From an uncultured Deferribacterales bacterium (GTDB lineage: Bacteria; Chrysiogenota; Deferribacteres; Deferribacterales; Mucispirillaceae): 64,000 bases of DNA. Below the pieces are notes generated by a model. That model was not told where the DNA came from. It made no database searches and saw nothing but the letters and a program-made list of their open reading frames with translations. The stretch lies in contig CANTXF010000063.1 of NCBI GenBank assembly GCA_947853665.1, positions 1-64,000 on the forward strand, read 5' to 3'. Position numbers and translations under genes: made by a program. Numbering within the stretch: the stretch's first letter is position 1; each line of letters begins with the position of its first letter. Of the stretch, positions 1 through 64,000 are shown piece by piece.

Positions 1-296
1 CACAAACTGACCTATTCTTATGTCAAATATCAATCACGCCGCTTAAAGCATTCCTGCCTGCCGCGACCCCCTCTCTCAAGGGAGGGTTAATCTAGTACAT
101 CTTAATTCTTTTGTCAAGAAAAAATTAAAAGTTTTTTCTCCGCCGCCAACAACCGGATAATCTCTTCGTTCTCAACGATTCATACCCCCGTCACCAGCAG
201 CTATATTAAACTTTCAAAAATCCCCAAAAAAACAAGACGCACCGCACATGGGCCAAACAAAGACGCCCATATAATAAGCGCCGCCTCTCGCCCATA
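1..296. other. Gene-free left edge
   Basis: No convincing gene was found here. The stretch is AT-rich and irregular, with a short CCCTC/GGGAGG inverted repeat near position 70-88 that lacks a U-run. The only reading frame reaching into it, at 201-401 on the minus strand, has no family likeness and overlaps the end of the neighbouring glycosyltransferase. Confidence 0.4.
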
Positions 297-316
297 TAAA
301 ACCCGGCAGCGCCGGG
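297..316 (-). terminator. Rho-independent terminator of the GT2 gene
   Basis: CCCGGC at 302-307 pairs with GCCGGG at 311-316 around a 3-nt loop. Read on the minus strand the stem is followed by TTTTAT, and it sits about 30 nt past the stop of the leftward glycosyltransferase gene. The U-run is short, so termination may be partial. Confidence 0.5.
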
Positions 317-348
317 AACAAACTTCTAACAAATACATACCCATATTG

Positions 349-1383
349 TCAAGAACTTTTATAAAAAAATTGAAAAAATCTCCCAAACACTCCGTAAACA
401 ACGTTGCGGTATAAACGCATAACCTTGAAAAAATAACCGTAGCGGCCCCGGGATAAAAAAAACTGAAAACGCGAATACCAGCTTCTTAACCATGACGGAG
501 AAATAGAATCGTCAAGGCGGAGTTCAAGGAGACGTCCCTTTATAGGCTCTATAATCTCAACGACCTCTCCGGCGGATAATCTTTTAAACGGCGTCGCCCC
601 GAAGGTCTTGCCCATGATCTCCTTGGCAAGCTCATTATTATAATAGCTTTCGTAAATATCATAAACGCCGTGGCGCCTCAGCAGCTTATCGACCAGCTCA
701 AATGCAAGAAGGTTCTTTTTAACGCTTTTAAAAGAAGACGCGCCGCTTGCCTGCCCCGCCCGTCCCTGGCGATAATAATAGCAGGACTTATCAGTTACCG
801 ATACGGAGCCGGAAAGCAGAAGCATCTCCACAAAAAAGGGCCAATCCTCCACGGCTTCCACACTTTCGTCAAAGCGTACGTTGTTATCCTCGATAATCCG
901 CCGGGAATATATGCGGGACCAGACAACCCGCTCTCCGAATAATATACGCTTGTCGTCTCCATTATATACTCCCGGTCCGAAACCGTATATTTTCGGTTTT
1001 ATTTTGCCGCCGTCCCAATAACCTGCAAACGGGGCGATACCCATTTCGCAGCCGCTTCCCTCCCCCACGCATTCATACAGGGCCATTAAATGATCGGAGG
1101 ACGCAAGATCGTCGTTATCCATAAAAACGATATAATCGCCGCAAGCCCTTTTCAGGCCCTCGTTGCGGGCGTTGCATATACCCTTTTTATCCAGCTTAAA
1201 CAGCTTTATCCTGCTGTCCTTCAAGGCATATCCCTCGGCAACCTCGTACGTGTTGTCCGAAGAAAAATTTTCCATCAGCAAAATTTCATAATCGCCGAAT
1301 GTCTGGGCAATAAGGCTGTCCAGACACTGGGGCAAATAATGCTCGCTGTTGTGAACCGGTATAATAACGCTGATTTTAGGCAT
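349..1383 (-). CDS. Family 2 glycosyltransferase
   Basis: This 344-residue protein probably transfers a sugar from a nucleotide-sugar donor onto a growing surface glycan at the cytoplasmic face. It opens with the GT-A fold signature ISVIIPVHN and continues with FSSDNT around residue 42 and the donor/metal-binding FMDNDD near residue 88. The C-terminus carries basic and aromatic residues that could contact the membrane. The start is preceded by GGGTGGGAGT. It is transcribed leftward and separated by 138 bp from the RgpF-like gene. Donor and acceptor cannot be told from sequence. Confidence 0.85.
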   Translation of the reverse strand: MPKISVIIPVHNSEHYLPQCLDSLIAQTFGDYEILLMENFSSDNTYEVAEGYALKDSRIKLFKLDKKGICNARNEGLKRACGDYIVFMDNDDLASSDHLMALYECVGEGSGCEMGIAPFAGYWDGGKIKPKIYGFGPGVYNGDDKRILFGERVVWSRIYSRRIIEDNNVRFDESVEAVEDWPFFVEMLLLSGSVSVTDKSCYYYRQGRAGQASGASSFKSVKKNLLAFELVDKLLRRHGVYDIYESYYNNELAKEIMGKTFGATPFKRLSAGEVVEIIEPIKGRLLELRLDDSISPSWLRSWYSRFQFFLSRGRYGYFFKVMRLYRNVVYGVFGRFFQFFYKSS

Positions 1384-1521
1384 ACTCCCACCCGCATTTT
1401 AAATCATAGCAAATATAATGCGACCGCGCCGCCTTAAGGTAACTTATAATAATGGCAAAATTCAGGCGAGGCCGTTCGTTATCGCGGCGAACTTCCGCCG
1501 CATATTATATTTAGTGAGCGT

Positions 1522-2454
1522 TTATGAAAACGACGGTATGGAATCTCCGTACCGGTCGGCAAAAGTAATCCCCAAGACTCTTATAAGAGTGCGTTTTCTG
1601 CCTAAGCGAACATCAAACAGCCATTTGCCAAACTGCTTTAACGCATACGAAAAGGCCGCGGCTCTGTAGCCTGAGCTTTTATAAAAATCTTCCGGGACGC
1701 CTTCTCCCCTTAAATAAGTCTTTATAAGCCCCGTGTCGTACCCGGAATATTTATTAAAGCAACTCTCCCAATTAACGAGGCTTTCCCTTAACGCAAACTT
1801 ATCCGTCTCCGTAAAACTGAGCTTTTTGATAAACGGACTGCCTGTTTTTAAAAGCGTGGCATATTTATCATAAGCGCCGATAGAGCCTTTCAAGAGCTTG
1901 GCGCATTTAAAGCCAGAATCCTCCAACGCTCCGGTAAGCACGGATTCATATTTTTCTATAATCTCGGATTTACCGGCAGCTTCCACGGAATCTATAAATT
2001 TTTTAAAAGTATCCGATAAGAAAACCTTTTTCTTAAGCACAATAAAATAGCTTTGAAGATGACGCCGCCCCTTATGCCCTTCCGTAATTCCCCAAAAATC
2101 GCACCCGAAAGCATCCGCTTTGTTGAAAATGGGCATCAGCGGGTATACGGGGCCGAAGCAGGAATCGTTGCATAAGATCATCTCATCATACTGACGCAGA
2201 GCCTCCCAGCCTATCCAGCGGATCAGCTCCTTCCAGGAGCCGAAATCATAGCTTCCGTGCCTTCTCCCCTCGCCGTACCTGACATACGGAAAAAGCTTTT
2301 TAAGCTCCTCCGGTTTCATTTCGCAATCGGCATAGTAATATACGTCGGCAATTTCTGACAGTTCCTTTACATAATACAGCACGTAATCCGCTACGCAGCC
2401 GCCTCTGTCGTAGCCGGCGAAAAGGCAAACGCGTTTTACCGATAGTTGTTCCAT
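1522..2454 (-). CDS. Rhamnan-synthesis RgpF-family protein
   Basis: This 310-residue protein resembles the RgpF family (PF05045), glycosyltransferases first described in rhamnose-glucose polysaccharide synthesis. Typical features are the early VCLFAGYD strand, VADYVLYYVKEL, the YDFGSWKE segment near residue 68, and the ILCNDSCFGP motif near residue 93. These are usually found in cell-surface polysaccharide clusters. It lies head-to-head with the GT8 gene at 2533, so a shared 78-bp intergenic region probably holds both promoters. Rhamnose as the actual sugar is an assumption from the family name. Confidence 0.75.
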   Translation of the reverse strand: MEQLSVKRVCLFAGYDRGGCVADYVLYYVKELSEIADVYYYADCEMKPEELKKLFPYVRYGEGRRHGSYDFGSWKELIRWIGWEALRQYDEMILCNDSCFGPVYPLMPIFNKADAFGCDFWGITEGHKGRRHLQSYFIVLKKKVFLSDTFKKFIDSVEAAGKSEIIEKYESVLTGALEDSGFKCAKLLKGSIGAYDKYATLLKTGSPFIKKLSFTETDKFALRESLVNWESCFNKYSGYDTGLIKTYLRGEGVPEDFYKSSGYRAAAFSYALKQFGKWLFDVRLGRKRTLIRVLGITFADRYGDSIPSFS

Positions 2455-2480
2455 ATAAGCACAGCCGCCTTTATATAAAG

Positions 2481-2509
2481 TTGCAAAAAATACGTTTCTA
2501 TAATACTAT
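2481..2509 (+). promoter_or_regulatory. Sigma70-like promoter for the GT8 gene
   Basis: TTGCAA at 2481-2486 and TACTAT at 2504-2509 are separated by 17 bp and lie about 25 bp before the GT8 start at 2533. A possible SD (AAGGA) follows. This is inferred from consensus matching only. Confidence 0.45.
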
Positions 2510-2532
2510 CTGAAAAAAGGAAATACAGCCAT

Positions 2533-3504
2533 ATGAAACGCAACGCAATAGTTTTCGCCTGCGACAGGAATTTTTTATTTACCTTATCGACCGCTTTGCT
2601 GAGCCTTAAAGAAAATTCCCCCAAAGCCGCCGGGCAAGCCGATATTATAATTTTTCAACAGGGCCTGACAAAAGAGGACGAAGCGTTTCTGAACAGAATA
2701 CTGCCTTGTAAAATTATCGAATATAAGTTTGCCGTCAATACAAATTTCGAACATGAAAATTTTAAAAAATTCACGCAGCTTACATTCGCCAGGTACGACC
2801 TTTTCCCCATGCTGGACACATACAAAAAAGCCCTTTATATAGACGTGGACATTATGATAACCGGCGAGCTCGACAATATCTTCAGGAGCTACGGGGATAA
2901 ATCGGGCATCGCTATGTGCAAGGACACGCAGAAGGGCCTTACAAAAATCACTAAAAATTTTATAAAACCTCTTTCGCATTACGATATGACCGCGGATAAT
3001 TTTAACGCCGGCGTAACCCTGTACTGCGACAATATAAAAAATCGTGAAAACCTGCGCATGTGGTGCTACGAACGAACCGCCGAATGGCTGGAAAACTTAA
3101 TATGCCCCGACCAGGGCGTCGTAAATATACTTGCACAGGAGTTCGGCATAGAAATCGAGGAAATGCCGGACATCTATAACTGTACGCCATCCAATAACAA
3201 ATACTACGACAAATGGAAAACCGACGTGGCCGTTTACCACTGCGCGGGAGGCGGAGTCCGCTTCTGGCGGTATTCTTACGACAGCCGGTGGGAAAAATAT
3301 TACAGGCAGTATCTCGATATGGGCGGGGAGCCTTATATAAATAACGATAAGCCCTGGCGGAAATTCATAAAAAAGCATAATCTCGGCAGGTTTGATTTTT
3401 TTGACAGATCGCCCAACCCCAACGTCCATCCCGGCCGTTTTTTAAAGTATCTTATAACGTATCCCTATTTTCGCCTCTTCCGCGGCAGGCCCGGCAAACC
3501 GTAA
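2533..3504 (+). CDS. Family 8 glycosyltransferase
   Basis: This 323-residue protein has the GT8 (LgtC/GspA-like) layout. FACDRNF near residue 8 matches the nucleotide-binding start, and YIDVDIM near residue 114 carries the DxD metal-binding motif. NFNAGV near residue 157 and VAVYHCAGG near residue 235 match the later active-site segments. Members are retaining galactosyl- or glucosyltransferases of lipopolysaccharide and other glycans. It is the first of two rightward genes that run opposite to the rest of the glycan cluster. The ATG has an upstream AAGGA. Confidence 0.85.
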   Translation: MKRNAIVFACDRNFLFTLSTALLSLKENSPKAAGQADIIIFQQGLTKEDEAFLNRILPCKIIEYKFAVNTNFEHENFKKFTQLTFARYDLFPMLDTYKKALYIDVDIMITGELDNIFRSYGDKSGIAMCKDTQKGLTKITKNFIKPLSHYDMTADNFNAGVTLYCDNIKNRENLRMWCYERTAEWLENLICPDQGVVNILAQEFGIEIEEMPDIYNCTPSNNKYYDKWKTDVAVYHCAGGGVRFWRYSYDSRWEKYYRQYLDMGGEPYINNDKPWRKFIKKHNLGRFDFFDRSPNPNVHPGRFLKYLITYPYFRLFRGRPGKP

Positions 3505-3538
3505 TCATACATCCGGCCTTAACAGACGGTATCAACTA

Positions 3539-4606
3539 ATGGAGAAAAACGTGAAACAGACAGAAGGCCTCTATTCGATCTGCTGCCTTTCATATAACCA
3601 TGGAAAATTTATAAAACAGGCGATTGAAAGCATAATCCGGCAGGATTATAAAAATATAGAAATCATCGCCCTCGACGACGGTTCATCCGATAACAGCGCG
3701 GATATACTTAAATCTCTGGCTAAAACTGCCGGAGTACCGATGAAAGTTATCTGTCAACCTAATTCCGGAAATATCGGAGCTAATTTTAACAGGCTGTTTG
3801 CCGAATCGTCAGGGCAGTTCGTAACCTTTACGTCCCTTGACGACAGAATGATCCCGGATACTTTTTTAAAGAAAATAAATATTTTAAAAAACGATACCAA
3901 CGCGGCTTTCGTAGCCCCGTCGCTTATCAAGCGCATAGACGAATCGGACAATATCGACCATAAACTCTGCAAATCCCCGGTATACGACAGACGCGACCTG
4001 ACTCCGCAGGTTCTGCTTGAGCTGCTGTATCAGCATACCTGCGACTTTTATATCCAGGGGGCAATTTTCAGACGCAGTATTATAGAAAAATGCGGCGGCT
4101 TCGACGAGAACCAGATAGCGGACGATCTTGTTCTGGAATCTAGGATATTTAAATATATGGAAAATAATCCCGGATTAACTTTCCATATACTGGACGAACC
4201 GGGATTTTATTACAGGATACATTCGTCCAACTCTCATAAAATTAAAGACAGACAGCTAAAAAGCATGATTACATATTATAAAGAATACTGGCCCGACAGG
4301 GAGCCGTCGCCCGCCTTTATAAAAATCGTTCTCGAAAGCATAGGGCAAAGAAACATAAACGATATTTTCAATATATTTTACCTGGACGAATACATGAAAA
4401 ATATACTGTGCGGCAACAGACAGGTTCAGGACGCCATAGCTTTCGCATACGAACGCGGCGGCACGCAATACGGCGCCAGATACAAAAAAATCGAACTCCC
4501 GCTGTTCAGACTGGAAAAATATAAAGATATAGACGCCGGTAAAAAATATTTCGTAATCAATATACTGGGGCTGAAGTTTTCTTTTTCCAGAAAATACACG
4601 AAATAG
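3539..4606 (+). CDS. Family 2 glycosyltransferase
   Basis: This 355-residue GT2 enzyme has a CCLSYNHGKF start, the ALDDGSSDNS nucleotide-binding motif near residue 45, and TSLDDR near residue 96 where most relatives have a DxD. It follows the GT8 gene after 34 bp, probably in one transcript, and ends 9 bp from the convergent aminotransferase gene. The C-terminal residues KYFVINILGLKFSFS resemble the tail found on several surface-glycan transferases. The sugar specificity is unknown. Confidence 0.85.
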   Translation: MEKNVKQTEGLYSICCLSYNHGKFIKQAIESIIRQDYKNIEIIALDDGSSDNSADILKSLAKTAGVPMKVICQPNSGNIGANFNRLFAESSGQFVTFTSLDDRMIPDTFLKKINILKNDTNAAFVAPSLIKRIDESDNIDHKLCKSPVYDRRDLTPQVLLELLYQHTCDFYIQGAIFRRSIIEKCGGFDENQIADDLVLESRIFKYMENNPGLTFHILDEPGFYYRIHSSNSHKIKDRQLKSMITYYKEYWPDREPSPAFIKIVLESIGQRNINDIFNIFYLDEYMKNILCGNRQVQDAIAFAYERGGTQYGARYKKIELPLFRLEKYKDIDAGKKYFVINILGLKFSFSRKYTK

Positions 4607-4615
4607 AATCCGGGA

Positions 4616-5701
4616 TTAAAAGCCGTTTACAGCTTCGATAATTTTATCCTGCTCGTTTTTCTCTATAACTGGCGATATGGGGATGCTTAGTATACTTTCG
4701 TGTATTTTGCAGCTAATGGGAAACTCTCCCGCGATAGCGCCTTTGTAACATTCCTGCTTATGCGGAGGCACGGGATAGTGGATAAGGGTTTCGATACCTT
4801 TATCGGCCAGATATTTTTGCAGGCGATCCCGCTCGGAGGACAGTACGGCAAAAATATGATAAACATGCCTGCCTTCTTTGCTTTCAAAAGGCAGCGTTAT
4901 TTTATCGTTTCTGATATTTTCTTTATAATAGGCGGCGGCCTCAATCCTGCGTTCGTTATCCTTTTCCAGATACTTCAGCTTTACGTCCAGCATGGCGGCC
5001 TGTATTTCATCCAGCCTGGAGTTTATTCCCGGATAAATATTTTCATATTTTTTGCGAGAGCCGTAATTACCAATGGCTTTTACTTTTTTCGCCAAATCGG
5101 GGTCGTTTGTGGTAACGGCTCCGCCGTCTCCCAAACAGCCGAGGTTTTTTCCGGGATAAAAGGAAAAGCCCGCGGCGTCTCCAAGATTGCCGGCCTTCGC
5201 TCCCTTATGAAGCGCGCCGTGGGCCTGGGCCGCATCCTCGATAAGTTTTAAACCGTATTTATCCGTTATTTTCCTGATAGCGGAAATATCCGCAGTCTGC
5301 CCATAGAGATGAACGGTCATAACGGCTTTAGTTTTAGACGTTATTTTTTCTTCAATAAGAGAAGGGTCTATATTATAAGTCCTGATATCCGGCTCCACGA
5401 GAACAGGAACGCACCCGCACTGCGTTATCGCCAGAATGGTGGCGATGTATGTGTTTGCAGGGACTATTATTTCATCCCCGTTTCCGAAGCCGTAGCCCAT
5501 TATGATAAGGCGCAGGGCATCCAGGCCGTTTGCCGTTCCCACGCAGTATTTTGAACCGCAGTAAGCGGCGAAGTTATTACAAAACCTTTCATTTTCAGCG
5601 CCCAGCAAATATCTGCCGCTGTCGATCACCCTTTTTACGGCCTCATCCAGCTCGCTTCTATACCGTTCGTTAATTTTATGCAAATCCAAAAATTTTATCA
5701 T
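4616..5701 (-). CDS. DegT/DnrJ/EryC1-type sugar aminotransferase (FdtB/QdtB-like)
   Basis: This 361-residue PLP enzyme belongs to the DegT/DnrJ/EryC1/StrS family. It should install the 3-amino group on a dTDP-3-keto-6-deoxyhexose. Visible motifs are IVPANTYIA near residue 79, EDAAQAHGA near residue 155, and the PLP lysine in FYPGKNLG (K185). Directly upstream lie a hexapeptide acyltransferase and a FdtA/QdtA-type ketoisomerase, the same trio used to make dTDP-Fuc3NAc or dTDP-Qui3NAc. Galacto versus gluco configuration cannot be decided here. The dTDP-glucose synthase and dehydratase are not in the window. Confidence 0.85.
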
Positions 5702-5711
5702 ACATGCTTCC

Positions 5712-6194
5712 TTATGAATTCTTTTCGCGGACGCTGATTATCGGAGTTACATCGGGTTTAATTTCATTTTTGTACAGACAGTTAGCGGGAACATCCCTGG
5801 TAACTATGCTGCCTGCTGCTATCATAGAGTTTTCACCTATGGTAATACCGGGGAGAATGGTAGCGTTAGCGCCTATCGACGCGCCTTTTTTAACGACCGT
5901 TTTCATAAAAATGTCGGGATAGCGCTTCGAACGGGGAAATTTGTCGTTGGTAAAAGTTACGTTCGGGCCTATAAAAACGTTGTCCTCCAGCTCAACCCCG
6001 TCCCATAGCTGAACCCCGCACTTTACCGTAACATTGTTTCCGATTTTTACGTCGTTCTCAATAAACACATTGGCGCATATATTGCAGCCGCTTCCGATAA
6101 CGGCCTTTTCAAGCACTACGCAAAACTGCCAGATCTTTGTGCCGCGCCCTATATTTTTACATTGAACGTCTGACAGCGGATGAATAAAAACCAT
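5712..6194 (-). CDS. Hexapeptide-repeat sugar N-acyltransferase (FdtC/QdtC-like)
   Basis: This 160-residue left-handed beta-helix protein contains repeated hexapeptide turns such as [18 protein letters not shown] and [13 protein letters not shown]. It probably acylates the 3-amino group made by the neighbouring aminotransferase, giving a 3-acetamido-3,6-dideoxyhexose. The gene starts 7 nt after the fdtA stop. The G9 tract at 6205-6213 sits where a ribosome-binding site would be expected, and in one slipped frame this gene would be fused to fdtA. Confidence 0.85.
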
Positions 6195-6201
6195 AGAGAG
6201 C

Positions 6202-6633
6202 TTACCCCCCCCCTCTCTCCAAAGATTTTATAAACTCCCCATAATCCCTTATATATTCTTCCGGCTTATAATAATCGCTTGCGATAACCATCAAAACGCA
6301 GCCCTGAGAAAAATTGAACATTTCGCGCCACATATTTTTTCCGATATATAACGCGAATTCCGGAGAACTAAGCTCGAACACTTCCTCTTTCCTGCCGTCG
6401 TCAACTTTTATTTTGCAGGAACCGCTCACGCATATCAGCATCTGTTCAAGGCTTTTATGGGCGTGAAAGCCCCTGGGCACGTTCCGCTTCGTATCGTATA
6501 TATAATAAACCCTTTTTATATCGAAAGGAACGTTATGCCCCATTTCAAGGGCCACAAGGCTTCCTCTTTCATCGCCGAAAGATTTCAATTCGATTATACG
6601 GCAATTATCCACAACGCCTTCCTTCGGCCCCAA
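6202..6633 (-). CDS. dTDP-4-oxo-6-deoxyhexose 3,4-ketoisomerase (FdtA/QdtA/WxcM-like)
   Basis: This 143-residue cupin resembles FdtA/QdtA, which move the keto group of dTDP-4-keto-6-deoxyglucose from C4 to C3. The family signature [12 protein letters not shown] near residue 53 supplies the active-site histidines, followed by [12 protein letters not shown]. The last three codons are an uninterrupted G9 run encoding Gly-Gly-Gly before TAA, an unusual tail. A one-base loss would remove the stop and continue in frame into the acyltransferase gene. The gene is in a leftward operon with the O-acetylation genes. Confidence 0.85.
6205..6213. repeat. C9/G9 homopolymer at the fdtA/fdtC junction
   Basis: Nine consecutive C on the plus strand (G9 in the gene sense) encode the terminal Gly-Gly-Gly of the ketoisomerase. 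Only two other nine-base C runs were noticed in the window; the next longest noticed is C7 at 15951-15957. G8 would read through in frame into the acyltransferase, while G10 shifts into a third frame. Confidence 0.9.
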
Positions 6634-6664
6634 TTAAATATCGGCCGGGCCGCGGCCCCGCCGG

Positions 6665-8002
6665 TTAAAGCTTGCCGGCTTCCAACTCTTCGTATCTTAT
6701 ATCCCCGTCCATAATATAGGGAACATACTTTTCAAGTATCTGCCATACAATAATATCCGGCTTATAGTCAACGATTTCTTTCTCATAAACGAGCGGAGAC
6801 GCTTTGTAAAACCAGACGCTTTTAACCTCGGAAGCCCCTTCATATATAAAGGGCTTCATCGCTCCCATAAAAGAATCGTGAAACAGCATGATTTTCAGAC
6901 CGCCGGTATTTGAGGTTTTGTAATGGCCCATTATATGCTTATAAGGGTCCGTCTCGACTATCGTTTCAACCGCCACTGGGTCTTTTATACAAAATTCGTT
7001 AGTAACGGGAAACTTATAGCCGTAAGCTGCGAGCATATCGGTAAGGTCGTGTTTATCGCTTTTAGCGTCGCACCTGTAAAGATCGCCAGGCTCAACGGGC
7101 TCGAAGGAAGGATGGTCTTTCTTAATGGCCGACGCCAGTTTAGCGTAAGCAAAATATGCTCCCACAGACGTCCAGTGAGTATCCTCTTTATAAAAAAGAG
7201 AATATTCCTTTTTACGCTCCTCAAATTCATCCAGCATATCAATAAAAGAGATATCCGTATGCTCTTTTATATAATCCCCTATAAGCCGGTAGGAGGCAGG
7301 CTTTTCCAATCGTTTTATAAAATCGGGATAGAACTCAGGATACACGGTGGCTTTGTTGGGAGGCATAACAAAATATATGTCAATACCGTTAAGGCGGCAA
7401 AAATCTTTAAGCCTGTCAATATGCTTTTTAAGCTCCCGGAAATGTTCCGGCCCGAAATCAATCAGCCCCTGATAATTAGCCACGGTATCGTAATCGCCGT
7501 TATAAAAAAGCCAGTCCTTTTTGCCAACGATAACCGTCCGTTTAATATTGACGCCGTCAAGCATATAGGGGCGCACAAAGCCGTACAGCCAGCAGGCCCG
7601 CTCCCTCAGGCCCACCCGGTCGTCCATATACTTATTAAACTCTTCCGGAAAACGCTCATGAAAAGGGTTATGCCGCGGAAATTCTGCCAAAACCCTTTTC
7701 TCTCTTTCCGATATTTTGCCGGTAATATTCATCCCCGCGGCGGAACCAAACAAAAAAACGCCTATAAAAACGATAAAAAATATCATACTTAAATCGTTTA
7801 TGGAATAACGGCGGTTTTTAATAATTTTTCCCGACGCTAAAAAAGATAAAAGAAAAACCGCCGCTCCCGCAAACGCTAAAATAAGCGAGCCGAAATCAAA
7901 CCCCCGGACAATACCGGAAAGATGAACGGCAAATATTATATACGCCGCCGATATGATGCTTATTACAAAAGCCAGCAATTTTCCGCCTGTAATTCTGCCC
8001 AT
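6665..8002 (-). CDS. AlgX/AlgJ-like SGNH-type O-acetylation protein, copy 1
   Basis: This 445-residue protein has two or three N-terminal membrane segments followed by an extracytoplasmic domain of the AlgX/AlgJ class. The catalytic signature is present: DTHWTSVG (Asp-x-His) near residue 279 and LFHDSF with the serine near residue 372. Such proteins pair with an MBOAT partner to add acetyl groups to exopolysaccharide outside the cytoplasm. It abuts the MBOAT gene (stop 8003) and is clearly related to the copy at 9668-10987, which lies on the other side of that gene. Confidence 0.85.
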   Translation of the reverse strand: MGRITGGKLLAFVISIISAAYIIFAVHLSGIVRGFDFGSLILAFAGAAVFLLSFLASGKIIKNRRYSINDLSMIFFIVFIGVFLFGSAAGMNITGKISEREKRVLAEFPRHNPFHERFPEEFNKYMDDRVGLRERACWLYGFVRPYMLDGVNIKRTVIVGKKDWLFYNGDYDTVANYQGLIDFGPEHFRELKKHIDRLKDFCRLNGIDIYFVMPPNKATVYPEFYPDFIKRLEKPASYRLIGDYIKEHTDISFIDMLDEFEERKKEYSLFYKEDTHWTSVGAYFAYAKLASAIKKDHPSFEPVEPGDLYRCDAKSDKHDLTDMLAAYGYKFPVTNEFCIKDPVAVETIVETDPYKHIMGHYKTSNTGGLKIMLFHDSFMGAMKPFIYEGASEVKSVWFYKASPLVYEKEIVDYKPDIIVWQILEKYVPYIMDGDIRYEELEAGKL

Positions 8003-9451
8003 CTAAAACCTGAAGTATATAAAAGGATTATAGCTCGAATTAGCCAAAACTACATATACTATCAAAAAAGACGCTATCAGCACCGTATTCTGAACTATCG
8101 TAAATGGCATACCGACAGGCTTGTAAGAAAAGGCGTCTATCCCCTTAAACAGAGTATTTTTCACAATGGGAGTAGAACCCGCGCAAGCCGCGAGCAATAT
8201 TAAAATAAACGGCGCGCTCGAAAATAAAACGCTTAAATCAAGCAGCTCCGTGCCGGAAAAACCGAGCCCGAACATAGCGGCAATATATTTTGCCGCATAG
8301 GATATGCTGTCCGAACGGAAAATAACCCAGCCGATTATTACGACGCACATAGTAACCGCCCACCGCACAAATTTCAGCTTCTGCCATTTATGCAGGCCGG
8401 TGATTTTTTCAACGACAAGAAAGAAACCGTGAAAAAGGCCCCATATCAAAAAGGTCCAGTTAGCGCCGTGCCAGATTCCGGTAACGGCAAAAACTATAAA
8501 AAGGTTGAGATACATTCTGGAAACCTTTACCCTGTTGCCTCCAAGAGGGATATAAACATAGTCCCTGAACCAGCTCGATAAAGAAATATGCCAGCGTCTC
8601 CAAAAATCAGTGATGCTTAGCGCGATATATGGATAGTTAAAGTTCAGGGGAAACTTAAAGCCCAGCATAAGGCCAAGGCCAATGGCCATGTCGGAATATC
8701 CGGAAAAGTCAAAATAAATCTGAAAAGTGTAGCACACGGCTCCGAGCCATGCCGTAAGCGCTGAAATATACTCCGGAGTCTGGCTGAAAACATCGTCTGC
8801 AATAATCGCCATATTATTGGCAAATAAAACTTTTTTTGCCAAGCCTATAATAAATATCTGTAGCCCCAGCGTAAACTGCCGTAAAGAGATATTCCTTTCG
8901 CTCTCAATATCGGCGGCTATGCTGTTATATCGAACGATAGGCCCGGCCACGAGCTGGGGAAACATGGAAATATACAGCGCCAGGTTTTTAAAATTTTTCT
9001 GAACCGGCGCTTCGCGGCGGTAAATATCCACCAGATAGGAAATGCTCTGGAAAATATAAAAAGATATACCTACGGGCAGGGCTATTTTAAGAACGCTCCA
9101 GCCGTCAAAGCCGATGCCGGTTATAAAATTATTGATATTATTGACGGCAAAAGCGAGATATTTAAAAATAAAAAGCACGAGAACGTTGGCGGCGATACCG
9201 GCGGCAAGGATTTTTTTCTTTAAATTCCCCCCCCCGCATTCTTTATCAGCTCTATCTATATATATGCCGAAAAAATAATTCATTATTATCACGCCAAGCA
9301 TAACAAGCAGATACTGGGGGCTGCCCCACATATAGAATATAAGGCTCATTACGAGAAGGAACATATTGCGGTGTTTATGGGGCAGCAGAAAATAAACAAG
9401 AATAGTAAAGGGAAAAAAGCATACGAGAAAAGTAAAAGAGCTGAATACCAT
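8003..9451 (-). CDS. MBOAT-family O-acetyltransferase (AlgI-like)
   Basis: This polytopic membrane protein of about 482 residues should move acetyl groups across the inner membrane for polysaccharide O-acetylation. The MBOAT histidine lies in TGIWHGANW (H328), and the upstream motifs FDFSGYSDMAIG and NFNYPYIALSITDFWRRWH are characteristic. The ATG at 9451 is preferred over the GTG at 9460: it gives the usual MVFSSFTFL start and has AGGTG six bases upstream. A G9 tract encodes Gly73-75. Loss or gain of one base would truncate the protein early, so expression may be phase variable. Confidence 0.9.
   Translation of the reverse strand: MVFSSFTFLVCFFPFTILVYFLLPHKHRNMFLLVMSLIFYMWGSPQYLLVMLGVIIMNYFFGIYIDRADKECGGGNLKKKILAAGIAANVLVLFIFKYLAFAVNNINNFITGIGFDGWSVLKIALPVGISFYIFQSISYLVDIYRREAPVQKNFKNLALYISMFPQLVAGPIVRYNSIAADIESERNISLRQFTLGLQIFIIGLAKKVLFANNMAIIADDVFSQTPEYISALTAWLGAVCYTFQIYFDFSGYSDMAIGLGLMLGFKFPLNFNYPYIALSITDFWRRWHISLSSWFRDYVYIPLGGNRVKVSRMYLNLFIVFAVTGIWHGANWTFLIWGLFHGFFLVVEKITGLHKWQKLKFVRWAVTMCVVIIGWVIFRSDSISYAAKYIAAMFGLGFSGTELLDLSVLFSSAPFILILLAACAGSTPIVKNTLFKGIDAFSYKPVGMPFTIVQNTVLIASFLIVYVVLANSSYNPFIYFRF
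9227..9235. repeat. C9/G9 homopolymer inside the MBOAT gene
   Basis: Nine C on the plus strand read as three glycine codons (residues 73-75) of the MBOAT acetyltransferase. With G8 the frame meets TAA two codons after the tract. With G10 it meets TAA about 22 codons later. Either change removes the catalytic histidine region. Confidence 0.9.
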
Positions 9452-9667
9452 TATATGCACCTGTTTATATGGGCGGGACGGTAACGCCGCGGAAGCGGAA
9501 AAGAGCGGCCGTGCAGGAACGGGCCGTCAGAAAACCAGGACCGCGCTCCACCTGATTCCGTAATTTACGAGTTTGAAATATTGCGGAATAAAAGTCAATA
9601 TGAAAACAATTAACCGGCAAACCGGCGTCCCGTTAATTTATCACGCCCGCAAAGCCCTTCCCATAGG

Positions 9668-10987
9668 CTAGCCACCGGGCTTGGTATGGGACATATCTCC
9701 GCGCATAACCGCAACCGCATATCTTTCCAGCATTTCCCACACGATGATATCCGGCTTGAATTCGAGAATATCCTGCTTATAGGCCAGCGGAGACGTTCTA
9801 TAGAACCATATATTTTTAACCTCGGAAGCGCTTTCATATATAAAATTCTGCATTAAAACCATAAAAGAATCATGGAATATCATTATCTTAAGACCGTCCT
9901 CGTTGGACGTCCTGATATGCCCCATAATATTCTTTTCCCTGTTAAGGGCCTGTATCGTTTCCAGCTTAACCGGGTTATTTACGCAAAATTCGTTCGTAGG
10001 CGGATAATCGTACAGGGTTCCGCCCGTAAAATCTATTAAATCCCTGTAAGGGCTTTTGGCATCGCACCTGTTTACGCTATCAAATTCCACCGGCCTGAAT
10101 CCGTGAATCTGCTTTTTTAAAAGACCGGCGGCTTTCTGCCAGGCGAAATACGCACCTACCGTGTTCCAATGGGAATCCTCTTTATAGTATAAGCTGTATT
10201 GCCCCTTATTAGCCATGATCGCCCCGAAAACATCCGCCACCGGGGCGTAGGAGTGTTCCAGAAGATAGCCGTTTATACGCTCGTACGAAGAAACCGTATC
10301 GAGCCGTTTAATAAAATCGGGATAATATTCGGGATAAACGCTGGATTTATTAGGAGCTAAAATAAACACGAATCCGATGTTATTTTCCCTGCAAAAATCG
10401 TATACTTCATCGACGGTTTTCTTTAAAAACAGAAGCCCGCTATCCGTATAACCGTTTACGCCCTGAAAATTGTCGGCGGTATCGTCCTCACTATTATAAA
10501 AAAGCCAGTTTTCCAAACCGAAAAGGCCCTGTCCCTTAAGATTGAATTTATCAAGCATATAAGGTTTAACGCGGGAATATAATTTAAAAGCATCTCCTCT
10601 TAGAGCCACCCTGTCATCCACAAATAAGTTGAACTCGCCGGGAAAGTTTTCATGAAAAGGAAGCCTTCTGGGAAATCTGTTAAGCGTTCTTTTTTCCGCT
10701 TCGGAAATATCGCTTATAAAATCGGCTCCGATGAAACCGCCGAACAAGACGGTGCCTATTACCGAAATAAAAAACACGGACGCAAGGCGGACTTTGCCGG
10801 TTCCCGGCTGTCCGGATAATTTTTTAACGATAGCCGCAACGATAATAAAAAAAATAATAAAAACTATAAAATACGGCAAAAAACCGGCGTCTTTAAAAAA
10901 ATAGCCTATAAACCCGGACAAATGCAGCATGAAAACGAAATATGCTGAAGAAAATACGCTTAAAACTATAACGGCAAGCCAAGACAT
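9668..10987 (-). CDS. AlgX/AlgJ-like SGNH-type O-acetylation protein, copy 2
   Basis: This 439-residue paralog of the protein at 6665-8002 shares the same design: N-terminal membrane helices, then a periplasmic domain with FVILAPNKSSVYPEYYPDF, KEDSHWNTVG (Asp-x-His) and IFHDSF. Several blocks match the first copy almost word for word, which suggests duplication around the MBOAT gene. The two copies may act on different residues or glycans. A 216-bp spacer without a clear gene separates it from the MBOAT start. Confidence 0.85.
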   Translation of the reverse strand: MSWLAVIVLSVFSSAYFVFMLHLSGFIGYFFKDAGFLPYFIVFIIFFIIVAAIVKKLSGQPGTGKVRLASVFFISVIGTVLFGGFIGADFISDISEAEKRTLNRFPRRLPFHENFPGEFNLFVDDRVALRGDAFKLYSRVKPYMLDKFNLKGQGLFGLENWLFYNSEDDTADNFQGVNGYTDSGLLFLKKTVDEVYDFCRENNIGFVFILAPNKSSVYPEYYPDFIKRLDTVSSYERINGYLLEHSYAPVADVFGAIMANKGQYSLYYKEDSHWNTVGAYFAWQKAAGLLKKQIHGFRPVEFDSVNRCDAKSPYRDLIDFTGGTLYDYPPTNEFCVNNPVKLETIQALNREKNIMGHIRTSNEDGLKIMIFHDSFMVLMQNFIYESASEVKNIWFYRTSPLAYKQDILEFKPDIIVWEMLERYAVAVMRGDMSHTKPGG

Positions 10988-11019
10988 CGTTCACTCCGGC
11001 TACAGAAATATCCGTACGG

Positions 11020-11952
11020 CTATTCCGCCGCTCCGACTCCGCGGGCTTCCCCATGCCACAATCTGTCAACGGCGCTGTACGGGTCGGCGCCTTCGCGAAG
11101 CAGGGAGCGCAGCTTTTCCTCGGAAAAGACTTCGCGGACTATTTTTTCCCGCACCACGCCGTAGGCCACGTGCAGCAGTCTGTCCTCGAGCCTGGCGCTT
11201 TTAATATTTCCGCCGCAGAACGCTTTATGGGCGTTTATAACGGAAACGACCTCGTCTATCCCTTCGCCGGAAGAAGCCGCTGTGCGCAGCACCGGCACTT
11301 TCCATCCGCTGCGGCGGGGGGTTATTTCAAGCATCATCTCAAGGTCTCCGGCGGTGCGTTCGGCGCCGTCCCTGTCGGCTTTATTGACGATAAAGATATC
11401 GGCTATCTCGAAAATACCCGCCTTTATGGCCTGTATGTCGTCCCCCATGCCGGGGACGGTAACCACTATGCAGGTATCGGCCACCATGGCTATTTCAACC
11501 TCGTCCTGCCCTACGCCTACGGTTTCTATGATTATTACGTCCTTCCCCATAGCGTCCATAACGGCGGTTATATCCATAGTAGAAACGGAAAGCCCACCCA
11601 AATGGCCCCTGGTGCCTACGCTGCGGATAAAAACGCCCTCGTCCGTGGAATGACCCGCCATGCGTATCCTGTCACCCAGTATGGCCCCGCCGGAAAAAGG
11701 GCTGGTAGGGTCTATGGCCACTACGCCCACGGTTTTGCCTTCCGACCGGAAGCGTGTTATAAGCTGGTCAGTCATGGTGGATTTACCGGAGCCGGGAGCG
11801 CCGGTAATGCCTATGATATGGGCGCGGCCCGCGCGCTTCCACACAGGTTTCATATATTCTTCATACCCGGCGGTCCTGTCGTCCACCAGCCGCATAAGGC
11901 GGGCGGAAGCCCTTACGTCCCCGGCAAATATTTTTTCACAGAAATTATCCAT
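11020..11952 (-). CDS. meaB: Methylmalonyl-CoA mutase-associated GTPase MeaB
   Basis: This 310-residue G3E GTPase is a MeaB/ArgK-type chaperone that gates B12 loading and protects adenosylcobalamin-dependent mutases. The P-loop GAPGSGKST is at residues 51-59, followed by AIDPTSPFSGGAILGDRIRM, the ETVGVGQDE switch and the NKAD specificity motif. It lies downstream of the small B12-binding mutase subunit on the same strand, but a terminator at 12008-12037 separates the two. The large catalytic mutase subunit is not in this window. Confidence 0.92.
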   Translation of the reverse strand: MDNFCEKIFAGDVRASARLMRLVDDRTAGYEEYMKPVWKRAGRAHIIGITGAPGSGKSTMTDQLITRFRSEGKTVGVVAIDPTSPFSGGAILGDRIRMAGHSTDEGVFIRSVGTRGHLGGLSVSTMDITAVMDAMGKDVIIIETVGVGQDEVEIAMVADTCIVVTVPGMGDDIQAIKAGIFEIADIFIVNKADRDGAERTAGDLEMMLEITPRRSGWKVPVLRTAASSGEGIDEVVSVINAHKAFCGGNIKSARLEDRLLHVAYGVVREKIVREVFSEEKLRSLLREGADPYSAVDRLWHGEARGVGAAE

Positions 11953-12007
11953 ACTCCAGCCCCGGTTTTAAATAGAGCAAAATCCCATACCGCGCCGGTT
12001 TTCCGGC

Positions 12008-12037
12008 AAAAATAAAGGGGAATTTCCGCTTCCCCTT
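12008..12037 (-). terminator. Terminator after the B12-binding mutase subunit
   Basis: AAGGGGAA at 12015-12022 pairs perfectly with TTCCCCTT at 12030-12037 around a 7-nt loop. In the leftward direction the stem is followed by TATTTTTG. It sits a few bases past the end of the mutase subunit gene. Confidence 0.7.
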
Positions 12038-12045
12038 ACGGCTCT

Positions 12046-12450
12046 TTAAGCCACGTCTTTCGGCTTTATGTTCTCGTTTATAAACCGCACCACGTCATCC
12101 GTGGGGGTGCCGGGGGTAAAAATCCTCGCCACGCCGGATTCATAAAGGGCCGGTATATCGTCCTCCGGAATAACGCCTCCGCCGAAAACGACTATATCCT
12201 TCGCGTCCTTTTCCTTAAGCAGCTCCACCACTCTGGGAAAAACAGTGCCGTGGGCACCGGAAAGGATGCTGAGCCCTATGGCGTCCACGTCTTCCTGAAT
12301 AGCGGTTGCCACTATGGCCTCGGGAGTCTGGCGGAGACCCGTATATATTACCTCGAAACCCGCGTCCCTCAGGGAACGTGCCACGACCTTAGCGCCGCGG
12401 TCATGCCCGTCCAGGCCGGGCTTTGCTATCAGTATCCTTATTTTAGACAT
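12046..12450 (-). CDS. Methylmalonyl-CoA mutase, B12-binding small subunit
   Basis: This 134-residue protein is a stand-alone cobalamin-binding domain. The DxHxxG motif (D14, H16, G19), whose histidine ligates cobalt, is present, followed by GLSILSGAH and the [11 protein letters not shown] loop. It should combine with a separate large TIM-barrel subunit to interconvert methylmalonyl-CoA and succinyl-CoA. GGGGAGGAATCGT upstream of the ATG is a strong ribosome-binding site. No large subunit or epimerase is adjacent, so the enzyme appears split across the genome. Confidence 0.9.
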
Positions 12451-12582
12451 ACGATTCCTCCCCGCCGTGTCCGTACGGCGCCGTCAGACACGCCGCAGTA
12501 CGCACGGATACGCGATTTAATAGTTTATAAGCAAGTCTGAAATATTGTTATATAAATGTCAACGGGAAAATCCCGCGGCCGG

Positions 12583-13416
12583 TCATTTCTTTCTGGGATC
12601 GGCGGCGTCCCGCAGGCCTTCTCCCAGCATATTGTACCCAAGAGCCGTAAGCAGTATGGCCACGCCGGGGAAAAATGACAGCCACCAGGCAAACATGATA
12701 TTATCCTTGCCAGCCGTAAGGATATTGCCCCAGGAAGGCGTAGGCGGCTGCACCCCCAGCCCGAGAAAACTTAAAGAAGATTCCGTCAGTATGGCTCCGG
12801 CCATACCCAGAGCCGCCGTGACGAACACGGGCGAGAGAACGTTGGGCAGGATATGCTTGAAAAGTATCCTGGCATGGGAAAGACCGGCAAGACGAGCGGC
12901 TATTATATATTCCCTGTTTTTTACGCTCATGGTCTCGGCCCTTACGAGGCGGGCCACGCCCATCCAGCCCGTAAGCCCTATTACCGCCATAACGTTTATT
13001 ATAGACGGATTCAGAAATGCGATAACCGCCAGAATAAGAAAAAAGGATGGAAAACACAGCATAACGTCCGTAAAGCGCATTATCACGCTGTCCGTCCACC
13101 CGCCGTAATACCCGGAAGCAAGGCCCAGGGCCACGCCTACCGCTACGGATATGCCAACGGCTACGATGCCTACGAAAAGCGAAACGCGGGAGCCGTAAAC
13201 GACCCGGGAAAAAACGTCCCGGCCAAGCTCGTCCGTACCGAAAAGATGCTCGCCCGATGGAGGCAGAAACACGGACGCCATATCTATGGCCCCCGGATCG
13301 TGGCTGGCTATTAACGGCGCGAACAGGGCCGTAAGCACGAAAAATACTACTATCGCCGCCCCGCCGAAAAGGATTATGTTTTTATTGAGCCTGCGCAGCA
13401 GCCTACCCCGAGCCAT
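12583..13416 (-). CDS. Peptide ABC transporter permease (DppC/OppC type)
   Basis: This 277-residue inner-membrane permease belongs to the binding-protein-dependent dipeptide/oligopeptide/nickel family. It shows the N-terminal OppC_N-like segment, HLFGTDELGRDVFSR, and the cytoplasmic EAA loop EYIIAARLAGLSHARILFKH that docks to the ATPase. It overlaps the upstream permease gene by 14 bp, implying coupled translation. The ATPase subunits (DppD/DppF) are missing from the window, so the cassette is incomplete here or uses distant ATPases. Confidence 0.92.
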   Translation of the reverse strand: MARGRLLRRLNKNIILFGGAAIVVFFVLTALFAPLIASHDPGAIDMASVFLPPSGEHLFGTDELGRDVFSRVVYGSRVSLFVGIVAVGISVAVGVALGLASGYYGGWTDSVIMRFTDVMLCFPSFFLILAVIAFLNPSIINVMAVIGLTGWMGVARLVRAETMSVKNREYIIAARLAGLSHARILFKHILPNVLSPVFVTAALGMAGAILTESSLSFLGLGVQPPTPSWGNILTAGKDNIMFAWWLSFFPGVAILLTALGYNMLGEGLRDAADPRKK

Positions 13417-14383
13417 AGCGTATCCTCGGGTCTATGAAAGCGTAGGCAACATCCGCTATAAAGTTGCCCGCAAGAGTCAGCAGAGCGCCTATCACAAGTA
13501 TGCCCATTATCGTAGGGTAATCTCTCATCATAACGGACATATAAAAAAGCTGCCCCATGCCGGGAATACTGAAAACCGACTCGAAAATGACGCTGGAGCC
13601 TATAAGACCGGGAACGGAAAGGCCCAGTATCGTAACCACGGGCAGAAGGGCGTTTCTCAGGGCATGGCGGAAAAGCACCGCGCCCTCCCCTATGCCCCTG
13701 GCCCTTGCGGCGGTAATATATTCTTCGCCCAGAACCTCCAGAGTGCTTGAACGGGCAAAGCGGGAAATACCCGCCAGCGCTCCGAAAACGGAGATGGAAA
13801 CGGGCAGTATAAGGTGCCTGCTTAAATCCAGGAACTTTCCTGCGGGAGAAAGGCTGTCGTAATCGTAAGAGGTAAGCCCGGAAATAGGCAGCCAGCCCAG
13901 ATGGACTCCGAACCAGTACATACATATAAGAGCCAGCCAGAAGGTAGGCACGGCGTATCCGATAAAGACGGCAACAGTGGCCGCTCTGTCGAAAACGGAA
14001 TCCCTCCAGTAGGCGGAAGCCACCCCCAGCGGCAGCCCTATAAGAAATATAAAGAACATGGAAAGCACGTTAAGCCCCACCGTAATGGGAAGCCGCTCGC
14101 CTATTTTTTCCGTGACCTTTTTGCCGTCCGTGGCGAAGGAATCGCCGAAATCAAGGCGCACAAACTTACCCAGCCATATAAAATACTGCTCGTAAAGGGG
14201 CTTATCGAGACCGTACATTTTTTCAAATTTTTCCCTGGCCGTTTCCGAATATTTGGGATTCATGGAAACCCTCATATCGGCCGCGCTGCCGGGAGCCAGG
14301 TTTATAACGAAAAAGCATATTACGGTTATGCCTATAAGCAGGGGAATCATGGCTAGAAGCCGACGCAAAATATATCCGGCCAT
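13403..14383 (-). CDS. Peptide ABC transporter permease (DppB/OppB type)
   Basis: This 326-residue permease pairs with the DppC-type protein to form the transport channel. The N-terminus MAGYILRRLLAMIPLLIG is typical, as is LPISGLTSYDYDSLSP in the periplasmic loop. The EAA loop EYITAARARGIGEGAVLFRHAL near residue 220 is the ATPase contact. It lies between the solute-binding lipoprotein and the second permease in one leftward operon. Confidence 0.92.
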   Translation of the reverse strand: MAGYILRRLLAMIPLLIGITVICFFVINLAPGSAADMRVSMNPKYSETAREKFEKMYGLDKPLYEQYFIWLGKFVRLDFGDSFATDGKKVTEKIGERLPITVGLNVLSMFFIFLIGLPLGVASAYWRDSVFDRAATVAVFIGYAVPTFWLALICMYWFGVHLGWLPISGLTSYDYDSLSPAGKFLDLSRHLILPVSISVFGALAGISRFARSSTLEVLGEEYITAARARGIGEGAVLFRHALRNALLPVVTILGLSVPGLIGSSVIFESVFSIPGMGQLFYMSVMMRDYPTIMGILVIGALLTLAGNFIADVAYAFIDPRIRYGSG

Positions 14384-14417
14384 TTTAAAGTTTCGCCTCC
14401 GGCTTCAGGCACGCCAT

Positions 14418-16088
14418 TTATTTATCGGCAAAGCTGTACTTCCTCATGCCTTCGGGAACGTACCAGTCTATAAAGTTATACGTTATTCCGGCAGGCGCCG
14501 GAACGACGTTTTTAAAGCGTTTGCTTAAAGCCGTGTTGCTGTCGGGAACGTAAAGAAAAGTATATGGCTGTTCCTCCGCCAGTATCTCCTGCAGCTTGTC
14601 GTAAGCGGCTTTCCGCACCGCCGGGTCGTAGCTGCCCTGACCGGCCGCAAGGAGCCTGTCTGCTTCTTCGTTCTGAAAGCATATAAAATTAAGCCCGCTG
14701 CCGCCGCACCTGGTCGAGCTCCACACGTCGAAAATATCCGGGTCCTGTATTATGTTCCAGCCCATTACTATTGCGCTGAAATTACCCTTGTTTATATACT
14801 CGTTTATAAACGTGGCCCATTCGAGAACGCGGATATCCACCTGAACGCCTATCTGCTTCCAGCTGCGCTGGAGTATCTCGGCGATTTGCGAACGGGTGGA
14901 ATTACCCTGGTTGGTTATAAGCTCGAACCGGAGCTTTTTGCCGTTTTTCTCAAGTATGCCGTCTCCGTCTTTATCGGCCCAGCCTGCCTCGGCAAGAAGG
15001 GCCGCGGCTTTTTCCGGGTCGTATTCATATTTTTTCACGTCGCCGTTATACCAGTAGGTGCCGGGCTTATACGGCCCCGTGGCAGGAACTCCCCTGCCAA
15101 AAAGAATACCGTCGATTATTTCCTGGCGGGGAGAGGCGTAGGAAAGGGCCTGCCTTACCCGCTTATCGTTAAAAGGCTCTTTGCGCAGGTTGTATCCCAC
15201 ATAGGTGTAGGAATTGTCCAGATATGAATAGGTGTTGTACTTATCCGCATATCTGGCGGATGAAGTCTGCCTGGCGGCCTGCATGGAGGTAAGGGACATT
15301 ATATCTATGGAGCCGTTAAGAAGCTCCATAAACTGGGTGGCCTGATCCGGGATTATGCGTATCATCACTTTATCAAGGTTCGGCCGCCCTTCGAAATAAT
15401 CTCCGAAAGCTTTAAGGGTAACGGATTTGCCCGTGTCCCATTCTTCCAGCATATACGGGCCGGTGCCTACCGGTTTACGCTGGAGAGGCGATTTCGACGG
15501 GGAAACGCCTTTAAGCAGATGAGCGGGCATTATCCATATTCCCCAGCCGTTAAGGGCGGGAGCGTAAGGCTCCGCGTATGAAACCCGGACCGTATAGTCG
15601 TCGATAACGCTGAAATCCGTCACTTTTCTGAAATCGCCGTCGTAGGATGTGGGCGTGTCGTCAGAAATCATAAATTCGTAGGTAAATTTCACATCCTCGG
15701 CGGTAAAAGGCTCCCCGTCGTGCCATTTTACGTTTTTCCTGAGGTGAAATGTTATTGATTTGTTGTCCGGGGATATTTCCCAGCTTTCCGCCAAATCGCC
15801 TGTCAGGTTAAGGTCCTTGTCGTATTTGACCAGACCGTTGTATATGTAGGACGCTATCTGGTGGGACGCGGAGTCGGAAGAAATTGCCGGTATAAGGTTT
15901 ATAGGTTCGGCTATTTCGCTTGAGGAGAGAGCGTCGCCAGCAAGGTTGGTCCCCCCCACGGCGGGAGCCTCCGCGCGGCTTTCACCGCCGGAGGAAGCCT
16001 GAGGCCGCTCCTCTTCTTTAGCTCCGTTCCTGCATCCGAAAAGAAGAGAAAAGGCAAAAACACAAAGTATAACGCGCTTAAAAATCAC
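14418..16088 (-). CDS. Family 5 solute-binding lipoprotein of a peptide ABC transporter
   Basis: This 556-residue protein is the periplasmic substrate receptor for the permeases encoded downstream. The signal sequence ends in LLFGC, a lipobox that would anchor it to a membrane. SBP family 5 motifs include LAESWEISPDNKSITFHLRKNVKWHDGEPFTAEDV (residues about 98-132) and KYEYDPEKAAALLAEAGW. Start is GTG with GAGGG about nine bases upstream. A low-complexity Ser/Ala/Glu-rich linker follows the lipidated cysteine. A C7 run at 15951-15957 lies in this linker. Peptides are the usual ligands, but nickel or sugars are possible. Confidence 0.9.
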   Translation of the reverse strand: MIFKRVILCVFAFSLLFGCRNGAKEEERPQASSGGESRAEAPAVGGTNLAGDALSSSEIAEPINLIPAISSDSASHQIASYIYNGLVKYDKDLNLTGDLAESWEISPDNKSITFHLRKNVKWHDGEPFTAEDVKFTYEFMISDDTPTSYDGDFRKVTDFSVIDDYTVRVSYAEPYAPALNGWGIWIMPAHLLKGVSPSKSPLQRKPVGTGPYMLEEWDTGKSVTLKAFGDYFEGRPNLDKVMIRIIPDQATQFMELLNGSIDIMSLTSMQAARQTSSARYADKYNTYSYLDNSYTYVGYNLRKEPFNDKRVRQALSYASPRQEIIDGILFGRGVPATGPYKPGTYWYNGDVKKYEYDPEKAAALLAEAGWADKDGDGILEKNGKKLRFELITNQGNSTRSQIAEILQRSWKQIGVQVDIRVLEWATFINEYINKGNFSAIVMGWNIIQDPDIFDVWSSTRCGGSGLNFICFQNEEADRLLAAGQGSYDPAVRKAAYDKLQEILAEEQPYTFLYVPDSNTALSKRFKNVVPAPAGITYNFIDWYVPEGMRKYSFADK

Positions 16089-16104
16089 TATATAACAGCC
16101 CTCG

Positions 16105-16458
16105 TCACTTTACGGCATCCCCGGCGGCTTCGGGAGAAGCGGGAGCGGCGGGAGAAACGGGAGCCGGAACCCCGGCCGGAATTTCCGTTTCTATTACTTC
16201 TACCGGCACGTTCCTCATTATGCTGTTGTTTCCCAGGCCGGAAAGAACGGCCAGAGTAAGCGAAAGCATAAGAAAGCAGGCGGCTATTACCGTGGTTATT
16301 TTATTCATTATGTTCGCGGGAGCTTTCGGCCCGAACATTTCTCCGCTGCCGCCGCCCAGAGCGGCCCCCAGATCGGAGCCTTTGCCATTCTGGAGAAGCA
16401 CGGCTATAATCAAAAGAAAGCATACGAAAATATGCAGAGCCAAAACGATAGTGTACAT
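16105..16458 (-). CDS. secG: Preprotein translocase subunit SecG
   Basis: This 117-residue membrane protein is the small SecYEG channel subunit. Two hydrophobic helices flank the conserved LLQNGKGSDLGAALGGGSGEMFG loop. A proline/alanine-rich C-terminal tail (PAGVPAPVSPAAPASPEA) is longer than in many relatives. The tpiA-secG order, with an 11-bp gap, is widely conserved in bacteria. Confidence 0.93.
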   Translation of the reverse strand: MYTIVLALHIFVCFLLIIAVLLQNGKGSDLGAALGGGSGEMFGPKAPANIMNKITTVIAACFLMLSLTLAVLSGLGNNSIMRNVPVEVIETEIPAGVPAPVSPAAPASPEAAGDAVK

Positions 16459-16469
16459 TCCAACTTCCT

Positions 16470-17228
16470 CTATTTATCGAAATTTATTATACCAAGGAAC
16501 TGGGCGGCTTTAAGGCTTGCTCCCCCAACGAGAGCGCCGTCTATATTATCCATGCCTAAAAGCTCTCCCGCGTTTTCCGGCTTAACGCTTCCGCCGTATA
16601 ATATACGCAGGCTTTCGGCCGCGGCCGCGCTCCTTATCTCAGCAACGTAATTCCTTATGGCCTTATGCATGGCTTCCGCGTCGGCGGCGGAGGCCGTTCT
16701 GCCGGTGCCTATTGCCCATACGGGCTCGTAAGCGACCACAACGTTTTTAAGATCCTTCACGCCTTCAAGCCCTTTGCCTACCTGGGCCAGCACCGTTTCC
16801 ACTGCGGCTCCGGCCTCCCTTTCCCACAGGGTCTCCCCCGCGCACAGAATAACGGAAAGGCCCTCCGAAAGAGCTTTTTTGACCTTTTTATTAATATCCG
16901 CGTCGGTTTCGCCGAAAATGGCCCTTCGCTCGGAATGGCCCAGTATGGTCCACGACGCTCCGGCGGACTTTATCATGGAAGCAGAAACTTCCCCGGTAAA
17001 GGCTCCGGAATCTTCGAAATACATATTCTGCGCCGCCACGGCTATCTTTCCGCCGCCTTCCTTAACGGCTTCGGCCACGGGATAGATATTGGTAAAAGAC
17101 GGAGCGACAAGCACGTCTCTAGACGCGAAATCTATCCCCGCGGAGCACAGCTCCTCCGCAAGAGCGACTCCCGAAGCGGCGTCCAGGTTCATTTTCCAGT
17201 TTCCCGCGATAAGCGGCTTACGTTTCAT
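16470..17228 (-). CDS. tpiA: Triosephosphate isomerase
   Basis: This 252-residue enzyme interconverts dihydroxyacetone phosphate and glyceraldehyde 3-phosphate. It has the N-terminal AGNWKMN (lysine K13 region), the ILGHSERR histidine motif near residue 93, the catalytic glutamate in VAYEPVWAIGTG near residue 166, and the phosphate-binding YGGSVKPEN. Length and all catalytic residues are normal. It sits between the bactofilin and secG genes in the same direction. Confidence 0.96.
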   Translation of the reverse strand: MKRKPLIAGNWKMNLDAASGVALAEELCSAGIDFASRDVLVAPSFTNIYPVAEAVKEGGGKIAVAAQNMYFEDSGAFTGEVSASMIKSAGASWTILGHSERRAIFGETDADINKKVKKALSEGLSVILCAGETLWEREAGAAVETVLAQVGKGLEGVKDLKNVVVAYEPVWAIGTGRTASAADAEAMHKAIRNYVAEIRSAAAAESLRILYGGSVKPENAGELLGMDNIDGALVGGASLKAAQFLGIINFDK

Positions 17229-17254
17229 AACGACCTCCCGTTGGGCGCGGGCGG

Positions 17255-17632
17255 TTATTCCGCGTCCTTTTTAGGCAGCGAATTGCGGCCGTTGCTCATT
17301 TCGGCCGACCCGTTAAATACCACGCCCTCTTCCATTTTTATTACAGGGGTTTTCAGCGTGCCGGTTATGACGGCAGGTTTGAAAAGCTCCACCTTGTTCT
17401 TTGCCACGACGACGCCGTCGAAAGTGCCGGATATCTTTACGATGCCGGCCTCTATTTCGGCCTTGACCCTGCCGGTTTCGGCAATGACCAGGGTGTCGTT
17501 GGTTTTTACGTTCCCTTCAAAATTGCCGTCTATACGAACCACGCCGTCAAAAACCAGCGTGCCGTTAAAGGACGTGTTCTGACCTAAAAACGCGTCTATG
17601 CCGCCGCCGGTTTCCTTTGTTACTTTCAGCAT
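17255..17632 (-). CDS. Bactofilin (polymer-forming cytoskeletal protein)
   Basis: This 125-residue protein has the short beta-helical bactofilin core: TSFNGTLVFDGVVRIDGNFEGNV, then repeated strands such as GRVKAEIEAGIVKISGTFDGVV. Bactofilins polymerise without nucleotide and act as scaffolds at membranes. The gene overlaps the end of parB by 7 bp. In Myxococcus, bactofilins position the ParABS system, so the linkage here suggests a similar role, though that is inference. Confidence 0.9.
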   Translation of the reverse strand: MLKVTKETGGGIDAFLGQNTSFNGTLVFDGVVRIDGNFEGNVKTNDTLVIAETGRVKAEIEAGIVKISGTFDGVVVAKNKVELFKPAVITGTLKTPVIKMEEGVVFNGSAEMSNGRNSLPKKDAE

Positions 17633-18489
17633 ACTTCCCCTCTGATTTTTTTTATAATAGTGTCAAGCTCGTCGTCGGAATTGTATTTTATCTCGATGAC
17701 TCCGCCTTTTCCTTTATCTTTTATATTTACCCTGGATTTGAAAAAGCCTTCCATTTCCGCGCGTATGCCGGCGATATGGGGTTTCGGAGCGGGAACGCCT
17801 TTCGGCGCGCTTTCTCCCGCATTGGCCTTTCTCACTGCGTTTTCAGTTTCTCTTACGGAGAGAGATTTGTCAATTATCCGCGTGAGAAAAAGAGGTATCT
17901 GCGATTTATCGTCCAGGCCGAGCAAAGCCCGGGCGTGGCCTTCCGTAATATCCCCGTCCTCCAGGGCTATAAGGGCAGGCTCCGGCAGAGACAGCAGCCT
18001 GAGCCTGTTCGCCACGGCGGAACGGCTGCGGCCCATAACGGCGCTTACGTCCTCCTGGCGGTATCCGTATTCGTCAATAAGCCTCGCGTAGGCCCGGGCC
18101 AGCTCCACAGGCCCCAAGTCCTCCCGCTGGGCGTTTGTGATAAGGGCAAGCTCAAGGCGTTCCTTAGGAGTGTCGGCGCTGCGCAGAACGGCCGGTATGG
18201 TCTTTTTCCCCGCCAGGCCGGAAGCCCGCCAGCGGCGCTCCCCTTCTATTATCATATATTTGCCGCTTTCCGAAGCCCTGGTGATTATTATGGGCTGGAT
18301 AACGCCTTTTTCCTTTATGGAATCGGCAAGCTCCCTTAAAAGCTCCTCGTCGAAAACGGTTCTCGGCTGGCTGTCGTTGGGCACGATCTCCGTAAGGTCT
18401 ATTTCCATAAGAGCGCCGGACTGAGGGCCGGCTTTAGGGGCGCCTCTGGGTATAAGGGCGTCCAGCCCGCGGCCTAAAGACTGTTTCAT
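17626..18489 (-). CDS. parB: Chromosome-partitioning protein ParB
   Basis: This 287-residue ParB/Spo0J binds parS and spreads on DNA as a CTP-dependent clamp. The N-terminal KQSLGRGLDALIP segment is the ParA-interacting region. EIVPNDSQPRTVFD and the CTP-binding IIEGERRWRA are in the core domain, and DVSAVMGRSRSAVANRLRLL is the helix-turn-helix. The ATG at 18489, not the upstream frame extension, gives the usual N-terminus. It overlaps parA by one base. Two perfect parS sites lie 40 kb away at 59566 and 61471. Confidence 0.94.
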   Translation of the reverse strand: MKQSLGRGLDALIPRGAPKAGPQSGALMEIDLTEIVPNDSQPRTVFDEELLRELADSIKEKGVIQPIIITRASESGKYMIIEGERRWRASGLAGKKTIPAVLRSADTPKERLELALITNAQREDLGPVELARAYARLIDEYGYRQEDVSAVMGRSRSAVANRLRLLSLPEPALIALEDGDITEGHARALLGLDDKSQIPLFLTRIIDKSLSVRETENAVRKANAGESAPKGVPAPKPHIAGIRAEMEGFFKSRVNIKDKGKGGVIEIKYNSDDELDTIIKKIRGEVC

Positions 18490-19259
18490 CAACGCGCATC
18501 CTGATTCAAAATTTCTTTGGCGAGCTCTATGTAGCACTCCGACCCTCTGGAGCGGGCCTGATACAATATGATGGGCTTGCCGTAGCTTGGCGCTTCGCTC
18601 AGCGCAACGGCCCGCGGTATGACGGCGCCGAAAGTCTTATCGGGAAAATGCTCCTTTATCTGGCCCAAAACCTCCCTGGAAAGGTTGTTGCGCTGATCGT
18701 ACATGGTAAGCAGTATGCCCTCCACCTCAAGGCCGGGGTTAAGGTTTTCCCTTATAAGGCTTACCGTGTTTAAAAGCTGGCTCAAACCTTCCAGCGCGTA
18801 ATACTCGCACTGAAGGGGTATCAGCACGGAACGGGCCGCCGTCAGGGCGTTGACCGTAAGCAGACCCAGCGAGGGCGGGCAGTCTATTATTATAAAGTCG
18901 TAATTATCCCTTACGGAAGCAAGAGCCCGCTGGAGCTTGGTCTCCCGGGAAAGCTCCTGTATAAGCTCCACTTCTGCTGCGGAAAGCTCTATTCTGGCTG
19001 GAGCAAGATCAAGGCCGTCTATTTCCGTTTTCAGGATTATGTCCGCCATGGGCACGCCTTTTGTCAGAACGTCGTAAATATCCTTTTCTATCTCTCCGGG
19101 AGGAAACCCCAAACCGCTGGAGGCATTGCCCTGAGGGTCGAAATCGACAAGAAGCACCCTGGCCTCAGCCACGGCCAGGGACGCGCTTAAATTAACGGCG
19201 GTGGTCGTTTTGCCAACGCCTCCTTTCTGATTCGCCACGGTGATAATTTTGCCCGGCAT
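18489..19259 (-). CDS. parA: Chromosome-partitioning ATPase ParA
   Basis: This ParA/Soj-type ATPase moves parS-ParB complexes. The deviant Walker A motif [12 protein letters not shown] follows the start, with [13 protein letters not shown] and [15 protein letters not shown] further on. The start at 19259 ([11 protein letters not shown]) fits the family; GGGAGG lies 13 nt upstream. ATG codons at 19271 and 19307 are alternatives that add 4 or 16 residues, so the exact start is uncertain. It heads the leftward parA-parB-bactofilin-tpiA-secG-opp run. Confidence 0.93.
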
Positions 19260-19307
19260 CTGTAAAATCATGCCTCCCATGAGGTCTATAAAAAGCTCTA
19301 AACTCAT

Positions 19308-19592
19308 ATTATTAACATCTTCTTACAAAGCAGGCAATAAAATCTTTATTGAAAAGAGAGAAAAACGGGGTAATGCGAAAAGGCTCCGTTTTCTTTTCAA
19401 ATTTCGGCCGCCCCGCGCGCTTTCAGTCCGCAGCGCGAAGCGTTTTTCTTTCCCCAGTGAGGCCCGGCGGAAAGGACAGGGCCGGAAAAACGCGGGCGGA
19501 AAAACCGGTTTGACGCGAAAATATCCGCGGATAACTGAATAAAACCGGCAAGTTATTGATAAAAAGAATTTTTAATCCCGGCAGATTATCAA
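19308..19592. other. Divergent parA/pepA intergenic region
   Basis: This stretch has no supported gene. It contains GC-rich low-complexity sequence in the middle and AT-rich ends. The parA promoter should be here, but no strong match was identified. Consensus DnaA boxes were not seen. Confidence 0.4.
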
Positions 19593-19621
19593 TTGAAAAG
19601 GCGCCGGATTTGTAATATTTT
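19593..19621 (+). promoter_or_regulatory. Sigma70-like promoter for pepA-pglB-selU
   Basis: TTGAAA at 19593-19598 and TATTTT at 19616-19621 are 17 bp apart. The predicted start of transcription lies about 40 nt before the pepA ATG. Confidence 0.5.
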
Positions 19622-19667
19622 AATAAGAAATACTTAAATTCGGGCAGATTTGCCGCGGTGAAAAATT

Positions 19668-21170
19668 ATGAAAATATCATGCAGAAGAAAAATAGCCATC
19701 CATTCGCGAAAAGACGCGATACTTATACCCGTTTACAAAAACATCAAGCCTCTGCGCCTGATAACGGGCAAAAAAATCGACGACGAGCTTCATGAAATAA
19801 TCCAGTCCGATTATTTCAATTTCGAGGAAAAAGAAATTAAAAGCTTTTATATGGAGCTTAACAGGAAGCTGAAAAAGATTTATCTCATACACGCGCCCAA
19901 AGAGCAGGAAGCCGCCCGGCAGTATATGGCTCTGGGGGCTAAAATGGCCCATATATTAAAAAGCGATAAGATAACCACTTTTTCGATAATATCCTTCGAG
20001 GACATATATAACGAAAAGAGGGATTTTTCCAGCACTCAGGGGTTTATAGAGGGCCTTATGTTCGGCATGTACGGATACGACAGGTTCAAAACAAAAAAAG
20101 ACGCCCATACCCTTATGGAAATCGAAGTAATCACCGGAATGCTGAAGCTGAAACGCTTTATCGACGAAAAGGCGGAGGAATGGAACACGGTTTTTGAAAA
20201 CGTCAACCTGGCAAGAGACCTTACGAACACGCCGCCCAACTACATGACGCCGGAAATATTCGCAAAAACCGCCGTTAAGGAAGCTCCGGAGGGCATGAAA
20301 GTAACCGTATGGGACATCCGCGGCATAAGGGAAAACAGCCTGAACCTGGTGGAAGCCGTAGGGCGTGGAAGCGCCAACAAGCCGTATTTTCTGAAAATAG
20401 AATACGCGGGCAACCCAGCCTCCGAAAGCAACGTGGCTCTTGTGGGCAAAGGCGTTACCTTCGACAGCGGCGGCTCGAACCTGAAGCCCACCGGCTCCAT
20501 GGAAGACATGAAAACCGATATGGCCGGAGCGGCGGCGGTCTACGCCGCCGTAAAGCTTGCCGCCGAAATGAAGTTGAAAGTAAATATAAACGCATATATC
20601 CCCCTCGTTGAAAATATAATCGGCGGGGACGCCATAAGGCCCGGCGACGTAGTGGCCTCGGCCTCCGGCAAAACGGTGGAAATAATGAACACGGACGCGG
20701 AAGGACGCCTCATACTGGCAGACGCCCTTTATATCGCCACTAAAACGGATCCGGAGGTCATAATAGACGCGGCGACCCTTACAGGCGGCTGCGTGGTGGC
20801 TCTTGGGCCTTTCTGCGCCGGGCTTTTTACCAACAGAAAGTTTTTAAGCAAGCAGGTTTCGGATATTTCCGACGAAACGGCGGAGGACGTCTGGGAGCTG
20901 CCCCTTTTTGAAGATTATGCCAAAGGCATAAACAGCAAAACGGCGGATATGCAGAATATGAGCACCTTCAAGAGGGAGGGCTCGGCCATACACGCGGCTC
21001 TTTTCCTGCGCCAGTTTGTTGATAATTATCCCTGGATACACTTCGACATAGCGGGAACCGCGTGGCTCGACACGCCCCACCCCATATTCGGCACGGGCGC
21101 TTCCGGCTTCGGCGTGCGCCTGCTTTACAGGTTTATAGAAGCCCATTACTGCGAGCGTTCGGATGATTAA
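19668..21170 (+). CDS. pepA: Leucyl aminopeptidase (M17, PepA family)
   Basis: This 500-residue cytosolic dimetal aminopeptidase removes N-terminal residues from peptides. The C-terminal catalytic domain has VGKGVTFDSGG with the metal lysine and aspartate, MKTDMAGAA, and the signature NTDAEGRLILADAL near residue 345. The N-terminal domain is less conserved, as usual for M17. It overlaps the oligosaccharyltransferase gene by 8 bp, so the two are translationally coupled. Peptide import genes lie nearby, but no direct link is shown. Confidence 0.94.
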   Translation: MKISCRRKIAIHSRKDAILIPVYKNIKPLRLITGKKIDDELHEIIQSDYFNFEEKEIKSFYMELNRKLKKIYLIHAPKEQEAARQYMALGAKMAHILKSDKITTFSIISFEDIYNEKRDFSSTQGFIEGLMFGMYGYDRFKTKKDAHTLMEIEVITGMLKLKRFIDEKAEEWNTVFENVNLARDLTNTPPNYMTPEIFAKTAVKEAPEGMKVTVWDIRGIRENSLNLVEAVGRGSANKPYFLKIEYAGNPASESNVALVGKGVTFDSGGSNLKPTGSMEDMKTDMAGAAAVYAAVKLAAEMKLKVNINAYIPLVENIIGGDAIRPGDVVASASGKTVEIMNTDAEGRLILADALYIATKTDPEVIIDAATLTGGCVVALGPFCAGLFTNRKFLSKQVSDISDETAEDVWELPLFEDYAKGINSKTADMQNMSTFKREGSAIHAALFLRQFVDNYPWIHFDIAGTAWLDTPHPIFGTGASGFGVRLLYRFIEAHYCERSDD

Positions 21171-23247
21171 AAAGGCCGCGGAGGTTTTAAGGCGGCCGCA
21201 AAAGCCCACTCCCGCCGCCGCGCTTATGTTTTTCGCAGCTCTGCTGTGCGCCGCGTACCTTTCCGCCGACGCCAGATACGGCCAGTACAGGGTATGGCAA
21301 AGCTATCCGGAATCTTTCTTCGCAGGCGAAACCCCCATGATGACGACTCTGGACGCTTACAAATTTACCCGCCACGCCAAAGAGTACCGCTCAGGCACGC
21401 TGGACACGAAATCCGCGGACCCTATGGTATTCCATCCGGACGGCTCCGGCTATCAGGACCCGGTGCCCCTTTTAAGCGTAATGCTGGACAAATACTCAAG
21501 CCTTTCCGGCAAGGATTTCTATAACGCCGCGGCGGATATGGTTCCCATAATGTCGTCCCTTTTCATAATCCCCCTGGCCTTTTATTTCATGCTGGCCGGA
21601 TACCCGGCCGCAGGACTTATAGGCGGCCTTATAGGGACTTTCGCCCCCATGTATTACGGCAGAACCTCCATAGGACGCCTGGATACGGACGGAATGAACG
21701 TGTTTTTTATGATAACGGCGTCCCTGTTCCTATTTATGGCCTCAAAAACGAAAAAGCCGTGGAAAATATATCTTTACTCCGGGCTCGCCGGCGTAACCGT
21801 CAATCTTTTTTACTGGTGGTATCAGCACGGCCTTTTCAATATTATATACGCGGGTCTGCTGGCCCTGTGCCTTTTCCTGTCGAAAGCAAGGATAAGGGAT
21901 ATTTTAATTTCTCTTGCGGTGTTCGTTCTGCTTTCCAACCCTTTATATATGTACGAGGCTTTAAGCCAGCTTTACCGGGTGGTGGACGTTTACCTATTTC
22001 CCCTTAAGGACGGAGCCTCCACCGTATTTCCCAACGTGTACGACACTATCGGAGAGGCCCAGAGGAACACCCTTACAGAAACCCTGTCCGCGGTGGTGCG
22101 GAAGCCTGTTCTCGCGGCTGCGGGGCTTTTCCTTTTCGCGGTGTTCGCCATTACCCATATCCGCGCCGCCCTGCCCCTCGCGCCGCTTATACTTATGGGC
22201 GCTATGGCTTTTGTAAGCTCCGGCCGCTTTTCCATGTTTTTAGGGCCCCTCGCAGGCATAGGATACGGCTGGGCGGCTACGGCGGCAGGCTCCTATCTGG
22301 CGGAAACGGCAAAAAAATATAAAGAGACGAAAGAAAAGCCTCTTTTTACCAGAACCCTTATTTACGGAGCTTTGTTCGCGGCCGCCTGCGCTTTTACCGG
22401 CGCGGCAATAACCGTTACGGCCAAAGCGGCCTTCGCCTCGGTTCCGGGGCCTTCCATCAATCCCAATATTTACCGGATGTTTCAGGATATGTCCCAAAAA
22501 CTGTCGGCAAACTCCGCCATATACACATGGTGGGATTACGGCCTGGCCATAGCGGACGTTACGGGCTTTCCGGTATTTCAGAGCGGCACTTCCCAGGATA
22601 CGCCGAAAACCTGGATAATGGCCAAAAGCCTTACGGGCACGCAAAAAGACCTTTATAACACCGCCTCCTATCTCGGCACCTACGGCATAGGGGAGCTGGG
22701 CTATATGGCGGATGAAAAAAAGCCTCTCGGGGAAATAGCCTCCTATATTGAAAATTACGGCGAAGGCCCGTCGTCCGACGCGGACTACGTCCTTTTTACC
22801 CAGGATATGATAGGCAAATTCTATCCCATGAGCTACCTTGCCTCCTGGGACCCGGCTACGGAAAAAAGCGACCCAAAATACTTCGCCACACTGCAATGCA
22901 CGCAGATAAAGGGAACCGTCCTTACCTGCGGCACTATGACCATAGACCTTGCCTCCGGGATAATAAACGGCGGCAAAGGAGCCCTGAGCCGGGTAATCTT
23001 TACGGAAAAAGGGCAGGAAACTAGGCGGGCGGAATACGGGTTTTCCGGCGGCGCCGTTCTGATACTCAACACGGAAAACCAGACCCTTACCGGAGCCTGG
23101 GCTTTCGCCCCGGAGCTTGCGGACACGGCTTTCGTCGAGCTTTATTTCCTGAACCGGCCGGACCCGGAATATTTTGAAACGGCTATGGACTCATATCCCT
23201 ACGGCAGGCTTTTCAGGCTTAAAACGAAGGCGGCGGATGCTGAATAG
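21163..23247 (+). CDS. pglB: Bacterial N-oligosaccharyltransferase PglB (STT3 family)
   Basis: This 694-residue membrane enzyme should transfer a lipid-linked glycan to asparagine in periplasmic proteins. About a dozen hydrophobic segments precede a C-terminal soluble domain. Diagnostic motifs are TTLDAYKFTRHA near residue 60, GRLDTDGMN near residue 169, and WWDYG at residues 456-460, the acceptor-sequon binding motif of STT3/PglB. The gene overlaps pepA (8 bp) and selU (11 bp). No pgl glycan-assembly genes adjoin it, but the glycan cluster at 0.3-11 kb could supply precursors. Confidence 0.9.
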   Translation: MIKKAAEVLRRPQKPTPAAALMFFAALLCAAYLSADARYGQYRVWQSYPESFFAGETPMMTTLDAYKFTRHAKEYRSGTLDTKSADPMVFHPDGSGYQDPVPLLSVMLDKYSSLSGKDFYNAAADMVPIMSSLFIIPLAFYFMLAGYPAAGLIGGLIGTFAPMYYGRTSIGRLDTDGMNVFFMITASLFLFMASKTKKPWKIYLYSGLAGVTVNLFYWWYQHGLFNIIYAGLLALCLFLSKARIRDILISLAVFVLLSNPLYMYEALSQLYRVVDVYLFPLKDGASTVFPNVYDTIGEAQRNTLTETLSAVVRKPVLAAAGLFLFAVFAITHIRAALPLAPLILMGAMAFVSSGRFSMFLGPLAGIGYGWAATAAGSYLAETAKKYKETKEKPLFTRTLIYGALFAAACAFTGAAITVTAKAAFASVPGPSINPNIYRMFQDMSQKLSANSAIYTWWDYGLAIADVTGFPVFQSGTSQDTPKTWIMAKSLTGTQKDLYNTASYLGTYGIGELGYMADEKKPLGEIASYIENYGEGPSSDADYVLFTQDMIGKFYPMSYLASWDPATEKSDPKYFATLQCTQIKGTVLTCGTMTIDLASGIINGGKGALSRVIFTEKGQETRRAEYGFSGGAVLILNTENQTLTGAWAFAPELADTAFVELYFLNRPDPEYFETAMDSYPYGRLFRLKTKAADAE

Positions 23248-24334
23248 GGCAATTGAAGGCATATCCCTTGAAGAGATTCTATCCCGGGGCCTTTCCGGCT
23301 ACAATATAATAGACGTGCGTTCCGAGGGCGAATTTGCGGAAGACCGTATCCCCGGCTCTAAAAATATCCCCATACTTAATAACGAAGAACGGGCGGCGGT
23401 AGGAACCGTGTACAAGCGGGAAGGCCCCAAAAAGGCAAAGATGCTGGCGGTGGAGCTGCTTTCTCCCAAGCTGCCCGGTTTTATAAAAAAGCTGGACGCG
23501 GAAGCGGCCGTCAATAAAAACCTTGTGATAACCTGCTGGCGCGGAGGCATGAGAAGCGGCGCGGCGGTAACCCTGGCTGCTCTCGCCGGAATAAGGGGCC
23601 TGCGCCTTACGGGCGGATACGCTGCTTTCAGGCGGCACGTACACGCATTTTTTGAAAACCTGCCGGAGGATATAAAATATATAACGGTTTTCGGACCCAC
23701 CGGGTGCGCGAAAAGCCAGATATTAAGAAAGCTGTCCGAAAAAGGCTATCCGACGGTAGACCTTGAAAGGCACGCCTGCCACAAAGGCTCCTCTTTCGGG
23801 GAGGTAGGCGAGGCGGGATATCCGCACGTTACCCAGAAAAGCTTTGAAACCGGCGTCTGGCACGACCACTACATATCAGGAAACGGAAAGCTGTTTTTCA
23901 TAGAGGGGGAAAGCCCGAAAATAGGCAGGGTCACGGTGCCTAAAAACCTTTACTCGCGTATGCGGTCCGGCATAAAGGTGCTGGCGGAATCCCCCCTGGA
24001 TTTCAGGATAGATTTTACGATAAAGGCTTACGAACCGGAAAAATACCCGGACGGCATAAAGGAAAGCCTTAAACGCATAGAGAAATATATAGGCAAAGCC
24101 AGGACGGCGGAGCTTGGAAATATGCTTGACGAAGGCCGTTTTGAGGAATTTACAGCATTTATGCTGGAAAAATATTACGACCCCATGTACCGCAACGCCT
24201 TTCCAGACGGCATGGATTATAAAATAAATTATTCCTCGGCGGAAGAAGGCGCATTGCTTCTGGAAGAAATATACCGGCTGAAAAACGTATGCAGCGGCGG
24301 GGGCGTTAATAAAATATCCGATATGGGTAAATAA
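23237..24334 (+). CDS. selU: tRNA 2-selenouridine synthase SelU
   Basis: This 365-residue protein replaces sulfur by selenium in 2-thiouridine at the wobble position of certain tRNAs. The N-terminal rhodanese domain carries the catalytic cysteine in CWRGGMRSG (C100). A P-loop domain follows, but its Walker A reads GPTGCAKS (153-160), with alanine where glycine normally precedes the lysine. The ATG at 23237 is preferred over in-frame upstream starts because it matches the family N-terminus and has AAGGCGG upstream. The last codons overlap the first copy of the fic operator repeat. Confidence 0.9.
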   Translation: MLNRAIEGISLEEILSRGLSGYNIIDVRSEGEFAEDRIPGSKNIPILNNEERAAVGTVYKREGPKKAKMLAVELLSPKLPGFIKKLDAEAAVNKNLVITCWRGGMRSGAAVTLAALAGIRGLRLTGGYAAFRRHVHAFFENLPEDIKYITVFGPTGCAKSQILRKLSEKGYPTVDLERHACHKGSSFGEVGEAGYPHVTQKSFETGVWHDHYISGNGKLFFIEGESPKIGRVTVPKNLYSRMRSGIKVLAESPLDFRIDFTIKAYEPEKYPDGIKESLKRIEKYIGKARTAELGNMLDEGRFEEFTAFMLEKYYDPMYRNAFPDGMDYKINYSSAEEGALLLEEIYRLKNVCSGGGVNKISDMGK

Positions 24335-24412
24335 TCGCCGGAATTTACCCATAATTATTTTATATGGGTAAAATCCGCTTTTATTTACGCATATTTTTTT
24401 TATGTGGGTAAA
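24322..24412. promoter_or_regulatory. Five-copy alternating operator array upstream of fic
   Basis: Five 10-bp boxes alternate in orientation. TATGGGTAAA is at 24322 and 24363, and its variant TGTGGGTAAA is at 24403. The inverse TTTACCCATA is at 24344 and a variant TTTACGCATA at 24384. Start-to-start spacing is 22, 19, 21 and 19 bp, about two helical turns. The first box forms the last codons of selU and the last ends just before the first possible fic ATG. This geometry suggests cooperative binding of a dimeric regulator, possibly the Fic protein's own winged helix. Confidence 0.7.
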
Positions 24413-24441
24413 AAATGGAAATTATTACTCACGAGGAATCC

Positions 24442-25554
24442 ATGACCAATTTAAACAAAATTACGATTACGGATGAAATGGAAACGATAGGCATATTAAG
24501 GAAAGCCGCGGCCGCCAACAGGCATCTGGCCGAATTAAAGGGCATATCCAAGATCATTCCCAACGAATCCGTTCTTCTAAATTCAATTTTTACTCAGGAA
24601 GCAAAAGACAGTTCAGCCATAGAAAATATCGTTACGACAAACGATGAGCTCTACAAGGAGAGGCTTTTCGGCAACATTATCTCTAACCCTGCCGTCAAGG
24701 AAATCGAGCATTATATCGAGGCGTTAAACGCTGGATTTAAAATCGTCCGCAGCAGTGATATGCTGACGGTAAACCATATATGCAAAATACAAAGCATACT
24801 GGAAAATAATAATGCCGGCATAAGAAGCCAGAAAGGTACAAAACTTATAAATGCTTCCACAAACACGGTAGTTTATGAACCGCCTCAGAGTTATGAAGAA
24901 ATACTCGATCTGCTTAAAGATTTAGAATCATTCATAAATGACGACTCTCGCAGCCGGGAGCTGGATCCGCTGATAAAAATGGCCGTGATACATTACCAGT
25001 TTGAGAGCATACACCCGTTTTTTGACGGTAACGGCAGGACTGGCCGTATTATAAACGTGCTGTATCTTGTCCTTAAAAAATTACTGGATATACCCGTTCT
25101 TTATCTGAGCAGATATATAATAGAGCATAAACAGGATTATTACAGCCTCTTTCAGGAGGTAAGGACTGCGGGCAGCTGGGAAAAATGGATATTATTTATG
25201 CTCGAAGCCGTTATAGAAACGTCCAAATATACTTCTGAAATGGTCAAAAATATATCGGAAGCCATGAAAGAGGTAAAAAAACAGATACGGGAACAATACA
25301 GGTTTTACAGTCAGGATTTAATAAACGCCCTTTTTTATATGCCTTATACAAAGATAGAGTTCATACAGAACCAGCTGAAGATAAGCAGAAAAACGGCCTC
25401 GGAATATCTTAAGAAGCTGTGCGAAGGAAAAATTCTTAAAAAGCACAGGATCGGACGGAGCAATTACTATATAAATACAAGGCTTTATAATATACTAACG
25501 GAAACCCCTCCCGAACCGCCGCAGGGAACGGATATAATAGAAAGCGTTACATAA
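24442..25554 (+). CDS. Fic-domain adenylyltransferase with C-terminal winged helix
   Basis: This Fic protein of about 370 residues should transfer AMP (or another NMP) to a protein target. The active-site loop HPFFDGNGRTGR lies at residues 191-202, complete with catalytic histidine. SSAIEN near residues 57-62 matches the (S/T)xxxE(G/N) inhibitory helix placed N-terminally (class II). The C-terminal ISRKTASEYLKKLCEGKILKKH segment looks like a winged helix. The ATG at 24442 has GAGGA upstream; an ATG at 24415 without a clear site is the alternative. Lower GC than its neighbours hints at acquisition. Confidence 0.88.
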   Translation: MTNLNKITITDEMETIGILRKAAAANRHLAELKGISKIIPNESVLLNSIFTQEAKDSSAIENIVTTNDELYKERLFGNIISNPAVKEIEHYIEALNAGFKIVRSSDMLTVNHICKIQSILENNNAGIRSQKGTKLINASTNTVVYEPPQSYEEILDLLKDLESFINDDSRSRELDPLIKMAVIHYQFESIHPFFDGNGRTGRIINVLYLVLKKLLDIPVLYLSRYIIEHKQDYYSLFQEVRTAGSWEKWILFMLEAVIETSKYTSEMVKNISEAMKEVKKQIREQYRFYSQDLINALFYMPYTKIEFIQNQLKISRKTASEYLKKLCEGKILKKHRIGRSNYYINTRLYNILTETPPEPPQGTDIIESVT

Positions 25555-25588
25555 GGCTGCGCGGCGGGAAGATTTTTTAAAAAATTGC

Positions 25589-25615
25589 TTGACTATATTT
25601 TTCGGATATTATAAC
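25589..25615 (+). promoter_or_regulatory. Promoter for rplU-rpmA
   Basis: TTGACT at 25589-25594 and TATAAC at 25610-25615 stand 15 bp apart, in front of the L21 gene. The spacing is short but both hexamers are good. A second TTGACA at 25626-25631 has no partner -10 before the start codon. Confidence 0.45.
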
Positions 25616-25652
25616 TTATTTTTCCTTGACAATTAAGGTGGAGGTGTCTGCT

Positions 25653-25964
25653 ATGTTCGCAGTAATCAAAACCGGTGGCAAACAGTACACCGTAAAAGAA
25701 GGCGACGTGTTCAACGTGGAAAAAATCGACGCGGAAGCCGGTAAAAATTATACATTCGACGAAGTTCTGCTCGTATCCGATAACGATAAGCCGACCGTAG
25801 GCTCTCCTTTTGTGAAAGGGGCGTCCGTGGAAGTAGAGGTCGTTTCCCACGGCAAGGCCGACAGGGTTTTTATATTTAAAAAGAAAAGCAGAAAAGATTA
25901 TCGTAAACGCCAGGGACACCGCCAGCAGTTTACGAAAGTAAAAGTTACCAAAATCGTAGGCTAG
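25653..25964 (+). CDS. rplU: 50S ribosomal protein L21
   Basis: This 103-residue protein is a normal-length L21, starting [14 protein letters not shown] and containing the C-terminal [26 protein letters not shown] signature. It binds 23S rRNA in the large subunit. The ATG at 25653 has GGTGGAGG upstream and gives the family length. It is followed after 11 bp by rpmA, the usual order. Confidence 0.97.
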
Positions 25965-25975
25965 GAGTATAAGAA

Positions 25976-26239
25976 ATGGCACATAAGAAAGCGGGCGGAA
26001 GCTCGAGAAACGGAAGGGACAGCCATTCCAAAAGGCTCGGAATAAAGCGTTTCGGCGGCGAAGCCGTAAAGGCCGGCAACATAATAGTGCGCCAGCGCGG
26101 CACTAAATACAAGCCGGGCGAAGGCGTGGGCATAGGCAAGGACGACACGCTGTTCGCTCTCGTGCCCGGTTACGTCAAGTTCGTGTACAAGGGCCGTCTG
26201 GGCCAGTTCGTTACCATAGAAAGCGAACGTTCCGCGTAA
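25976..26239 (+). CDS. rpmA: 50S ribosomal protein L27
   Basis: This 87-residue L27 begins [16 protein letters not shown], without the N-terminal extension that Firmicutes cleave. Its N-terminus reaches the peptidyl-transferase centre. The [21 protein letters not shown] core is intact. A terminator follows at 26264. Confidence 0.97.
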
Positions 26240-26263
26240 AATCCGGATTTTTAAGCCGATTAT

Positions 26264-26295
26264 ATAAGCCGCCTGTAAAGCGGCTTATTTTTTTG
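26264..26295 (+). terminator. Terminator of rplU-rpmA
   Basis: ATAAGCCGC at 26264-26272 pairs with GCGGCTTAT at 26280-26288 around a 7-nt loop, followed by a T-run. It lies 24 nt past the rpmA stop. Confidence 0.85.
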
Positions 26296-26362
26296 CCGCG
26301 TAAGAGGGCCGTAAATTTAAGCTTTTTTGCGGCCGTGTCTTTTTTCGCAGGCGGGCATAAGA

Positions 26363-26518
26363 TCATAACCACGCAGGCTGCCCGAGCGGCAAGGCGTTGT
26401 TCAGGCTGCAATAAGCCTGCACGGCTTGCATAAACGGCGCGGAATAGGAGCCGCAATTATTTGCAGCAGCCCTTACCGTCAATGAAGCCGCGATAAAAAC
26501 CGCTAATAGTATTGACAT
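26363..26518 (-). CDS. Possible 51-residue secreted peptide
   Basis: A small leftward frame starts at ATG 26518. It encodes MSILLAVFIAASLTVRAAA, which resembles a short signal peptide, then about 32 residues with two cysteines. The G9 tract lies two bases upstream of the ATG. No family is recognised and the lack of a well-spaced ribosome site makes it doubtful. It may be chance. Confidence 0.2.
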   Translation of the reverse strand: MSILLAVFIAASLTVRAAANNCGSYSAPFMQAVQAYCSLNNALPLGQPAWL

Positions 26519-26538
26519 TACCCCCCCCCGTGTAAAAT
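26512..26538 (+). promoter_or_regulatory. Promoter-like sequence with a C9 spacer
   Basis: TTGACA at 26512-26517 and TAAAAT at 26533-26538 flank a 15-bp spacer that contains nine consecutive C (26521-26529). Tract expansion by two bases would bring the spacer to 17 bp. The arrangement resembles the poly-C spacer control of opc in Neisseria. No plus-strand ORF follows before obgE at 26743, so the transcript could be a leader or small RNA. Confidence 0.4.
26521..26529. repeat. C9 homopolymer in the rpmA-obgE spacer
   Basis: Nine consecutive C, the same length as the two tracts in the glycan cluster. It lies between -35-like and -10-like hexamers on the plus strand and directly upstream of a possible small minus-strand ORF. 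Confidence 0.9.
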
Positions 26539-26658
26539 AGCGCGTATACCGTTCATTTTGCGGTTCGGTCCCGCGGGAGGGGGAGGTAAAAAGCGCGTCC
26601 ACACACATTCGCCGGAACCTTCCCGCCCCGGGGCCTTATCTTCCGCCCGTTCTTTCAA

Positions 26659-26678
26659 AAGCTCGGGCGCCCGAGCTT
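26659..26678. promoter_or_regulatory. Perfect 20-bp palindrome before the obgE promoter
   Basis: AAGCTCGGGC followed by its exact reverse complement ends two bases before a -35 hexamer. It could be an operator or a hairpin ending upstream transcription, but no U-run follows. Confidence 0.5.
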
Positions 26679-26679
26679 A

Positions 26680-26708
26680 TTGACGGCGCCTTCTATAAAT
26701 ATTATACT
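26680..26708 (+). promoter_or_regulatory. Sigma70-like promoter for obgE
   Basis: TTGACG at 26680-26685 and TATACT at 26703-26708 are exactly 17 bp apart. The predicted transcript starts about 28 nt before the obgE ATG. Confidence 0.65.
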
Positions 26709-26742
26709 TTTCCATAAAAATTTATTAAGGCTGAAATTTATA

Positions 26743-27747
26743 ATGAAATTTATCGACACGGCCGCCCTGAAGCTGACTGCGGGAAAAGGCGGAGACGGAG
26801 CCGTAAGCTTCCGGAGAGAAAAATACGTTCCCAAAGGCGGGCCGGACGGGGGTGCAGGCGGCGCGGGAGCCGGAATATACTTCGTAGGAGATAAAAACCG
26901 CCATACCCTTATGGACTTCCGCTATAAATCCGCCTACAAAGCGCCGGACGGCGAAAAAGGCCGGGGCAGGGACCAAAACGGAGCGGCCGGGGAAGATTTG
27001 ATTCTGCCGGTGCCTCTCGGCACGGTAATAAAAAATGCCCTGACGGACGAAATCATAGCCGACATTACGAAAGACGGGGAAACTGCCCTGGTCGTCCGGG
27101 GAGGCAGAGGCGGCCGGGGTAACGCGTCCTTCGCCACTCCGGAACAGCGCGCGCCGCGTATTGCGGAGGAAGGCAGACCCGGCGAGGAAGCAGACATAGT
27201 GCTGGAGCTTAAGCTGCTTGCGGACGCCGGCATAGTGGGCTTTCCCAACGCAGGAAAATCCACCTTTATATCCGTGGTATCGGCGGCAAAGCCTAAAATC
27301 GCGGATTATCCCTTTACGACCCTTGCCCCGAACCTGGGGGTGGTAAAGGATGGCCGGGGAGGCAGCTTCGTAATAGCCGATATGCCTGGCCTGATAGAAA
27401 ACGCCCATCAGGGGGCGGGTCTTGGGCAGCAGTTTCTGCGCCATATAGAAAGAACGGTGGTCCTGCTTCATTTTATTGACGCTTCGGCGGAAGAATCCAT
27501 GACTGAGCGCTACGAAACCATCCGGCGGGAGCTTTCCCTTTACGGAGCGGAAACCGGAGAAAAGCCGGAAATAGTCGTCGCCTCCAAAACAGACTCGGCA
27601 AACGCGGAAAATCTGGAAGATTTTAGAAAATACGCTTCCGAAAAGTCCTTTAAAATATACGAAATATCCTCCGCCGCCCACTCCGGCCTTGAGGAGCTTA
27701 TAAGCGCGGTAAGGGAGCTTCTGGAGAACGGAAAAGACCGTGCGTAA
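26743..27747 (+). CDS. obgE: GTPase ObgE/CgtA
   Basis: This 334-residue GTPase acts in late 50S ribosome assembly and stress control. The glycine-rich Obg fold (KLTAGKGGDGAVSFRREKYVPKGGPDGG) occupies the N-terminus. The G domain carries GFPNAGKS, DMPGLIE and SKTD. The ATG at 26743 begins MKFIDTAALKL as in the family. The rplU-rpmA-obgE order is common in bacteria. It overlaps the next gene by 8 bp. Confidence 0.96.
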   Translation: MKFIDTAALKLTAGKGGDGAVSFRREKYVPKGGPDGGAGGAGAGIYFVGDKNRHTLMDFRYKSAYKAPDGEKGRGRDQNGAAGEDLILPVPLGTVIKNALTDEIIADITKDGETALVVRGGRGGRGNASFATPEQRAPRIAEEGRPGEEADIVLELKLLADAGIVGFPNAGKSTFISVVSAAKPKIADYPFTTLAPNLGVVKDGRGGSFVIADMPGLIENAHQGAGLGQQFLRHIERTVVLLHFIDASAEESMTERYETIRRELSLYGAETGEKPEIVVASKTDSANAENLEDFRKYASEKSFKIYEISSAAHSGLEELISAVRELLENGKDRA

Positions 27748-28189
27748 AATTGGCGAGGTCCTTAAAGAAGGCGCCGGGGCGGTCCCGGTACAGAAATTCA
27801 TAAATCTGGCCGGTTTCTGGCGTTCGGCTATGACGGAAAATATATCGAAGGTAACCACGCCGGTAAAAATAACCGGAGGGACGCTGCTGGTCCTCGTACA
27901 CGACGGGATATGGCTTACCGAGCTGAACTATATGAAGGAGGAAATTGTCGAAAGACTGAACGGGCGCGGGCTGCCCGTAAAAACGATAAATTTTAAAAGC
28001 GCCCCTTCTTTCGTAAAATATGAAAAGCCCCGCAAAAAGCCAAACGAAATAACGGACAGGGAAATTTTTTATATTGAAAAATTTGCGGAAACCATAGATA
28101 ATAAAAAACTGAAAAACTCTTTTAAAGGCGCTATGCGGGCCTATTTTACCCGCCACACCTTTGAAGAATTCATTAACGGGAACAGTTAA
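27740..28189 (+). CDS. DUF721/DciA-like protein
   Basis: This 149-residue protein resembles the DUF721 family, which includes DciA, the helicase-loading partner of DnaB in bacteria without DnaC. The N-terminal half has FWRSAMTENISKVTTPVKITGGTLLVLVHDGIWLTELNYMK, matching the compact KH-like DUF721 domain. The basic C-terminal half is poorly conserved. Start is GTG, overlapping the obgE stop. A helicase-loading role is inference from the family. Confidence 0.65.
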   Translation: MRKIGEVLKEGAGAVPVQKFINLAGFWRSAMTENISKVTTPVKITGGTLLVLVHDGIWLTELNYMKEEIVERLNGRGLPVKTINFKSAPSFVKYEKPRKKPNEITDREIFYIEKFAETIDNKKLKNSFKGAMRAYFTRHTFEEFINGNS

Positions 28190-28190
28190 A

Positions 28191-28721
28191 ATGATATTGG
28201 AAATAAAAACCTTTCCTGACGAAATACTGCGCAGGAAAGCAAAGCCGGTCGAAGTTTTCGACGAAAAGCTGCACAAGCTGCTGGACGATATGGCCGAAAC
28301 CATGTACGAAGCACCGGGCTACGGCATAGCCGCCCCCCAGGTGGGCGAGAGCCTGCGTATGGTGGTAATAGACGACACGGCGGGAAAAGTAAAAGGCCGC
28401 CTTATAGAAGTTATAAACCCGGAGATACTTGAAAAATCCGGCGAGATCATGGAGGAGGAAGGTTGCCTTTCCATACCCGGCGAATACGCTTACGTAAAAA
28501 GGTTTGCCAAGGTAAAGGTCAGATGCCAGGACAGGCACGGCAACGAAAAAATAATCGATGGAGAGAACAAACTGGCCCGTATACTCCAGCATGAGATGGA
28601 TCATCTAGAAGGCACTCTTTTTATAGACAAACTGCCTTCCATAAAAAGGGAAACGATTAAAAAGCACCTTAAAAAACGCATACAGGCCGGTGATTACGTC
28701 GTTACCGGCGGCAAAAAATAA
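28191..28721 (+). CDS. def: Peptide deformylase
   Basis: This 176-residue metalloenzyme removes the formyl group from new polypeptides. All three motifs are present: GYGIAAPQ (43-50), EEGCLSIPG with the metal cysteine, and LQHEMDHLEG with the two metal histidines and catalytic glutamate. The ATG at 28191 follows the DUF721 stop by one base, so translation is probably coupled. A terminator follows. Confidence 0.97.
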   Translation: MILEIKTFPDEILRRKAKPVEVFDEKLHKLLDDMAETMYEAPGYGIAAPQVGESLRMVVIDDTAGKVKGRLIEVINPEILEKSGEIMEEEGCLSIPGEYAYVKRFAKVKVRCQDRHGNEKIIDGENKLARILQHEMDHLEGTLFIDKLPSIKRETIKKHLKKRIQAGDYVVTGGKK

Positions 28722-28730
28722 ACTATACGA

Positions 28731-28757
28731 ATCCGCCTTTAACGGCGGATTTTTTAT
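28731..28757 (+). terminator. Terminator after def
   Basis: ATCCGCC at 28731-28737 pairs with GGCGGAT at 28744-28750 around a 6-nt loop, followed by TTTTTATT. It closes the obgE-DUF721-def transcript. Confidence 0.85.
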
Positions 28758-28773
28758 TAAGCGGAAATATAAT

Positions 28774-29553
28774 ATGGCGATAAAAACTGTCCGGGAGATA
28801 TATTTCAGCCCGGCGGGCACCGTAAAAACAGTAGTAAAGCGGCTTACGGCTTCCCTGCCCTTTGAAAAGAGATCATACGATCTGCTTAAAGACACTATGG
28901 GCGAACCGGAAGTTTTTTCAGAAGGAGACTGCCTTATTGCGGCGGTTCCCGTTTATTCCGGGCGGGTTCCGGAAATATGCGCCGAAAGGCTTAAAAGGTT
29001 TAAAGGCGGCGGGGTTCCCGCCATAGCCGTCGTAGTTTACGGCAACAGAGATTATGAAGACGCTTTGGCGGAGCTGAAGGAGCTGCTTGAAAAACGCGGC
29101 TTTAAAGTCGCAGCAGCGGCGGCCTTTATCGGACGCCACTCTATTTTCCCGTCCGTAGGAGCCGGAAGGCCCGACGGAAACGATATGCTTAAAATAGACG
29201 CGTTTGCGGAAATATGCCTTAAAGCCGTAACAGAATACGATACGAAAAAGGAAACGCCGGAAATAAAAGTAAAAGGCGGCTTTCCGTATAGAATCCCCGG
29301 AAAAGTGCCTCTGACGCCGAAAAGCAGGCGCGGATGCACAAAATGCGGAGCCTGCGCAGCGATATGCCCTGCCAAGGCCATAGACCCAGGCGACTTTAGA
29401 AAAACCATAAGGGAACGCTGCATATCATGCGCCGCCTGTATAAGGATATGCCCGGAAAAAGTGAGAAAATTCGGAGGTATCCTTTACCGGATAGCGGCCC
29501 TGAATTTTTCAAGAAAATATAAAGCGCGCAGAGAGCCGGAAATATTTTATTGA
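28774..29553 (+). CDS. Flavodoxin-like/2x[4Fe-4S] ferredoxin protein (EFR1-type)
   Basis: This 259-residue protein joins an N-terminal flavodoxin-like domain (IYFSPAGTVKTVVKRL, with VPVYSGRVP near residue 62) to a C-terminal bacterial ferredoxin. The iron-sulfur part shows CTKCGACAAICPAKAI and CISCAACIRICPEKV, two classic 4Fe-4S motifs. Similar proteins in anaerobes carry low-potential electrons from ferredoxin pools to reductases. The ATG at 28774 is chosen because the upstream frame runs back through the terminator. Partners are unknown. Confidence 0.8.
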   Translation: MAIKTVREIYFSPAGTVKTVVKRLTASLPFEKRSYDLLKDTMGEPEVFSEGDCLIAAVPVYSGRVPEICAERLKRFKGGGVPAIAVVVYGNRDYEDALAELKELLEKRGFKVAAAAAFIGRHSIFPSVGAGRPDGNDMLKIDAFAEICLKAVTEYDTKKETPEIKVKGGFPYRIPGKVPLTPKSRRGCTKCGACAAICPAKAIDPGDFRKTIRERCISCAACIRICPEKVRKFGGILYRIAALNFSRKYKARREPEIFY

Positions 29554-29586
29554 ACACCCGCCATAAAAAACGGAGAGGAAAAAATT

Positions 29587-30090
29587 ATGCCCTTTAAGGA
29601 ACTGGATCTAAGCTTTTTTTCGGAAAACGTATTTAAAATAATCGGCTCGGACTGGATGCTGATAACGGCGGAAAAAAACGGCCGCGTAAACACCATGACG
29701 GCTTCATGGGGCGGTCTGGGCGTAATGTGGAATAAAAACGTCGCCTTTACGGTCATAAGGCCGCAAAGATATACGAAGGAATTTGTGGACGGGGCGGAAA
29801 AATTCTCCCTCTCTTTCCTGGGCGCCTCCTTTAAAAAGGAGCTGGCATATCTTGGCCGGGTATCAGGCAGGGACGTAAATAAAATCGCCGAGGCTGGCCT
29901 TACGGTCGGAAGAGACGGCTTCGTACCCTATTTCAGGGAAGCGGACAAAGTCCTTATATGCCGTAAAATGTACGTCCAGGAGATGGAAAGCGGCTGCTTT
30001 CTGGATAAGGACGCGGAAAAAACATGGTATCCTGATAAGGATTACCATTACCTCTATATTTCAGAAATTATAAAAGCTATGATAAAATAA
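29587..30090 (+). CDS. Flavin reductase-like FMN-binding protein
   Basis: This 167-residue protein has the split-barrel flavin-reductase fold: WMLITAEKNGRVNTMTASWGGLGVMWNKNVAFTVIRPQRYTKEF covers the FMN-binding part. Members reduce flavins with NAD(P)H or act as flavoredoxins. It follows the flavodoxin/ferredoxin gene after 33 bp and may work with it. It ends 15 bp before the convergent methyltransferase-like gene. Confidence 0.75.
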   Translation: MPFKELDLSFFSENVFKIIGSDWMLITAEKNGRVNTMTASWGGLGVMWNKNVAFTVIRPQRYTKEFVDGAEKFSLSFLGASFKKELAYLGRVSGRDVNKIAEAGLTVGRDGFVPYFREADKVLICRKMYVQEMESGCFLDKDAEKTWYPDKDYHYLYISEIIKAMIK

Positions 30091-30104
30091 GGCAAAGGCC
30101 GCTT

Positions 30105-30767
30105 TTATCCTATTTCGGGAATAGCCCTGAATATAAAAAGCCCCGTTTTCAACGTAAAGCCCAGAAGCTCCCCGGAAGCGTCCCTGGCGAAATTAAGCTC
30201 TTTTTTTATCTCTTCCGGGAATTTTTCCAGCATGCCGCTAAGAACCCCGGATGAAGCGGAGCTTTCCCCTTTCCATGTTTCTAGGCTCATCACTTTTTCC
30301 GCGCGTCTGTAATATTCCAGCCGGAAAAGACCCTCGGTCCAGCCGGTTATCTCCCCTACCGTGTAAAAACGCACGTGGTTTTCATCTTTTACGAATTCGG
30401 CCGCGTTCAGAAAAGCGTCCTCCGCGTCCGTCACCGTGTCGCTGATTACAAGATACCCGCCTGTTTTTAAGGACCTGCGGCAGGCTTTTATAAAAGCCTC
30501 CGGGTTCGCAGCTAAGTGGAGGGCGTTTCTCCATATCAGGCAGTCGGCAAAGTTGACGGCAAGGCCCCCCAGATCCGGGCCGCAGACCGTATTTTTATAA
30601 CGCCCGCTTTCAGGTCCGCCCTTTTTTACGCAGGCAAAACCCTCCGCTCCCTTAAGGCTGTCCAGAGCTTCGTCCCCGGACCAGGAAACGTCCGCCGTGA
30701 CGGCGAAGGCCGTTTCCGCAAAATATTCTTTTATTAGCTTAAGGTCTTTATCGAGTTCTTCGAACAT
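30105..30767 (-). CDS. Degenerate class I methyltransferase-like protein
   Basis: This 220-residue protein resembles the second half of UbiE/YcgJ-type methyltransferases: LIWRNALHLAANPEAFIKACRRSLKTGGYLVISDTV, then DENHVRFYTVGEITGW. The glycine-rich SAM-binding motif normally found near the N-terminus is absent, replaced by unrelated sequence. It overlaps metX by one base and sits where metW is often found, but it is not MetW. It may be a non-catalytic partner or a decaying gene. Confidence 0.5.
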   Translation of the reverse strand: MFEELDKDLKLIKEYFAETAFAVTADVSWSGDEALDSLKGAEGFACVKKGGPESGRYKNTVCGPDLGGLAVNFADCLIWRNALHLAANPEAFIKACRRSLKTGGYLVISDTVTDAEDAFLNAAEFVKDENHVRFYTVGEITGWTEGLFRLEYYRRAEKVMSLETWKGESSASSGVLSGMLEKFPEEIKKELNFARDASGELLGFTLKTGLFIFRAIPEIG

Positions 30768-31888
30768 TACTTTTTCCTCACTTTGCGCAAAAAGGCGGAG
30801 ATTACCGCCGCCTGCTCCCCGAACTCCAGCAGAAAAGCGTCGTGCCCATAATCAGAATCTATGGTAACCCGCTCCGGAGGATTTCCGCAGGCAGTCATAA
30901 TATCCACTATTTCGTCCGTCTGATAAGGCGGGAACAGGAAATCCGTGGTAAAATCTATCAGCAGGGTTTTAGCCGAAAGCCTTTTGAGAGCCTCCTCGTA
31001 AGAGCCGAAACCGTAGGATAAATCGAAAATATCCATAGCCTTCAGAATATAAAGGTAGCTGTTGGCGTCAAACCGCTCCGTAAATTTGTAGCCGTTATAC
31101 CGGAGATAGTTTTCCACCTCGTAAACGCTGTTAAAGTCGTATATACTTTCCTGAGAGCCGAGCCTGCGGCCGAATTTTTTGTGAAAAGCCGCGTCCGAAA
31201 GATACGTTATATGCCCGGCCATGCGCCCTATGGCAAGACCGTCCCTTGGGGAGGCTTTACCGTAATAGTCTCCGTCCATCCAGTTTGGGTCTTTCTTTAC
31301 CGCAAAGCGCGCTATCGTGTTAAAGGCGATGGCCATGGGGGTTATGCGCCCGGCGGAGGATATCACTATAAGGCTTTCCGCCGCGTCGGGATATGTTACG
31401 CCCCACTCCAGGGCCTGCATACCTCCCATGGAGCCGCCGGCCACGCAGAAGAGCTTTTCCACGCCCAGCCGCGCCAGCAGCTTTTTCTGGAGCTTTACCA
31501 TATCCTTTACCGTGACCACCGGAAAACGCAGGGCATAGGGCCTGCCGGTGGAAGGGTCTACGGAAGAAGGACCGGTGGTGCCGTAGCAACTTCCCAGCAT
31601 GTTGGAGCATATCACGAAATATTTATCCGTGTCGAAGGCTTTGCCCGGGCCTATCATGTCGTCCCACCAGCCGGGCTTTTCATCGTCCGGCGAATTGTAG
31701 CCCGCCGCGTGGGCGGAGCCTGTGAGAGCATGGCATATAAGCACAGCGTTGCTTTTATCCTCGTTCAGCGAGCCGTAAGTTTCGTAAGCCACCGTAACTG
31801 GCGAGAGGATACGGCCGCTCTGGAGAAAAAACTCCTCCTTAAAGGTAACGCTCTGAGTCCTGACGAGGCCTGCGGAATTTTCTTTCAT
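30767..31888 (-). CDS. metX: Homoserine O-acetyltransferase
   Basis: This 373-residue alpha/beta-hydrolase activates homoserine with acetyl-CoA (or succinyl-CoA) for methionine synthesis. It shows LICHALTGSAH, the nucleophile elbow GGSMGGMQALEW, the acid in DFTTDFLFPP and the histidine in DYGHDAFLLE. It is 14 bp downstream of metY on the same strand, giving direct sulfhydrylation of O-acetylhomoserine. Confidence 0.93.
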   Translation of the reverse strand: MKENSAGLVRTQSVTFKEEFFLQSGRILSPVTVAYETYGSLNEDKSNAVLICHALTGSAHAAGYNSPDDEKPGWWDDMIGPGKAFDTDKYFVICSNMLGSCYGTTGPSSVDPSTGRPYALRFPVVTVKDMVKLQKKLLARLGVEKLFCVAGGSMGGMQALEWGVTYPDAAESLIVISSAGRITPMAIAFNTIARFAVKKDPNWMDGDYYGKASPRDGLAIGRMAGHITYLSDAAFHKKFGRRLGSQESIYDFNSVYEVENYLRYNGYKFTERFDANSYLYILKAMDIFDLSYGFGSYEEALKRLSAKTLLIDFTTDFLFPPYQTDEIVDIMTACGNPPERVTIDSDYGHDAFLLEFGEQAAVISAFLRKVRKK

Positions 31889-31902
31889 AGCCTAATCCGG
31901 CA

Positions 31903-33174
31903 TCAGGAAAGCGCCTGCTCGAAGTCGCTTATTATATCTTCGGCGCTTTCTATGCCCACGGCTACCCTTATAAGGTCGTCGGGCACGCCCGCGCTCACGC
32001 GCTGCCGGCTCGTAAGCTGACGGTGCGTAGTGCTGGCCGGATGGGTTACGATAGTCTTAACGTCCCCCAGATTCGCAGCATGAACGCAGAGAGAGACTTT
32101 TTCGATAAACCTTCTGCCGGCTTCAACGCCTCCCTTCACCCCGAAAGTAAGCATGGCGCCGGGGCCTTTCGGAAAATATTTTTCCGCCAGAGCGAAGTTC
32201 TTATTGCCCGGCAGGCCGGGATAGTTTACCCAGGCCACCCGGTCGCTGCCTTTCAGCCATTCCGCGAGCTTTCTGGTATTTTCCACATGGCGCTCCATGC
32301 GCAGATGAAGGGTCTGGATGCCCTGGAGTATGGCCATGGAATTATAGGGGCTGGGAGAGCCGCCGACGTCCCTCATGGCTCCGGCCCTCATTTTAACTGC
32401 CAGAGCCGAGGAGCCGAAATCTTTGGAATACACCACGCCGTGATAGCTTGGGTCCGGCTCGGTGAACTCCGGGAAACGGCCGCTGGCCACCCAGTCGAAA
32501 ACGCCCAGATCCACGGCGACGCCGCCCATAACGCTCCCGTGGCCGCCCAGAAATTTCGTGCAGGAATGTATAACCGCCGCCGCTCCGTATTCTACCGGGC
32601 GGAAAAGATAAGGCGTGGCGCAGGTATTGTCCACTATAAGGGGCAGGCCGTGCCTTTCGGCTATGCGGCTTATGGCTTCGAAATCCGGAATGTCGCTTGC
32701 AGGGTTGGCTATCGCCTCTATATAAACGGCCTTGGTTTTATCGGTAACGAGAGCCTCGAAAGACGCCGGATCATCCTGACGGGCAAATTTTACGTTTATG
32801 CCGAAGCGCCTGAATGTGGAGGAAAACATATTTATGGTGCCGCCGTAGAGGCAGTCCGACGCGATTATCTCGTCGCCTTTGCCCGCAAGGCTCGTAAGGA
32901 GCATAAACTCGGCGAAATGGCCTGTGGAAGCGGCCACTGCGGCTACGCCTCCTTCAAGGGCAGCCACGGTCTCCTCCAGAAGGCTGGTCGTCGGGTTATG
33001 CAGGCGGGTATATATATAGCCTTCCGCGTTAAGGTCGAAAAGGTCCGCCGCGTGTTTGGCGTCTCTGAATTTATAAGCGTTGGAAAGATATAGCGGCGGA
33101 TTTGTGGACCCGGTGGCGTCCGGCCTGTAGGCTCCGTGGACAGCTATGGTATCTATGGAAAGTTTTTCTTTCAT
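31903..33174 (-). CDS. metY: O-acetylhomoserine sulfhydrylase (MetY)
   Basis: This 423-residue Cys/Met-metabolism PLP enzyme makes homocysteine from O-acetylhomoserine and sulfide. Motifs are SNAYKFRDAKHAADLF, YTRLHNPTTSLLE, the PLP lysine in HSCTKFLGGHG near residue 203, and the C-terminal VCVHAANLGDVKTIVTHPASTTH. The presence of metX next door supports this over cystathionine synthase. A promoter lies at 33220-33249; no SAM riboswitch was recognised. Confidence 0.93.
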   Translation of the reverse strand: MKEKLSIDTIAVHGAYRPDATGSTNPPLYLSNAYKFRDAKHAADLFDLNAEGYIYTRLHNPTTSLLEETVAALEGGVAAVAASTGHFAEFMLLTSLAGKGDEIIASDCLYGGTINMFSSTFRRFGINVKFARQDDPASFEALVTDKTKAVYIEAIANPASDIPDFEAISRIAERHGLPLIVDNTCATPYLFRPVEYGAAAVIHSCTKFLGGHGSVMGGVAVDLGVFDWVASGRFPEFTEPDPSYHGVVYSKDFGSSALAVKMRAGAMRDVGGSPSPYNSMAILQGIQTLHLRMERHVENTRKLAEWLKGSDRVAWVNYPGLPGNKNFALAEKYFPKGPGAMLTFGVKGGVEAGRRFIEKVSLCVHAANLGDVKTIVTHPASTTHRQLTSRQRVSAGVPDDLIRVAVGIESAEDIISDFEQALS

Positions 33175-33219
33175 GGCGGCCTCCGATGCGTCTTTTTATG
33201 AAAAAAGGCGGACGCTGAT

Positions 33220-33249
33220 AAAATATTTCACACAAACGCCTTTTGTCAA
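33220..33249 (-). promoter_or_regulatory. Promoter for metY-metX
   Basis: On the minus strand, TTGACA (33244-33249) and TATTTT (33220-33225) are separated by 18 bp, about 45 nt before the metY ATG. Confidence 0.5.
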
Positions 33250-33363
33250 TAGTGAATACGGAAAAGGGAAAAAGCCCGTCCCAAAGGGTCAATAAAGCGT
33301 TTCCAATCCCGTCAGCATTCTGCTATATATTAATTTACCGGCAAGACGAAGAAGGAGAGCGCC

Positions 33364-34722
33364 ATGAAAGTTTTTCCGCAGAACAATATGCTGGCCAGAG
33401 CCGTGTTTTTATTCTGTTTCGCCCTTATCCTGCTTATCCCTCTGGAATTTATATTCAATATAATATCCGAGCGCAGCGACCTTTACGACGCCACAAGCAG
33501 CGGCATAGGGCAGGAATGGGGCTCGTCCCAGGTGATAGCGGGCCCGGTTGTGGTAGTTCCTTACAGCGTGTCCAGCCGTCAGGACGAGACCGTTACCGAC
33601 GAAAACGGCAAAAAGAAGATCCTTTCGAAAACCGTAGTGCAGAACAGGCGCGCAATTATCCTGCCCGATACCCTCGAAGCGAAGATCGGGCTTGCCGACG
33701 AGATTCGCAGGCGGGGCATATACCAATCCACCGTCTACACGGGAAAGCTGACGATGCGCGGCGAGTTTAATTTCGACCTTAAAGAGCTTCTCTCCTCTCA
33801 GGGAAACGTAAAGATACATCTCTCGGAAGCTTTCGTATCTCTGGGCATAAAGGATACGAAGGCCCTTATGAAGATAAACGCCTTCCGGATAGACGGACGG
33901 GAAACGGATCTGGAATCCGGCTCGAGCCTGAGAGAAAGCATAGACCAGTTCAATAAAGGAACCTCGGGAAAAATAGATATAAAAAGCGAAGGCCCCGTCA
34001 AAATACCTTACGATATAGACCTGGAATTCAGGGGCAGCAACAGCATCGCGGTCATTCCAGTGGCTAAAAGCAACGACGTAATAATATCCTCCAGCTGGAA
34101 GGACCCCAGCTTTTTCGGCTTGCTGCCTGAAAAACGCGATATTTCCGCCTCCGGCTTTACGGCCGCCTGGAACGTCTCCCATCTCGTGCGCAACTATCCC
34201 CAGGTATTCCAGGAAGGCAGGAACAACGACCTGAGCGAGGCGGTAATAGGCGTTACCCTTTACGACACAGTAACCCATTACAGGCAGGTAATAAGGGCGG
34301 TAAAATACGGGTTCCTTTTCGTGGTACTTACCCTGCTTACTCTTTTCATCTTCGAAATAACGAGCCGCAGGCCGCCCCATTTCATACAATACGCCATAGT
34401 GGGGGCGTCTCTTGTAATGTTTTATCTGCTGCTGCTTTCCCTCTCCGAGCATATGACGTTTTTCGCCTCGTATCTGATATCCGCGGCAGCCGTAGTGCTT
34501 CCGATAAGCCTGTATACCGCCGGTATAATGAGGGATAAACGGTACGGCGGCATAATATTTCTGATACTTTCGGGGCTTTACATGATACTTTTCTCCATAC
34601 TGAAAATGGAGGATTACGCCCTTATAACCGGAACTATCCTTGTAATGTGCGTGCTTTACGCCCTTATGTATATTACGAAAAACCTGCGCGGCGGCGGGGA
34701 AAACGGAGAACCGAGGCAATGA
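33364..34722 (+). CDS. creD: Inner-membrane protein CreD
   Basis: This 452-residue protein matches CreD. One N-terminal membrane helix is followed by a large periplasmic domain with GSSQVIAGPVVVVPY and RRAIILPDTLEAKI, then five or six C-terminal membrane helices starting near residue 310. Its biochemical role is poorly known; in enterobacteria it responds to CreBC and affects the envelope. No creB or creC is present here. AAGGAGAG lies upstream of the ATG. It overlaps the next gene by 4 bp. Confidence 0.88.
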   Translation: MKVFPQNNMLARAVFLFCFALILLIPLEFIFNIISERSDLYDATSSGIGQEWGSSQVIAGPVVVVPYSVSSRQDETVTDENGKKKILSKTVVQNRRAIILPDTLEAKIGLADEIRRRGIYQSTVYTGKLTMRGEFNFDLKELLSSQGNVKIHLSEAFVSLGIKDTKALMKINAFRIDGRETDLESGSSLRESIDQFNKGTSGKIDIKSEGPVKIPYDIDLEFRGSNSIAVIPVAKSNDVIISSSWKDPSFFGLLPEKRDISASGFTAAWNVSHLVRNYPQVFQEGRNNDLSEAVIGVTLYDTVTHYRQVIRAVKYGFLFVVLTLLTLFIFEITSRRPPHFIQYAIVGASLVMFYLLLLSLSEHMTFFASYLISAAAVVLPISLYTAGIMRDKRYGGIIFLILSGLYMILFSILKMEDYALITGTILVMCVLYALMYITKNLRGGGENGEPRQ

Positions 34723-35264
34723 GGACAAAAATATTCGTTCTGCTTACGGCCTGCATTATAGCAGGCATAGGCTTCTGCGCCTACAAAATAGTTCAAGGGA
34801 TAAAGGCCGCCCCGGCAGAAGCTCCGGCAGAGGCCAGGGAAGAAGCCCCGGAAAGCTATGACGGAGAAACACACGACGAATACCGCGAGCCTTTAGGCAA
34901 AGCAACGGTACAGGGCTTTTTAGACGGCAACCTTTTTATAGCCTGTCAGGACGCGCATACAACGGCGGACCTGCTGACGGCGGAAGATTTTGAGCTGCTG
35001 AAATACATTGAAACGGGAAGACTGCCCGAAAAGCCCTCCCCGCTTTTTGAGTCCAATCTGAAAAGCTATAAGCTTATGTGGTATCTGGTAAGCATTATAG
35101 AGGAAAAAATCGACGGAAAGGCACTCGAATTAATGGCGGAATTTAAAATCAACGTTATGGATAATTTAAACGATATTTCCCAAGCGGCCCGCGCGGTAAT
35201 GGAGCAGGAAATCACTATGGAAGAATTAAGGCAATACGTCAACGACGAATTCTGCCAGCCGTAG
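34719..35264 (+). CDS. Small membrane-anchored protein coupled to creD
   Basis: This 181-residue protein is not recognised. An N-terminal hydrophobic helix (IFVLLTACIIAGIGFCAYKIV) is followed by an Ala/Glu-rich linker and an alpha-helical acidic domain with no cysteines besides one near residue 76. The ATG overlaps the creD stop as ATGA, so the two products are probably made together and may interact. No function is proposed. Confidence 0.6.
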   Translation: MRTKIFVLLTACIIAGIGFCAYKIVQGIKAAPAEAPAEAREEAPESYDGETHDEYREPLGKATVQGFLDGNLFIACQDAHTTADLLTAEDFELLKYIETGRLPEKPSPLFESNLKSYKLMWYLVSIIEEKIDGKALELMAEFKINVMDNLNDISQAARAVMEQEITMEELRQYVNDEFCQP

Positions 35265-35407
35265 CCGGTACGCGCGGGAAAAATCCGGCCATTTTCCCTT
35301 GAAAAATAAATCGGCCGGTATATATTAAAAATCGCAATTATACCCTTACGCAGATTAATAAAGTTATGGGAAATATTTATAATACGGCGGCTTGCTCATA
35401 TCAATGA
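35265..35407. other. Spacer before the structured element
   Basis: No gene is supported here. A CCGGCC inverted repeat around 35285-35320 could be a weak terminator for creD and its partner, but lacks a clean U-run. Confidence 0.3.
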
Positions 35408-35491
35408 ATAATAAGACTAGAAAGCGTTCGGCAAGGCGCCGTCTGAAGGGGCTTGCGCATAAGTTTGCCCTGACTAAGCAGGTCTTATTAT
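35408..35491. ncRNA. Candidate structured RNA element
   Basis: ATAATAAGAC at 35408-35417 is perfectly complementary to GTCTTATTAT at 35482-35491. Between them CGGC/GCCG and AGGGGC/GCCCT can form two more hairpins, giving a three-way-junction-like outline of 84 nt. No known riboswitch or RNA family was recognised. It lies about 110 nt upstream of the FmdB gene. Confidence 0.3.
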
Positions 35492-35597
35492 AAATGTTTT
35501 TGACGGCTAAGGAATATTATTATAATTATTTGCCGTAATTATCTACGTTAGGTGATAGTCGCTTTAAAAATTTCCATCATATTTAAAGAGGTGTAAA

Positions 35598-35849
35598 ATG
35601 CCCATATACGAATACGAATGCGGCAAATGTTCAAAGGTTTTCGAAAAGCTGGAAAGCATAAACTCGGAAAATAAAGAAACCGAGTGCCCCCAATGCGGCG
35701 GAACGGCCCGCAGGAAAATATCCCTTTCCTCTTATCATCTTACGGGCTCCGGCTTTTACAATACGGATTATAAGGCAAAACCCAAGGCAGAGTGCCCCGC
35801 CGCAGGGCAGGGGAGCTGCTGCGCGGGCTGCGCCGCCGCCGATAAATAA
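35598..35849 (+). CDS. FmdB-family zinc-ribbon protein
   Basis: This 83-residue protein has the FmdB/CxxC_CXXC_SSSS domain: MPIYEYECGKC, then ECPQCGG, two knuckles forming a zinc ribbon. The C-terminus has a cysteine-rich tail (CPAAGQGSCCAGCAA), as in many relatives. The family is called a putative regulator but its function is not established. GAGGTG lies upstream of the ATG. Confidence 0.85.
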   Translation: MPIYEYECGKCSKVFEKLESINSENKETECPQCGGTARRKISLSSYHLTGSGFYNTDYKAKPKAECPAAGQGSCCAGCAAADK

Positions 35850-35869
35850 TCCGCCGGGCGATTTAAGAC

Positions 35870-35898
35870 CTGCCGCGGCTTTGTTTGCGCCGCGGCAG
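35870..35898. terminator. GC-rich inverted repeat after the FmdB gene
   Basis: CTGCCGCGGC at 35870-35879 pairs with GCCGCGGCAG at 35889-35898 around a 9-nt loop. There is no U-run, so it may be an imperfect terminator or an RNA-end stabiliser. Confidence 0.4.
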
Positions 35899-35993
35899 AA
35901 GGATTACGGAGCTTTTATACTTTTTTGTCTCTCCGGACAAGAGACGCATATTTTAAGGATATGTAAAACGCTCCCAGCCTTTCAGACGGCGCG

Positions 35994-37151
35994 TTATTTT
36001 CTCTTTTCCCCTTTCAGGAGAAACGTTCCGGCGGCAAGGACAAGGCACAGAGCCAGAATAACGGTAAGGGCCTTATCCAAACCGACCCTGTGAGCCAATA
36101 TCCCCAGAACAGGCGGGAAAAACAGCATACCTCCGTAGGACATTACCGATACGACGGCGCTTGCCTTGCCCGGAGCTATGCCCGGATAGCTGCCCGCGCG
36201 GCTGAAAAGGATAGGAATCACAGGAGCGAAACCTGCGCCCATAAAGGCGTATCCCGCAAGGCTGGTATAGGCATAGGGAGAGAAAAGCACTACCGCCATA
36301 CCGAAAGCCGCCGACATAGAACCGCAGAAGGCCACGGGAAAGTCCCCGAAATTATACCTGAGCCTGTCCGAAAACAGGCGGCATATCACGGTGGCTACGG
36401 AAAAAGACCCGAAAGCCAGAGCGGCGGTATATTCGTCCGCACCTTTTACGGAAAAGAGGAAAAGACTGCCCCATTCCGCCACGGAGCCTTCAGAAGCATA
36501 GTTGCACATGGAAAGGAGCCCGCAAAGAAAAATAAAAAGCGGTATGCCTTTTTTGCCCGCACGCTCCTCCGAAAAGCCGCGGGAAGCAGGCTCGTCGCTC
36601 TGAAGACGCGCGGAAGCAAAAGGCATAAAAAGCGCATACGCTATTATAACGCACAGAAAATTAACGAGAGGGGCGGCGCCCGCCCATGCGAAAAAAGCCC
36701 CCGCGGCGGAAGCCAGAACGGCTCCGAAGCTGTAAAACGCGTGGAGGAAAGACATACACGGCCTTCCTCCACGGCGTTCAAGCAGTATCCCTTGAGCGTT
36801 CATGGAAACGTCAGTAAGGCCCATCCCCAATCCTATAAGCATACATGCAAAGCCAAGGGCCAGAGGGGAGGACGCCGCTCCGCACAGAGGCAGGGAAATA
36901 AGCAGCGCCGCCGAACCAGCCCGGAGAACGGCTCGGCTCCCCCAGCGGGAAATAAGCCACGCGGAGCCGGAAAGGGTGATAAGGCTCGCCGCACCGAGGG
37001 AAAGCAGTATAAGGCCCAACTGGGCTTCATCCGCTCCCGTGCGGGCTTTAAGAGCAGGCATACGGGAAGTGAGAAGGCCGTAAACAAGCCCCGGGCACAT
37101 GAAAAAATAAGCGCAGGCTCTCCGGGCGGCAGAAAATTCCGAACGTTCCAT
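35994..37151 (-). CDS. MFS transporter, likely efflux
   Basis: This 385-residue major-facilitator protein has about twelve membrane helices, with ISRWGSRAVLRAGSA as the loop-2 motif region and GLGMGLTDVSMNAQGILLERR in the central part. The ATG at 37151 gives MERSEFSAARRACAYFF; a longer frame reaches 37238 but would overlap the promoter. It is divergent from a MerR-type regulator with a GyrI-like ligand domain, so it may export a drug-like compound sensed by that regulator. Substrate is unknown. Confidence 0.8.
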   Translation of the reverse strand: MERSEFSAARRACAYFFMCPGLVYGLLTSRMPALKARTGADEAQLGLILLSLGAASLITLSGSAWLISRWGSRAVLRAGSAALLISLPLCGAASSPLALGFACMLIGLGMGLTDVSMNAQGILLERRGGRPCMSFLHAFYSFGAVLASAAGAFFAWAGAAPLVNFLCVIIAYALFMPFASARLQSDEPASRGFSEERAGKKGIPLFIFLCGLLSMCNYASEGSVAEWGSLFLFSVKGADEYTAALAFGSFSVATVICRLFSDRLRYNFGDFPVAFCGSMSAAFGMAVVLFSPYAYTSLAGYAFMGAGFAPVIPILFSRAGSYPGIAPGKASAVVSVMSYGGMLFFPPVLGILAHRVGLDKALTVILALCLVLAAGTFLLKGEKRK

Positions 37152-37214
37152 AATAACAGCATCCGTTTTATAATATTTCCGGCGGCGGTATACAGCCCCT
37201 CCGCCAGAGTAAAG

Positions 37215-37245
37215 AACATAAACTATTGTGTTACACAAGAGTCAA
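37215..37245 (-). promoter_or_regulatory. MerR-type promoter/operator of the MFS gene
   Basis: On the minus strand TTGACT (37240-37245) and TATGTT (37215-37220) are separated by 19 bp. A perfect dyad TTGTGT-N-ACACAA (37226-37238) lies inside the spacer. An overlong 19-bp spacer with a central dyad is the hallmark of promoters twisted open by MerR-family activators. Confidence 0.7.
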
Positions 37246-37256
37246 GCGGAAAAACC

Positions 37257-38063
37257 ATGAATAACAAATTTTTAAAAACCGGCGATTTCGCCCGCCTGTG
37301 CAGAACCACCAAAGAAACCCTGCTTCACTACGACAGGCAGGGAGTTCTGAAGCCCAGATACGTGAAGGAAAACGGCTACCGCTGTTACGGCATGGAGCAG
37401 TATTTTGATTTCGACCTTATATCCCTGCTTAAGGAAACGGGCTGCACCCTGAAAGAAATACGGCAATACCGGGAAAAAGGAAACCCGGATATATATTTAA
37501 GCCTGCTCAAAAAAAGCGTGGACGCAATAATAGAGGAGCAAAAACGGCTGGCGCGGCGGCAGGCCATGATGGAAAACCTTATAAAGCTTACCGCGGAAGC
37601 GGTAAAGGCGGAATACGACACCCTGCTTTTCGAGGAGAGGAAAAGGGAGCGTATCGCGATAATACCTACGGCTCCGAAAAAAATAAACGAGATCGGTTAC
37701 GAAGAATATCATGTTTCTTATAATTCCGGAGAGGGAAAGGCAAGGGGAGCGTATATGTCCCCATTAGGTATGGTAATACGGGAAGAAACTCCGGGACAAG
37801 GGGATTTCGTAATAAGTCACTTTTTTATACAGGCCAGTGGCGCCTCCGGCGGAGACGCCGCGGAAATCCCCGCCGGGCGCTACGCCGTTTTTTTCCACAA
37901 AGGCGACGTATATAGCCATGCCGCCGTTCCGGGACGTCTGATTGAAGCCGTACGGAAAAAGGGGCTTTCCGCCGAAGGCGACATTTATTCATACGAGCAA
38001 ATGAGCTATTTCATAGGAATGGGAAAAGAATATACGGCAAAATATATAGTCAGGGCGGAATAA
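37257..38063 (+). CDS. MerR-family regulator with GyrI-like effector domain
   Basis: This 268-residue protein has the N-terminal MerR winged helix (LKTGDFARLCRTTKETLLHYDRQGVLKP, then NGYRCYG), a coiled-coil linker near residues 85-115, and a C-terminal domain resembling GyrI/BmrR effector-binding modules. Such regulators bind hydrophobic or cationic drugs and activate a divergent efflux gene. The reading frame stays open for over 1 kb upstream, but that part is antisense to the MFS gene. The start at 37257 gives the family N-terminus. Confidence 0.85.
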   Translation: MNNKFLKTGDFARLCRTTKETLLHYDRQGVLKPRYVKENGYRCYGMEQYFDFDLISLLKETGCTLKEIRQYREKGNPDIYLSLLKKSVDAIIEEQKRLARRQAMMENLIKLTAEAVKAEYDTLLFEERKRERIAIIPTAPKKINEIGYEEYHVSYNSGEGKARGAYMSPLGMVIREETPGQGDFVISHFFIQASGASGGDAAEIPAGRYAVFFHKGDVYSHAAVPGRLIEAVRKKGLSAEGDIYSYEQMSYFIGMGKEYTAKYIVRAE

Positions 38064-38262
38064 AACCGGCAGCCTGCAAAACTCTTAAAATAAGCGCGCC
38101 CGGCGGCCCTTTCCAAAGCGTAAACGCCGTCATTATAAGTATTGAAGATTTCCGCATCCGTATTTTTGCCCGGATAAGGCCGTAAGATATGAGGGGAATA
38201 TTTATAAACAGGCGGCTTCGCTCCCGAAAGAGCGCTCTCCCAATGGCCAGGGCCTTAAATCA

Positions 38263-38305
38263 GCCTGCGGCGCGGGCATTACATGCTTACAGCCGCAGGC
38301 GTTTT
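38263..38305 (+). terminator. Possible terminator of the MerR transcript
   Basis: GCCTGCGGC at 38263-38271 pairs with GCCGCAGGC at 38292-38300; a 20-nt loop separates them and GTTTTAAT follows. It lies 200 nt past the merR-type stop. Confidence 0.45.
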
Positions 38306-38337
38306 AATATCGAACGACCGAATGCGGGCAAAAAAAA

Positions 38338-38374
38338 CCGGAAAAGCCCATCAGGGTTTTTTCCGGATTTTTTT
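38338..38374. terminator. Bidirectional terminator between the MerR and clostripain-like genes
   Basis: CCGGAAAA at 38338-38345 pairs with TTTTCCGG at 38359-38366, with an inner GCCC/GGG stem. T-runs follow in both directions (eight A before, seven T after on the plus strand). It closes the leftward clostripain-like gene. Confidence 0.8.
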
Positions 38375-38379
38375 AACGC

Positions 38380-40542
38380 TTACTGCAAAACGAACTGATG
38401 TGAAATATCTTCGTTTTTTACGTTTTTCACGTTAAAGAAAAATTTTATGTCCTCTCCCACAGCTTCGAAGGACTGAACAGACAATTCTATACACTGACTG
38501 CTTTCGCATACTATCTCATAGGAGGGCATCGTCTCCCCAGCCCTTTTATAGGCGGCTTCCGGCGTATATTCGGGAATTATTATCCTGTCGCCCGGGTTGA
38601 AGGAAAGAGCGGGATGAATGCTGCCGTCCGGAGTATATGCTGCGTGTACCATATAGGCTTCGTAATCCGTGCCATTATCGTTTAAGCCGTACATTCCGTA
38701 GATTTCTATGCTGCTTTTTTCCGTGGACCCAGCGGGGATATAATCCGCCGAGGTAACGAACATTACGCTGTCCTCCGTATAAAAATACTTATCCTGCAGA
38801 AGCTTTACCCGTATGGGGTTATACTCCTCTTCCGAGCCGCTTTTATTCATGCAGAACAGCCTGGCCGTATTTGTTTCAGGATGGCCCGTATTTATGGAGA
38901 TATTATACAATTTGTTATTTGCCGGGTCGGAAGCGGAATCGGAGGAAGCTGTCTCATAGATACCGGCCACCGTTCCGACCCTCATTTTACCCGTCAGCGG
39001 GTCGGGCTTTACCATATCGAGAGAAACGGAAACGGGAGCGAAGTTGGTATCAAGATTGGCCCTGATAGTTTCCCCGTCTTTCCCGGGCAAGATTTCCCAG
39101 CTGGCGGAAGTCGGCGTATTAAAGGCCCAGGAAAGGGTTTCGGAAAGCATATTAACATAATCCTCGCCGAAATTCCCCGCAACCTTTCTGTAAGGCTCGA
39201 TTATCCGGCTGTTTACCAAACCTGCCGAATCCGGAGTAGTTATTTTATAAAACGAAAAACTATCGAAAGGCATATAAAAGGATATTCCGTGGGAATTTTT
39301 CAGCCAATATGTAGTTTCGTTTACAATTACCGCTTCTCTGATTTTATTCTGAATATCCCTGGCGTAATCGGTATAATCCTGCCGGTATAATATTTCCTCC
39401 GTAAGCTTTTCCGTGAAATTGTATAGATCCGCCAGGTCGTAAGGTTCCTTATGGAAATTTTGGTCGGCGCTGACCACGCCATACTCTTCCGCTTTGGAGC
39501 GGGAAACGAAAAGGTTGTTAAAGGTTTCTCCCGGGCTGTTTTTAAAATTTTCCGATATTTTCCCCGCAAGGGCGTTGATGCTGTCGTTAAGGGATTTTAT
39601 TTTGCTTAAATCCACGGCGGAAATATTAGTTTTCATCGCGCTGTAATCATCTTTGCCCGATTTGTCCATAGCGCTGTATTCCATATAGGAAGACGTTATG
39701 GTTTTGATAATATTTTCCGTGGAATCGCCCGCCGCAAGAGATTTTGTTATATCGTCCAGATGCCACGGAAAAGCCCACTCCGTCTCCTCGGAGCCTACAT
39801 AATACCTGGCGTAGTCCGCCAGGTTATACATCCATTCCGCGCTTGCCATAAGGCAGGCGGCAAAGCCCGCGATATCGAAGTCCCTGCCGGTTTTTTCTTT
39901 GGCTTTGCGGAAAGCTTCCCTCATATCGGCGGCGCTTATTGCCGGTTCGCCGAAGCCGTAGCGGGCTCCTCCCCCATGGCTGAAAAATATTATAATATAC
40001 CTGTCGGCAGGATTGTTCTTAACGCCGTATTCGATAAAATCGGCTATCGTATCGGAGGAAGCCACGCTGACGCATCCGGGAGAGACCTCACCGCCGCTTT
40101 CAAGGCAGCTTTGCCCTACATCCTCGATTAACTCGAAGCTGTCTTTACGAACCTGCCAGCGTTTTATGGTGCTCCAGTCCTTTACATAAAATTTTGAAAC
40201 CTCCGCTCCGGCCTCCGTTATATCGCCGTCAGAAAATTTCATATTATGTGCGGAGCCGGTCTGCACTATTATATTAGTATTGGCTTCGTTGATATTTTCC
40301 ACCATGCCTTTTATCATGTAATTTGCCGGAGTATACCCGAGAGAATCGGGCTTTATTCCTACATCGGTATATTCGGAGAAAAAATCCGGCGCTTTTTCCG
40401 GCATTTCATAGTTAGTGCCTTCTATATACATCAACAGAGTCGTTTTTACGGGCGGGTTATCGTTTGAGCCGGAGCTTGAACAGGCTTGAACGATAAAGGC
40501 CAGGCACAGTAAGATACTTGCGGAAAATAATTTTTTCATATT
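38380..40542 (-). CDS. Clostripain-like (C11) cysteine peptidase lipoprotein
   Basis: This 720-residue protein begins MKKLFSASIL and has the lipobox FIVQAC, with lipidation expected at C20. The C11 catalytic histidine lies in IIIFFSHGGG (H189) and the cysteine in AGFAACLMA (C230). A long C-terminal part has beta-rich character and no recognised domain. C11 peptidases usually cleave after basic residues, and several act on surface or host proteins. The ATG at 40542, not the longer frame to 40629, gives the signal peptide. A promoter lies at 40642-40670. Confidence 0.85.
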   Translation of the reverse strand, partial: NMKKLFSASILLCLAFIVQACSSSGSNDNPPVKTTLLMYIEGTNYEMPEKAPDFFSEYTDVGIKPDSLGYTPANYMIKGMVENINEANTNIIVQTGSAHNMKFSDGDITEAGAEVSKFYVKDWSTIKRWQVRKDSFELIEDVGQSCLESGGEVSPGCVSVASSDTIADFIEYGVKNNPADRYIIIFFSHGGGARYGFGEPAISAADMREAFRKAKEKTGRDFDIAGFAACLMASAEWMYNLADYARYYVGSEETEWAFPWHLDDITKSLAAGDSTENIIKTITSSYMEYSAMDKSGKDDYSAMKTNISAVDLSKIKSLNDSINALAGKISENFKNSPGETFNNLFVSRSKAEEYGVVSADQNFHKEPYDLADLYNFTEKLTEEILYRQDYTDYARDIQNKIREAVIVNETTYWLKNSHGISFYMPFDSFSFYKITTPDSAGLVNSRIIEPYRKVAGNFGEDYVNMLSETLSWAFNTPTSASWEILPGKDGETIRANLDTNFAPVSVSLDMVKPDPLTGKMRVGTVAGIYETASSDSASDPANNKLYNISINTGHPETNTARLFCMNKSGSEEEYNPIRVKLLQDKYFYTEDSVMFVTSADYIPAGSTEKSSIEIYGMYGLNDNGTDYEAYMVHAAYTPDGSIHPALSFNPGDRIIIPEYTPEAAYKRAGETMPSYEIVCESSQCIELSVQSFEAVGEDIKFFFNVKNVKNEDISHQFVLQ

Positions 40543-40641
40543 CTCAAATTCCTTATTTAAGCGGCCGCGGGCAAATATGATACGGAGCCGCCGCCCATAT
40601 ATTCTGCGGTTGGCCGTATTAAAGGACAAGAGCAGTTTTTT

Positions 40642-40670
40642 ATAGTAACTTAATATATCAATACCGTCAA
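40642..40670 (-). promoter_or_regulatory. Promoter for the clostripain-like gene
   Basis: On the minus strand TTGACG (40665-40670) and TACTAT (40642-40647) are 17 bp apart. The predicted transcript carries a leader of about 90 nt. Confidence 0.55.
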
Positions 40671-40708
40671 GATGCGGAAAAATTCACGAAAAACCGCCGC
40701 CACCGCTA

Positions 40709-41659
40709 TCAGTCCCGCCGCCCGGGCCAGCCGCAGAACGTCTTTCTCTCCCCGTCTGCGGTAATGAGCATTACGGGAGTATAAAGCGCGGCGCAGGCTT
40801 CTTCGATCTCCTCCTCGTTCATAAAAAAATAAGCGGTGGAGAGGGCGTCCGCCTCCGCGGCGCGGCCGGCTATTACGCTGAGGCTTACGTATTTATCGGC
40901 GGTTTTCCCCGTAATCCCGTCAAAAAGGTGGGAGATACGCCTTCCGTCCTTCGCGGTAAAATACCTTTCGTAAGTACCGCTCGTGGCAAGGGCCATATTT
41001 TCAAGCTCCACCGCTTCCATGGCGCCGCCTTTTTTTTCCGGGTCACTTATGCCTATCAGCCATTTTACGCCGTTTTTCGAACCGGAGGCGTAAAGGTCGC
41101 CTCCGGCGTTTATTATAAAATCGTTTATCCCGCGGCTTTTAAGGTAGGCGGCCGCCTCGTCCGCCGCGGCGCCTTTGGCTAAAGCCCCCAGGTCTACCTT
41201 CATGCCGTGAGCAGAGGCGAAACAGCTCTCCTCGTTTTCCTGAATAGTTATACGCCCGCGGGCAAGCTCAAGGGCCTTTTCAAACGCCCCCTCGTCAGGC
41301 TCGGAATAAGGCCCTTCGGGAAAGCCGTAAAGGGAGGCGACCGTAAATATCCCCGGGTTGAAGCGGCCTTTTGTAAGGCCGTAATAAAATTCCGCGTCTT
41401 TAAGGACTCGGCACGTAAAAGCGCCTATTCTGACGGGCTTTTCCGAGGCTGATAAAGCGGCGCAGTCCTCCGCCGCCTCCCCGGCAAGGAAAGCCATAAG
41501 GGCGGACAGGTTTTTAAACTCGTCCGTATTACCGGAAGGAAGGGTCACGGTAACGAAGGTGCCCATCAGGAAATAGGAGCGCTCCTTAAAGCCATCCTTT
41601 AAAGGACAGCCGGATACAGTAAAAAGAACGAGGGCTAAAAAGGCCGCCCGCCTAATCAT
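40709..41659 (-). CDS. apbE: FAD:protein FMN transferase ApbE (lipoprotein)
   Basis: This 316-residue protein attaches FMN to threonine or serine of target flavoproteins such as RnfG/NqrC. TVSGC near residue 18 is a lipobox, placing it at a membrane in the periplasm. YFLMGTFVTVTLP, KVDLGALAKGAAADEAAAYL, INAGGDLYASG and AEADALSTAYFF match the family. The usual HIIDP motif is altered to HLFDGITG. No Rnf or Nqr genes are in the window. It overlaps the upstream small gene by 8 bp. Confidence 0.88.
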   Translation of the reverse strand: MIRRAAFLALVLFTVSGCPLKDGFKERSYFLMGTFVTVTLPSGNTDEFKNLSALMAFLAGEAAEDCAALSASEKPVRIGAFTCRVLKDAEFYYGLTKGRFNPGIFTVASLYGFPEGPYSEPDEGAFEKALELARGRITIQENEESCFASAHGMKVDLGALAKGAAADEAAAYLKSRGINDFIINAGGDLYASGSKNGVKWLIGISDPEKKGGAMEAVELENMALATSGTYERYFTAKDGRRISHLFDGITGKTADKYVSLSVIAGRAAEADALSTAYFFMNEEEIEEACAALYTPVMLITADGERKTFCGWPGRRD

Positions 41660-41996
41660 CCCCTTTCTGCTCCTCCCTTTGCTCGCGCAGTATTTTCCAG
41701 ACGCCGTCCTCCATTACGAATTCGGTTTTGGAGTAATACTTTTTCACGCAGTCTCCCCTGTCGAAGGTTTCAAGATAAAGCACCTCCGCCTCGTTTCCGT
41801 TTTCCGTCTCCCGGAAAACCTCAAGCTCCACGGGACCGTGCCCTAAAGCCATAGAGCCGAAATGCCTGATATACCCCTCCGGCTCCGGAAAAAACCTGCG
41901 GAACTCGCTGGAGCTTGCGTACAGGCCGAAAATAGAGGCGGGGTCCGATTCCCTGTAAAATTTCATACGGTTTTCAAGTATCTCGCTGGGTTTCAT
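41652..41996 (-). CDS. Small NTF2-like protein
   Basis: This 114-residue protein has the alternating helix and strand pattern of small SnoaL/NTF2-like domains, with the long ELEVFRETENGNEAEVLYLETFDRG and KYYSKTEFVMEDGVWKI strands. No catalytic residues can be assigned. It lies between hflX (23-bp overlap) and apbE (8-bp overlap), so it is translated with both, but no function is proposed. Confidence 0.6.
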   Translation of the reverse strand: MKPSEILENRMKFYRESDPASIFGLYASSSEFRRFFPEPEGYIRHFGSMALGHGPVELEVFRETENGNEAEVLYLETFDRGDCVKKYYSKTEFVMEDGVWKILREQREEQKGDD

Positions 41997-43542
41997 CGCG
42001 CTCCTCCCATTCTATGCCGTCTTTAAAAAAATGATAGCGTATCTTATAGAGCATGGTGCCGAAGGTGCTTCTATCCAGGGCGGATATAAACACGGCTCCG
42101 GGATATGCGTTTTCCATTTCCCTAAGCTCCGCTTCCGTAAGCAGGTCCGTTTTGTTAAACACCATTATACGCTCTTTTTCTCCGAAATCCATTTCCTCCA
42201 GCACTTTTTCAACGGCCTTTATCCTCTTGGCCATGTGCGGGTCCGCCGCGTCTACGACGTGCAGAAAAAGATCCGCTTCGCCAAGCTCCTCCAGGGTGGA
42301 TTTAAAAGCCCCGGCCAGATTGGCCGGCAAATCCCTTATAAAACCGACTGTGTCGGTTATTATAACGTCCCTTTCCTGAGGAAAGCGTATCCTTTTGGAG
42401 GAAGTGTCCAGCGTGGCGAAAAGCAGGTCGTCCGCGTAAACGCCGGAATTGGTAAGCCTGTTCAGCAGGGTAGATTTTCCCGCGTTTGTATAGCCCACTA
42501 TGGACACTACCGGAAGCAGGCCCTTTTGCCGCTTCGTCCGCTGGGTGCGGCGGGACTGTTCCAGTTTTTTAAGCTTTCCGCTTAAAAAAGCTATCCTGTC
42601 AGTAATGCGGCGCCTGTCTATTTCCAGCTTCGTCTCCCCGGGGCCGCGTCCCCCTATCCCGCCGGTAAGGCGTGAAAGAGAGTCGTCTCTGCCGCCCAGG
42701 CGTGGCAGCATATATTTAAGCTGGGCAAGCTCCACACGGAGCTTCCCGTCGCCGGATTTAGCCCTGCCTGCGAAAATATCAAGGATAAGCTGGGTTCTGT
42801 CTATAACCTTAAGCTCGGTAAATTCCCCTATGGCTCTGGCCTGGGAAGGCGAAAGCTCGTTATCGAATATTATGTACTCCGCGCCGGAGGTCAGAGCCTT
42901 TATGACTATTTCCCTTAGGGCTCCCGGGCCTACGACGTATTTCGGATGAGGCGCGCTCCTTATCTGCGGCATACGGGCGGCCACCCCCACCCCGGCGCTT
43001 CTTGCAAGCTCCTCCAGCTCGTCCGTACAGGCCGCGGCCGTTTCCTTTTTGCCGAACGCCCCTGTTAAAACGGCGTAGGACGAATGTCTGGCGCTGTGGA
43101 GGGACATGGTTTTAGCAAGTGTTTCGTCGTCCAGGGCCTTTATAAATTCCGGGTAATCGGTTTTCTGGTTATACGGGTCCCTGTCGTCCAGATAGGCGAA
43201 AGGGGTATCATTCTCCCCTGGAAGCAGATAGGCCGTTTCCATGCGGGCAGGCAGGCCGTCCGGGCCGTATGAGAGGCAGGTAACGCTGTCGAGCCTAAGC
43301 AGGGATAAATCCGCCATATCGTCTGAGTCAAGCCCCTTGCCAGAAGGGTGGGTATGGACGAGACGCAGCCCTCTGAGCCTTCCGGGAGCGAGCCTGAACC
43401 GGGAAAGGACAGGTATCATCACCCCGTCCGGAGAGCCGGATATAACGTACTCCACCTCCCCTGCCCTCGTAAGGAGAACGGCGGCCTGGCGCCCGGTGGC
43501 GGCGGAAAAGGTGCAAAGGGCTTTAGCCATTTCCACGGACAC
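41974..43542 (-). CDS. hflX: Ribosome-associated GTPase HflX
   Basis: This HflX splits stalled ribosomes under stress. Seen are the N-terminal HflX domain (KYVVGPGALREIV), the RVELAQLKYMLPRL helix, GGIGGRGPGETKLEIDRRRI, and the G domain with GYTNAGKS, DTVGFIRDLP and NKTD. The first canonical start is GTG at 43542, but family-like sequence (YGKLEGIAPKNLKILEKLEKRR) continues in frame to about 43630 without ATG, GTG or TTG. GGAG lies six bases before an ATA at 43632, so a non-canonical start is likely. Confidence 0.93.
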   Translation of the reverse strand: MSVEMAKALCTFSAATGRQAAVLLTRAGEVEYVISGSPDGVMIPVLSRFRLAPGRLRGLRLVHTHPSGKGLDSDDMADLSLLRLDSVTCLSYGPDGLPARMETAYLLPGENDTPFAYLDDRDPYNQKTDYPEFIKALDDETLAKTMSLHSARHSSYAVLTGAFGKKETAAACTDELEELARSAGVGVAARMPQIRSAPHPKYVVGPGALREIVIKALTSGAEYIIFDNELSPSQARAIGEFTELKVIDRTQLILDIFAGRAKSGDGKLRVELAQLKYMLPRLGGRDDSLSRLTGGIGGRGPGETKLEIDRRRITDRIAFLSGKLKKLEQSRRTQRTKRQKGLLPVVSIVGYTNAGKSTLLNRLTNSGVYADDLLFATLDTSSKRIRFPQERDVIITDTVGFIRDLPANLAGAFKSTLEELGEADLFLHVVDAADPHMAKRIKAVEKVLEEMDFGEKERIMVFNKTDLLTEAELREMENAYPGAVFISALDRSTFGTMLYKIRYHFFKDGIEWEERDETQRDT

Positions 43543-43747
43543 GGCGGAGCTGCCGGCCGAGCGTCTTTTTTCAAGTTTTTCAAGAATTTTTAAGTTTTTA
43601 GGGGCTATGCCCTCAAGCTTTCCGTATATTATAATAAACTCCGGGATATTTTACAGCGCAGCGGTATAAAAAGCGTTTTTAATGGAAATTTCCTCTTACG
43701 GGAAGCCGTCCTTAAAATAAAAACGGCTCGCCCGTGCCGGTATGTTG

Positions 43748-43776
43748 TTGACTAAACCGCCGCTATTGTTTATATA
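43748..43776 (+). promoter_or_regulatory. Strong promoter giving a near-leaderless transcript
   Basis: TTGACT (43748-43753) and TATATA (43771-43776) are exactly 17 bp apart. The ATG of the pseudouridine synthase is at 43786, only ten bases past the -10, and no Shine-Dalgarno sequence is visible. The mRNA would begin almost at the start codon. Confidence 0.7.
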
Positions 43777-43785
43777 GCACATCTT

Positions 43786-44478
43786 ATGACAGACAAAAAC
43801 GAAAAGATATTCCGCCTTATTTATGAGGACGGCTCGCTGATAGCGGTGTCGAAAGCCCACGGGGTCCACGTGATACCGGACAGACGCGGCGAGGAGGAGA
43901 TTACTCTCCTTAGCCGCATGAGGGAAGCTTTCGGCTCCGTAATGCCCGTCCACAGGCTGGACGCAGGCACCGGCGGTCTTATCGTTTTCGCAAGGGATGT
44001 CAAATCCCACAAAAACCTTTGCGCGCAGTTTGAAAAGAGAACGGTCGAAAAAACCTATATCGCCTTAACGAAAGGGGTTCCGGCCTCCCAGACCCTTATG
44101 CTGCCCATAGGGAAGGGAAACCGCGGCAGGTTTAAAATAAACTTTACCAGCGGAAAGCAAGCCGTAACGTCTTTCATAGCCGGCGAAACGGACGGCCTGA
44201 ACGCCCTTGTGGCGGCAAAACCCTTTACCGGCCGGACACACCAGATAAGGGTGCATCTTAAAGCCCTTAAAACGCCCCTTTACCAGGACTGGCTCTATAA
44301 TGCGGACTGCCCCGACAGACGCCTGACTCTTTTCGCCCTTAAAGCTTCATTTTTTCACCCGGTGACCGGGGCTAAGCTGGAATTAAGCGCCCCGCTGTCC
44401 GATTTTATGGAATCTAAATCAGAATTGCTTGGATTGTCAACGCAAAATATGCTATCAAAACTATATGCGCCCCTATAA
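43786..44478 (+). CDS. RluA-family pseudouridine synthase
   Basis: This 230-residue enzyme isomerises uridine to pseudouridine in rRNA or tRNA. The catalytic aspartate is in VHRLDAGTGGLIVFAR near residue 48, followed by KTYIALTKG and the TGRTHQIRVHLKALKTPLYQD block. It lacks an S4 domain, like the short RluA/TruC-type proteins. The specific RNA site is unknown. It heads a three-gene run with two GT9 enzymes and overlaps the first by 14 bp. Confidence 0.88.
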   Translation: MTDKNEKIFRLIYEDGSLIAVSKAHGVHVIPDRRGEEEITLLSRMREAFGSVMPVHRLDAGTGGLIVFARDVKSHKNLCAQFEKRTVEKTYIALTKGVPASQTLMLPIGKGNRGRFKINFTSGKQAVTSFIAGETDGLNALVAAKPFTGRTHQIRVHLKALKTPLYQDWLYNADCPDRRLTLFALKASFFHPVTGAKLELSAPLSDFMESKSELLGLSTQNMLSKLYAPL

Positions 44479-45523
44479 GACATATAACGAAATACTTGTG
44501 TTCAATCCCGCATATCTGGGAGATACGGTGCTCTCCACCCCCCTTATCAGGGCGCTTGGAAAGATTTTTCCTGAAGCGTATATAACATTCTGCGTGCGCC
44601 CGGAGCACGCGGACCTTTTCCGGGGCCTTAATATTATAGACCGGGTAATAACCTACGACAAAAGAAACACCGCCAGAGGATTATCCGGCGTATTTAAGTT
44701 TTCCTCCGAGATACGCTCATATAATTTCGACCTGGTTTTAAACCTTCACAAATCATTGCGTTCAGGGCTGGTATTCGCTCTGGCAAGAAAGCCTTATATA
44801 GTCGGCTTCGGTTCCGCCGTCCTTTCCTCCGCTTTCGACAGGCGCGTAGACAGAGACCTTTCCCTCCAGGAGCCGGAGCGTAACCTTATGCTTCTTTCTG
44901 CCTTATGCGCTGATTTTACCCTGGAGGAAGCCAAAAGGCTGGGCGGCGGCCTTGCCTGCCATATAGACAGAGATATACTGGATAAAACGAAGCGGTATTA
45001 CAGAGCCTCCACCGGAGATAAAAAGGTCGTGGGAATAGCGCCTGGAAGCGTGTGGAGGACCAAACGCTGGCTTCCGGAATATTTTGCGGCGGCGGCGGAC
45101 GCCCTTATAAAGCGTGGGCATGCCGTAGCCGTGTTCGGAGGCCCGGGAGACAAGGAAGCCGTTGAAGGTTTTTACAGCCATTTTAAAGGCCCCGCCTACG
45201 ATTTCTCCATGAAAACATCCGTCGGCGAACTGCCCGCGTTTCTGGCGTCCCTCGATTTGTTGATCACCAACGACTCCGGCCCCATGCATATAGCCGTTGC
45301 GGGGGGCGTGCCGTGCGTCGCCGTTTTCGGCCCTACGGTAAAGTCTCTGGGCTTTTTTCCTTATGACGATAAAAGCGTGGTTCTGGAAAACAACAGCCTT
45401 TCCTGCCGCCCATGCGGGAAGCACGGCGGCGAGGTCTGCCCGGCAGGCCATTTCAGATGCATGAGAGACATTTCTCCGGAAGCCGTGGCGGCTGCTGCCG
45501 AAAGCATATTGGAGCGCCCCTGA
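44465..45523 (+). CDS. Family 9 glycosyltransferase (heptosyltransferase-like), copy 1
   Basis: This 352-residue GT-B enzyme resembles WaaF/WaaC heptosyltransferases of lipopolysaccharide core synthesis. It has ILVFNPAYLGDTVLSTPLIRAL at the start, APGSVWRTKRWLPEYF in the acceptor/donor cleft, and NDSGPMHIAVAGGVPCVAVFGPT for ADP-sugar binding. A cysteine-rich CRPCGKHGGEVCPAGHFRCM segment follows, a common feature of WaaF relatives. The ATG at 44465 is chosen because it gives the GT9 N-terminus; it overlaps the upstream gene. Confidence 0.87.
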   Translation: MRPYKTYNEILVFNPAYLGDTVLSTPLIRALGKIFPEAYITFCVRPEHADLFRGLNIIDRVITYDKRNTARGLSGVFKFSSEIRSYNFDLVLNLHKSLRSGLVFALARKPYIVGFGSAVLSSAFDRRVDRDLSLQEPERNLMLLSALCADFTLEEAKRLGGGLACHIDRDILDKTKRYYRASTGDKKVVGIAPGSVWRTKRWLPEYFAAAADALIKRGHAVAVFGGPGDKEAVEGFYSHFKGPAYDFSMKTSVGELPAFLASLDLLITNDSGPMHIAVAGGVPCVAVFGPTVKSLGFFPYDDKSVVLENNSLSCRPCGKHGGEVCPAGHFRCMRDISPEAVAAAAESILERP

Positions 45524-46516
45524 ATGAAAAATATACTGGTCGTCCGATTCAGCTCCCTGGGAGACGTGGTGCTTACCACCGGCGTTATCAAATACGTTAA
45601 GGAAGAGCTTAAGGATATTAATATAGACGTGCTTACCATTACACCTTTCGCCGGGGTTTTTTCAGATTTTCCCTATGTGAGGGACGTTTACTGCATAGAT
45701 AAAGGCGCATCCCTTGAAAAGCTGCTGGACGTTTTAAACTCCATGCCCGATTACGACGGTGTTTTCGACCTGCATGGAAACCTGCGCTCCCTTTTCGTAA
45801 AAACGGTGCTGCCATGCCCCTCCTTCACCTATAAAAAGAGCGGCCTGTGCAGAAGGCTTTACGTTAAATTCCGTATGTGCGGAAACAGGCTGAAAAAGCA
45901 TGTCGTAACGAAATACTGCGACGCTCTGGGCCTTGGCCTGGGCCTGCCTACGCCGAAGCCGGAAAAAATAAGGCCCTGGATAACCCACCCTTTTCCGGAA
46001 AGGAAGCAGGGAGCCAGAAAAACGGTAGGCATACACCCTTTCGCAAGCAAACGGGCAAAAGAGTGGCCTTTCATATACGAGCTATGCTCCCTCCTTCTGG
46101 ATGAAGGCCTGAACGTGCGCGTTGTGGGGGCCGGCAAAACCGACCTGCCTGAAGGCGCGGAAGACATGACGGGCTTTACCCCGCTGAACATGCTTATAAG
46201 GAACATAGCCGACTGCGACGTGTTTCTTTCCACCGATTCAGGCCCCATGCATATAGCCGTGGCTCTCGGCCTGCCTGTGGTGGCCCTTTTCGGCCCTACT
46301 ACAAAGGAAATGGGTTTTTATCCGGAATTTGAAGGCTGCTCCGTAATAGAGGACGCTCCCCTAAAGTGCCGTCCATGCCACGTGCACGGCCCCGATATAT
46401 GCCCCAAAAAGCATTTCCAGTGTATGCTCTCCACAACCATAGAGGAGGTACGGACAAAAGTTCTGGAAAAGCTGGCAGAAGCTCCTTTTAAAAAACCTTC
46501 CGCAAGCAGGATATAA
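45524..46516 (+). CDS. Family 9 glycosyltransferase (heptosyltransferase-like), copy 2
   Basis: This 330-residue GT-B enzyme is a paralog of the preceding one: ILVVRFSSLGDVVLTTGVIKYV, GIHPFASKRAKEWP, TDSGPMHIAVALGLPVVALFGPT and CRPCHVHGPDICPKKHFQCM match block by block. Its ATG abuts the stop of the first copy. The pair probably adds two consecutive core sugars. Sugar identity (heptose or other) is inferred from the family. A bidirectional terminator follows. Confidence 0.87.
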   Translation: MKNILVVRFSSLGDVVLTTGVIKYVKEELKDINIDVLTITPFAGVFSDFPYVRDVYCIDKGASLEKLLDVLNSMPDYDGVFDLHGNLRSLFVKTVLPCPSFTYKKSGLCRRLYVKFRMCGNRLKKHVVTKYCDALGLGLGLPTPKPEKIRPWITHPFPERKQGARKTVGIHPFASKRAKEWPFIYELCSLLLDEGLNVRVVGAGKTDLPEGAEDMTGFTPLNMLIRNIADCDVFLSTDSGPMHIAVALGLPVVALFGPTTKEMGFYPEFEGCSVIEDAPLKCRPCHVHGPDICPKKHFQCMLSTTIEEVRTKVLEKLAEAPFKKPSASRI

Positions 46517-46517
46517 A

Positions 46518-46550
46518 AAGCCCTTCTTTCTAAGTTAGCAAGAAGGGCTT
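46518..46550. terminator. Bidirectional terminator between the GT9 pair and fdh operon
   Basis: AAGCCCTTCTT (46518-46528) and AAGAAGGGCTT (46540-46550) form a perfect 11-bp stem with an 11-nt loop. The leftward fdh transcript meets a TTTTTATAT run after the stem; the rightward side has only TCTTGTT. Confidence 0.8.
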
Positions 46551-46577
46551 TCTTGTTCCACAGTTCGCAATAGCTTT

Positions 46578-47261
46578 TTATGCATTCTTGTCGGAAGCGG
46601 CACTTTCCTTCATTACCTGTTCATACCATCTTCCATGATGGGCTTTGGCATACTCAGCGTCTACCCAGCCTTCCGTCATACCTTTGATAGAAGGTCTGGA
46701 AGCCGGATGTCCAACGCTAAGATATATATGCCCCAGTACCACGGCAACAAGCACGCCTACACCCACATCGTGCATGGGATAAGCCCATTGGACAGCTTCT
46801 TTAGGAAATAAGCCGCTAAACCACATGAGAAATCCAGAAACTACCATCAAAGCCGCTCCCGATATGGTAAGCAGAGAATTAAGCTTCTGCCCGGCATTGA
46901 AAAAATCCTGTTTCGGAACATGGGATTCCCTTCCAAAAAACTCTTTGGGAAACTCCGTGAAAAACTTAAAATCGTATTGTTTCCAGCTGAGTATATTGCC
47001 AGTCCACTGAACGAAACTTTTAGGGTCTGTCACAAGTATAAAAATAGTCGGCATAAGGAATATTACCGCAAATATCCTATGAACCAACCTTGCTCCCGCA
47101 GGACCTCCAAAAACCGGATAAAGCCAGTTAAAAAAATCGGTATACATGGGCAATGCCGACACAAAGAGCATTATAAAAGATAGTGCGTTTACCCAGTGGG
47201 CTATCCTTACCGGCAGGCTGAACCTGTATATGCGCTTTACTTCCATATCTGTTTTATTCAT
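46578..47261 (-). CDS. fdhC: Formate dehydrogenase cytochrome b subunit (FdnI/FdhC-like)
   Basis: This protein of about 227 residues is the membrane anchor of a respiratory formate dehydrogenase, passing electrons to quinone. Four hydrophobic helices are visible. Histidines in RIAHWVNA, ARLVHRIFAV and VLGHIYLSVGHPASRPSIKGMTEGW are likely heme or quinone ligands. The ATG at 47261 has GGGG in range; a second ATG at 47270 lies against the G-run and is less likely. It overlaps fdhB. Confidence 0.9.
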   Translation of the reverse strand: MNKTDMEVKRIYRFSLPVRIAHWVNALSFIMLFVSALPMYTDFFNWLYPVFGGPAGARLVHRIFAVIFLMPTIFILVTDPKSFVQWTGNILSWKQYDFKFFTEFPKEFFGRESHVPKQDFFNAGQKLNSLLTISGAALMVVSGFLMWFSGLFPKEAVQWAYPMHDVGVGVLVAVVLGHIYLSVGHPASRPSIKGMTEGWVDAEYAKAHHGRWYEQVMKESAASDKNA

Positions 47262-48060
47262 GATCCCCATCCCCCTTTTTATGCGATGATTTTCCGCCTA
47301 TTACGCTATTGGCCACTAAAGCGCCGCCCACAGCTATTGCGGCCGCCCCCATAAGGATCTTGCCTCCCGGTTGCGCGTAGTCCTTCCAAAATGGCAGACT
47401 CTTTGAAACTTCAGGGTTATCTGGGAAACCGAAAACAGAAGGCTTATCAGTAAATATATACATCATGGAAGAGCCGCCTATCCCATCGTTTTTATCAACG
47501 CCATAAAGGCATGCGTTAGGATATTTTTCTTTAAGGACAGCCAGCCTTTTTTCCGCTAAAGCAGCCATTTCATGCCTTGTGCCAAAAAGAATGGCGTCCG
47601 ATGTGCATGTCTGGGCGCATGAAGGCACCATACCTTTTTCTATCCTGTCAGCGCAAAGATCGCATTTAGTGGATTTTTTCCTGGCCTCGTCTATATGCGG
47701 CACGCTGAAAGTGCAGTTGGTAACGCAATAGCCGCAACCGACGCATTTATCGTCGTCGTGGGATACCGGGCCGTTTATCTCTTTTCTTAAAGCATATTCA
47801 GGGCAGGCTCTCGCACAAGCAGGATCGCCGCAGTGCATGCACTGAAATTTGGAAAACACCCATTTCATATCAGAACCGGAGTAATCCTCCCTCATACGGA
47901 TAAGATTGAGAGTATAAGGCCCTAAATCCCGATGGGATTGATATGCGCCGATAAAAACCTCCTTATCCGCAGGCAGGTTTTTCCATTGTTTACAGGCTAC
48001 CATACAGCCTCTGCATGCCGTACACTTTGATACGTCATGAAGCATCGCTATTTCTCCCAT
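47254..48060 (-). CDS. fdhB: Formate dehydrogenase iron-sulfur subunit (FdnH/FdhB-like)
   Basis: This 268-residue protein carries four 4Fe-4S motifs: CTACRGCMVACKQ, CMHCGDPACARACP, CVGCGYCVTNCTF and CDLCADRI with SCAQTC. It wires the catalytic subunit to the cytochrome. A single C-terminal helix (ILMGAAAIAVGGALVANSVIG) anchors it. GAAAGGAGG precedes the ATG at 48060. The upstream neighbour in the operon is a cysteine desulfurase. Confidence 0.92.
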   Translation of the reverse strand: MGEIAMLHDVSKCTACRGCMVACKQWKNLPADKEVFIGAYQSHRDLGPYTLNLIRMREDYSGSDMKWVFSKFQCMHCGDPACARACPEYALRKEINGPVSHDDDKCVGCGYCVTNCTFSVPHIDEARKKSTKCDLCADRIEKGMVPSCAQTCTSDAILFGTRHEMAALAEKRLAVLKEKYPNACLYGVDKNDGIGGSSMMYIFTDKPSVFGFPDNPEVSKSLPFWKDYAQPGGKILMGAAAIAVGGALVANSVIGGKSSHKKGDGDHE

Positions 48061-48076
48061 AAGTTATTCCTCCTTT

Positions 48077-49237
48077 CTAATAAACGGGTACGAGCGTTTC
48101 AGCCATAACCCGCACGGCTTTGCAAAATATATTAATTTCTTCGTCCGTAGTAAAGTATCCGGGGCTTACGCGCACCGTTCCAGCTGGAAACGTCCCTATA
48201 CATTTATGAGCCAGCGGCGCGCATTGAAGCCCTGTACGCACAGCAATTTCGTAATTTTCAGATAAAACTGCGCCCACGTCCTCCGGTTCCCAACCTTTTA
48301 TATTAAAAGATATCAAGGACACAGACGGCTCATCCGGGCCTGGTCCATAAATTCTGACTGCGTCAAGACCTGCGAGAAAATCCCGGATAATTTTTATTTT
48401 GCGTTTTTCCTCTGCGGCTATGTTTTCTAGACCCGTTTCTTTAATAAACTTTATGCCTTCGTAAAGAGATACTATCCCGGGAACGTTGCAAGTTCCCGCT
48501 TCAAATGCTTCCGGCCAAGGGGCGGGCTGGATTTCTGAAGCGGAGTCAAAGCCTGTGCCTCCTTCCCGGAAAGGTTTAAGGTTTCTGACTCTTTCCCCAA
48601 TAAGCAAACCGCCGACGCCTTGCAGAGAAAAAAAACCTTTGTGTCCGGCAAATGCGACCATATCAATAGGCATTGCGCCCATATCGATAGGAACGCGCGC
48701 AACAGTTTGAGCCGCATCTAAAAGCAAAAAAGAACCCTTTTCCCGAACGATCCGCCCGGCGAGCTCTATATCCTGCAAAGCTCCCGTTACGTTGGAAGCG
48801 TGACTTATAACTACGAGTTTTGTATCCGTTCCGGTTTTCTTTTCCAGATCTTCCATATCCAGAAAACCTTTTTCATCGCATCGGACAATATCCAGATCGA
48901 TATATTTATCCCTTTTCATCCTAAAAAGCTGGCGCGATGTAGAGTTGTGCTCTACGGCGGACATCAGCACTTTATCCCCTTTACGCACAAAGCCCTTTAT
49001 GGCCATATTGAGAGCGTCTGTTGCGCTATAAGTAAAAATTGCGCGGAAATCCTCAAAAAGCCCGAAAAACCTGGCGGTTTCCCGGCGAGCTTTTTCAACG
49101 GCATATCCGGCCGCCAAGGCCTTTTCATGGCTGCCCCGCCCGGGAGTTCCGGATCCCATTCTTATAGTTTTTTCCACCGACGCAAGCACTCTCTCAGGCT
49201 TTGGAAAACTGGTAGCTCCGTTATCTAGATATATCAT
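48077..49237 (-). CDS. Cysteine desulfurase-family class V aminotransferase in the fdh operon
   Basis: This 386-residue PLP enzyme resembles the cysteine desulfurase/selenocysteine lyase group typified by Enterococcus EF2568. The PLP lysine is K200 in FAGHKGFFSLQG, and the catalytic cysteine is C339 in RTGLQCAPLAHK. Such enzymes release sulfur or selenium from (seleno)cysteine. Its position between fdhE and fdhB suggests it supplies sulfur to the molybdenum/tungsten cofactor of this dehydrogenase, as IscS with FdhD does in E. coli. FdhD is not in the window. Confidence 0.85.
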   Translation of the reverse strand: MIYLDNGATSFPKPERVLASVEKTIRMGSGTPGRGSHEKALAAGYAVEKARRETARFFGLFEDFRAIFTYSATDALNMAIKGFVRKGDKVLMSAVEHNSTSRQLFRMKRDKYIDLDIVRCDEKGFLDMEDLEKKTGTDTKLVVISHASNVTGALQDIELAGRIVREKGSFLLLDAAQTVARVPIDMGAMPIDMVAFAGHKGFFSLQGVGGLLIGERVRNLKPFREGGTGFDSASEIQPAPWPEAFEAGTCNVPGIVSLYEGIKFIKETGLENIAAEEKRKIKIIRDFLAGLDAVRIYGPGPDEPSVSLISFNIKGWEPEDVGAVLSENYEIAVRTGLQCAPLAHKCIGTFPAGTVRVSPGYFTTDEEINIFCKAVRVMAETLVPVY

Positions 49238-50071
49238 CTAAAGCCGCTCCTCATCTAAAAGGCCGCCTCTTTTTTTCAAGCCTCTTTCACTGCATAATAT
49301 ATCTATATGCAACCAGGCCCATTCTTCTTCCGCCGGCCCTGCCGGCTCTAGAACAGTTTTAATGTAGCATCCGCATTTACCGCATACATCCGCCCTTATA
49401 CCCGGCTCTTGCTCTGTTTCAAGTATCGTAAAGGTTTTCTGGTCGGAATTGCCGCAGTAGGGACAGCCTATACGCTTATAAAGCCACCTGGAACCGCAGC
49501 ATCCGCAGATAAGATAGCGTCGTCTGCCTTTTGCGCTTTTTTTAAGGTAAGCCATCGGAGGTTCTTTTCCGCATACAGGGCACAAAGGTTTATCATAGCC
49601 GCTTTTTTCGCAACCTTTTGCTATATCTCCCACATAAGGTTTCAGACAAGCGCGGACTGCGTTCCAAGCAAGAAAGCGTGCAAGAGGCTCAGAATCGATG
49701 GGAACAGCGTTATTAAGAGCCTTCTCTCCGGCCGCTACCGCAAAGATAATCCCCCTGTAAAAACTTTTATCGCCGCCAGAAACGCCTGTAATACTGCGGC
49801 AACCTTCCCTGAAACGCTCAGGCAACCCCTCCGTCTCCGAAAGACCGGAGCAGAGATTTTCCAGTAAGCAGCCGGCCTTTTCCGCAAGAGCGTTCTTTAT
49901 ATGCTCCATTACCGGCTCTTTGCCGCAAATAAGCCCTTCCCACTCCGATGGAGCTATGCCCAAGGAGAGGGAAGGCAAGGCTTGTTCCGCAATTTGAGCC
50001 GCTTCCTTGTAAAGAAGGCCTATCTCTTTAAGGAATGGGCGTTTTTCCACCCATTTTTCTATGGTTTCCAT
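49238..50071 (-). CDS. fdhE: Formate dehydrogenase accessory protein FdhE
   Basis: This 277-residue protein is needed for formate dehydrogenase maturation. It has four CxxC zinc or iron knuckles: CPVCGKEPP, CGCCGSRW, CPYCGNSD and CGKCGCY, in the C-terminal half. The N-terminal half is helical. It abuts the desulfurase gene and lies 15 bp past the catalytic-subunit gene, consistent with one transcript. Confidence 0.92.
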   Translation of the reverse strand: METIEKWVEKRPFLKEIGLLYKEAAQIAEQALPSLSLGIAPSEWEGLICGKEPVMEHIKNALAEKAGCLLENLCSGLSETEGLPERFREGCRSITGVSGGDKSFYRGIIFAVAAGEKALNNAVPIDSEPLARFLAWNAVRACLKPYVGDIAKGCEKSGYDKPLCPVCGKEPPMAYLKKSAKGRRRYLICGCCGSRWLYKRIGCPYCGNSDQKTFTILETEQEPGIRADVCGKCGCYIKTVLEPAGPAEEEWAWLHIDILCSERGLKKRGGLLDEERL

Positions 50072-50086
50072 CAGGCATCCCTGCTT

Positions 50087-53000
50087 TCAGGCTTTCGCCA
50101 CATTCACAAGGCAGGCTTTCGTTTCCTGTATCCAAGTGTTGGGATCGCCTGCGTCAATTGTGAGCAGGTTTGTGCTGGCGGCGGTGCTTAATCCCTTAAA
50201 GCCCCAGTTATAAGGCATCCAGACAACGGTTACCTCCTGACCGTTTATGATAAGGGTCTGTATCCTTTCGGTAACCATGGCTTTCACCTGTATTTCCCCT
50301 CTGGCAGAACGCACGTTTACAGAGTCGCCGCCCTTTATTCCAAGCTTGGACGCCAATTTTACAGGAATCTCTATAAACGTCTCCTTAACCAGCTCGTTAA
50401 GCCACGGTACGTTTCTCGTATACACTCCGCCGCACCAGTGCTCAGTTATGCTGGACGTACAAAGCACATAGGGGAATTCTCTCCTGTCGCCTATAAGCTG
50501 CATAGACGGCATACGTGGATACTTTAAGCACGGATTTATCTGAACAGACGGATGCAGTGCGTTATCGGCAGGGCTTTCTACAGGTTCGTAAAATTCGGGC
50601 ATCGGTCCGTCTGCAGTGACGTACGACGTATCCCTGGGAGCGCCGGAGGGTTCCATATCCTGATATTTGGCCAAAAATAGTCTGCCTAAGCCTTCGCCAG
50701 ACATTCTAAAGGGCCGCTGGCCGTTGGGGGTATCGGGACCGTCTGCCGCAGCGGGGACATCCGGCACATCGTATCCAGCCCATTTGCCTGCGGCGGCATC
50801 CCACCAAACAAGTTTGTTCGCCTCGTCATACGGTTTACCTGTAGCGTCGCAGGAGGCTCTGTTATAGAGTATGCGCATATTGCCGGGCCAAGTCCAAGCA
50901 TATTCAGGATAAAGCCCCAGGCCGGAAGGATCTGTACGGTTATTCCTCCGCTTGCAAAGGTTTTCTCCATTCATAAAAATGCCTGAATAAAGCCAGTTGC
51001 CGGCAGAAGTAGTTCCGTCGTCTTTTTGGGCGGCGATGCCCGTTAACAATTTACCTGTTTTAAGGTCATAACCGTTTATTTCTTTCAGTACGGCTTCAGC
51101 CATATCCTGCTTAGGATAATCCCAAAAAGCTGCAAGTATACTTTCAGCGTTTTCCGATGGCTCGTTTCTGTACATGTCCCTGATTTTAGTGAAAATAAGG
51201 TCTATTATTTCCAAATCGCTTTTGGCAGCGCCCACCGGATCTATACCTGCGTAACGCCATTGAACCATGCGGCTTGAGTTTATCAGCGTACCTTCTTTTT
51301 CCAGAAAAGAAGCGGCGGGCAGGAAAATAACCTCCGTATTGACGGTTTTTGGATCGGTTCCCGGTTTCTCCCAGAAAGATGCGGTCTCCGTCATGAACGG
51401 ATCGGCAACAACAAGGGTTTCCAGTCCGCAAAGCCCCTTATGAACCAGATTAAGGTTAGGGCTGGTTACCATAGGGTTCTGCCCCATTATGTACAGGAAC
51501 TTCATTTTCCCTTCCGAAGCGGTTTCGAAGATTCTGTAAATAGAGTAGTTAGTGTTGGCGTTCATCTTAGGAAGCAGACCGTAAAGGTAATCGTTACTTG
51601 CGGACGCCTTATCCCCGTACCAGGCTTTAAGCAGATTTATAAAGAATTTGGCTCGGAAGGTACCATAACTTTTCGTCCATTCGGCCAGAGTCTGTTGTTT
51701 ATGGGTGGGAGACGACAAATATCCCGGAAAATAGTTGAAGAGGAGAGCAAAATCTGTAGAACCCTGAACATTTGGCTCTCCACGCAGGGCGTTTATGCCG
51801 GTGCCCGGTTTTCCCATATATCCCAGAAGGAGCTGAAGCACGCCAAAACAACGTATATTCTGCACACCCACCGTGTGCTGGGTCATGCCAAGAGCGTACA
51901 TAACGGTACCCGGGCCGTTTTTTGCGTACGTTTCGGCAATAAGTCTGATTTTCTCTTCGGGAATGCCAGTGATCCCTGAAGCAGTTTTTATATCGTATCT
52001 GCTGAAATGCGCCTTCAGCTTGGAAAACACACAGGCCGGATCGTCGAGAGAAGCGGCTTTTAACGGTTTTCCGAAGCCGTCTAACCTGTAGCTCCAGGAG
52101 GATGAATCATATTTTTTATCCAACTCGTCATAGCCAGAAAACAAGCCTTCTGAAAAAGAAAAATCCTTATTGATTAAGAGAAGAGCATTAGTATGGTTAA
52201 GAACAAAATCTTTGTCGTACAGGTTATTCTCAAGTACATAATTGATAACGCTCCCCAGAAAGGCTATATCGGTACCAGGCCTTATCTGGGCGTGGATATC
52301 CGCTATTTTAGAAGTTCTCGTAAAGCGTGGATCCACATGTATTACGCAGGCACCGGCTTCCTTGGCTCTCATTATCCATTTCATCGACATAGGATGGTTT
52401 TCTGCCGCGTTACTGCCTTCTATCAGTATGACTTTCGCATTTTTAAGGTCATTCCAACTGTTTGTCATGGCTCCGCGCCCAAAAGAGCCGGACAGAGCTG
52501 GAACCGTTGAACTATGACATAGTCTGGCCTGATGCTCCACATATACAAGCCCCAGCGTGCGGGCCATTTTTGCCATCAGGTAGCATTCTTCATTGTGTAC
52601 CTGCGCGCCTCCCACAATGCTTGCCGCATCACACCGGTTTACCTGATAGGTTTTACCATTTTCGGTTTCAGCGGCCGTCCAGTGTTCATCCCTGGCTTTT
52701 TTCAAAGCTGCAGCCGTTCTTTCTATCGCCTCTTCCCAAGTTATTTCCTGCCACGAATCGCTTCCGGGCGCTCTATAGAGAGGGGTTTTTACACGCTCGC
52801 CGGAATTTGGTATTACTGACATTGAGGCGCCTTTGCTGCAAAGCCCCCCTTCGTTTACAATATGATCCGGGTCTCCTTCCAGGTTTATCAGTTTCCCTTC
52901 CTTAACATGGCAGATCATACCGCAACCGCATGCACAGAAAGTACATATTGAGGTATACTCTCTGGAACCTTCCAGTTTGAATTCTCTTGCGGCCGCTTTC

Positions 53001-53092
53001 GCTTCCCTCAAGTTAAAACCCAACCCGCCGAATGAAAGCCCGACTCCGGCCCCGGCAGCGCTTTTGAGAAAACTTCTCCTATTAACTTTCAA
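50087..53092 (-). CDS. fdhA: Formate dehydrogenase catalytic subunit, cysteine form (FdnG-like)
   Basis: This 1001-residue periplasmic molybdopterin enzyme oxidises formate. MKVNRRSFLK with a hydrophobic tail is a Tat signal. C50, C53, C57 and C85 bind a 4Fe-4S cluster. In ARLCHSSTVPALSGSFGRGAMTN the active-site position of FdnG selenocysteine is C192, next to H193. So no Sec is needed. Start is TTG at 53092 with AAGGAGGT seven bases upstream, overlapping a short upstream ORF. The maturation gene fdhE and a desulfurase follow. Confidence 0.94.
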   Translation of the reverse strand: MKVNRRSFLKSAAGAGVGLSFGGLGFNLREAKAAAREFKLEGSREYTSICTFCACGCGMICHVKEGKLINLEGDPDHIVNEGGLCSKGASMSVIPNSGERVKTPLYRAPGSDSWQEITWEEAIERTAAALKKARDEHWTAAETENGKTYQVNRCDAASIVGGAQVHNEECYLMAKMARTLGLVYVEHQARLCHSSTVPALSGSFGRGAMTNSWNDLKNAKVILIEGSNAAENHPMSMKWIMRAKEAGACVIHVDPRFTRTSKIADIHAQIRPGTDIAFLGSVINYVLENNLYDKDFVLNHTNALLLINKDFSFSEGLFSGYDELDKKYDSSSWSYRLDGFGKPLKAASLDDPACVFSKLKAHFSRYDIKTASGITGIPEEKIRLIAETYAKNGPGTVMYALGMTQHTVGVQNIRCFGVLQLLLGYMGKPGTGINALRGEPNVQGSTDFALLFNYFPGYLSSPTHKQQTLAEWTKSYGTFRAKFFINLLKAWYGDKASASNDYLYGLLPKMNANTNYSIYRIFETASEGKMKFLYIMGQNPMVTSPNLNLVHKGLCGLETLVVADPFMTETASFWEKPGTDPKTVNTEVIFLPAASFLEKEGTLINSSRMVQWRYAGIDPVGAAKSDLEIIDLIFTKIRDMYRNEPSENAESILAAFWDYPKQDMAEAVLKEINGYDLKTGKLLTGIAAQKDDGTTSAGNWLYSGIFMNGENLCKRRNNRTDPSGLGLYPEYAWTWPGNMRILYNRASCDATGKPYDEANKLVWWDAAAGKWAGYDVPDVPAAADGPDTPNGQRPFRMSGEGLGRLFLAKYQDMEPSGAPRDTSYVTADGPMPEFYEPVESPADNALHPSVQINPCLKYPRMPSMQLIGDRREFPYVLCTSSITEHWCGGVYTRNVPWLNELVKETFIEIPVKLASKLGIKGGDSVNVRSARGEIQVKAMVTERIQTLIINGQEVTVVWMPYNWGFKGLSTAASTNLLTIDAGDPNTWIQETKACLVNVAKA

Positions 53093-53124
53093 ATCAGCAC
53101 CTCCTTACAAAGATTGCGGAACAT
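53089..53124 (-). CDS. 11-codon upstream ORF overlapping the fdhA start
   Basis: ATG at 53124 starts MFRNLCKEVLI, which stops at TGA 53089-53091. The last four bases (TTGA) are shared with the TTG start of fdhA. TAGGAGG at 53132-53138 lies seven bases upstream of this ATG, a better ribosome-binding site than most in the window. Translation of the peptide could couple to or limit fdhA translation. Real expression is unproven. Confidence 0.45.
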   Translation of the reverse strand: MFRNLCKEVLI

Positions 53125-53833
53125 TTATATGCCTCCTACCGGAAATCCCATAACTTTTCTCCGGCGAAGACGCTATCATTAATAGCCTATTCGATAATTA
53201 TCCTCTCAAACCCGCTAAAAACCGATAAACTGATATTAAACGGCACTGCAGGCAACTTAACTATTTTCTATATTTTTTATCTGAATATTAAATTGAAGGC
53301 AAGTACAAAATCATAACGGAGATTTAGTAGCTAAAATTGTAAATCATTTTGTATTTTCTTGATTTAACCCTTTATTATAAATCAATTACATTAAACATAA
53401 TCGAACTGTATTAAAGTATTAAAAATTTAGTTTTACTCAATTCTTTATATTTAAGTACAGCGTTCTATTTTTTATGATGTTTTATTAGTCCCGATTCTTA
53501 TGGTTTTTTTCAATTGAACGTATAATGTATATATAGAAAGAAATTTTTAACAATAGATTACACGACGGAAGCTAATTTTGTTAAGAGTCAATCAGATAAT
53601 GTTTTTAATTTACCATGAGGGAGACGAATCTTTTTCTGCATTTTTAGGGAATCAAAACTCCTGCTGATAATATGCCGTTAATGAATTTTTTTAACTTAGC
53701 TGCATTTCCTGCGCATATATATTAAATTTAAACTTATTTTTTTATTATATTTAATAAAAAAATATAATTATCGTTCTATAATCTTATAATAGATTGTGAA
53801 ATAAGGCTTATTACAAAATCATCTTACACGTGA
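53125..53833. other. AT-rich intergenic region upstream of the fdh operon
   Basis: About 700 bp, much richer in A+T than its flanks, with no supported gene. The fdh promoter should lie here. Notable parts are TTGATTT-N13-AAATCAA (53359-53385), a TTCAATTGAA palindrome near 53509, and a TATAAT at 53521-53526 on the plus strand with a poor -35. Consensus DnaA boxes were not seen. A plus-strand terminator follows at 53834. Confidence 0.5.
53359..53385. promoter_or_regulatory. Inverted repeat, candidate regulator site
   Basis: TTGATTT (53359-53365) and AAATCAA (53379-53385) form perfect 7-bp arms with 20 bp from arm to arm. The half-sites resemble FNR/Crp boxes, but the spacing is wrong for a single FNR dimer site. 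Confidence 0.35.
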
Positions 53834-53865
53834 CGGCCTCCGTGCGAGAGGCCGCTATTTTTTTA
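53834..53865 (+). terminator. Plus-strand terminator reaching the mltD 3' end
   Basis: CGGCCTC (53834-53840) pairs with GAGGCCG (53848-53854), followed on the plus strand by CTATTTTTTT. In the leftward direction no U-run follows the stem, so it suits a rightward transcript from the AT-rich spacer better than mltD. No rightward ORF precedes it. Confidence 0.7.
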
Positions 53866-55540
53866 TTGATAGTATTTTTCCCGCCTGTATGCCGTGGCCG
53901 GAAAGGTTATTTTCCGCCATTATGGCGTCTACCGTAGTGCCGAACTTTCTGGCTATGCTCCAGAGAGAATCCCCGGAACGTACTTTATATTTGCCTCCCC
54001 TGGGTACGGAGGCCGTGCTTTTTGCCGGGCGGCGCGAAGCGGTTTTGACGGCCGCCCTTCCGGAGCTGGAAGCGCCTTCGGACACCACAAGCTGCTGCCC
54101 CGGAAATATCCTGCTTGCCCTTACGTTGGGATTGAGCCTCTGAAGATCCGCAAGGCGCATATTGTGCCTGTGGGCGATATGTATAAAGGTATCTCCCCGT
54201 TTTACTTTATAATATTTGGGAGCAAGACCGGCGAGAATCGATGAAAATTCCGCGTCCACGGAGGGCTTCGTAACCCCCTCTATGGGTATGAAAAGGGGCC
54301 TTGCGGCAAATACCGTGTCATATTTGAGGCCGTTTACCCTCTTTACCGCCGCCGCCGTGCTTTTAGTTTTCTTTGCCACGGAGGCTATCTTTTCTCCCTG
54401 GGAGGCGTAATATATTCTGTACATCGCCCTTTCCTCCGGAGAAGCCTCCCTTAAAAGCGCCGCGGCTTTTTCCTCCATGCCGTAAGGCACGCGGATTTTA
54501 TATTCTCCCGGCGGGGTTATAGGCAGCTTTAAGGCGGGGTTAAGCTCTCTTAAGGCGGAGCTTTCCACGCCCAGCTTTTCGGAGAGCCAGTATATATTGG
54601 TCTGGCTTGGAACCGTAACAGTGGCGTAAAGCAAGGGCACGCCTGCGGGAGGCGTAAAATCGTATTTAAGATAGTTCTTATATATTATCAGCTGGGCAAG
54701 GAATTTAGGTACGTAGTCCCTGGTTTCCAGCTTAAGGGTGTATCTGTTTTTAGATATTTTAAAAAAGTCTCTCGTTTCGTGCTTCTTCGTGGCTCTTGCT
54801 ATTTTTCCCGGCCCGGCGTTATAGGCCGCAAGGGCCAGATACCAATCTCCGAAGCGGGCGTAAAGAGCTTTAAGATACCTGGCCGCCGCATAGGTCGCTT
54901 TCTCGAAATCCCTGCGTTCGTCGACCCAGAAGTTTGTTTCCATGCCGTACAGCTTGCCTGTGCTTGGTATAAACTGCCACATACCGGCCGCCCCCGCGTG
55001 AGAAACGGCGTGAGTGTTAAAGCCGCTTTCGGTAAAGGCAAGCACCACAAGATCCGTAGGCAGCCCCTCCTTTATAAAAATATCCCTGACGAGATACATA
55101 TATTTATTTGAGCGGTCAAGCCAGGCCTGTGTGGTTTTCGGCACCCGCTCGGTAAAATATTTTATATAAGCGGATACTCTCGAAGTCATGGCCATAGGAA
55201 TATTGAATTCTTTGAATTCTTCATAATACTCGCCATTTTCGCTCTGCTCCCCGGCGGAAAAGGGCGCGCATATATCCATATCGGGAGAAGGGAGTATGCT
55301 TTCATCCAGAAATGCCTCCGTCTCGTCGGCGAATTCGTCTCCGGCGGCGTTTATTATTTCCGCCTCCCTGTCTTCTTCGTAGGCGCCTCCGGCGGCGGCA
55401 AGAATCTCCCATGCGGCAGGCTCCGCGGCCTGACGCCCCTTTCCGAACGCGCCCGTTTCCTGCATTTTACCCGCGCATGAGGAAGTTATAATGGCGGCGG
55501 CCGCTAAGACCGCCGCTAACGCTGCTTTATGAAAAATCAT
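53855..55540 (-). CDS. mltD: Membrane-bound lytic murein transglycosylase with LysM (MltD-like)
   Basis: This 561-residue lipoprotein cleaves peptidoglycan glycan strands. TSSC near residue 21 is the lipobox. The SLT domain has the catalytic glutamate E171 in AFTESGFN, then GAAGMWQFIPSTGK and LALAAYNAGPG. Two LysM domains close the protein: YYKVKRGDTFIHIAHRHN and YKVRSGDSLWSIARKFGT. It is the last gene of the leftward mnmG-rsmG run and begins 10 bp after the lipoprotein gene. Confidence 0.92.
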   Translation of the reverse strand: MIFHKAALAAVLAAAAIITSSCAGKMQETGAFGKGRQAAEPAAWEILAAAGGAYEEDREAEIINAAGDEFADETEAFLDESILPSPDMDICAPFSAGEQSENGEYYEEFKEFNIPMAMTSRVSAYIKYFTERVPKTTQAWLDRSNKYMYLVRDIFIKEGLPTDLVVLAFTESGFNTHAVSHAGAAGMWQFIPSTGKLYGMETNFWVDERRDFEKATYAAARYLKALYARFGDWYLALAAYNAGPGKIARATKKHETRDFFKISKNRYTLKLETRDYVPKFLAQLIIYKNYLKYDFTPPAGVPLLYATVTVPSQTNIYWLSEKLGVESSALRELNPALKLPITPPGEYKIRVPYGMEEKAAALLREASPEERAMYRIYYASQGEKIASVAKKTKSTAAAVKRVNGLKYDTVFAARPLFIPIEGVTKPSVDAEFSSILAGLAPKYYKVKRGDTFIHIAHRHNMRLADLQRLNPNVRASRIFPGQQLVVSEGASSSGRAAVKTASRRPAKSTASVPRGGKYKVRSGDSLWSIARKFGTTVDAIMAENNLSGHGIQAGKILSIKK

Positions 55541-55549
55541 TCCGTCCTC

Positions 55550-57160
55550 TTATTCGGTTTCCGTACCGGCGGCTTCTTCCTGCCGCGGCTTCACGGTTTC
55601 GTATTTTATTTCCGTAACGTCGAGCTTTCTGCCTATCTTATACAGGCCGATATTTCTGTAAGCCGCGCCGTCCACAAAGCCGCTTATGTTGCTTAAAAAC
55701 CTGTCTCCATCAGCAGGCTCCGTAAGGGAGTTAAGATATACAACCGCGTCGTAGCCCAATATGTTGCTTAAATTCATCGGATTTCCGAAAAACGCCTCGT
55801 AGCCCAGGTTTATCTCGTCGAACTTTTTATTGTTTACAAGCTGTACGGGCGTCAGCACATACACGTCTCTGAAATATCTGCCGTATTCGTTTTTAAGGTT
55901 GGTTCCCGACAGCGAGCTTACTATAAGCATTATTCTCTGGTTTTTATCGTTTTGCAGAAACTTGGCCACGGGGACGAAATTAACTATTTCCTCCTCGGAG
56001 CCGATACCCGCCATAAGGACGTTCCCCTTTCCCGCGCCCTCAAGAAAGCTCCTGAGCTGGGCCTGGAAAGAAGGGTTGTCATAGTTCAGCACCCTTGTCT
56101 TTACTTTTGAAGGGTCGTACTGCTCGGCCATATATTTTGCGTACCCTATTTTACTGTTCGGAGCGCAGATGACCACTCTGCTTATGCCTTCGTTGCTTTT
56201 AAGAGATGCTGCCGTAAGGACGAGACCGCTCCAGTCCGTGCCGAAGGCCACCGCCTGACCGCCGGCCTTTATTTCCGCCCTGGTAAGATCCACGACGACG
56301 GAATCTTCGTCCATGTCCGCCGCCGCTTCCTCCGAAACGGAGTTTACGGTAAAGGATGTTTTAAGGTCGCTTATGGCGAAAATCATTCCCTGGACCATTT
56401 CGCTCATAACGTCTCCGCCGGTTACGTTTATTTCCGCGTTTTTCTCCACGGCCGCTTCGGGCTCCGGCAGCGCCGCGGGCGCTTCCGCCCCGCCTATGCC
56501 CATGGCTTTAAGGTATTCCTCATAAGTCATGCCCTCGGTACCCGTTTCGGTTATATTATCCGCCGGGCTCCCCGCCTCTTCCCCGGTCTGGGAAGCGGTT
56601 TCGGGCACTATCTCAGTAACGCCTGAAACCGGCATTTTAAATTTTTCCTCGGCGCATACGGAAGGGTCCTCCCCTGCTTTAAGGGTTCTTCCCACGTTCA
56701 GACAGTATATTTTCAGGGTGCGTATATAGGTGTCGTCCCTGTCGAGAGAAAGTATTTTATCTTTAATTTTTTCCGCGCCGGCCTCGTCATTTTCGCTTAA
56801 AAGAGCCTCCATTTTCCACAGCAAGCCGAATATGCGCATCTGCGGATCAAGATCGGAGCTGTTATAGCTTTTTTCGATAAGCAGCCTGCCGAAATTTTTA
56901 TCCCCGTGGCGCAGATAATTTATCCCTAAAAGCAGCGTGGCCGGAGCGGACACTCTGCCGTCGGAAGAAGCCATAAAACCCCGGAGCTTAACGATGTCCG
57001 CATTTTCAAGACGCTTCGCCGCGTAATACTCCGGGTAAAAGGATTCCCCCGTTCCGCCGCCTCCAAGGCCTGCGCAGCCGGAAACGGCCATAATAAGACT
57101 AGCGAGAAATAACGCAGTAAGTGCGCGTAAATGGTTTTTCGATACGGATGGTTTCCACAT
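55550..57160 (-). CDS. Lipoprotein with periplasmic-binding-like C-terminal domain
   Basis: This 536-residue protein has a signal sequence ending in VSGC. The N-terminal half has helical repeats such as FGRLLIEKSY and MRIFGLLWKMEALL, like TPR-type folds. The C-terminal half (VAFGTDWSGLVLTAASL, VVICAPNSKIGYAKYM) resembles type I periplasmic-binding domains, as in LpoA. Together with mltD downstream this suggests a peptidoglycan-related role, but LpoA identity is uncertain. The start overlaps rsmG by 62 bp; GGGG lies upstream. Confidence 0.6.
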   Translation of the reverse strand: MWKPSVSKNHLRALTALFLASLIMAVSGCAGLGGGGTGESFYPEYYAAKRLENADIVKLRGFMASSDGRVSAPATLLLGINYLRHGDKNFGRLLIEKSYNSSDLDPQMRIFGLLWKMEALLSENDEAGAEKIKDKILSLDRDDTYIRTLKIYCLNVGRTLKAGEDPSVCAEEKFKMPVSGVTEIVPETASQTGEEAGSPADNITETGTEGMTYEEYLKAMGIGGAEAPAALPEPEAAVEKNAEINVTGGDVMSEMVQGMIFAISDLKTSFTVNSVSEEAAADMDEDSVVVDLTRAEIKAGGQAVAFGTDWSGLVLTAASLKSNEGISRVVICAPNSKIGYAKYMAEQYDPSKVKTRVLNYDNPSFQAQLRSFLEGAGKGNVLMAGIGSEEEIVNFVPVAKFLQNDKNQRIMLIVSSLSGTNLKNEYGRYFRDVYVLTPVQLVNNKKFDEINLGYEAFFGNPMNLSNILGYDAVVYLNSLTEPADGDRFLSNISGFVDGAAYRNIGLYKIGRKLDVTEIKYETVKPRQEEAAGTETE

Positions 57161-57689
57161 TCATATTCCCCGTGTTAAGCAGAGCGGCCGCCTCGGCAAG
57201 CTCCGCCATAGTTTTTTCCCCTTTGTAAAGCACCCAGTCCGTGCCGGGCCGCGAGATATTAAGGGTGTATTTCAGCAAATCCTTTACAGGGCTTACCCCT
57301 CTTGCGGTAATGGTGGCAAAGGCCCGCCCCTTTACCGCCTCCGCCCTGCAGTTAAGCACTTCAATATTTTTAAGCCCCAGCTTTTCGGCCGCGCTTATGA
57401 GAAATTTACACTTTTTCCCGATACTTTCAATAAGAGATACGGATAAGCCGGGATAGAATATAGCTAAAACAATTCCCGGAAAACCGCCGCCGCTTCCTAT
57501 GTCGGCAAGGGGGCTTCTGGGCGCCCCATGTACTGCGAAATAGTAAACGCTGTCCAGGTAATGCTTTATATAAAAATCATCCCTGTCTTTAACGGCGGTC
57601 AGATTTATGGGGCTTTCCGCGTGAAGCCTGTAAAAAGCCTCCAGCTTTTCGTCTATTTCCGGCGTTGTTTCTACAAGTCCGCAAAGCAT
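57099..57689 (-). CDS. rsmG: 16S rRNA m7G527 methyltransferase RsmG
   Basis: This 196-residue SAM-dependent enzyme methylates G527 in 16S rRNA. INLTAVKDRDDFYIKHYLDS and the SAM loop LADIGSGGGFPG near residue 79 are characteristic. GVSPVKDLLKYTLNI and the C-terminal half are normal. It shares one base with the stop of the first mnmG, matching the classic mnmG-rsmG pairing. Confidence 0.93.
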   Translation of the reverse strand: MLCGLVETTPEIDEKLEAFYRLHAESPINLTAVKDRDDFYIKHYLDSVYYFAVHGAPRSPLADIGSGGGFPGIVLAIFYPGLSVSLIESIGKKCKFLISAAEKLGLKNIEVLNCRAEAVKGRAFATITARGVSPVKDLLKYTLNISRPGTDWVLYKGEKTMAELAEAAALLNTGNMNVETIRIEKPFTRTYCVISR

Positions 57690-59551
57690 CAGTTCTTCCC
57701 CGCTTTTTTTAAGGCTACGTCAAGTATGGCCGCGGCGGCAAGGCTCATCCCCGGTATCCTGAGAGCCTGCCCGAGAGTGGACGGACGTATTTTTTCAAGT
57801 TTTTCCGCGTATTCCCGGCGAAGCCCCGCAATGCCATCGTAGCTGAAATCAGCCGGTATTTTCCTTTTTTCAAGTCTTGCGAACCTGGCCACGTCCTCAT
57901 TCTGCTTAGCTATATAGCCGGAATATTTTATCATAGTTTCAGCCTGAAGGGCGGCTCTGCCTTCCAGCTTTCCAAGCCCCATTTTTTTCAGCATATCGTA
58001 AGAGCCTTCCGGCCTTTTCAGAAAATCGTAAGCGCTCTGCCCCCGGTTCATATATACGCCCTCTTTTTCGAGAACGGCCCTGTTTCCGGCGTTCAGCTTT
58101 ACGGAAACGCTTTTAAGCCTTTCTATTTCTTTTTCCACGGACGCTTTTTCCTCGCTGAAGCGCTTGTAGCGCTTTTCACTTATAAGACCAAGACGCCGCC
58201 CGTAATCCAGCAGGCGGTATTCCGCGTTGTCCTCCCGCAGGCGAAGCCTGTATTCTCCTCTGGAGGTAAACATCCTGTACGGCTCGTCTATGCCTTTTGT
58301 AACCAGATCGTCCGTAAGGACGCCTATATAGCTTTCATCCCGTCCGAGAGTGAAAGGCTCCCTGCCGTCAAGGGAAAGCACCGCATTTACCCCGGCCATA
58401 AAGCCCTGAACGGCCGCTTCCTCATAACCGCTTGTGCCGTTTATCTGCCCGGCGAAATAAAGCCCTTTAACCTTTTTCGTTTCGTAGGAGGAGTAAAGGC
58501 CAGTAGGCTGAAAGCCCTCGTATTCTATGGCGTATGCCGGCCGGGTAAACCGGCAGTTTTCAAGGCCCTCTATGGTTCTGTAAGCCGCAAGCTGCACGTC
58601 CACCGGCAGGGACGTGGAAAACCCGTTGGGATATACCTCTCCCGAGGCCTCTCCTTCCGGCTCCAGAATAATCTGGTGGCGGCTCCTGTCTGGAAATTTC
58701 GTTACCTTATCCTCCATAGACGGGCAGTATCTTGGCCCTATCCCTTTATCCGCGGAGGAATAATAAAGGCTTCTGGAAAGGTTTTCTCTTACTATCCGGT
58801 GAGTTTCCTCATTGGTGTAGGCTGACCAGCACCTACCTTCAAGAGGCGGCAGTTTTTCCGTCTCGAAGGAAAAGGGTCTTTTATCCCCGCCGGTATCGTA
58901 AGGCGCAAGCCGCGAATAATCAATGCTGTCGGCGCGCAGCCTTGCGGGGGTGCCGGTTTTAAGCCTTACGGCCTCGAACCCCAGAAGCGCAAGAGAATCG
59001 GAAAGCTCCACGGAAGCCGGTTCGTATGCCCTGCCCCCTTCCTGAAAAGAAGCGCCTATATATATTTTCCCTTTAAGGAACGTGCCGGAGCATATTATGG
59101 TTTTTCCGCCGTAAAAGGTCTGTCCGCAAAGAGTTTTTACTCCCGCGGCAGCTCCGTTTTCCGTAATAATATCCGATACCACGGCCTGCTTAACGTCAAG
59201 GCCCCGTTGGTTCAAAAGGGTTTCGGTCATTCTGTAAGCGTATTTCGCTTTATCCGCCTGAGCCCGGCTGCTTTGGGCGGCAGCCCCTTTGCGCATATTA
59301 AGCACGTTAAGCTGAATACAGGACGCGTCGATATTTTTTGCCATCTCTCCGCCAAGAGCGTCCAAATCCTTAACAAGATTGCCCTTTGCCAGCCCCCCTA
59401 TGGCCGGGTTGCAGCTCATTGCGGCAATTTTATCCATACTTATGGTCAGCAGCAGAACGGAAGCGCCCATCCGGGCGGAAGCAAGAGCCGCCTCGCAGCC
59501 TGCGTGCCCGCCGCCGACGATTATCACGTCGTATGTTTTGCTGAAATTCAT
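57689..59551 (-). CDS. mnmG: tRNA uridine 5-carboxymethylaminomethyl modification enzyme MnmG, copy 1
   Basis: This 620-residue FAD enzyme works with MnmE to make cmnm5/mnm5-uridine at the tRNA wobble position. GGGHAGCEAA is the FAD motif. MSCNPAIGG and RYCPSMEDKV hold the two functionally important cysteines, and INGTSGYEEAA and RMFTSRGEYRL are intact. In one block it reads LNVLNMRKGAAAQSSRAQADK where relatives and copy 2 have FRILNxxKGPAV. It pairs directly with rsmG. A parS site lies 15 bp upstream of its start. Confidence 0.92.
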   Translation of the reverse strand: MNFSKTYDVIIVGGGHAGCEAALASARMGASVLLLTISMDKIAAMSCNPAIGGLAKGNLVKDLDALGGEMAKNIDASCIQLNVLNMRKGAAAQSSRAQADKAKYAYRMTETLLNQRGLDVKQAVVSDIITENGAAAGVKTLCGQTFYGGKTIICSGTFLKGKIYIGASFQEGGRAYEPASVELSDSLALLGFEAVRLKTGTPARLRADSIDYSRLAPYDTGGDKRPFSFETEKLPPLEGRCWSAYTNEETHRIVRENLSRSLYYSSADKGIGPRYCPSMEDKVTKFPDRSRHQIILEPEGEASGEVYPNGFSTSLPVDVQLAAYRTIEGLENCRFTRPAYAIEYEGFQPTGLYSSYETKKVKGLYFAGQINGTSGYEEAAVQGFMAGVNAVLSLDGREPFTLGRDESYIGVLTDDLVTKGIDEPYRMFTSRGEYRLRLREDNAEYRLLDYGRRLGLISEKRYKRFSEEKASVEKEIERLKSVSVKLNAGNRAVLEKEGVYMNRGQSAYDFLKRPEGSYDMLKKMGLGKLEGRAALQAETMIKYSGYIAKQNEDVARFARLEKRKIPADFSYDGIAGLRREYAEKLEKIRPSTLGQALRIPGMSLAAAAILDVALKKAGKN

Positions 59552-59565
59552 TTTATATAATTCCG

Positions 59566-59581
59566 TGTTTCACGTGAAACA
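59566..59581. promoter_or_regulatory. parS site 1
   Basis: TGTTTCACGTGAAACA is a perfect 16-bp palindrome equal to the canonical ParB-binding parS. It lies between the two mnmG genes, immediately after the stop of copy 2. Confidence 0.95.
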
Positions 59582-61444
59582 TTACTTGCGAAGCTTAGCC
59601 AGCTCCACGTCCAGCACCGCTATGGCGGAAAGGGCCACTCCAGGTATTCTGGAAGCCTGACCTAAAGTTCTAGGCATAACCTTTTTAAGCCGTTCGGCAT
59701 ATTCCGAGCGCAGGCCGGGAATGTTATCGTAGCTGAAACCTTTTGGAATGTCCACACCTTCAAGATTTCTGAAGCGCTCTACCTCTTTTTTCTGCTTTTC
59801 GATGTATCCGGCGTATTTTATCCTAGTTTCCGTCTGGGCGGCGCAGCGGCCTGTAAGCCCCGGCCCTATAATCGAACAGAGATAGCGATAGCTGATTTCG
59901 GGCCTTTTAAGAATCTCCGCCGCATATACGGACTGATTCACGTAAACTCCCGCCGCGGCCAGCTTTTCCGCGTTTTCAGGAGTAAGTTTTATAAGGGTAT
60001 TTTTAAGGCGGTCTTCCTCCCTGGCAACGGCTTCCGCCTCCGCCTTATAGCGCTCGTAACGCCTCCCGGAAATAAGCCCGAAAGACCGGCCATATTCTAT
60101 AAGACGATTTTCCGCGTTATCTTCCCTTAAAAGAAGCCTGTATTCCCCTCTGGAACTGAACATTCTGTAAGGTTCATCCACGCCCTTAGTAACCAGGTCG
60201 TCCGTAAGCACGCCTATATAGCTTTCGTCCCTGCCGAGGATAAAAGGCTCTTTCCCGTCCAGGGCAAGCACCGCGTTTACGGCGGCCATAAAACCCTGAA
60301 CGGCCGCTTCCTCATAACCGCTTGTGCCGTTCATCTGGCCCGCGAAATAAAGGCCCTTTATAAGCTTGGTTTCGTAAGTCGGATTAAGGCCGGTAGGCTG
60401 GAAAACGTCGTAAGCTATGGCATAAGCAGGCCTTGTAAACTGGCATTTTTCAAGGCCTTTCATGGTTCTGTAAGCGGCAAGCTGCACGTCGGCAGGCAGA
60501 GAGGTGGAAAATCCGTTGGCGTGGACCTCTTTAGCCGTAAGCCCTTCCGGTTCCAGGATAATATTATGGCGCTCCTTTTCCGGGAATTTCATAACCTTAT
60601 CTTCCATTGAAGGACAGTAACGGGGCCCTTTCCAATCAGTAACGCTTTCGTTGTAAAAAGGACTTTCCCTTAAATGCTCCCTCACTATTCTGTGGGTCTC
60701 TTCGTTTGTATGGGTGGTATAGCATTTTATCTGGGGAAGGGTTATTTTATCAGTTTCTGTGGAAAAGGGTATAATTTCTGGATCGCTTTCGTGGGTTTCC
60801 AGACCGGAAAAATCTATACTGTCGATATGGATCCTCGCCGGAGTATCCGTTTTAAGCCTAACGGGGCTGAACCCCAGCCTTTTAAGAGACAAGGAAAGAG
60901 CCGAGGCGGAAGGCTCGTACATTCGCCCGGCCGGCATGGAAAATCCGCCGATATATATTATGCCGTCTATAAAGGTGCCGCCGCACACAACGAGCCTGCG
61001 GCATCCGAGAAACTGCCCGCAGGCGGTTTCAACACCCCGGACCTCGCCCCCTTCCGTAATGATATCTGTAACAACGGACTGCTTAACGTCCAGACCGGGC
61101 TGGCTCATTATTACGGAGAGCATTCTGTCCTTATAAAGATATTTATCCGCCTGAGCCCTGCTGCTTTGCACCGCGGGGCCTTTTTTACGGTTTAATATTC
61201 TGAACTGTATTCCGCTGGCGTCGATATTTTTACCCATTTCCCCGCCCAGCGCGTCCAGATCTTTTACCAGATTTCCCTTACCCAGACCTCCTATTGCCGG
61301 ATTGCAGCTCATAAGGGCGATATTGTCTATGCTTATGGTAACAAGGAGAGTGTCAGCCCCCATGCGGGCCGACGCGAGAGCAGCCTCGCAGCCAGCATGG
61401 CCGGCGCCTAAAACTATTACGTCGTATTTTTCAGAGAAAATCAT
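59582..61444 (-). CDS. mnmG: tRNA uridine 5-carboxymethylaminomethyl modification enzyme MnmG, copy 2
   Basis: This second 620-residue MnmG is clearly divergent from copy 1 yet keeps the FAD motif GAGHAGCEAA, both key cysteine motifs (MSCNPAIGG, RYCPSMEDKV), FRILNRKKGPAVQSSRAQADK and RMFSSRGEYRL. Its RLKTDTPAR replaces the usual GTP(P/A)R glycine with aspartate. Equal length and no stop codons argue against pseudogene status. It sits between mnmE and copy 1, each preceded by its own parS. Tandem mnmG genes are unusual. Confidence 0.92.
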   Translation of the reverse strand: MIFSEKYDVIVLGAGHAGCEAALASARMGADTLLVTISIDNIALMSCNPAIGGLGKGNLVKDLDALGGEMGKNIDASGIQFRILNRKKGPAVQSSRAQADKYLYKDRMLSVIMSQPGLDVKQSVVTDIITEGGEVRGVETACGQFLGCRRLVVCGGTFIDGIIYIGGFSMPAGRMYEPSASALSLSLKRLGFSPVRLKTDTPARIHIDSIDFSGLETHESDPEIIPFSTETDKITLPQIKCYTTHTNEETHRIVREHLRESPFYNESVTDWKGPRYCPSMEDKVMKFPEKERHNIILEPEGLTAKEVHANGFSTSLPADVQLAAYRTMKGLEKCQFTRPAYAIAYDVFQPTGLNPTYETKLIKGLYFAGQMNGTSGYEEAAVQGFMAAVNAVLALDGKEPFILGRDESYIGVLTDDLVTKGVDEPYRMFSSRGEYRLLLREDNAENRLIEYGRSFGLISGRRYERYKAEAEAVAREEDRLKNTLIKLTPENAEKLAAAGVYVNQSVYAAEILKRPEISYRYLCSIIGPGLTGRCAAQTETRIKYAGYIEKQKKEVERFRNLEGVDIPKGFSYDNIPGLRSEYAERLKKVMPRTLGQASRIPGVALSAIAVLDVELAKLRK

Positions 61445-61470
61445 AATATTGCGTAACCTGACAAATCAAA

Positions 61471-61486
61471 TGTTTCACGTGAAACA
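61471..61486. promoter_or_regulatory. parS site 2
   Basis: A second perfect TGTTTCACGTGAAACA, 27 bp upstream of the copy-2 mnmG start and 1905 bp from the first site. It lies in the 105-bp mnmE-mnmG gap. Confidence 0.95.
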
Positions 61487-61549
61487 TAAAAAAACAAACC
61501 GCAGTCGTTCAAGCGGGAAAATTTACTACGAAAGAAGTCTTACGCCGTA

Positions 61550-62890
61550 TTATTTGCCTATACAGAATCTGCTGAATACCCTGTCCAAAACTTCTTCCGT
61601 ATATTTTTCGCCGGTTATTTCCTCAAACTGGGAAACGCAGCGGTCAATATCCATAGCCGCCATATCCAGAGGCCTGCCGGAAAAATCCTCCAGCAGAGAG
61701 CTTAATACTCCTGCGATAACCCTTAAACCGTGAGCGTGCCGCTCCGTAACGGAAACCACGCCGGATATTTTATCGCTGTCCAGTACGCCGGTTTTTTCCT
61801 TTATCAATTCTATAAGTTTATCTATATTGCTGTTTTCCGCGGCGGAAACGAGAATATCCGCAGGCACAAAGCCCGACGGGCTGTAAACGTCGGACTTATT
61901 GCCTATAATTATCCTTTCGCAGCCTTCGGTCATATCCAGTATCCGGGCGTCGTTATCGTCCAGCACGCCGGAAAGGTCCAGCACAACAAGAACAAGGTCG
62001 GCAGATTCTATTTTTGATCTGCTGCGTTTTACGCCCTCCGATTCCAGATAATCGCCCGATTCCCTTACCCCCGCCGTATCCACTATCTGCACCGGCACGG
62101 TTCCGAGATAAAGGTCTTCCTTTATGTAATCTCTGGTAGTTCCCGGAACGTCTGAAACTATCGCCCTTTCCTCCCGCAAAAGAGCGTTGAGAAGGGACGA
62201 CTTGCCCACGTTGGGCTTTCCCGCGATCACCACTGTAAAACCACGCCTGTGTGTGCGCAGACAGCGGTAAGCCATAAGCAGGGATTTACATTCTTCAAGA
62301 ATGTCCTTTACGCCCGCGATAATCTCGCCGTCGTCCTCGCCGGTGTCCTCGTCTGGAAAATCGAGCCTGGCCTCTATAACAGCCTTTATATCCAGAAGGC
62401 AGTCCTTCATTTCGTCCAGCTTGCGCCGCACCTCTCCGTCGAGCTGGCCGTAGGCGTGACGGGCTCCCGTTTCCGTTCCCGCAGAGATAAGCTCCTGAAC
62501 GGCCTCAGCCTGGGTAAGGTCCATTTTGCCGTTAAGAAAAGCCCGTCTTGAAAATTCGCCCGGTTCGGCCCGGCGTATGCCCATATCGTATAAGGCGCCA
62601 AGAGCGGAAGTAACGATAACAGGGTTCCCATGGAAGGAAATTTCCACTACATCCTCACCAGTATAGCTGTGAGGGGCTTTAAAATATACGGCCAGCACGT
62701 CGTCCCTGATGCCGTCCTTTTCCGACTGGAAAATATAGCGCTTCATCATGTTGGGAATAGGGTCCGGCACGCCGCCTCCCGAAAGGCGCATGGCAGAAAA
62801 AACCTTTAAAGCCCCGGAGCCGGAAACGCGCACGGTTATAACGGGAGCTGTAACAAGGGGGGTTATGGGAGCGGCTATGGTATCGTTCAT
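61550..62890 (-). CDS. mnmE: tRNA modification GTPase MnmE
   Basis: This 446-residue GTPase is the MnmG partner. The N-terminal tetrahydrofolate-binding domain starts NDTIAAPITP and includes HSYTGEDVVEISFHGNPV and RRAEPGEFSRRAFLNGKMDL. The inserted G domain has GKPNVGKSS, DTAGVRES and NKSD. The C-terminal FCIGK motif, which binds formyl-folate, is intact. The ATG at 62890 is preferred; a TTG four codons upstream is the alternative. Confidence 0.95.
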   Translation of the reverse strand: MNDTIAAPITPLVTAPVITVRVSGSGALKVFSAMRLSGGGVPDPIPNMMKRYIFQSEKDGIRDDVLAVYFKAPHSYTGEDVVEISFHGNPVIVTSALGALYDMGIRRAEPGEFSRRAFLNGKMDLTQAEAVQELISAGTETGARHAYGQLDGEVRRKLDEMKDCLLDIKAVIEARLDFPDEDTGEDDGEIIAGVKDILEECKSLLMAYRCLRTHRRGFTVVIAGKPNVGKSSLLNALLREERAIVSDVPGTTRDYIKEDLYLGTVPVQIVDTAGVRESGDYLESEGVKRSRSKIESADLVLVVLDLSGVLDDNDARILDMTEGCERIIIGNKSDVYSPSGFVPADILVSAAENSNIDKLIELIKEKTGVLDSDKISGVVSVTERHAHGLRVIAGVLSSLLEDFSGRPLDMAAMDIDRCVSQFEEITGEKYTEEVLDRVFSRFCIGK

Positions 62891-62937
62891 TACATATCTC
62901 AAAGGAGCGGAGCTTTTATATAAACCCGCCCGGCAAA

Positions 62938-63789
62938 TTAAAGACCAGCAGCCTTTTTACAGGCTTTCAGGGTATTCTGCATAAGGGTGGTTATGGTCAT
63001 AGGCCCTACTCCGCCGGGAACCGGGGTTATAAAAGAGGCCTTTTCCGAAACGCTTTCAAAGTCCACGTCGCCGCAGAGTTTTCCGTCCACCCTGTTCATG
63101 CCCACGTCAATTACAACGGCCCCGTCCCTGACAAAATCAGCAGTTACGAAGCGGGCCCTGCCCACAGCGGCTACGATAACGTCCGCGGCGGCGCATATAT
63201 CCTTAATATTTTTCGTTTTGGAATGACATACGGTAACGGTAGCGTCTGCCTTAACGAGCATGGCGGCCATAGGCTTGCCGACTATATTGCTGCGGCCTAT
63301 TACCACGGCGTTTTTGCCTTTAAGGTCTATGCCGTAGTCGGCCATCATATTCATAACGCCTAAGGGAGTGCAGGGCATAAGGCAGTCCTCACCGATATTG
63401 AGAAGGCCCACGTTATAGGGATGAAAGCCGTCCACGTCCTTTTCCGGCTTAATGGCCCGCAGGATTTTTTTCTCGTCCACCCCGGCGGGCAGAGGCAGCT
63501 GCACAAGTATGCCGTGTATCGCGGGATCGTTATTATATTTTTCCACTAAAGAAAGAATATCCCCGGTAGTGACGGAAGCGGGCACCCTGTCCACTACGGA
63601 ATAAAACCCTGCCTCCACCGCTGCCTTTTCCTTGGAGCCCACATATACTGCGCTTGCCGGGTCGTCTCCGGCGAGAATCACCGCAATGCCCGGAACAAGT
63701 CCGTGTTTATCCTTAAGCTCAGCCGTTTCTTCCTTTAAACGGGTCCTGAATTTTGCGGACAGCTCCTTGCCGTTAAGTATCTGCGCCAT
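62938..63789 (-). CDS. folD: Methylenetetrahydrofolate dehydrogenase/cyclohydrolase FolD
   Basis: This 283-residue bifunctional enzyme interconverts methylene-, methenyl- and formyl-tetrahydrofolate. YVGSKEKAAVEAGF holds the catalytic lysine, HGILVQLPLP and DVDGFHPYNVG are signatures, and VIGRSNIVGKPMA is the NADP-binding motif. PGGVGPMTITTLMQNT ends the domain. The start shares a base with the gyrA stop, so the genes are coupled. It supplies one-carbon units used by the neighbouring MnmE/MnmG reaction. Confidence 0.96.
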   Translation of the reverse strand: MAQILNGKELSAKFRTRLKEETAELKDKHGLVPGIAVILAGDDPASAVYVGSKEKAAVEAGFYSVVDRVPASVTTGDILSLVEKYNNDPAIHGILVQLPLPAGVDEKKILRAIKPEKDVDGFHPYNVGLLNIGEDCLMPCTPLGVMNMMADYGIDLKGKNAVVIGRSNIVGKPMAAMLVKADATVTVCHSKTKNIKDICAAADVIVAAVGRARFVTADFVRDGAVVIDVGMNRVDGKLCGDVDFESVSEKASFITPVPGGVGPMTITTLMQNTLKACKKAAGL

Positions 63790-64000
63790 TATTGGGCCTC
63801 CTCGCCGTTTTCGGCTTCGTCGCCGCCGTCTGCTCCTTCGGGAACCACGGCGAAAGATATTATCTCGTCCCCGGACGTATTCATAAGCCTTACGCCCTGA
63901 GTATCGCGTTTAAGAACCGATATTTCGCCGACGGAAATACGTATTGTTTTGCCGTTTTTCGTAACGAGCATAACGTCGTTGTCGCTCGTAACCTGCTTTG
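63789..64000 (-). CDS. gyrA: DNA gyrase subunit A, C-terminal fragment
   Basis: Only the last 70 residues or so are in the window; the gene runs off the right edge. The final beta-pinwheel blade (SDNDVMLVTKNGKTIRISVGEIS, LKRDTQGVRLM) is typical of GyrA, with an acidic tail (DGGDEAENGEEAQ) as in many GyrA proteins. The 1-bp overlap with folD suggests coupling. gyrA is often oriC-proximal. Confidence 0.88.
   Translation of the reverse strand, partial: KQVTSDNDVMLVTKNGKTIRISVGEISVLKRDTQGVRLMNTSGDEIISFAVVPEGADGGDEAENGEEAQ

Follow-up and report, generated by a model that had tools for sequence, protein, structure and literature searches.

Slipped-strand mispairing is a known process in homopolymeric tracts, and poly-C/G runs in promoter spacers act as switches in Bordetella fim and in Neisseria porA and opc. 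Phase variation is equally established for the poly-G tracts of Campylobacter, 53% of which have a length of 9 and 26% a length of 10 according to the PhasomeIt survey (PMC6321876), and C. jejuni is without functional mismatch repair (PMC8355987). A review from 2025 describes core phasomes as mainly comprising surface structures and raises as an open question that genomes rich in phase-variable genes are apparently restricted to pathogens (PMC11868660). The Mucispirillaceae have a sole cultured species, M. schaedleri (PMC12887300). Loy et al. reported that its DMSO/TMAO/tetrathionate-type reductase system is upregulated in inflammation, and phase variation is unmentioned in their text (PMC5285517). 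In the open-licence literature we found no paper linking Mucispirillum or the Deferribacterota with phase variation, which is the basis of our claim to novelty.

The window, the 64,000-nucleotide stretch of DNA analyzed here, is part of a 2.43 Mb, 68-contig assembly (G000) that represents a genus of the Mucispirillaceae, order Deferribacterales, with about 49% GC. The order is placed through G015, a genome from the same order, one contig of which is the Calditerrivibrio nitroreducens plasmid NC_014749.1 at 100% identity. Inspection of its sequence shows a C9 run on the plus strand at 9227–9235, that is, G9 on the minus strand. This run had been proposed to be a contingency tract at codons 73–75 of a gene for a membrane-bound O-acyltransferase (MBOAT), upstream of its catalytic H328, and it is found in frame at exactly this site. 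The gene and its neighbors are the following:

9668..10987, minus strand: second AlgX/AlgJ-like SGNH protein, upstream of the MBOAT gene (PF16822, E=1e-11)
8003..9451, minus strand: AlgI/DltB-like MBOAT O-acyltransferase, 482 aa from ATG (PF03062, E=2e-32; DltB 6bug, E=6e-27)
9227..9235, minus strand: G9 run, putative contingency tract, codons 73–75 of the MBOAT gene (Gly-Gly-Gly), located in a charged loop that connects predicted transmembrane helices
6665..8002, minus strand: AlgX/AlgJ-like SGNH acetyltransferase partner, directly downstream of the MBOAT gene (PF16822, E=1e-19)
6202..6633, minus strand: FdtA/WxcM-type dTDP-sugar ketoisomerase, its final codons formed by a second G9 tract (PF05523, E=3e-53)
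6205..6213, minus strand: second G9 tract at the FdtA 3' end, immediately preceding TAA, with the next start 11 bases further on
5712..6194, minus strand: hexapeptide sugar acyltransferase (PF00132)
4616..5701, minus strand: DegT/DnrJ-type sugar aminotransferase (PF01041, E=3e-108)

At the assembled length of G9 the MBOAT frame is open (ON) and contains a catalytic-type histidine, His328, within GIWHG, which aligns to the WHG of the solved DltB (6bug). The tract lies past the second hydrophobic segment. An automatic ORF listing also offers a GTG start 9 bases upstream of the ATG at 9451, giving 485 aa, but we prefer the ATG because the orthologues begin at MVFSSF. With eight Gs the product shrinks to 76 aa with the stop at codon 77, a TAA that is the second codon after the tract, just as predicted; with ten it reaches 96 aa and stops about 21 codons beyond the tract, within a codon of the 22 originally given. 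Since the tract precedes the catalytic domain, an early stop removes this domain entirely. A change by one unit thus separates the full-length frame from an early stop, as in a phase-variable locus based on simple sequence repeats. In the G8 state, an ATG just upstream of the tract would share the frame of the remaining gene, and this state could in this way leak an N-terminally truncated MBOAT.

The combination of an MBOAT domain, a histidine in GxWHG and PF16822 SGNH proteins encoded on both sides is that of AlgI-type systems, and the genes for FdtA, the hexapeptide acyltransferase and the DegT aminotransferase follow downstream on the same strand with small gaps. The natural reading of this gene order is an AlgI-type O-acylation machine within an amino-sugar glycan locus, its substrate presumably being an O-acetylated polysaccharide. 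The domain matches and the dTDP-sugar surroundings hence agree with the earlier assignment of the target as a surface-glycan gene. The orthologue of the second tract, at the 3' end of FdtA, has G10 in the relative G002, adding 16 codons, and G9 in G008 and G011; a change in its length would give a different C-terminus and might affect translational coupling.

The MBOAT tract is one of about sixty such sites in the genome, which extends the original prediction beyond a single site. Across the whole of G000 there are 11 runs of G7, 9 of G8, 60 of G9, 3 of G10 and 1 of G11, so that 60 of the 64 runs of at least 9 have exactly this length. The window mirrors this distribution, with 291, 53, 9, 1 and 0 runs of lengths 4 to 8 and then 3 of length 9. 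A Markov estimate, derived from the window itself and inflated by inclusion of the tracts, predicts only about 9–15 runs of at least 9 per genome (Poisson P < 1e-20 against the observed number). Base composition cannot account for a dip at 7–8 with a peak right after it at 9. G002, a complete single-contig relative of 2,347,083 bp with 31% GC in the fetched loci, has 5, 2, 6, 32, 8 and 2 runs of lengths 6 to 11, and in these genomes a tract is most often 9 long, in open and in broken genes alike. Among the other genomes compared, overlapping G 9-mers number 2–55 in genus g3 of the same family, presumably Mucispirillum (loci with 25–31% GC), 0–36 in genus g2, 0–417 in the termite-gut-type family f4 and 0–9 in the remaining families. 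One f4 genome of termite-gut type (G037) has long poly-G tracts of 9–23 (loci L239–L244); at L242, three near-identical paralogues have runs of 14, 11 and 9 Gs, and one of the three is out of frame.

What do these tracts target? The most conspicuous group in G000 are 12 Tat-exported, lipobox-bearing molybdopterin reductases, each with a G9 or G10 tract near its N-terminus:

Contigs C5, C7, C8, C26, C28, C46, C48 (two), C52, C56, C57 and C58 of G000: 12 reductases, loci L139–L141, L159, L161, L171–L173, L175 and L178–L180

At the assembled tract length six of them are ON and six are OFF, that is, out of frame. The proteins are 880–1260 aa long, and all 12 contain a twin-arginine RRxF motif and a GCS (GCSK) lipobox. 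In 11 of the 12 the lipobox is followed by the tract and then by the HNCGG(x)C segment of the iron-sulfur domain, the typical layout being SRRGFVKG...YGCSKDDGGEIIY[G9]...HNCGGRC; in the remaining one, at C48:1905, the tract falls inside the signal peptide. A representative matches Molybdopterin (PF00384), Molydop_binding (PF01568) and TAT_signal (PF10518) and resembles DMSO/TMAO reductases by sequence; with a molybdopterin domain and a twin-arginine signal, these proteins fit Tat molybdoenzymes of the DMSO-reductase family. Family and export signal suggest a respiratory role. The same layout occurs in Mucispirillum, with one ON and three OFF in G002, two and four in G008, and two and three in G011. 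Matches to PF00384 are at least twice as numerous in G000 (28) as in other Mucispirillaceae (3–13). Further tracts are located in genes for methyl-accepting chemotaxis proteins, an Ig-like-repeat protein, a sulfatase-fold transferase, glycosyltransferases, ATP-grasp proteins and c-type cytochromes, and some others fall outside any convincing gene or promoter. ON/OFF calls made from ORFs across the tracts at large are approximate, as some chance ORFs are included. Taken together, the G-runs resemble an array of on/off switches flipped at random, with the surface coat and respiratory enzymes under their control.

A second kind of site is found between genes. In G000, G002, G008 and G011 combined, 23 of 75 intergenic tracts are located between a near-consensus TTGACA and a TATAAT, compared with 0.59 predicted by shuffling the flanks; among 118 genic tracts this geometry does not occur. 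The part of the spacer outside the tract measures 6 bases in 21 of the 23, so that C9, C10 and C11 result in spacers of 15, 16 and 17 bp; the optimal promoter spacer is 17 bp. The genes behind these tracts mainly encode small surface lipoproteins and mostly start 37–60 bases downstream. A small lipoprotein family (MKK...GCADD...) recurs behind promoter-type tracts of Mucispirillum (L230, L272, L281, L288, L314 and L323), and its member at L230 has no Pfam match. The window contains one site of this type:

26512..26538, plus strand: promoter-like site TTGACA-TTA-C9-GTG-TAAAAT with C9 at 26521–26529 in a spacer of 15

About 140 bases beyond this site come a second promoter-like site and a gene for an Obg-type GTPase, and an Rfam scan of the window gave no match for an RNA behind the C9 site.

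Tract lengths can be compared between relatives, although this relies on one assembly per species, mostly metagenome-assembled genomes. G008 and G011, which are 97% identical over the MBOAT locus, differ in length at 5 of 22 homologous tracts. In two of the five, a single G cleanly separates an open frame from a broken one: L276 is open with G9 (18+351 codons) whereas L292 is broken with G10, the flanks being 90.6% identical, and L260, a radical SAM gene, is open with G9 (26+316 codons) whereas L309 is broken with G10, with flanks 86.2% identical. The other three are a substitution at the tract edge, an apparent comparison of paralogues and a compound change. Between G011 and G002, 8 of 14 shared tracts differ in length. 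Similarly, a reductase orthologue is broken with G8 in G008 (L279) and open with G9 in G002 (L236), and a second, paralogous MBOAT, in which G9 lies mid-gene, has an open frame in G008 but a frameshift in G009.

At the MBOAT gene itself, the tract is kept at the orthologous site in four of six orthologues from species of the sister genus Mucispirillum: G002, G008, G010 and G011 carry G9 (GGGGGGGGG) at identical codons, the GC content of these genes being 29–31%. Because the same-codon G9 occurs in both, it must predate the split of two genera that are some 20 GC points apart. Could it simply be a static codon run without any switching, required for three glycines in the loop and kept as Gs by chance or codon preference? 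All five tract-bearing orthologues, G000 included, are G9 and open, each seen as one consensus per species, as expected of such a run. This is not decisive against switching, since every tract has 9 as its most frequent length. Moreover, G013 has an eroded version of the tract, GGTGGGGAG, and G014 lacks it, and these two orthologues (GGE; ASAAN) indicate that the glycines are dispensable. GGG is also a minority glycine codon, accounting for 8.8% of Gly codons outside the tracts in G002, and a simple glycine requirement for the nine Gs was rejected on these two grounds. As the same exact G9 recurs in promoters and in out-of-frame genes, where it encodes no glycine, we regard a static run as unlikely.

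Homopolymers can also cause transcriptional slippage. Polymerase or ribosome slippage at G9 would yield a mixture of full-length and truncated protein, and regulation would then not be genetic; half of the reductases being out of frame at the tract while their long downstream frames are intact would be in line with this. Such an RNA-level effect leaves the promoter-spacer tracts and the DNA length differences between close relatives unexplained, which makes it an improbable account. Least plausible is an artefact of assembly or base calling at homopolymers. G000 consists of 68 contigs and several relatives are fragmented as well, but the same-codon G9 is present in five independent assemblies, one of them a single contig, and an artefact would not give a peak at 9 with a dip at 7–8.

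With the peak at G9, its conservation in orthologues of about 30% GC, the length and ON/OFF differences among relatives and the tracts in promoter spacers, the original reading as a slipped-strand contingency tract is well supported. The MBOAT tract is very probably a slipped-strand poly-G contingency locus that would toggle surface-polysaccharide O-acylation within a genome-wide phase-variation system of the Mucispirillaceae. That this particular gene switches is suggested by its membership in the tract set. Slippage as the mechanism and a benefit to the cell would fit the same picture: slipped-strand mispairing during replication would add or remove a G, and the frame would move between the intact 482 aa (G9, G12) and products of 76–96 aa that end past the first two membrane helices. 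Cells would thereby turn O-acylation of their surface polysaccharide on and off at random. As there is no gap to the gene for the AlgX-like partner, an early stop may also reduce its expression through polarity. The MBOAT locus would be one of about 60 in a system with two modes, namely frame switches at coding tracts (glycan enzymes, Tat lipoprotein molybdopterin reductases, chemoreceptors, large lipoproteins) and altered -35/-10 spacing in promoters of surface lipoproteins. Loss of mismatch repair was considered as a cause of the tracts and rejected, MutS1 and MutL being present and full length in G000 and most relatives; because both are intact, slippage may be slower than in Campylobacter.

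If so, the Mucispirillaceae may well bet-hedge their respiration, an interpretation we favor with some reserve: reductases would be switched individually by poly-G alongside chemoreceptors, surface lipoproteins and glycan enzymes including the MBOAT, and a clonal gut population would be a mosaic of electron-acceptor and surface repertoires. A further caution is that reductase and glycan genes appearing 'broken' in these genomes may represent OFF alleles and not pseudogenes. Here, a large phasome is found in gut symbionts, across two genera at about 50% and 30% GC, and its largest coding target class appears to be respiratory. As M. schaedleri is available in culture and in wide use in mouse models, the claim of phase variation is testable at once.

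How does this locus compare with known systems? As in AlgI/AlgX-type polysaccharide O-acetylation, an MBOAT with a GxWHG histidine adjoins AlgX-like SGNH proteins. The present locus differs by its intragenic contingency tract in the MBOAT gene, its two SGNH partners and the dTDP-amino-sugar genes nearby, and its substrate is a predicted one. The intergenic sites resemble Bordetella fim and Neisseria porA/opc in that a tract between -35 and -10 sets the spacer by its length, but they share a template of 6 non-tract bases and drive a small-lipoprotein family. A further parallel is Campylobacter, where the tracts are likewise poly-G, mostly in ORFs, peak at 9, have glycan targets and are kept as core tracts between strains (PMC6321876). 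Unlike C. jejuni (PMC8355987), the bacteria described here, which belong to a different phylum, possess MutS1 and MutL. Their peak is almost wholly at 9 (60 of 73 runs of at least 8), Tat molybdoenzyme reductases are a main target class, and many of their tracts are located in promoter spacers.
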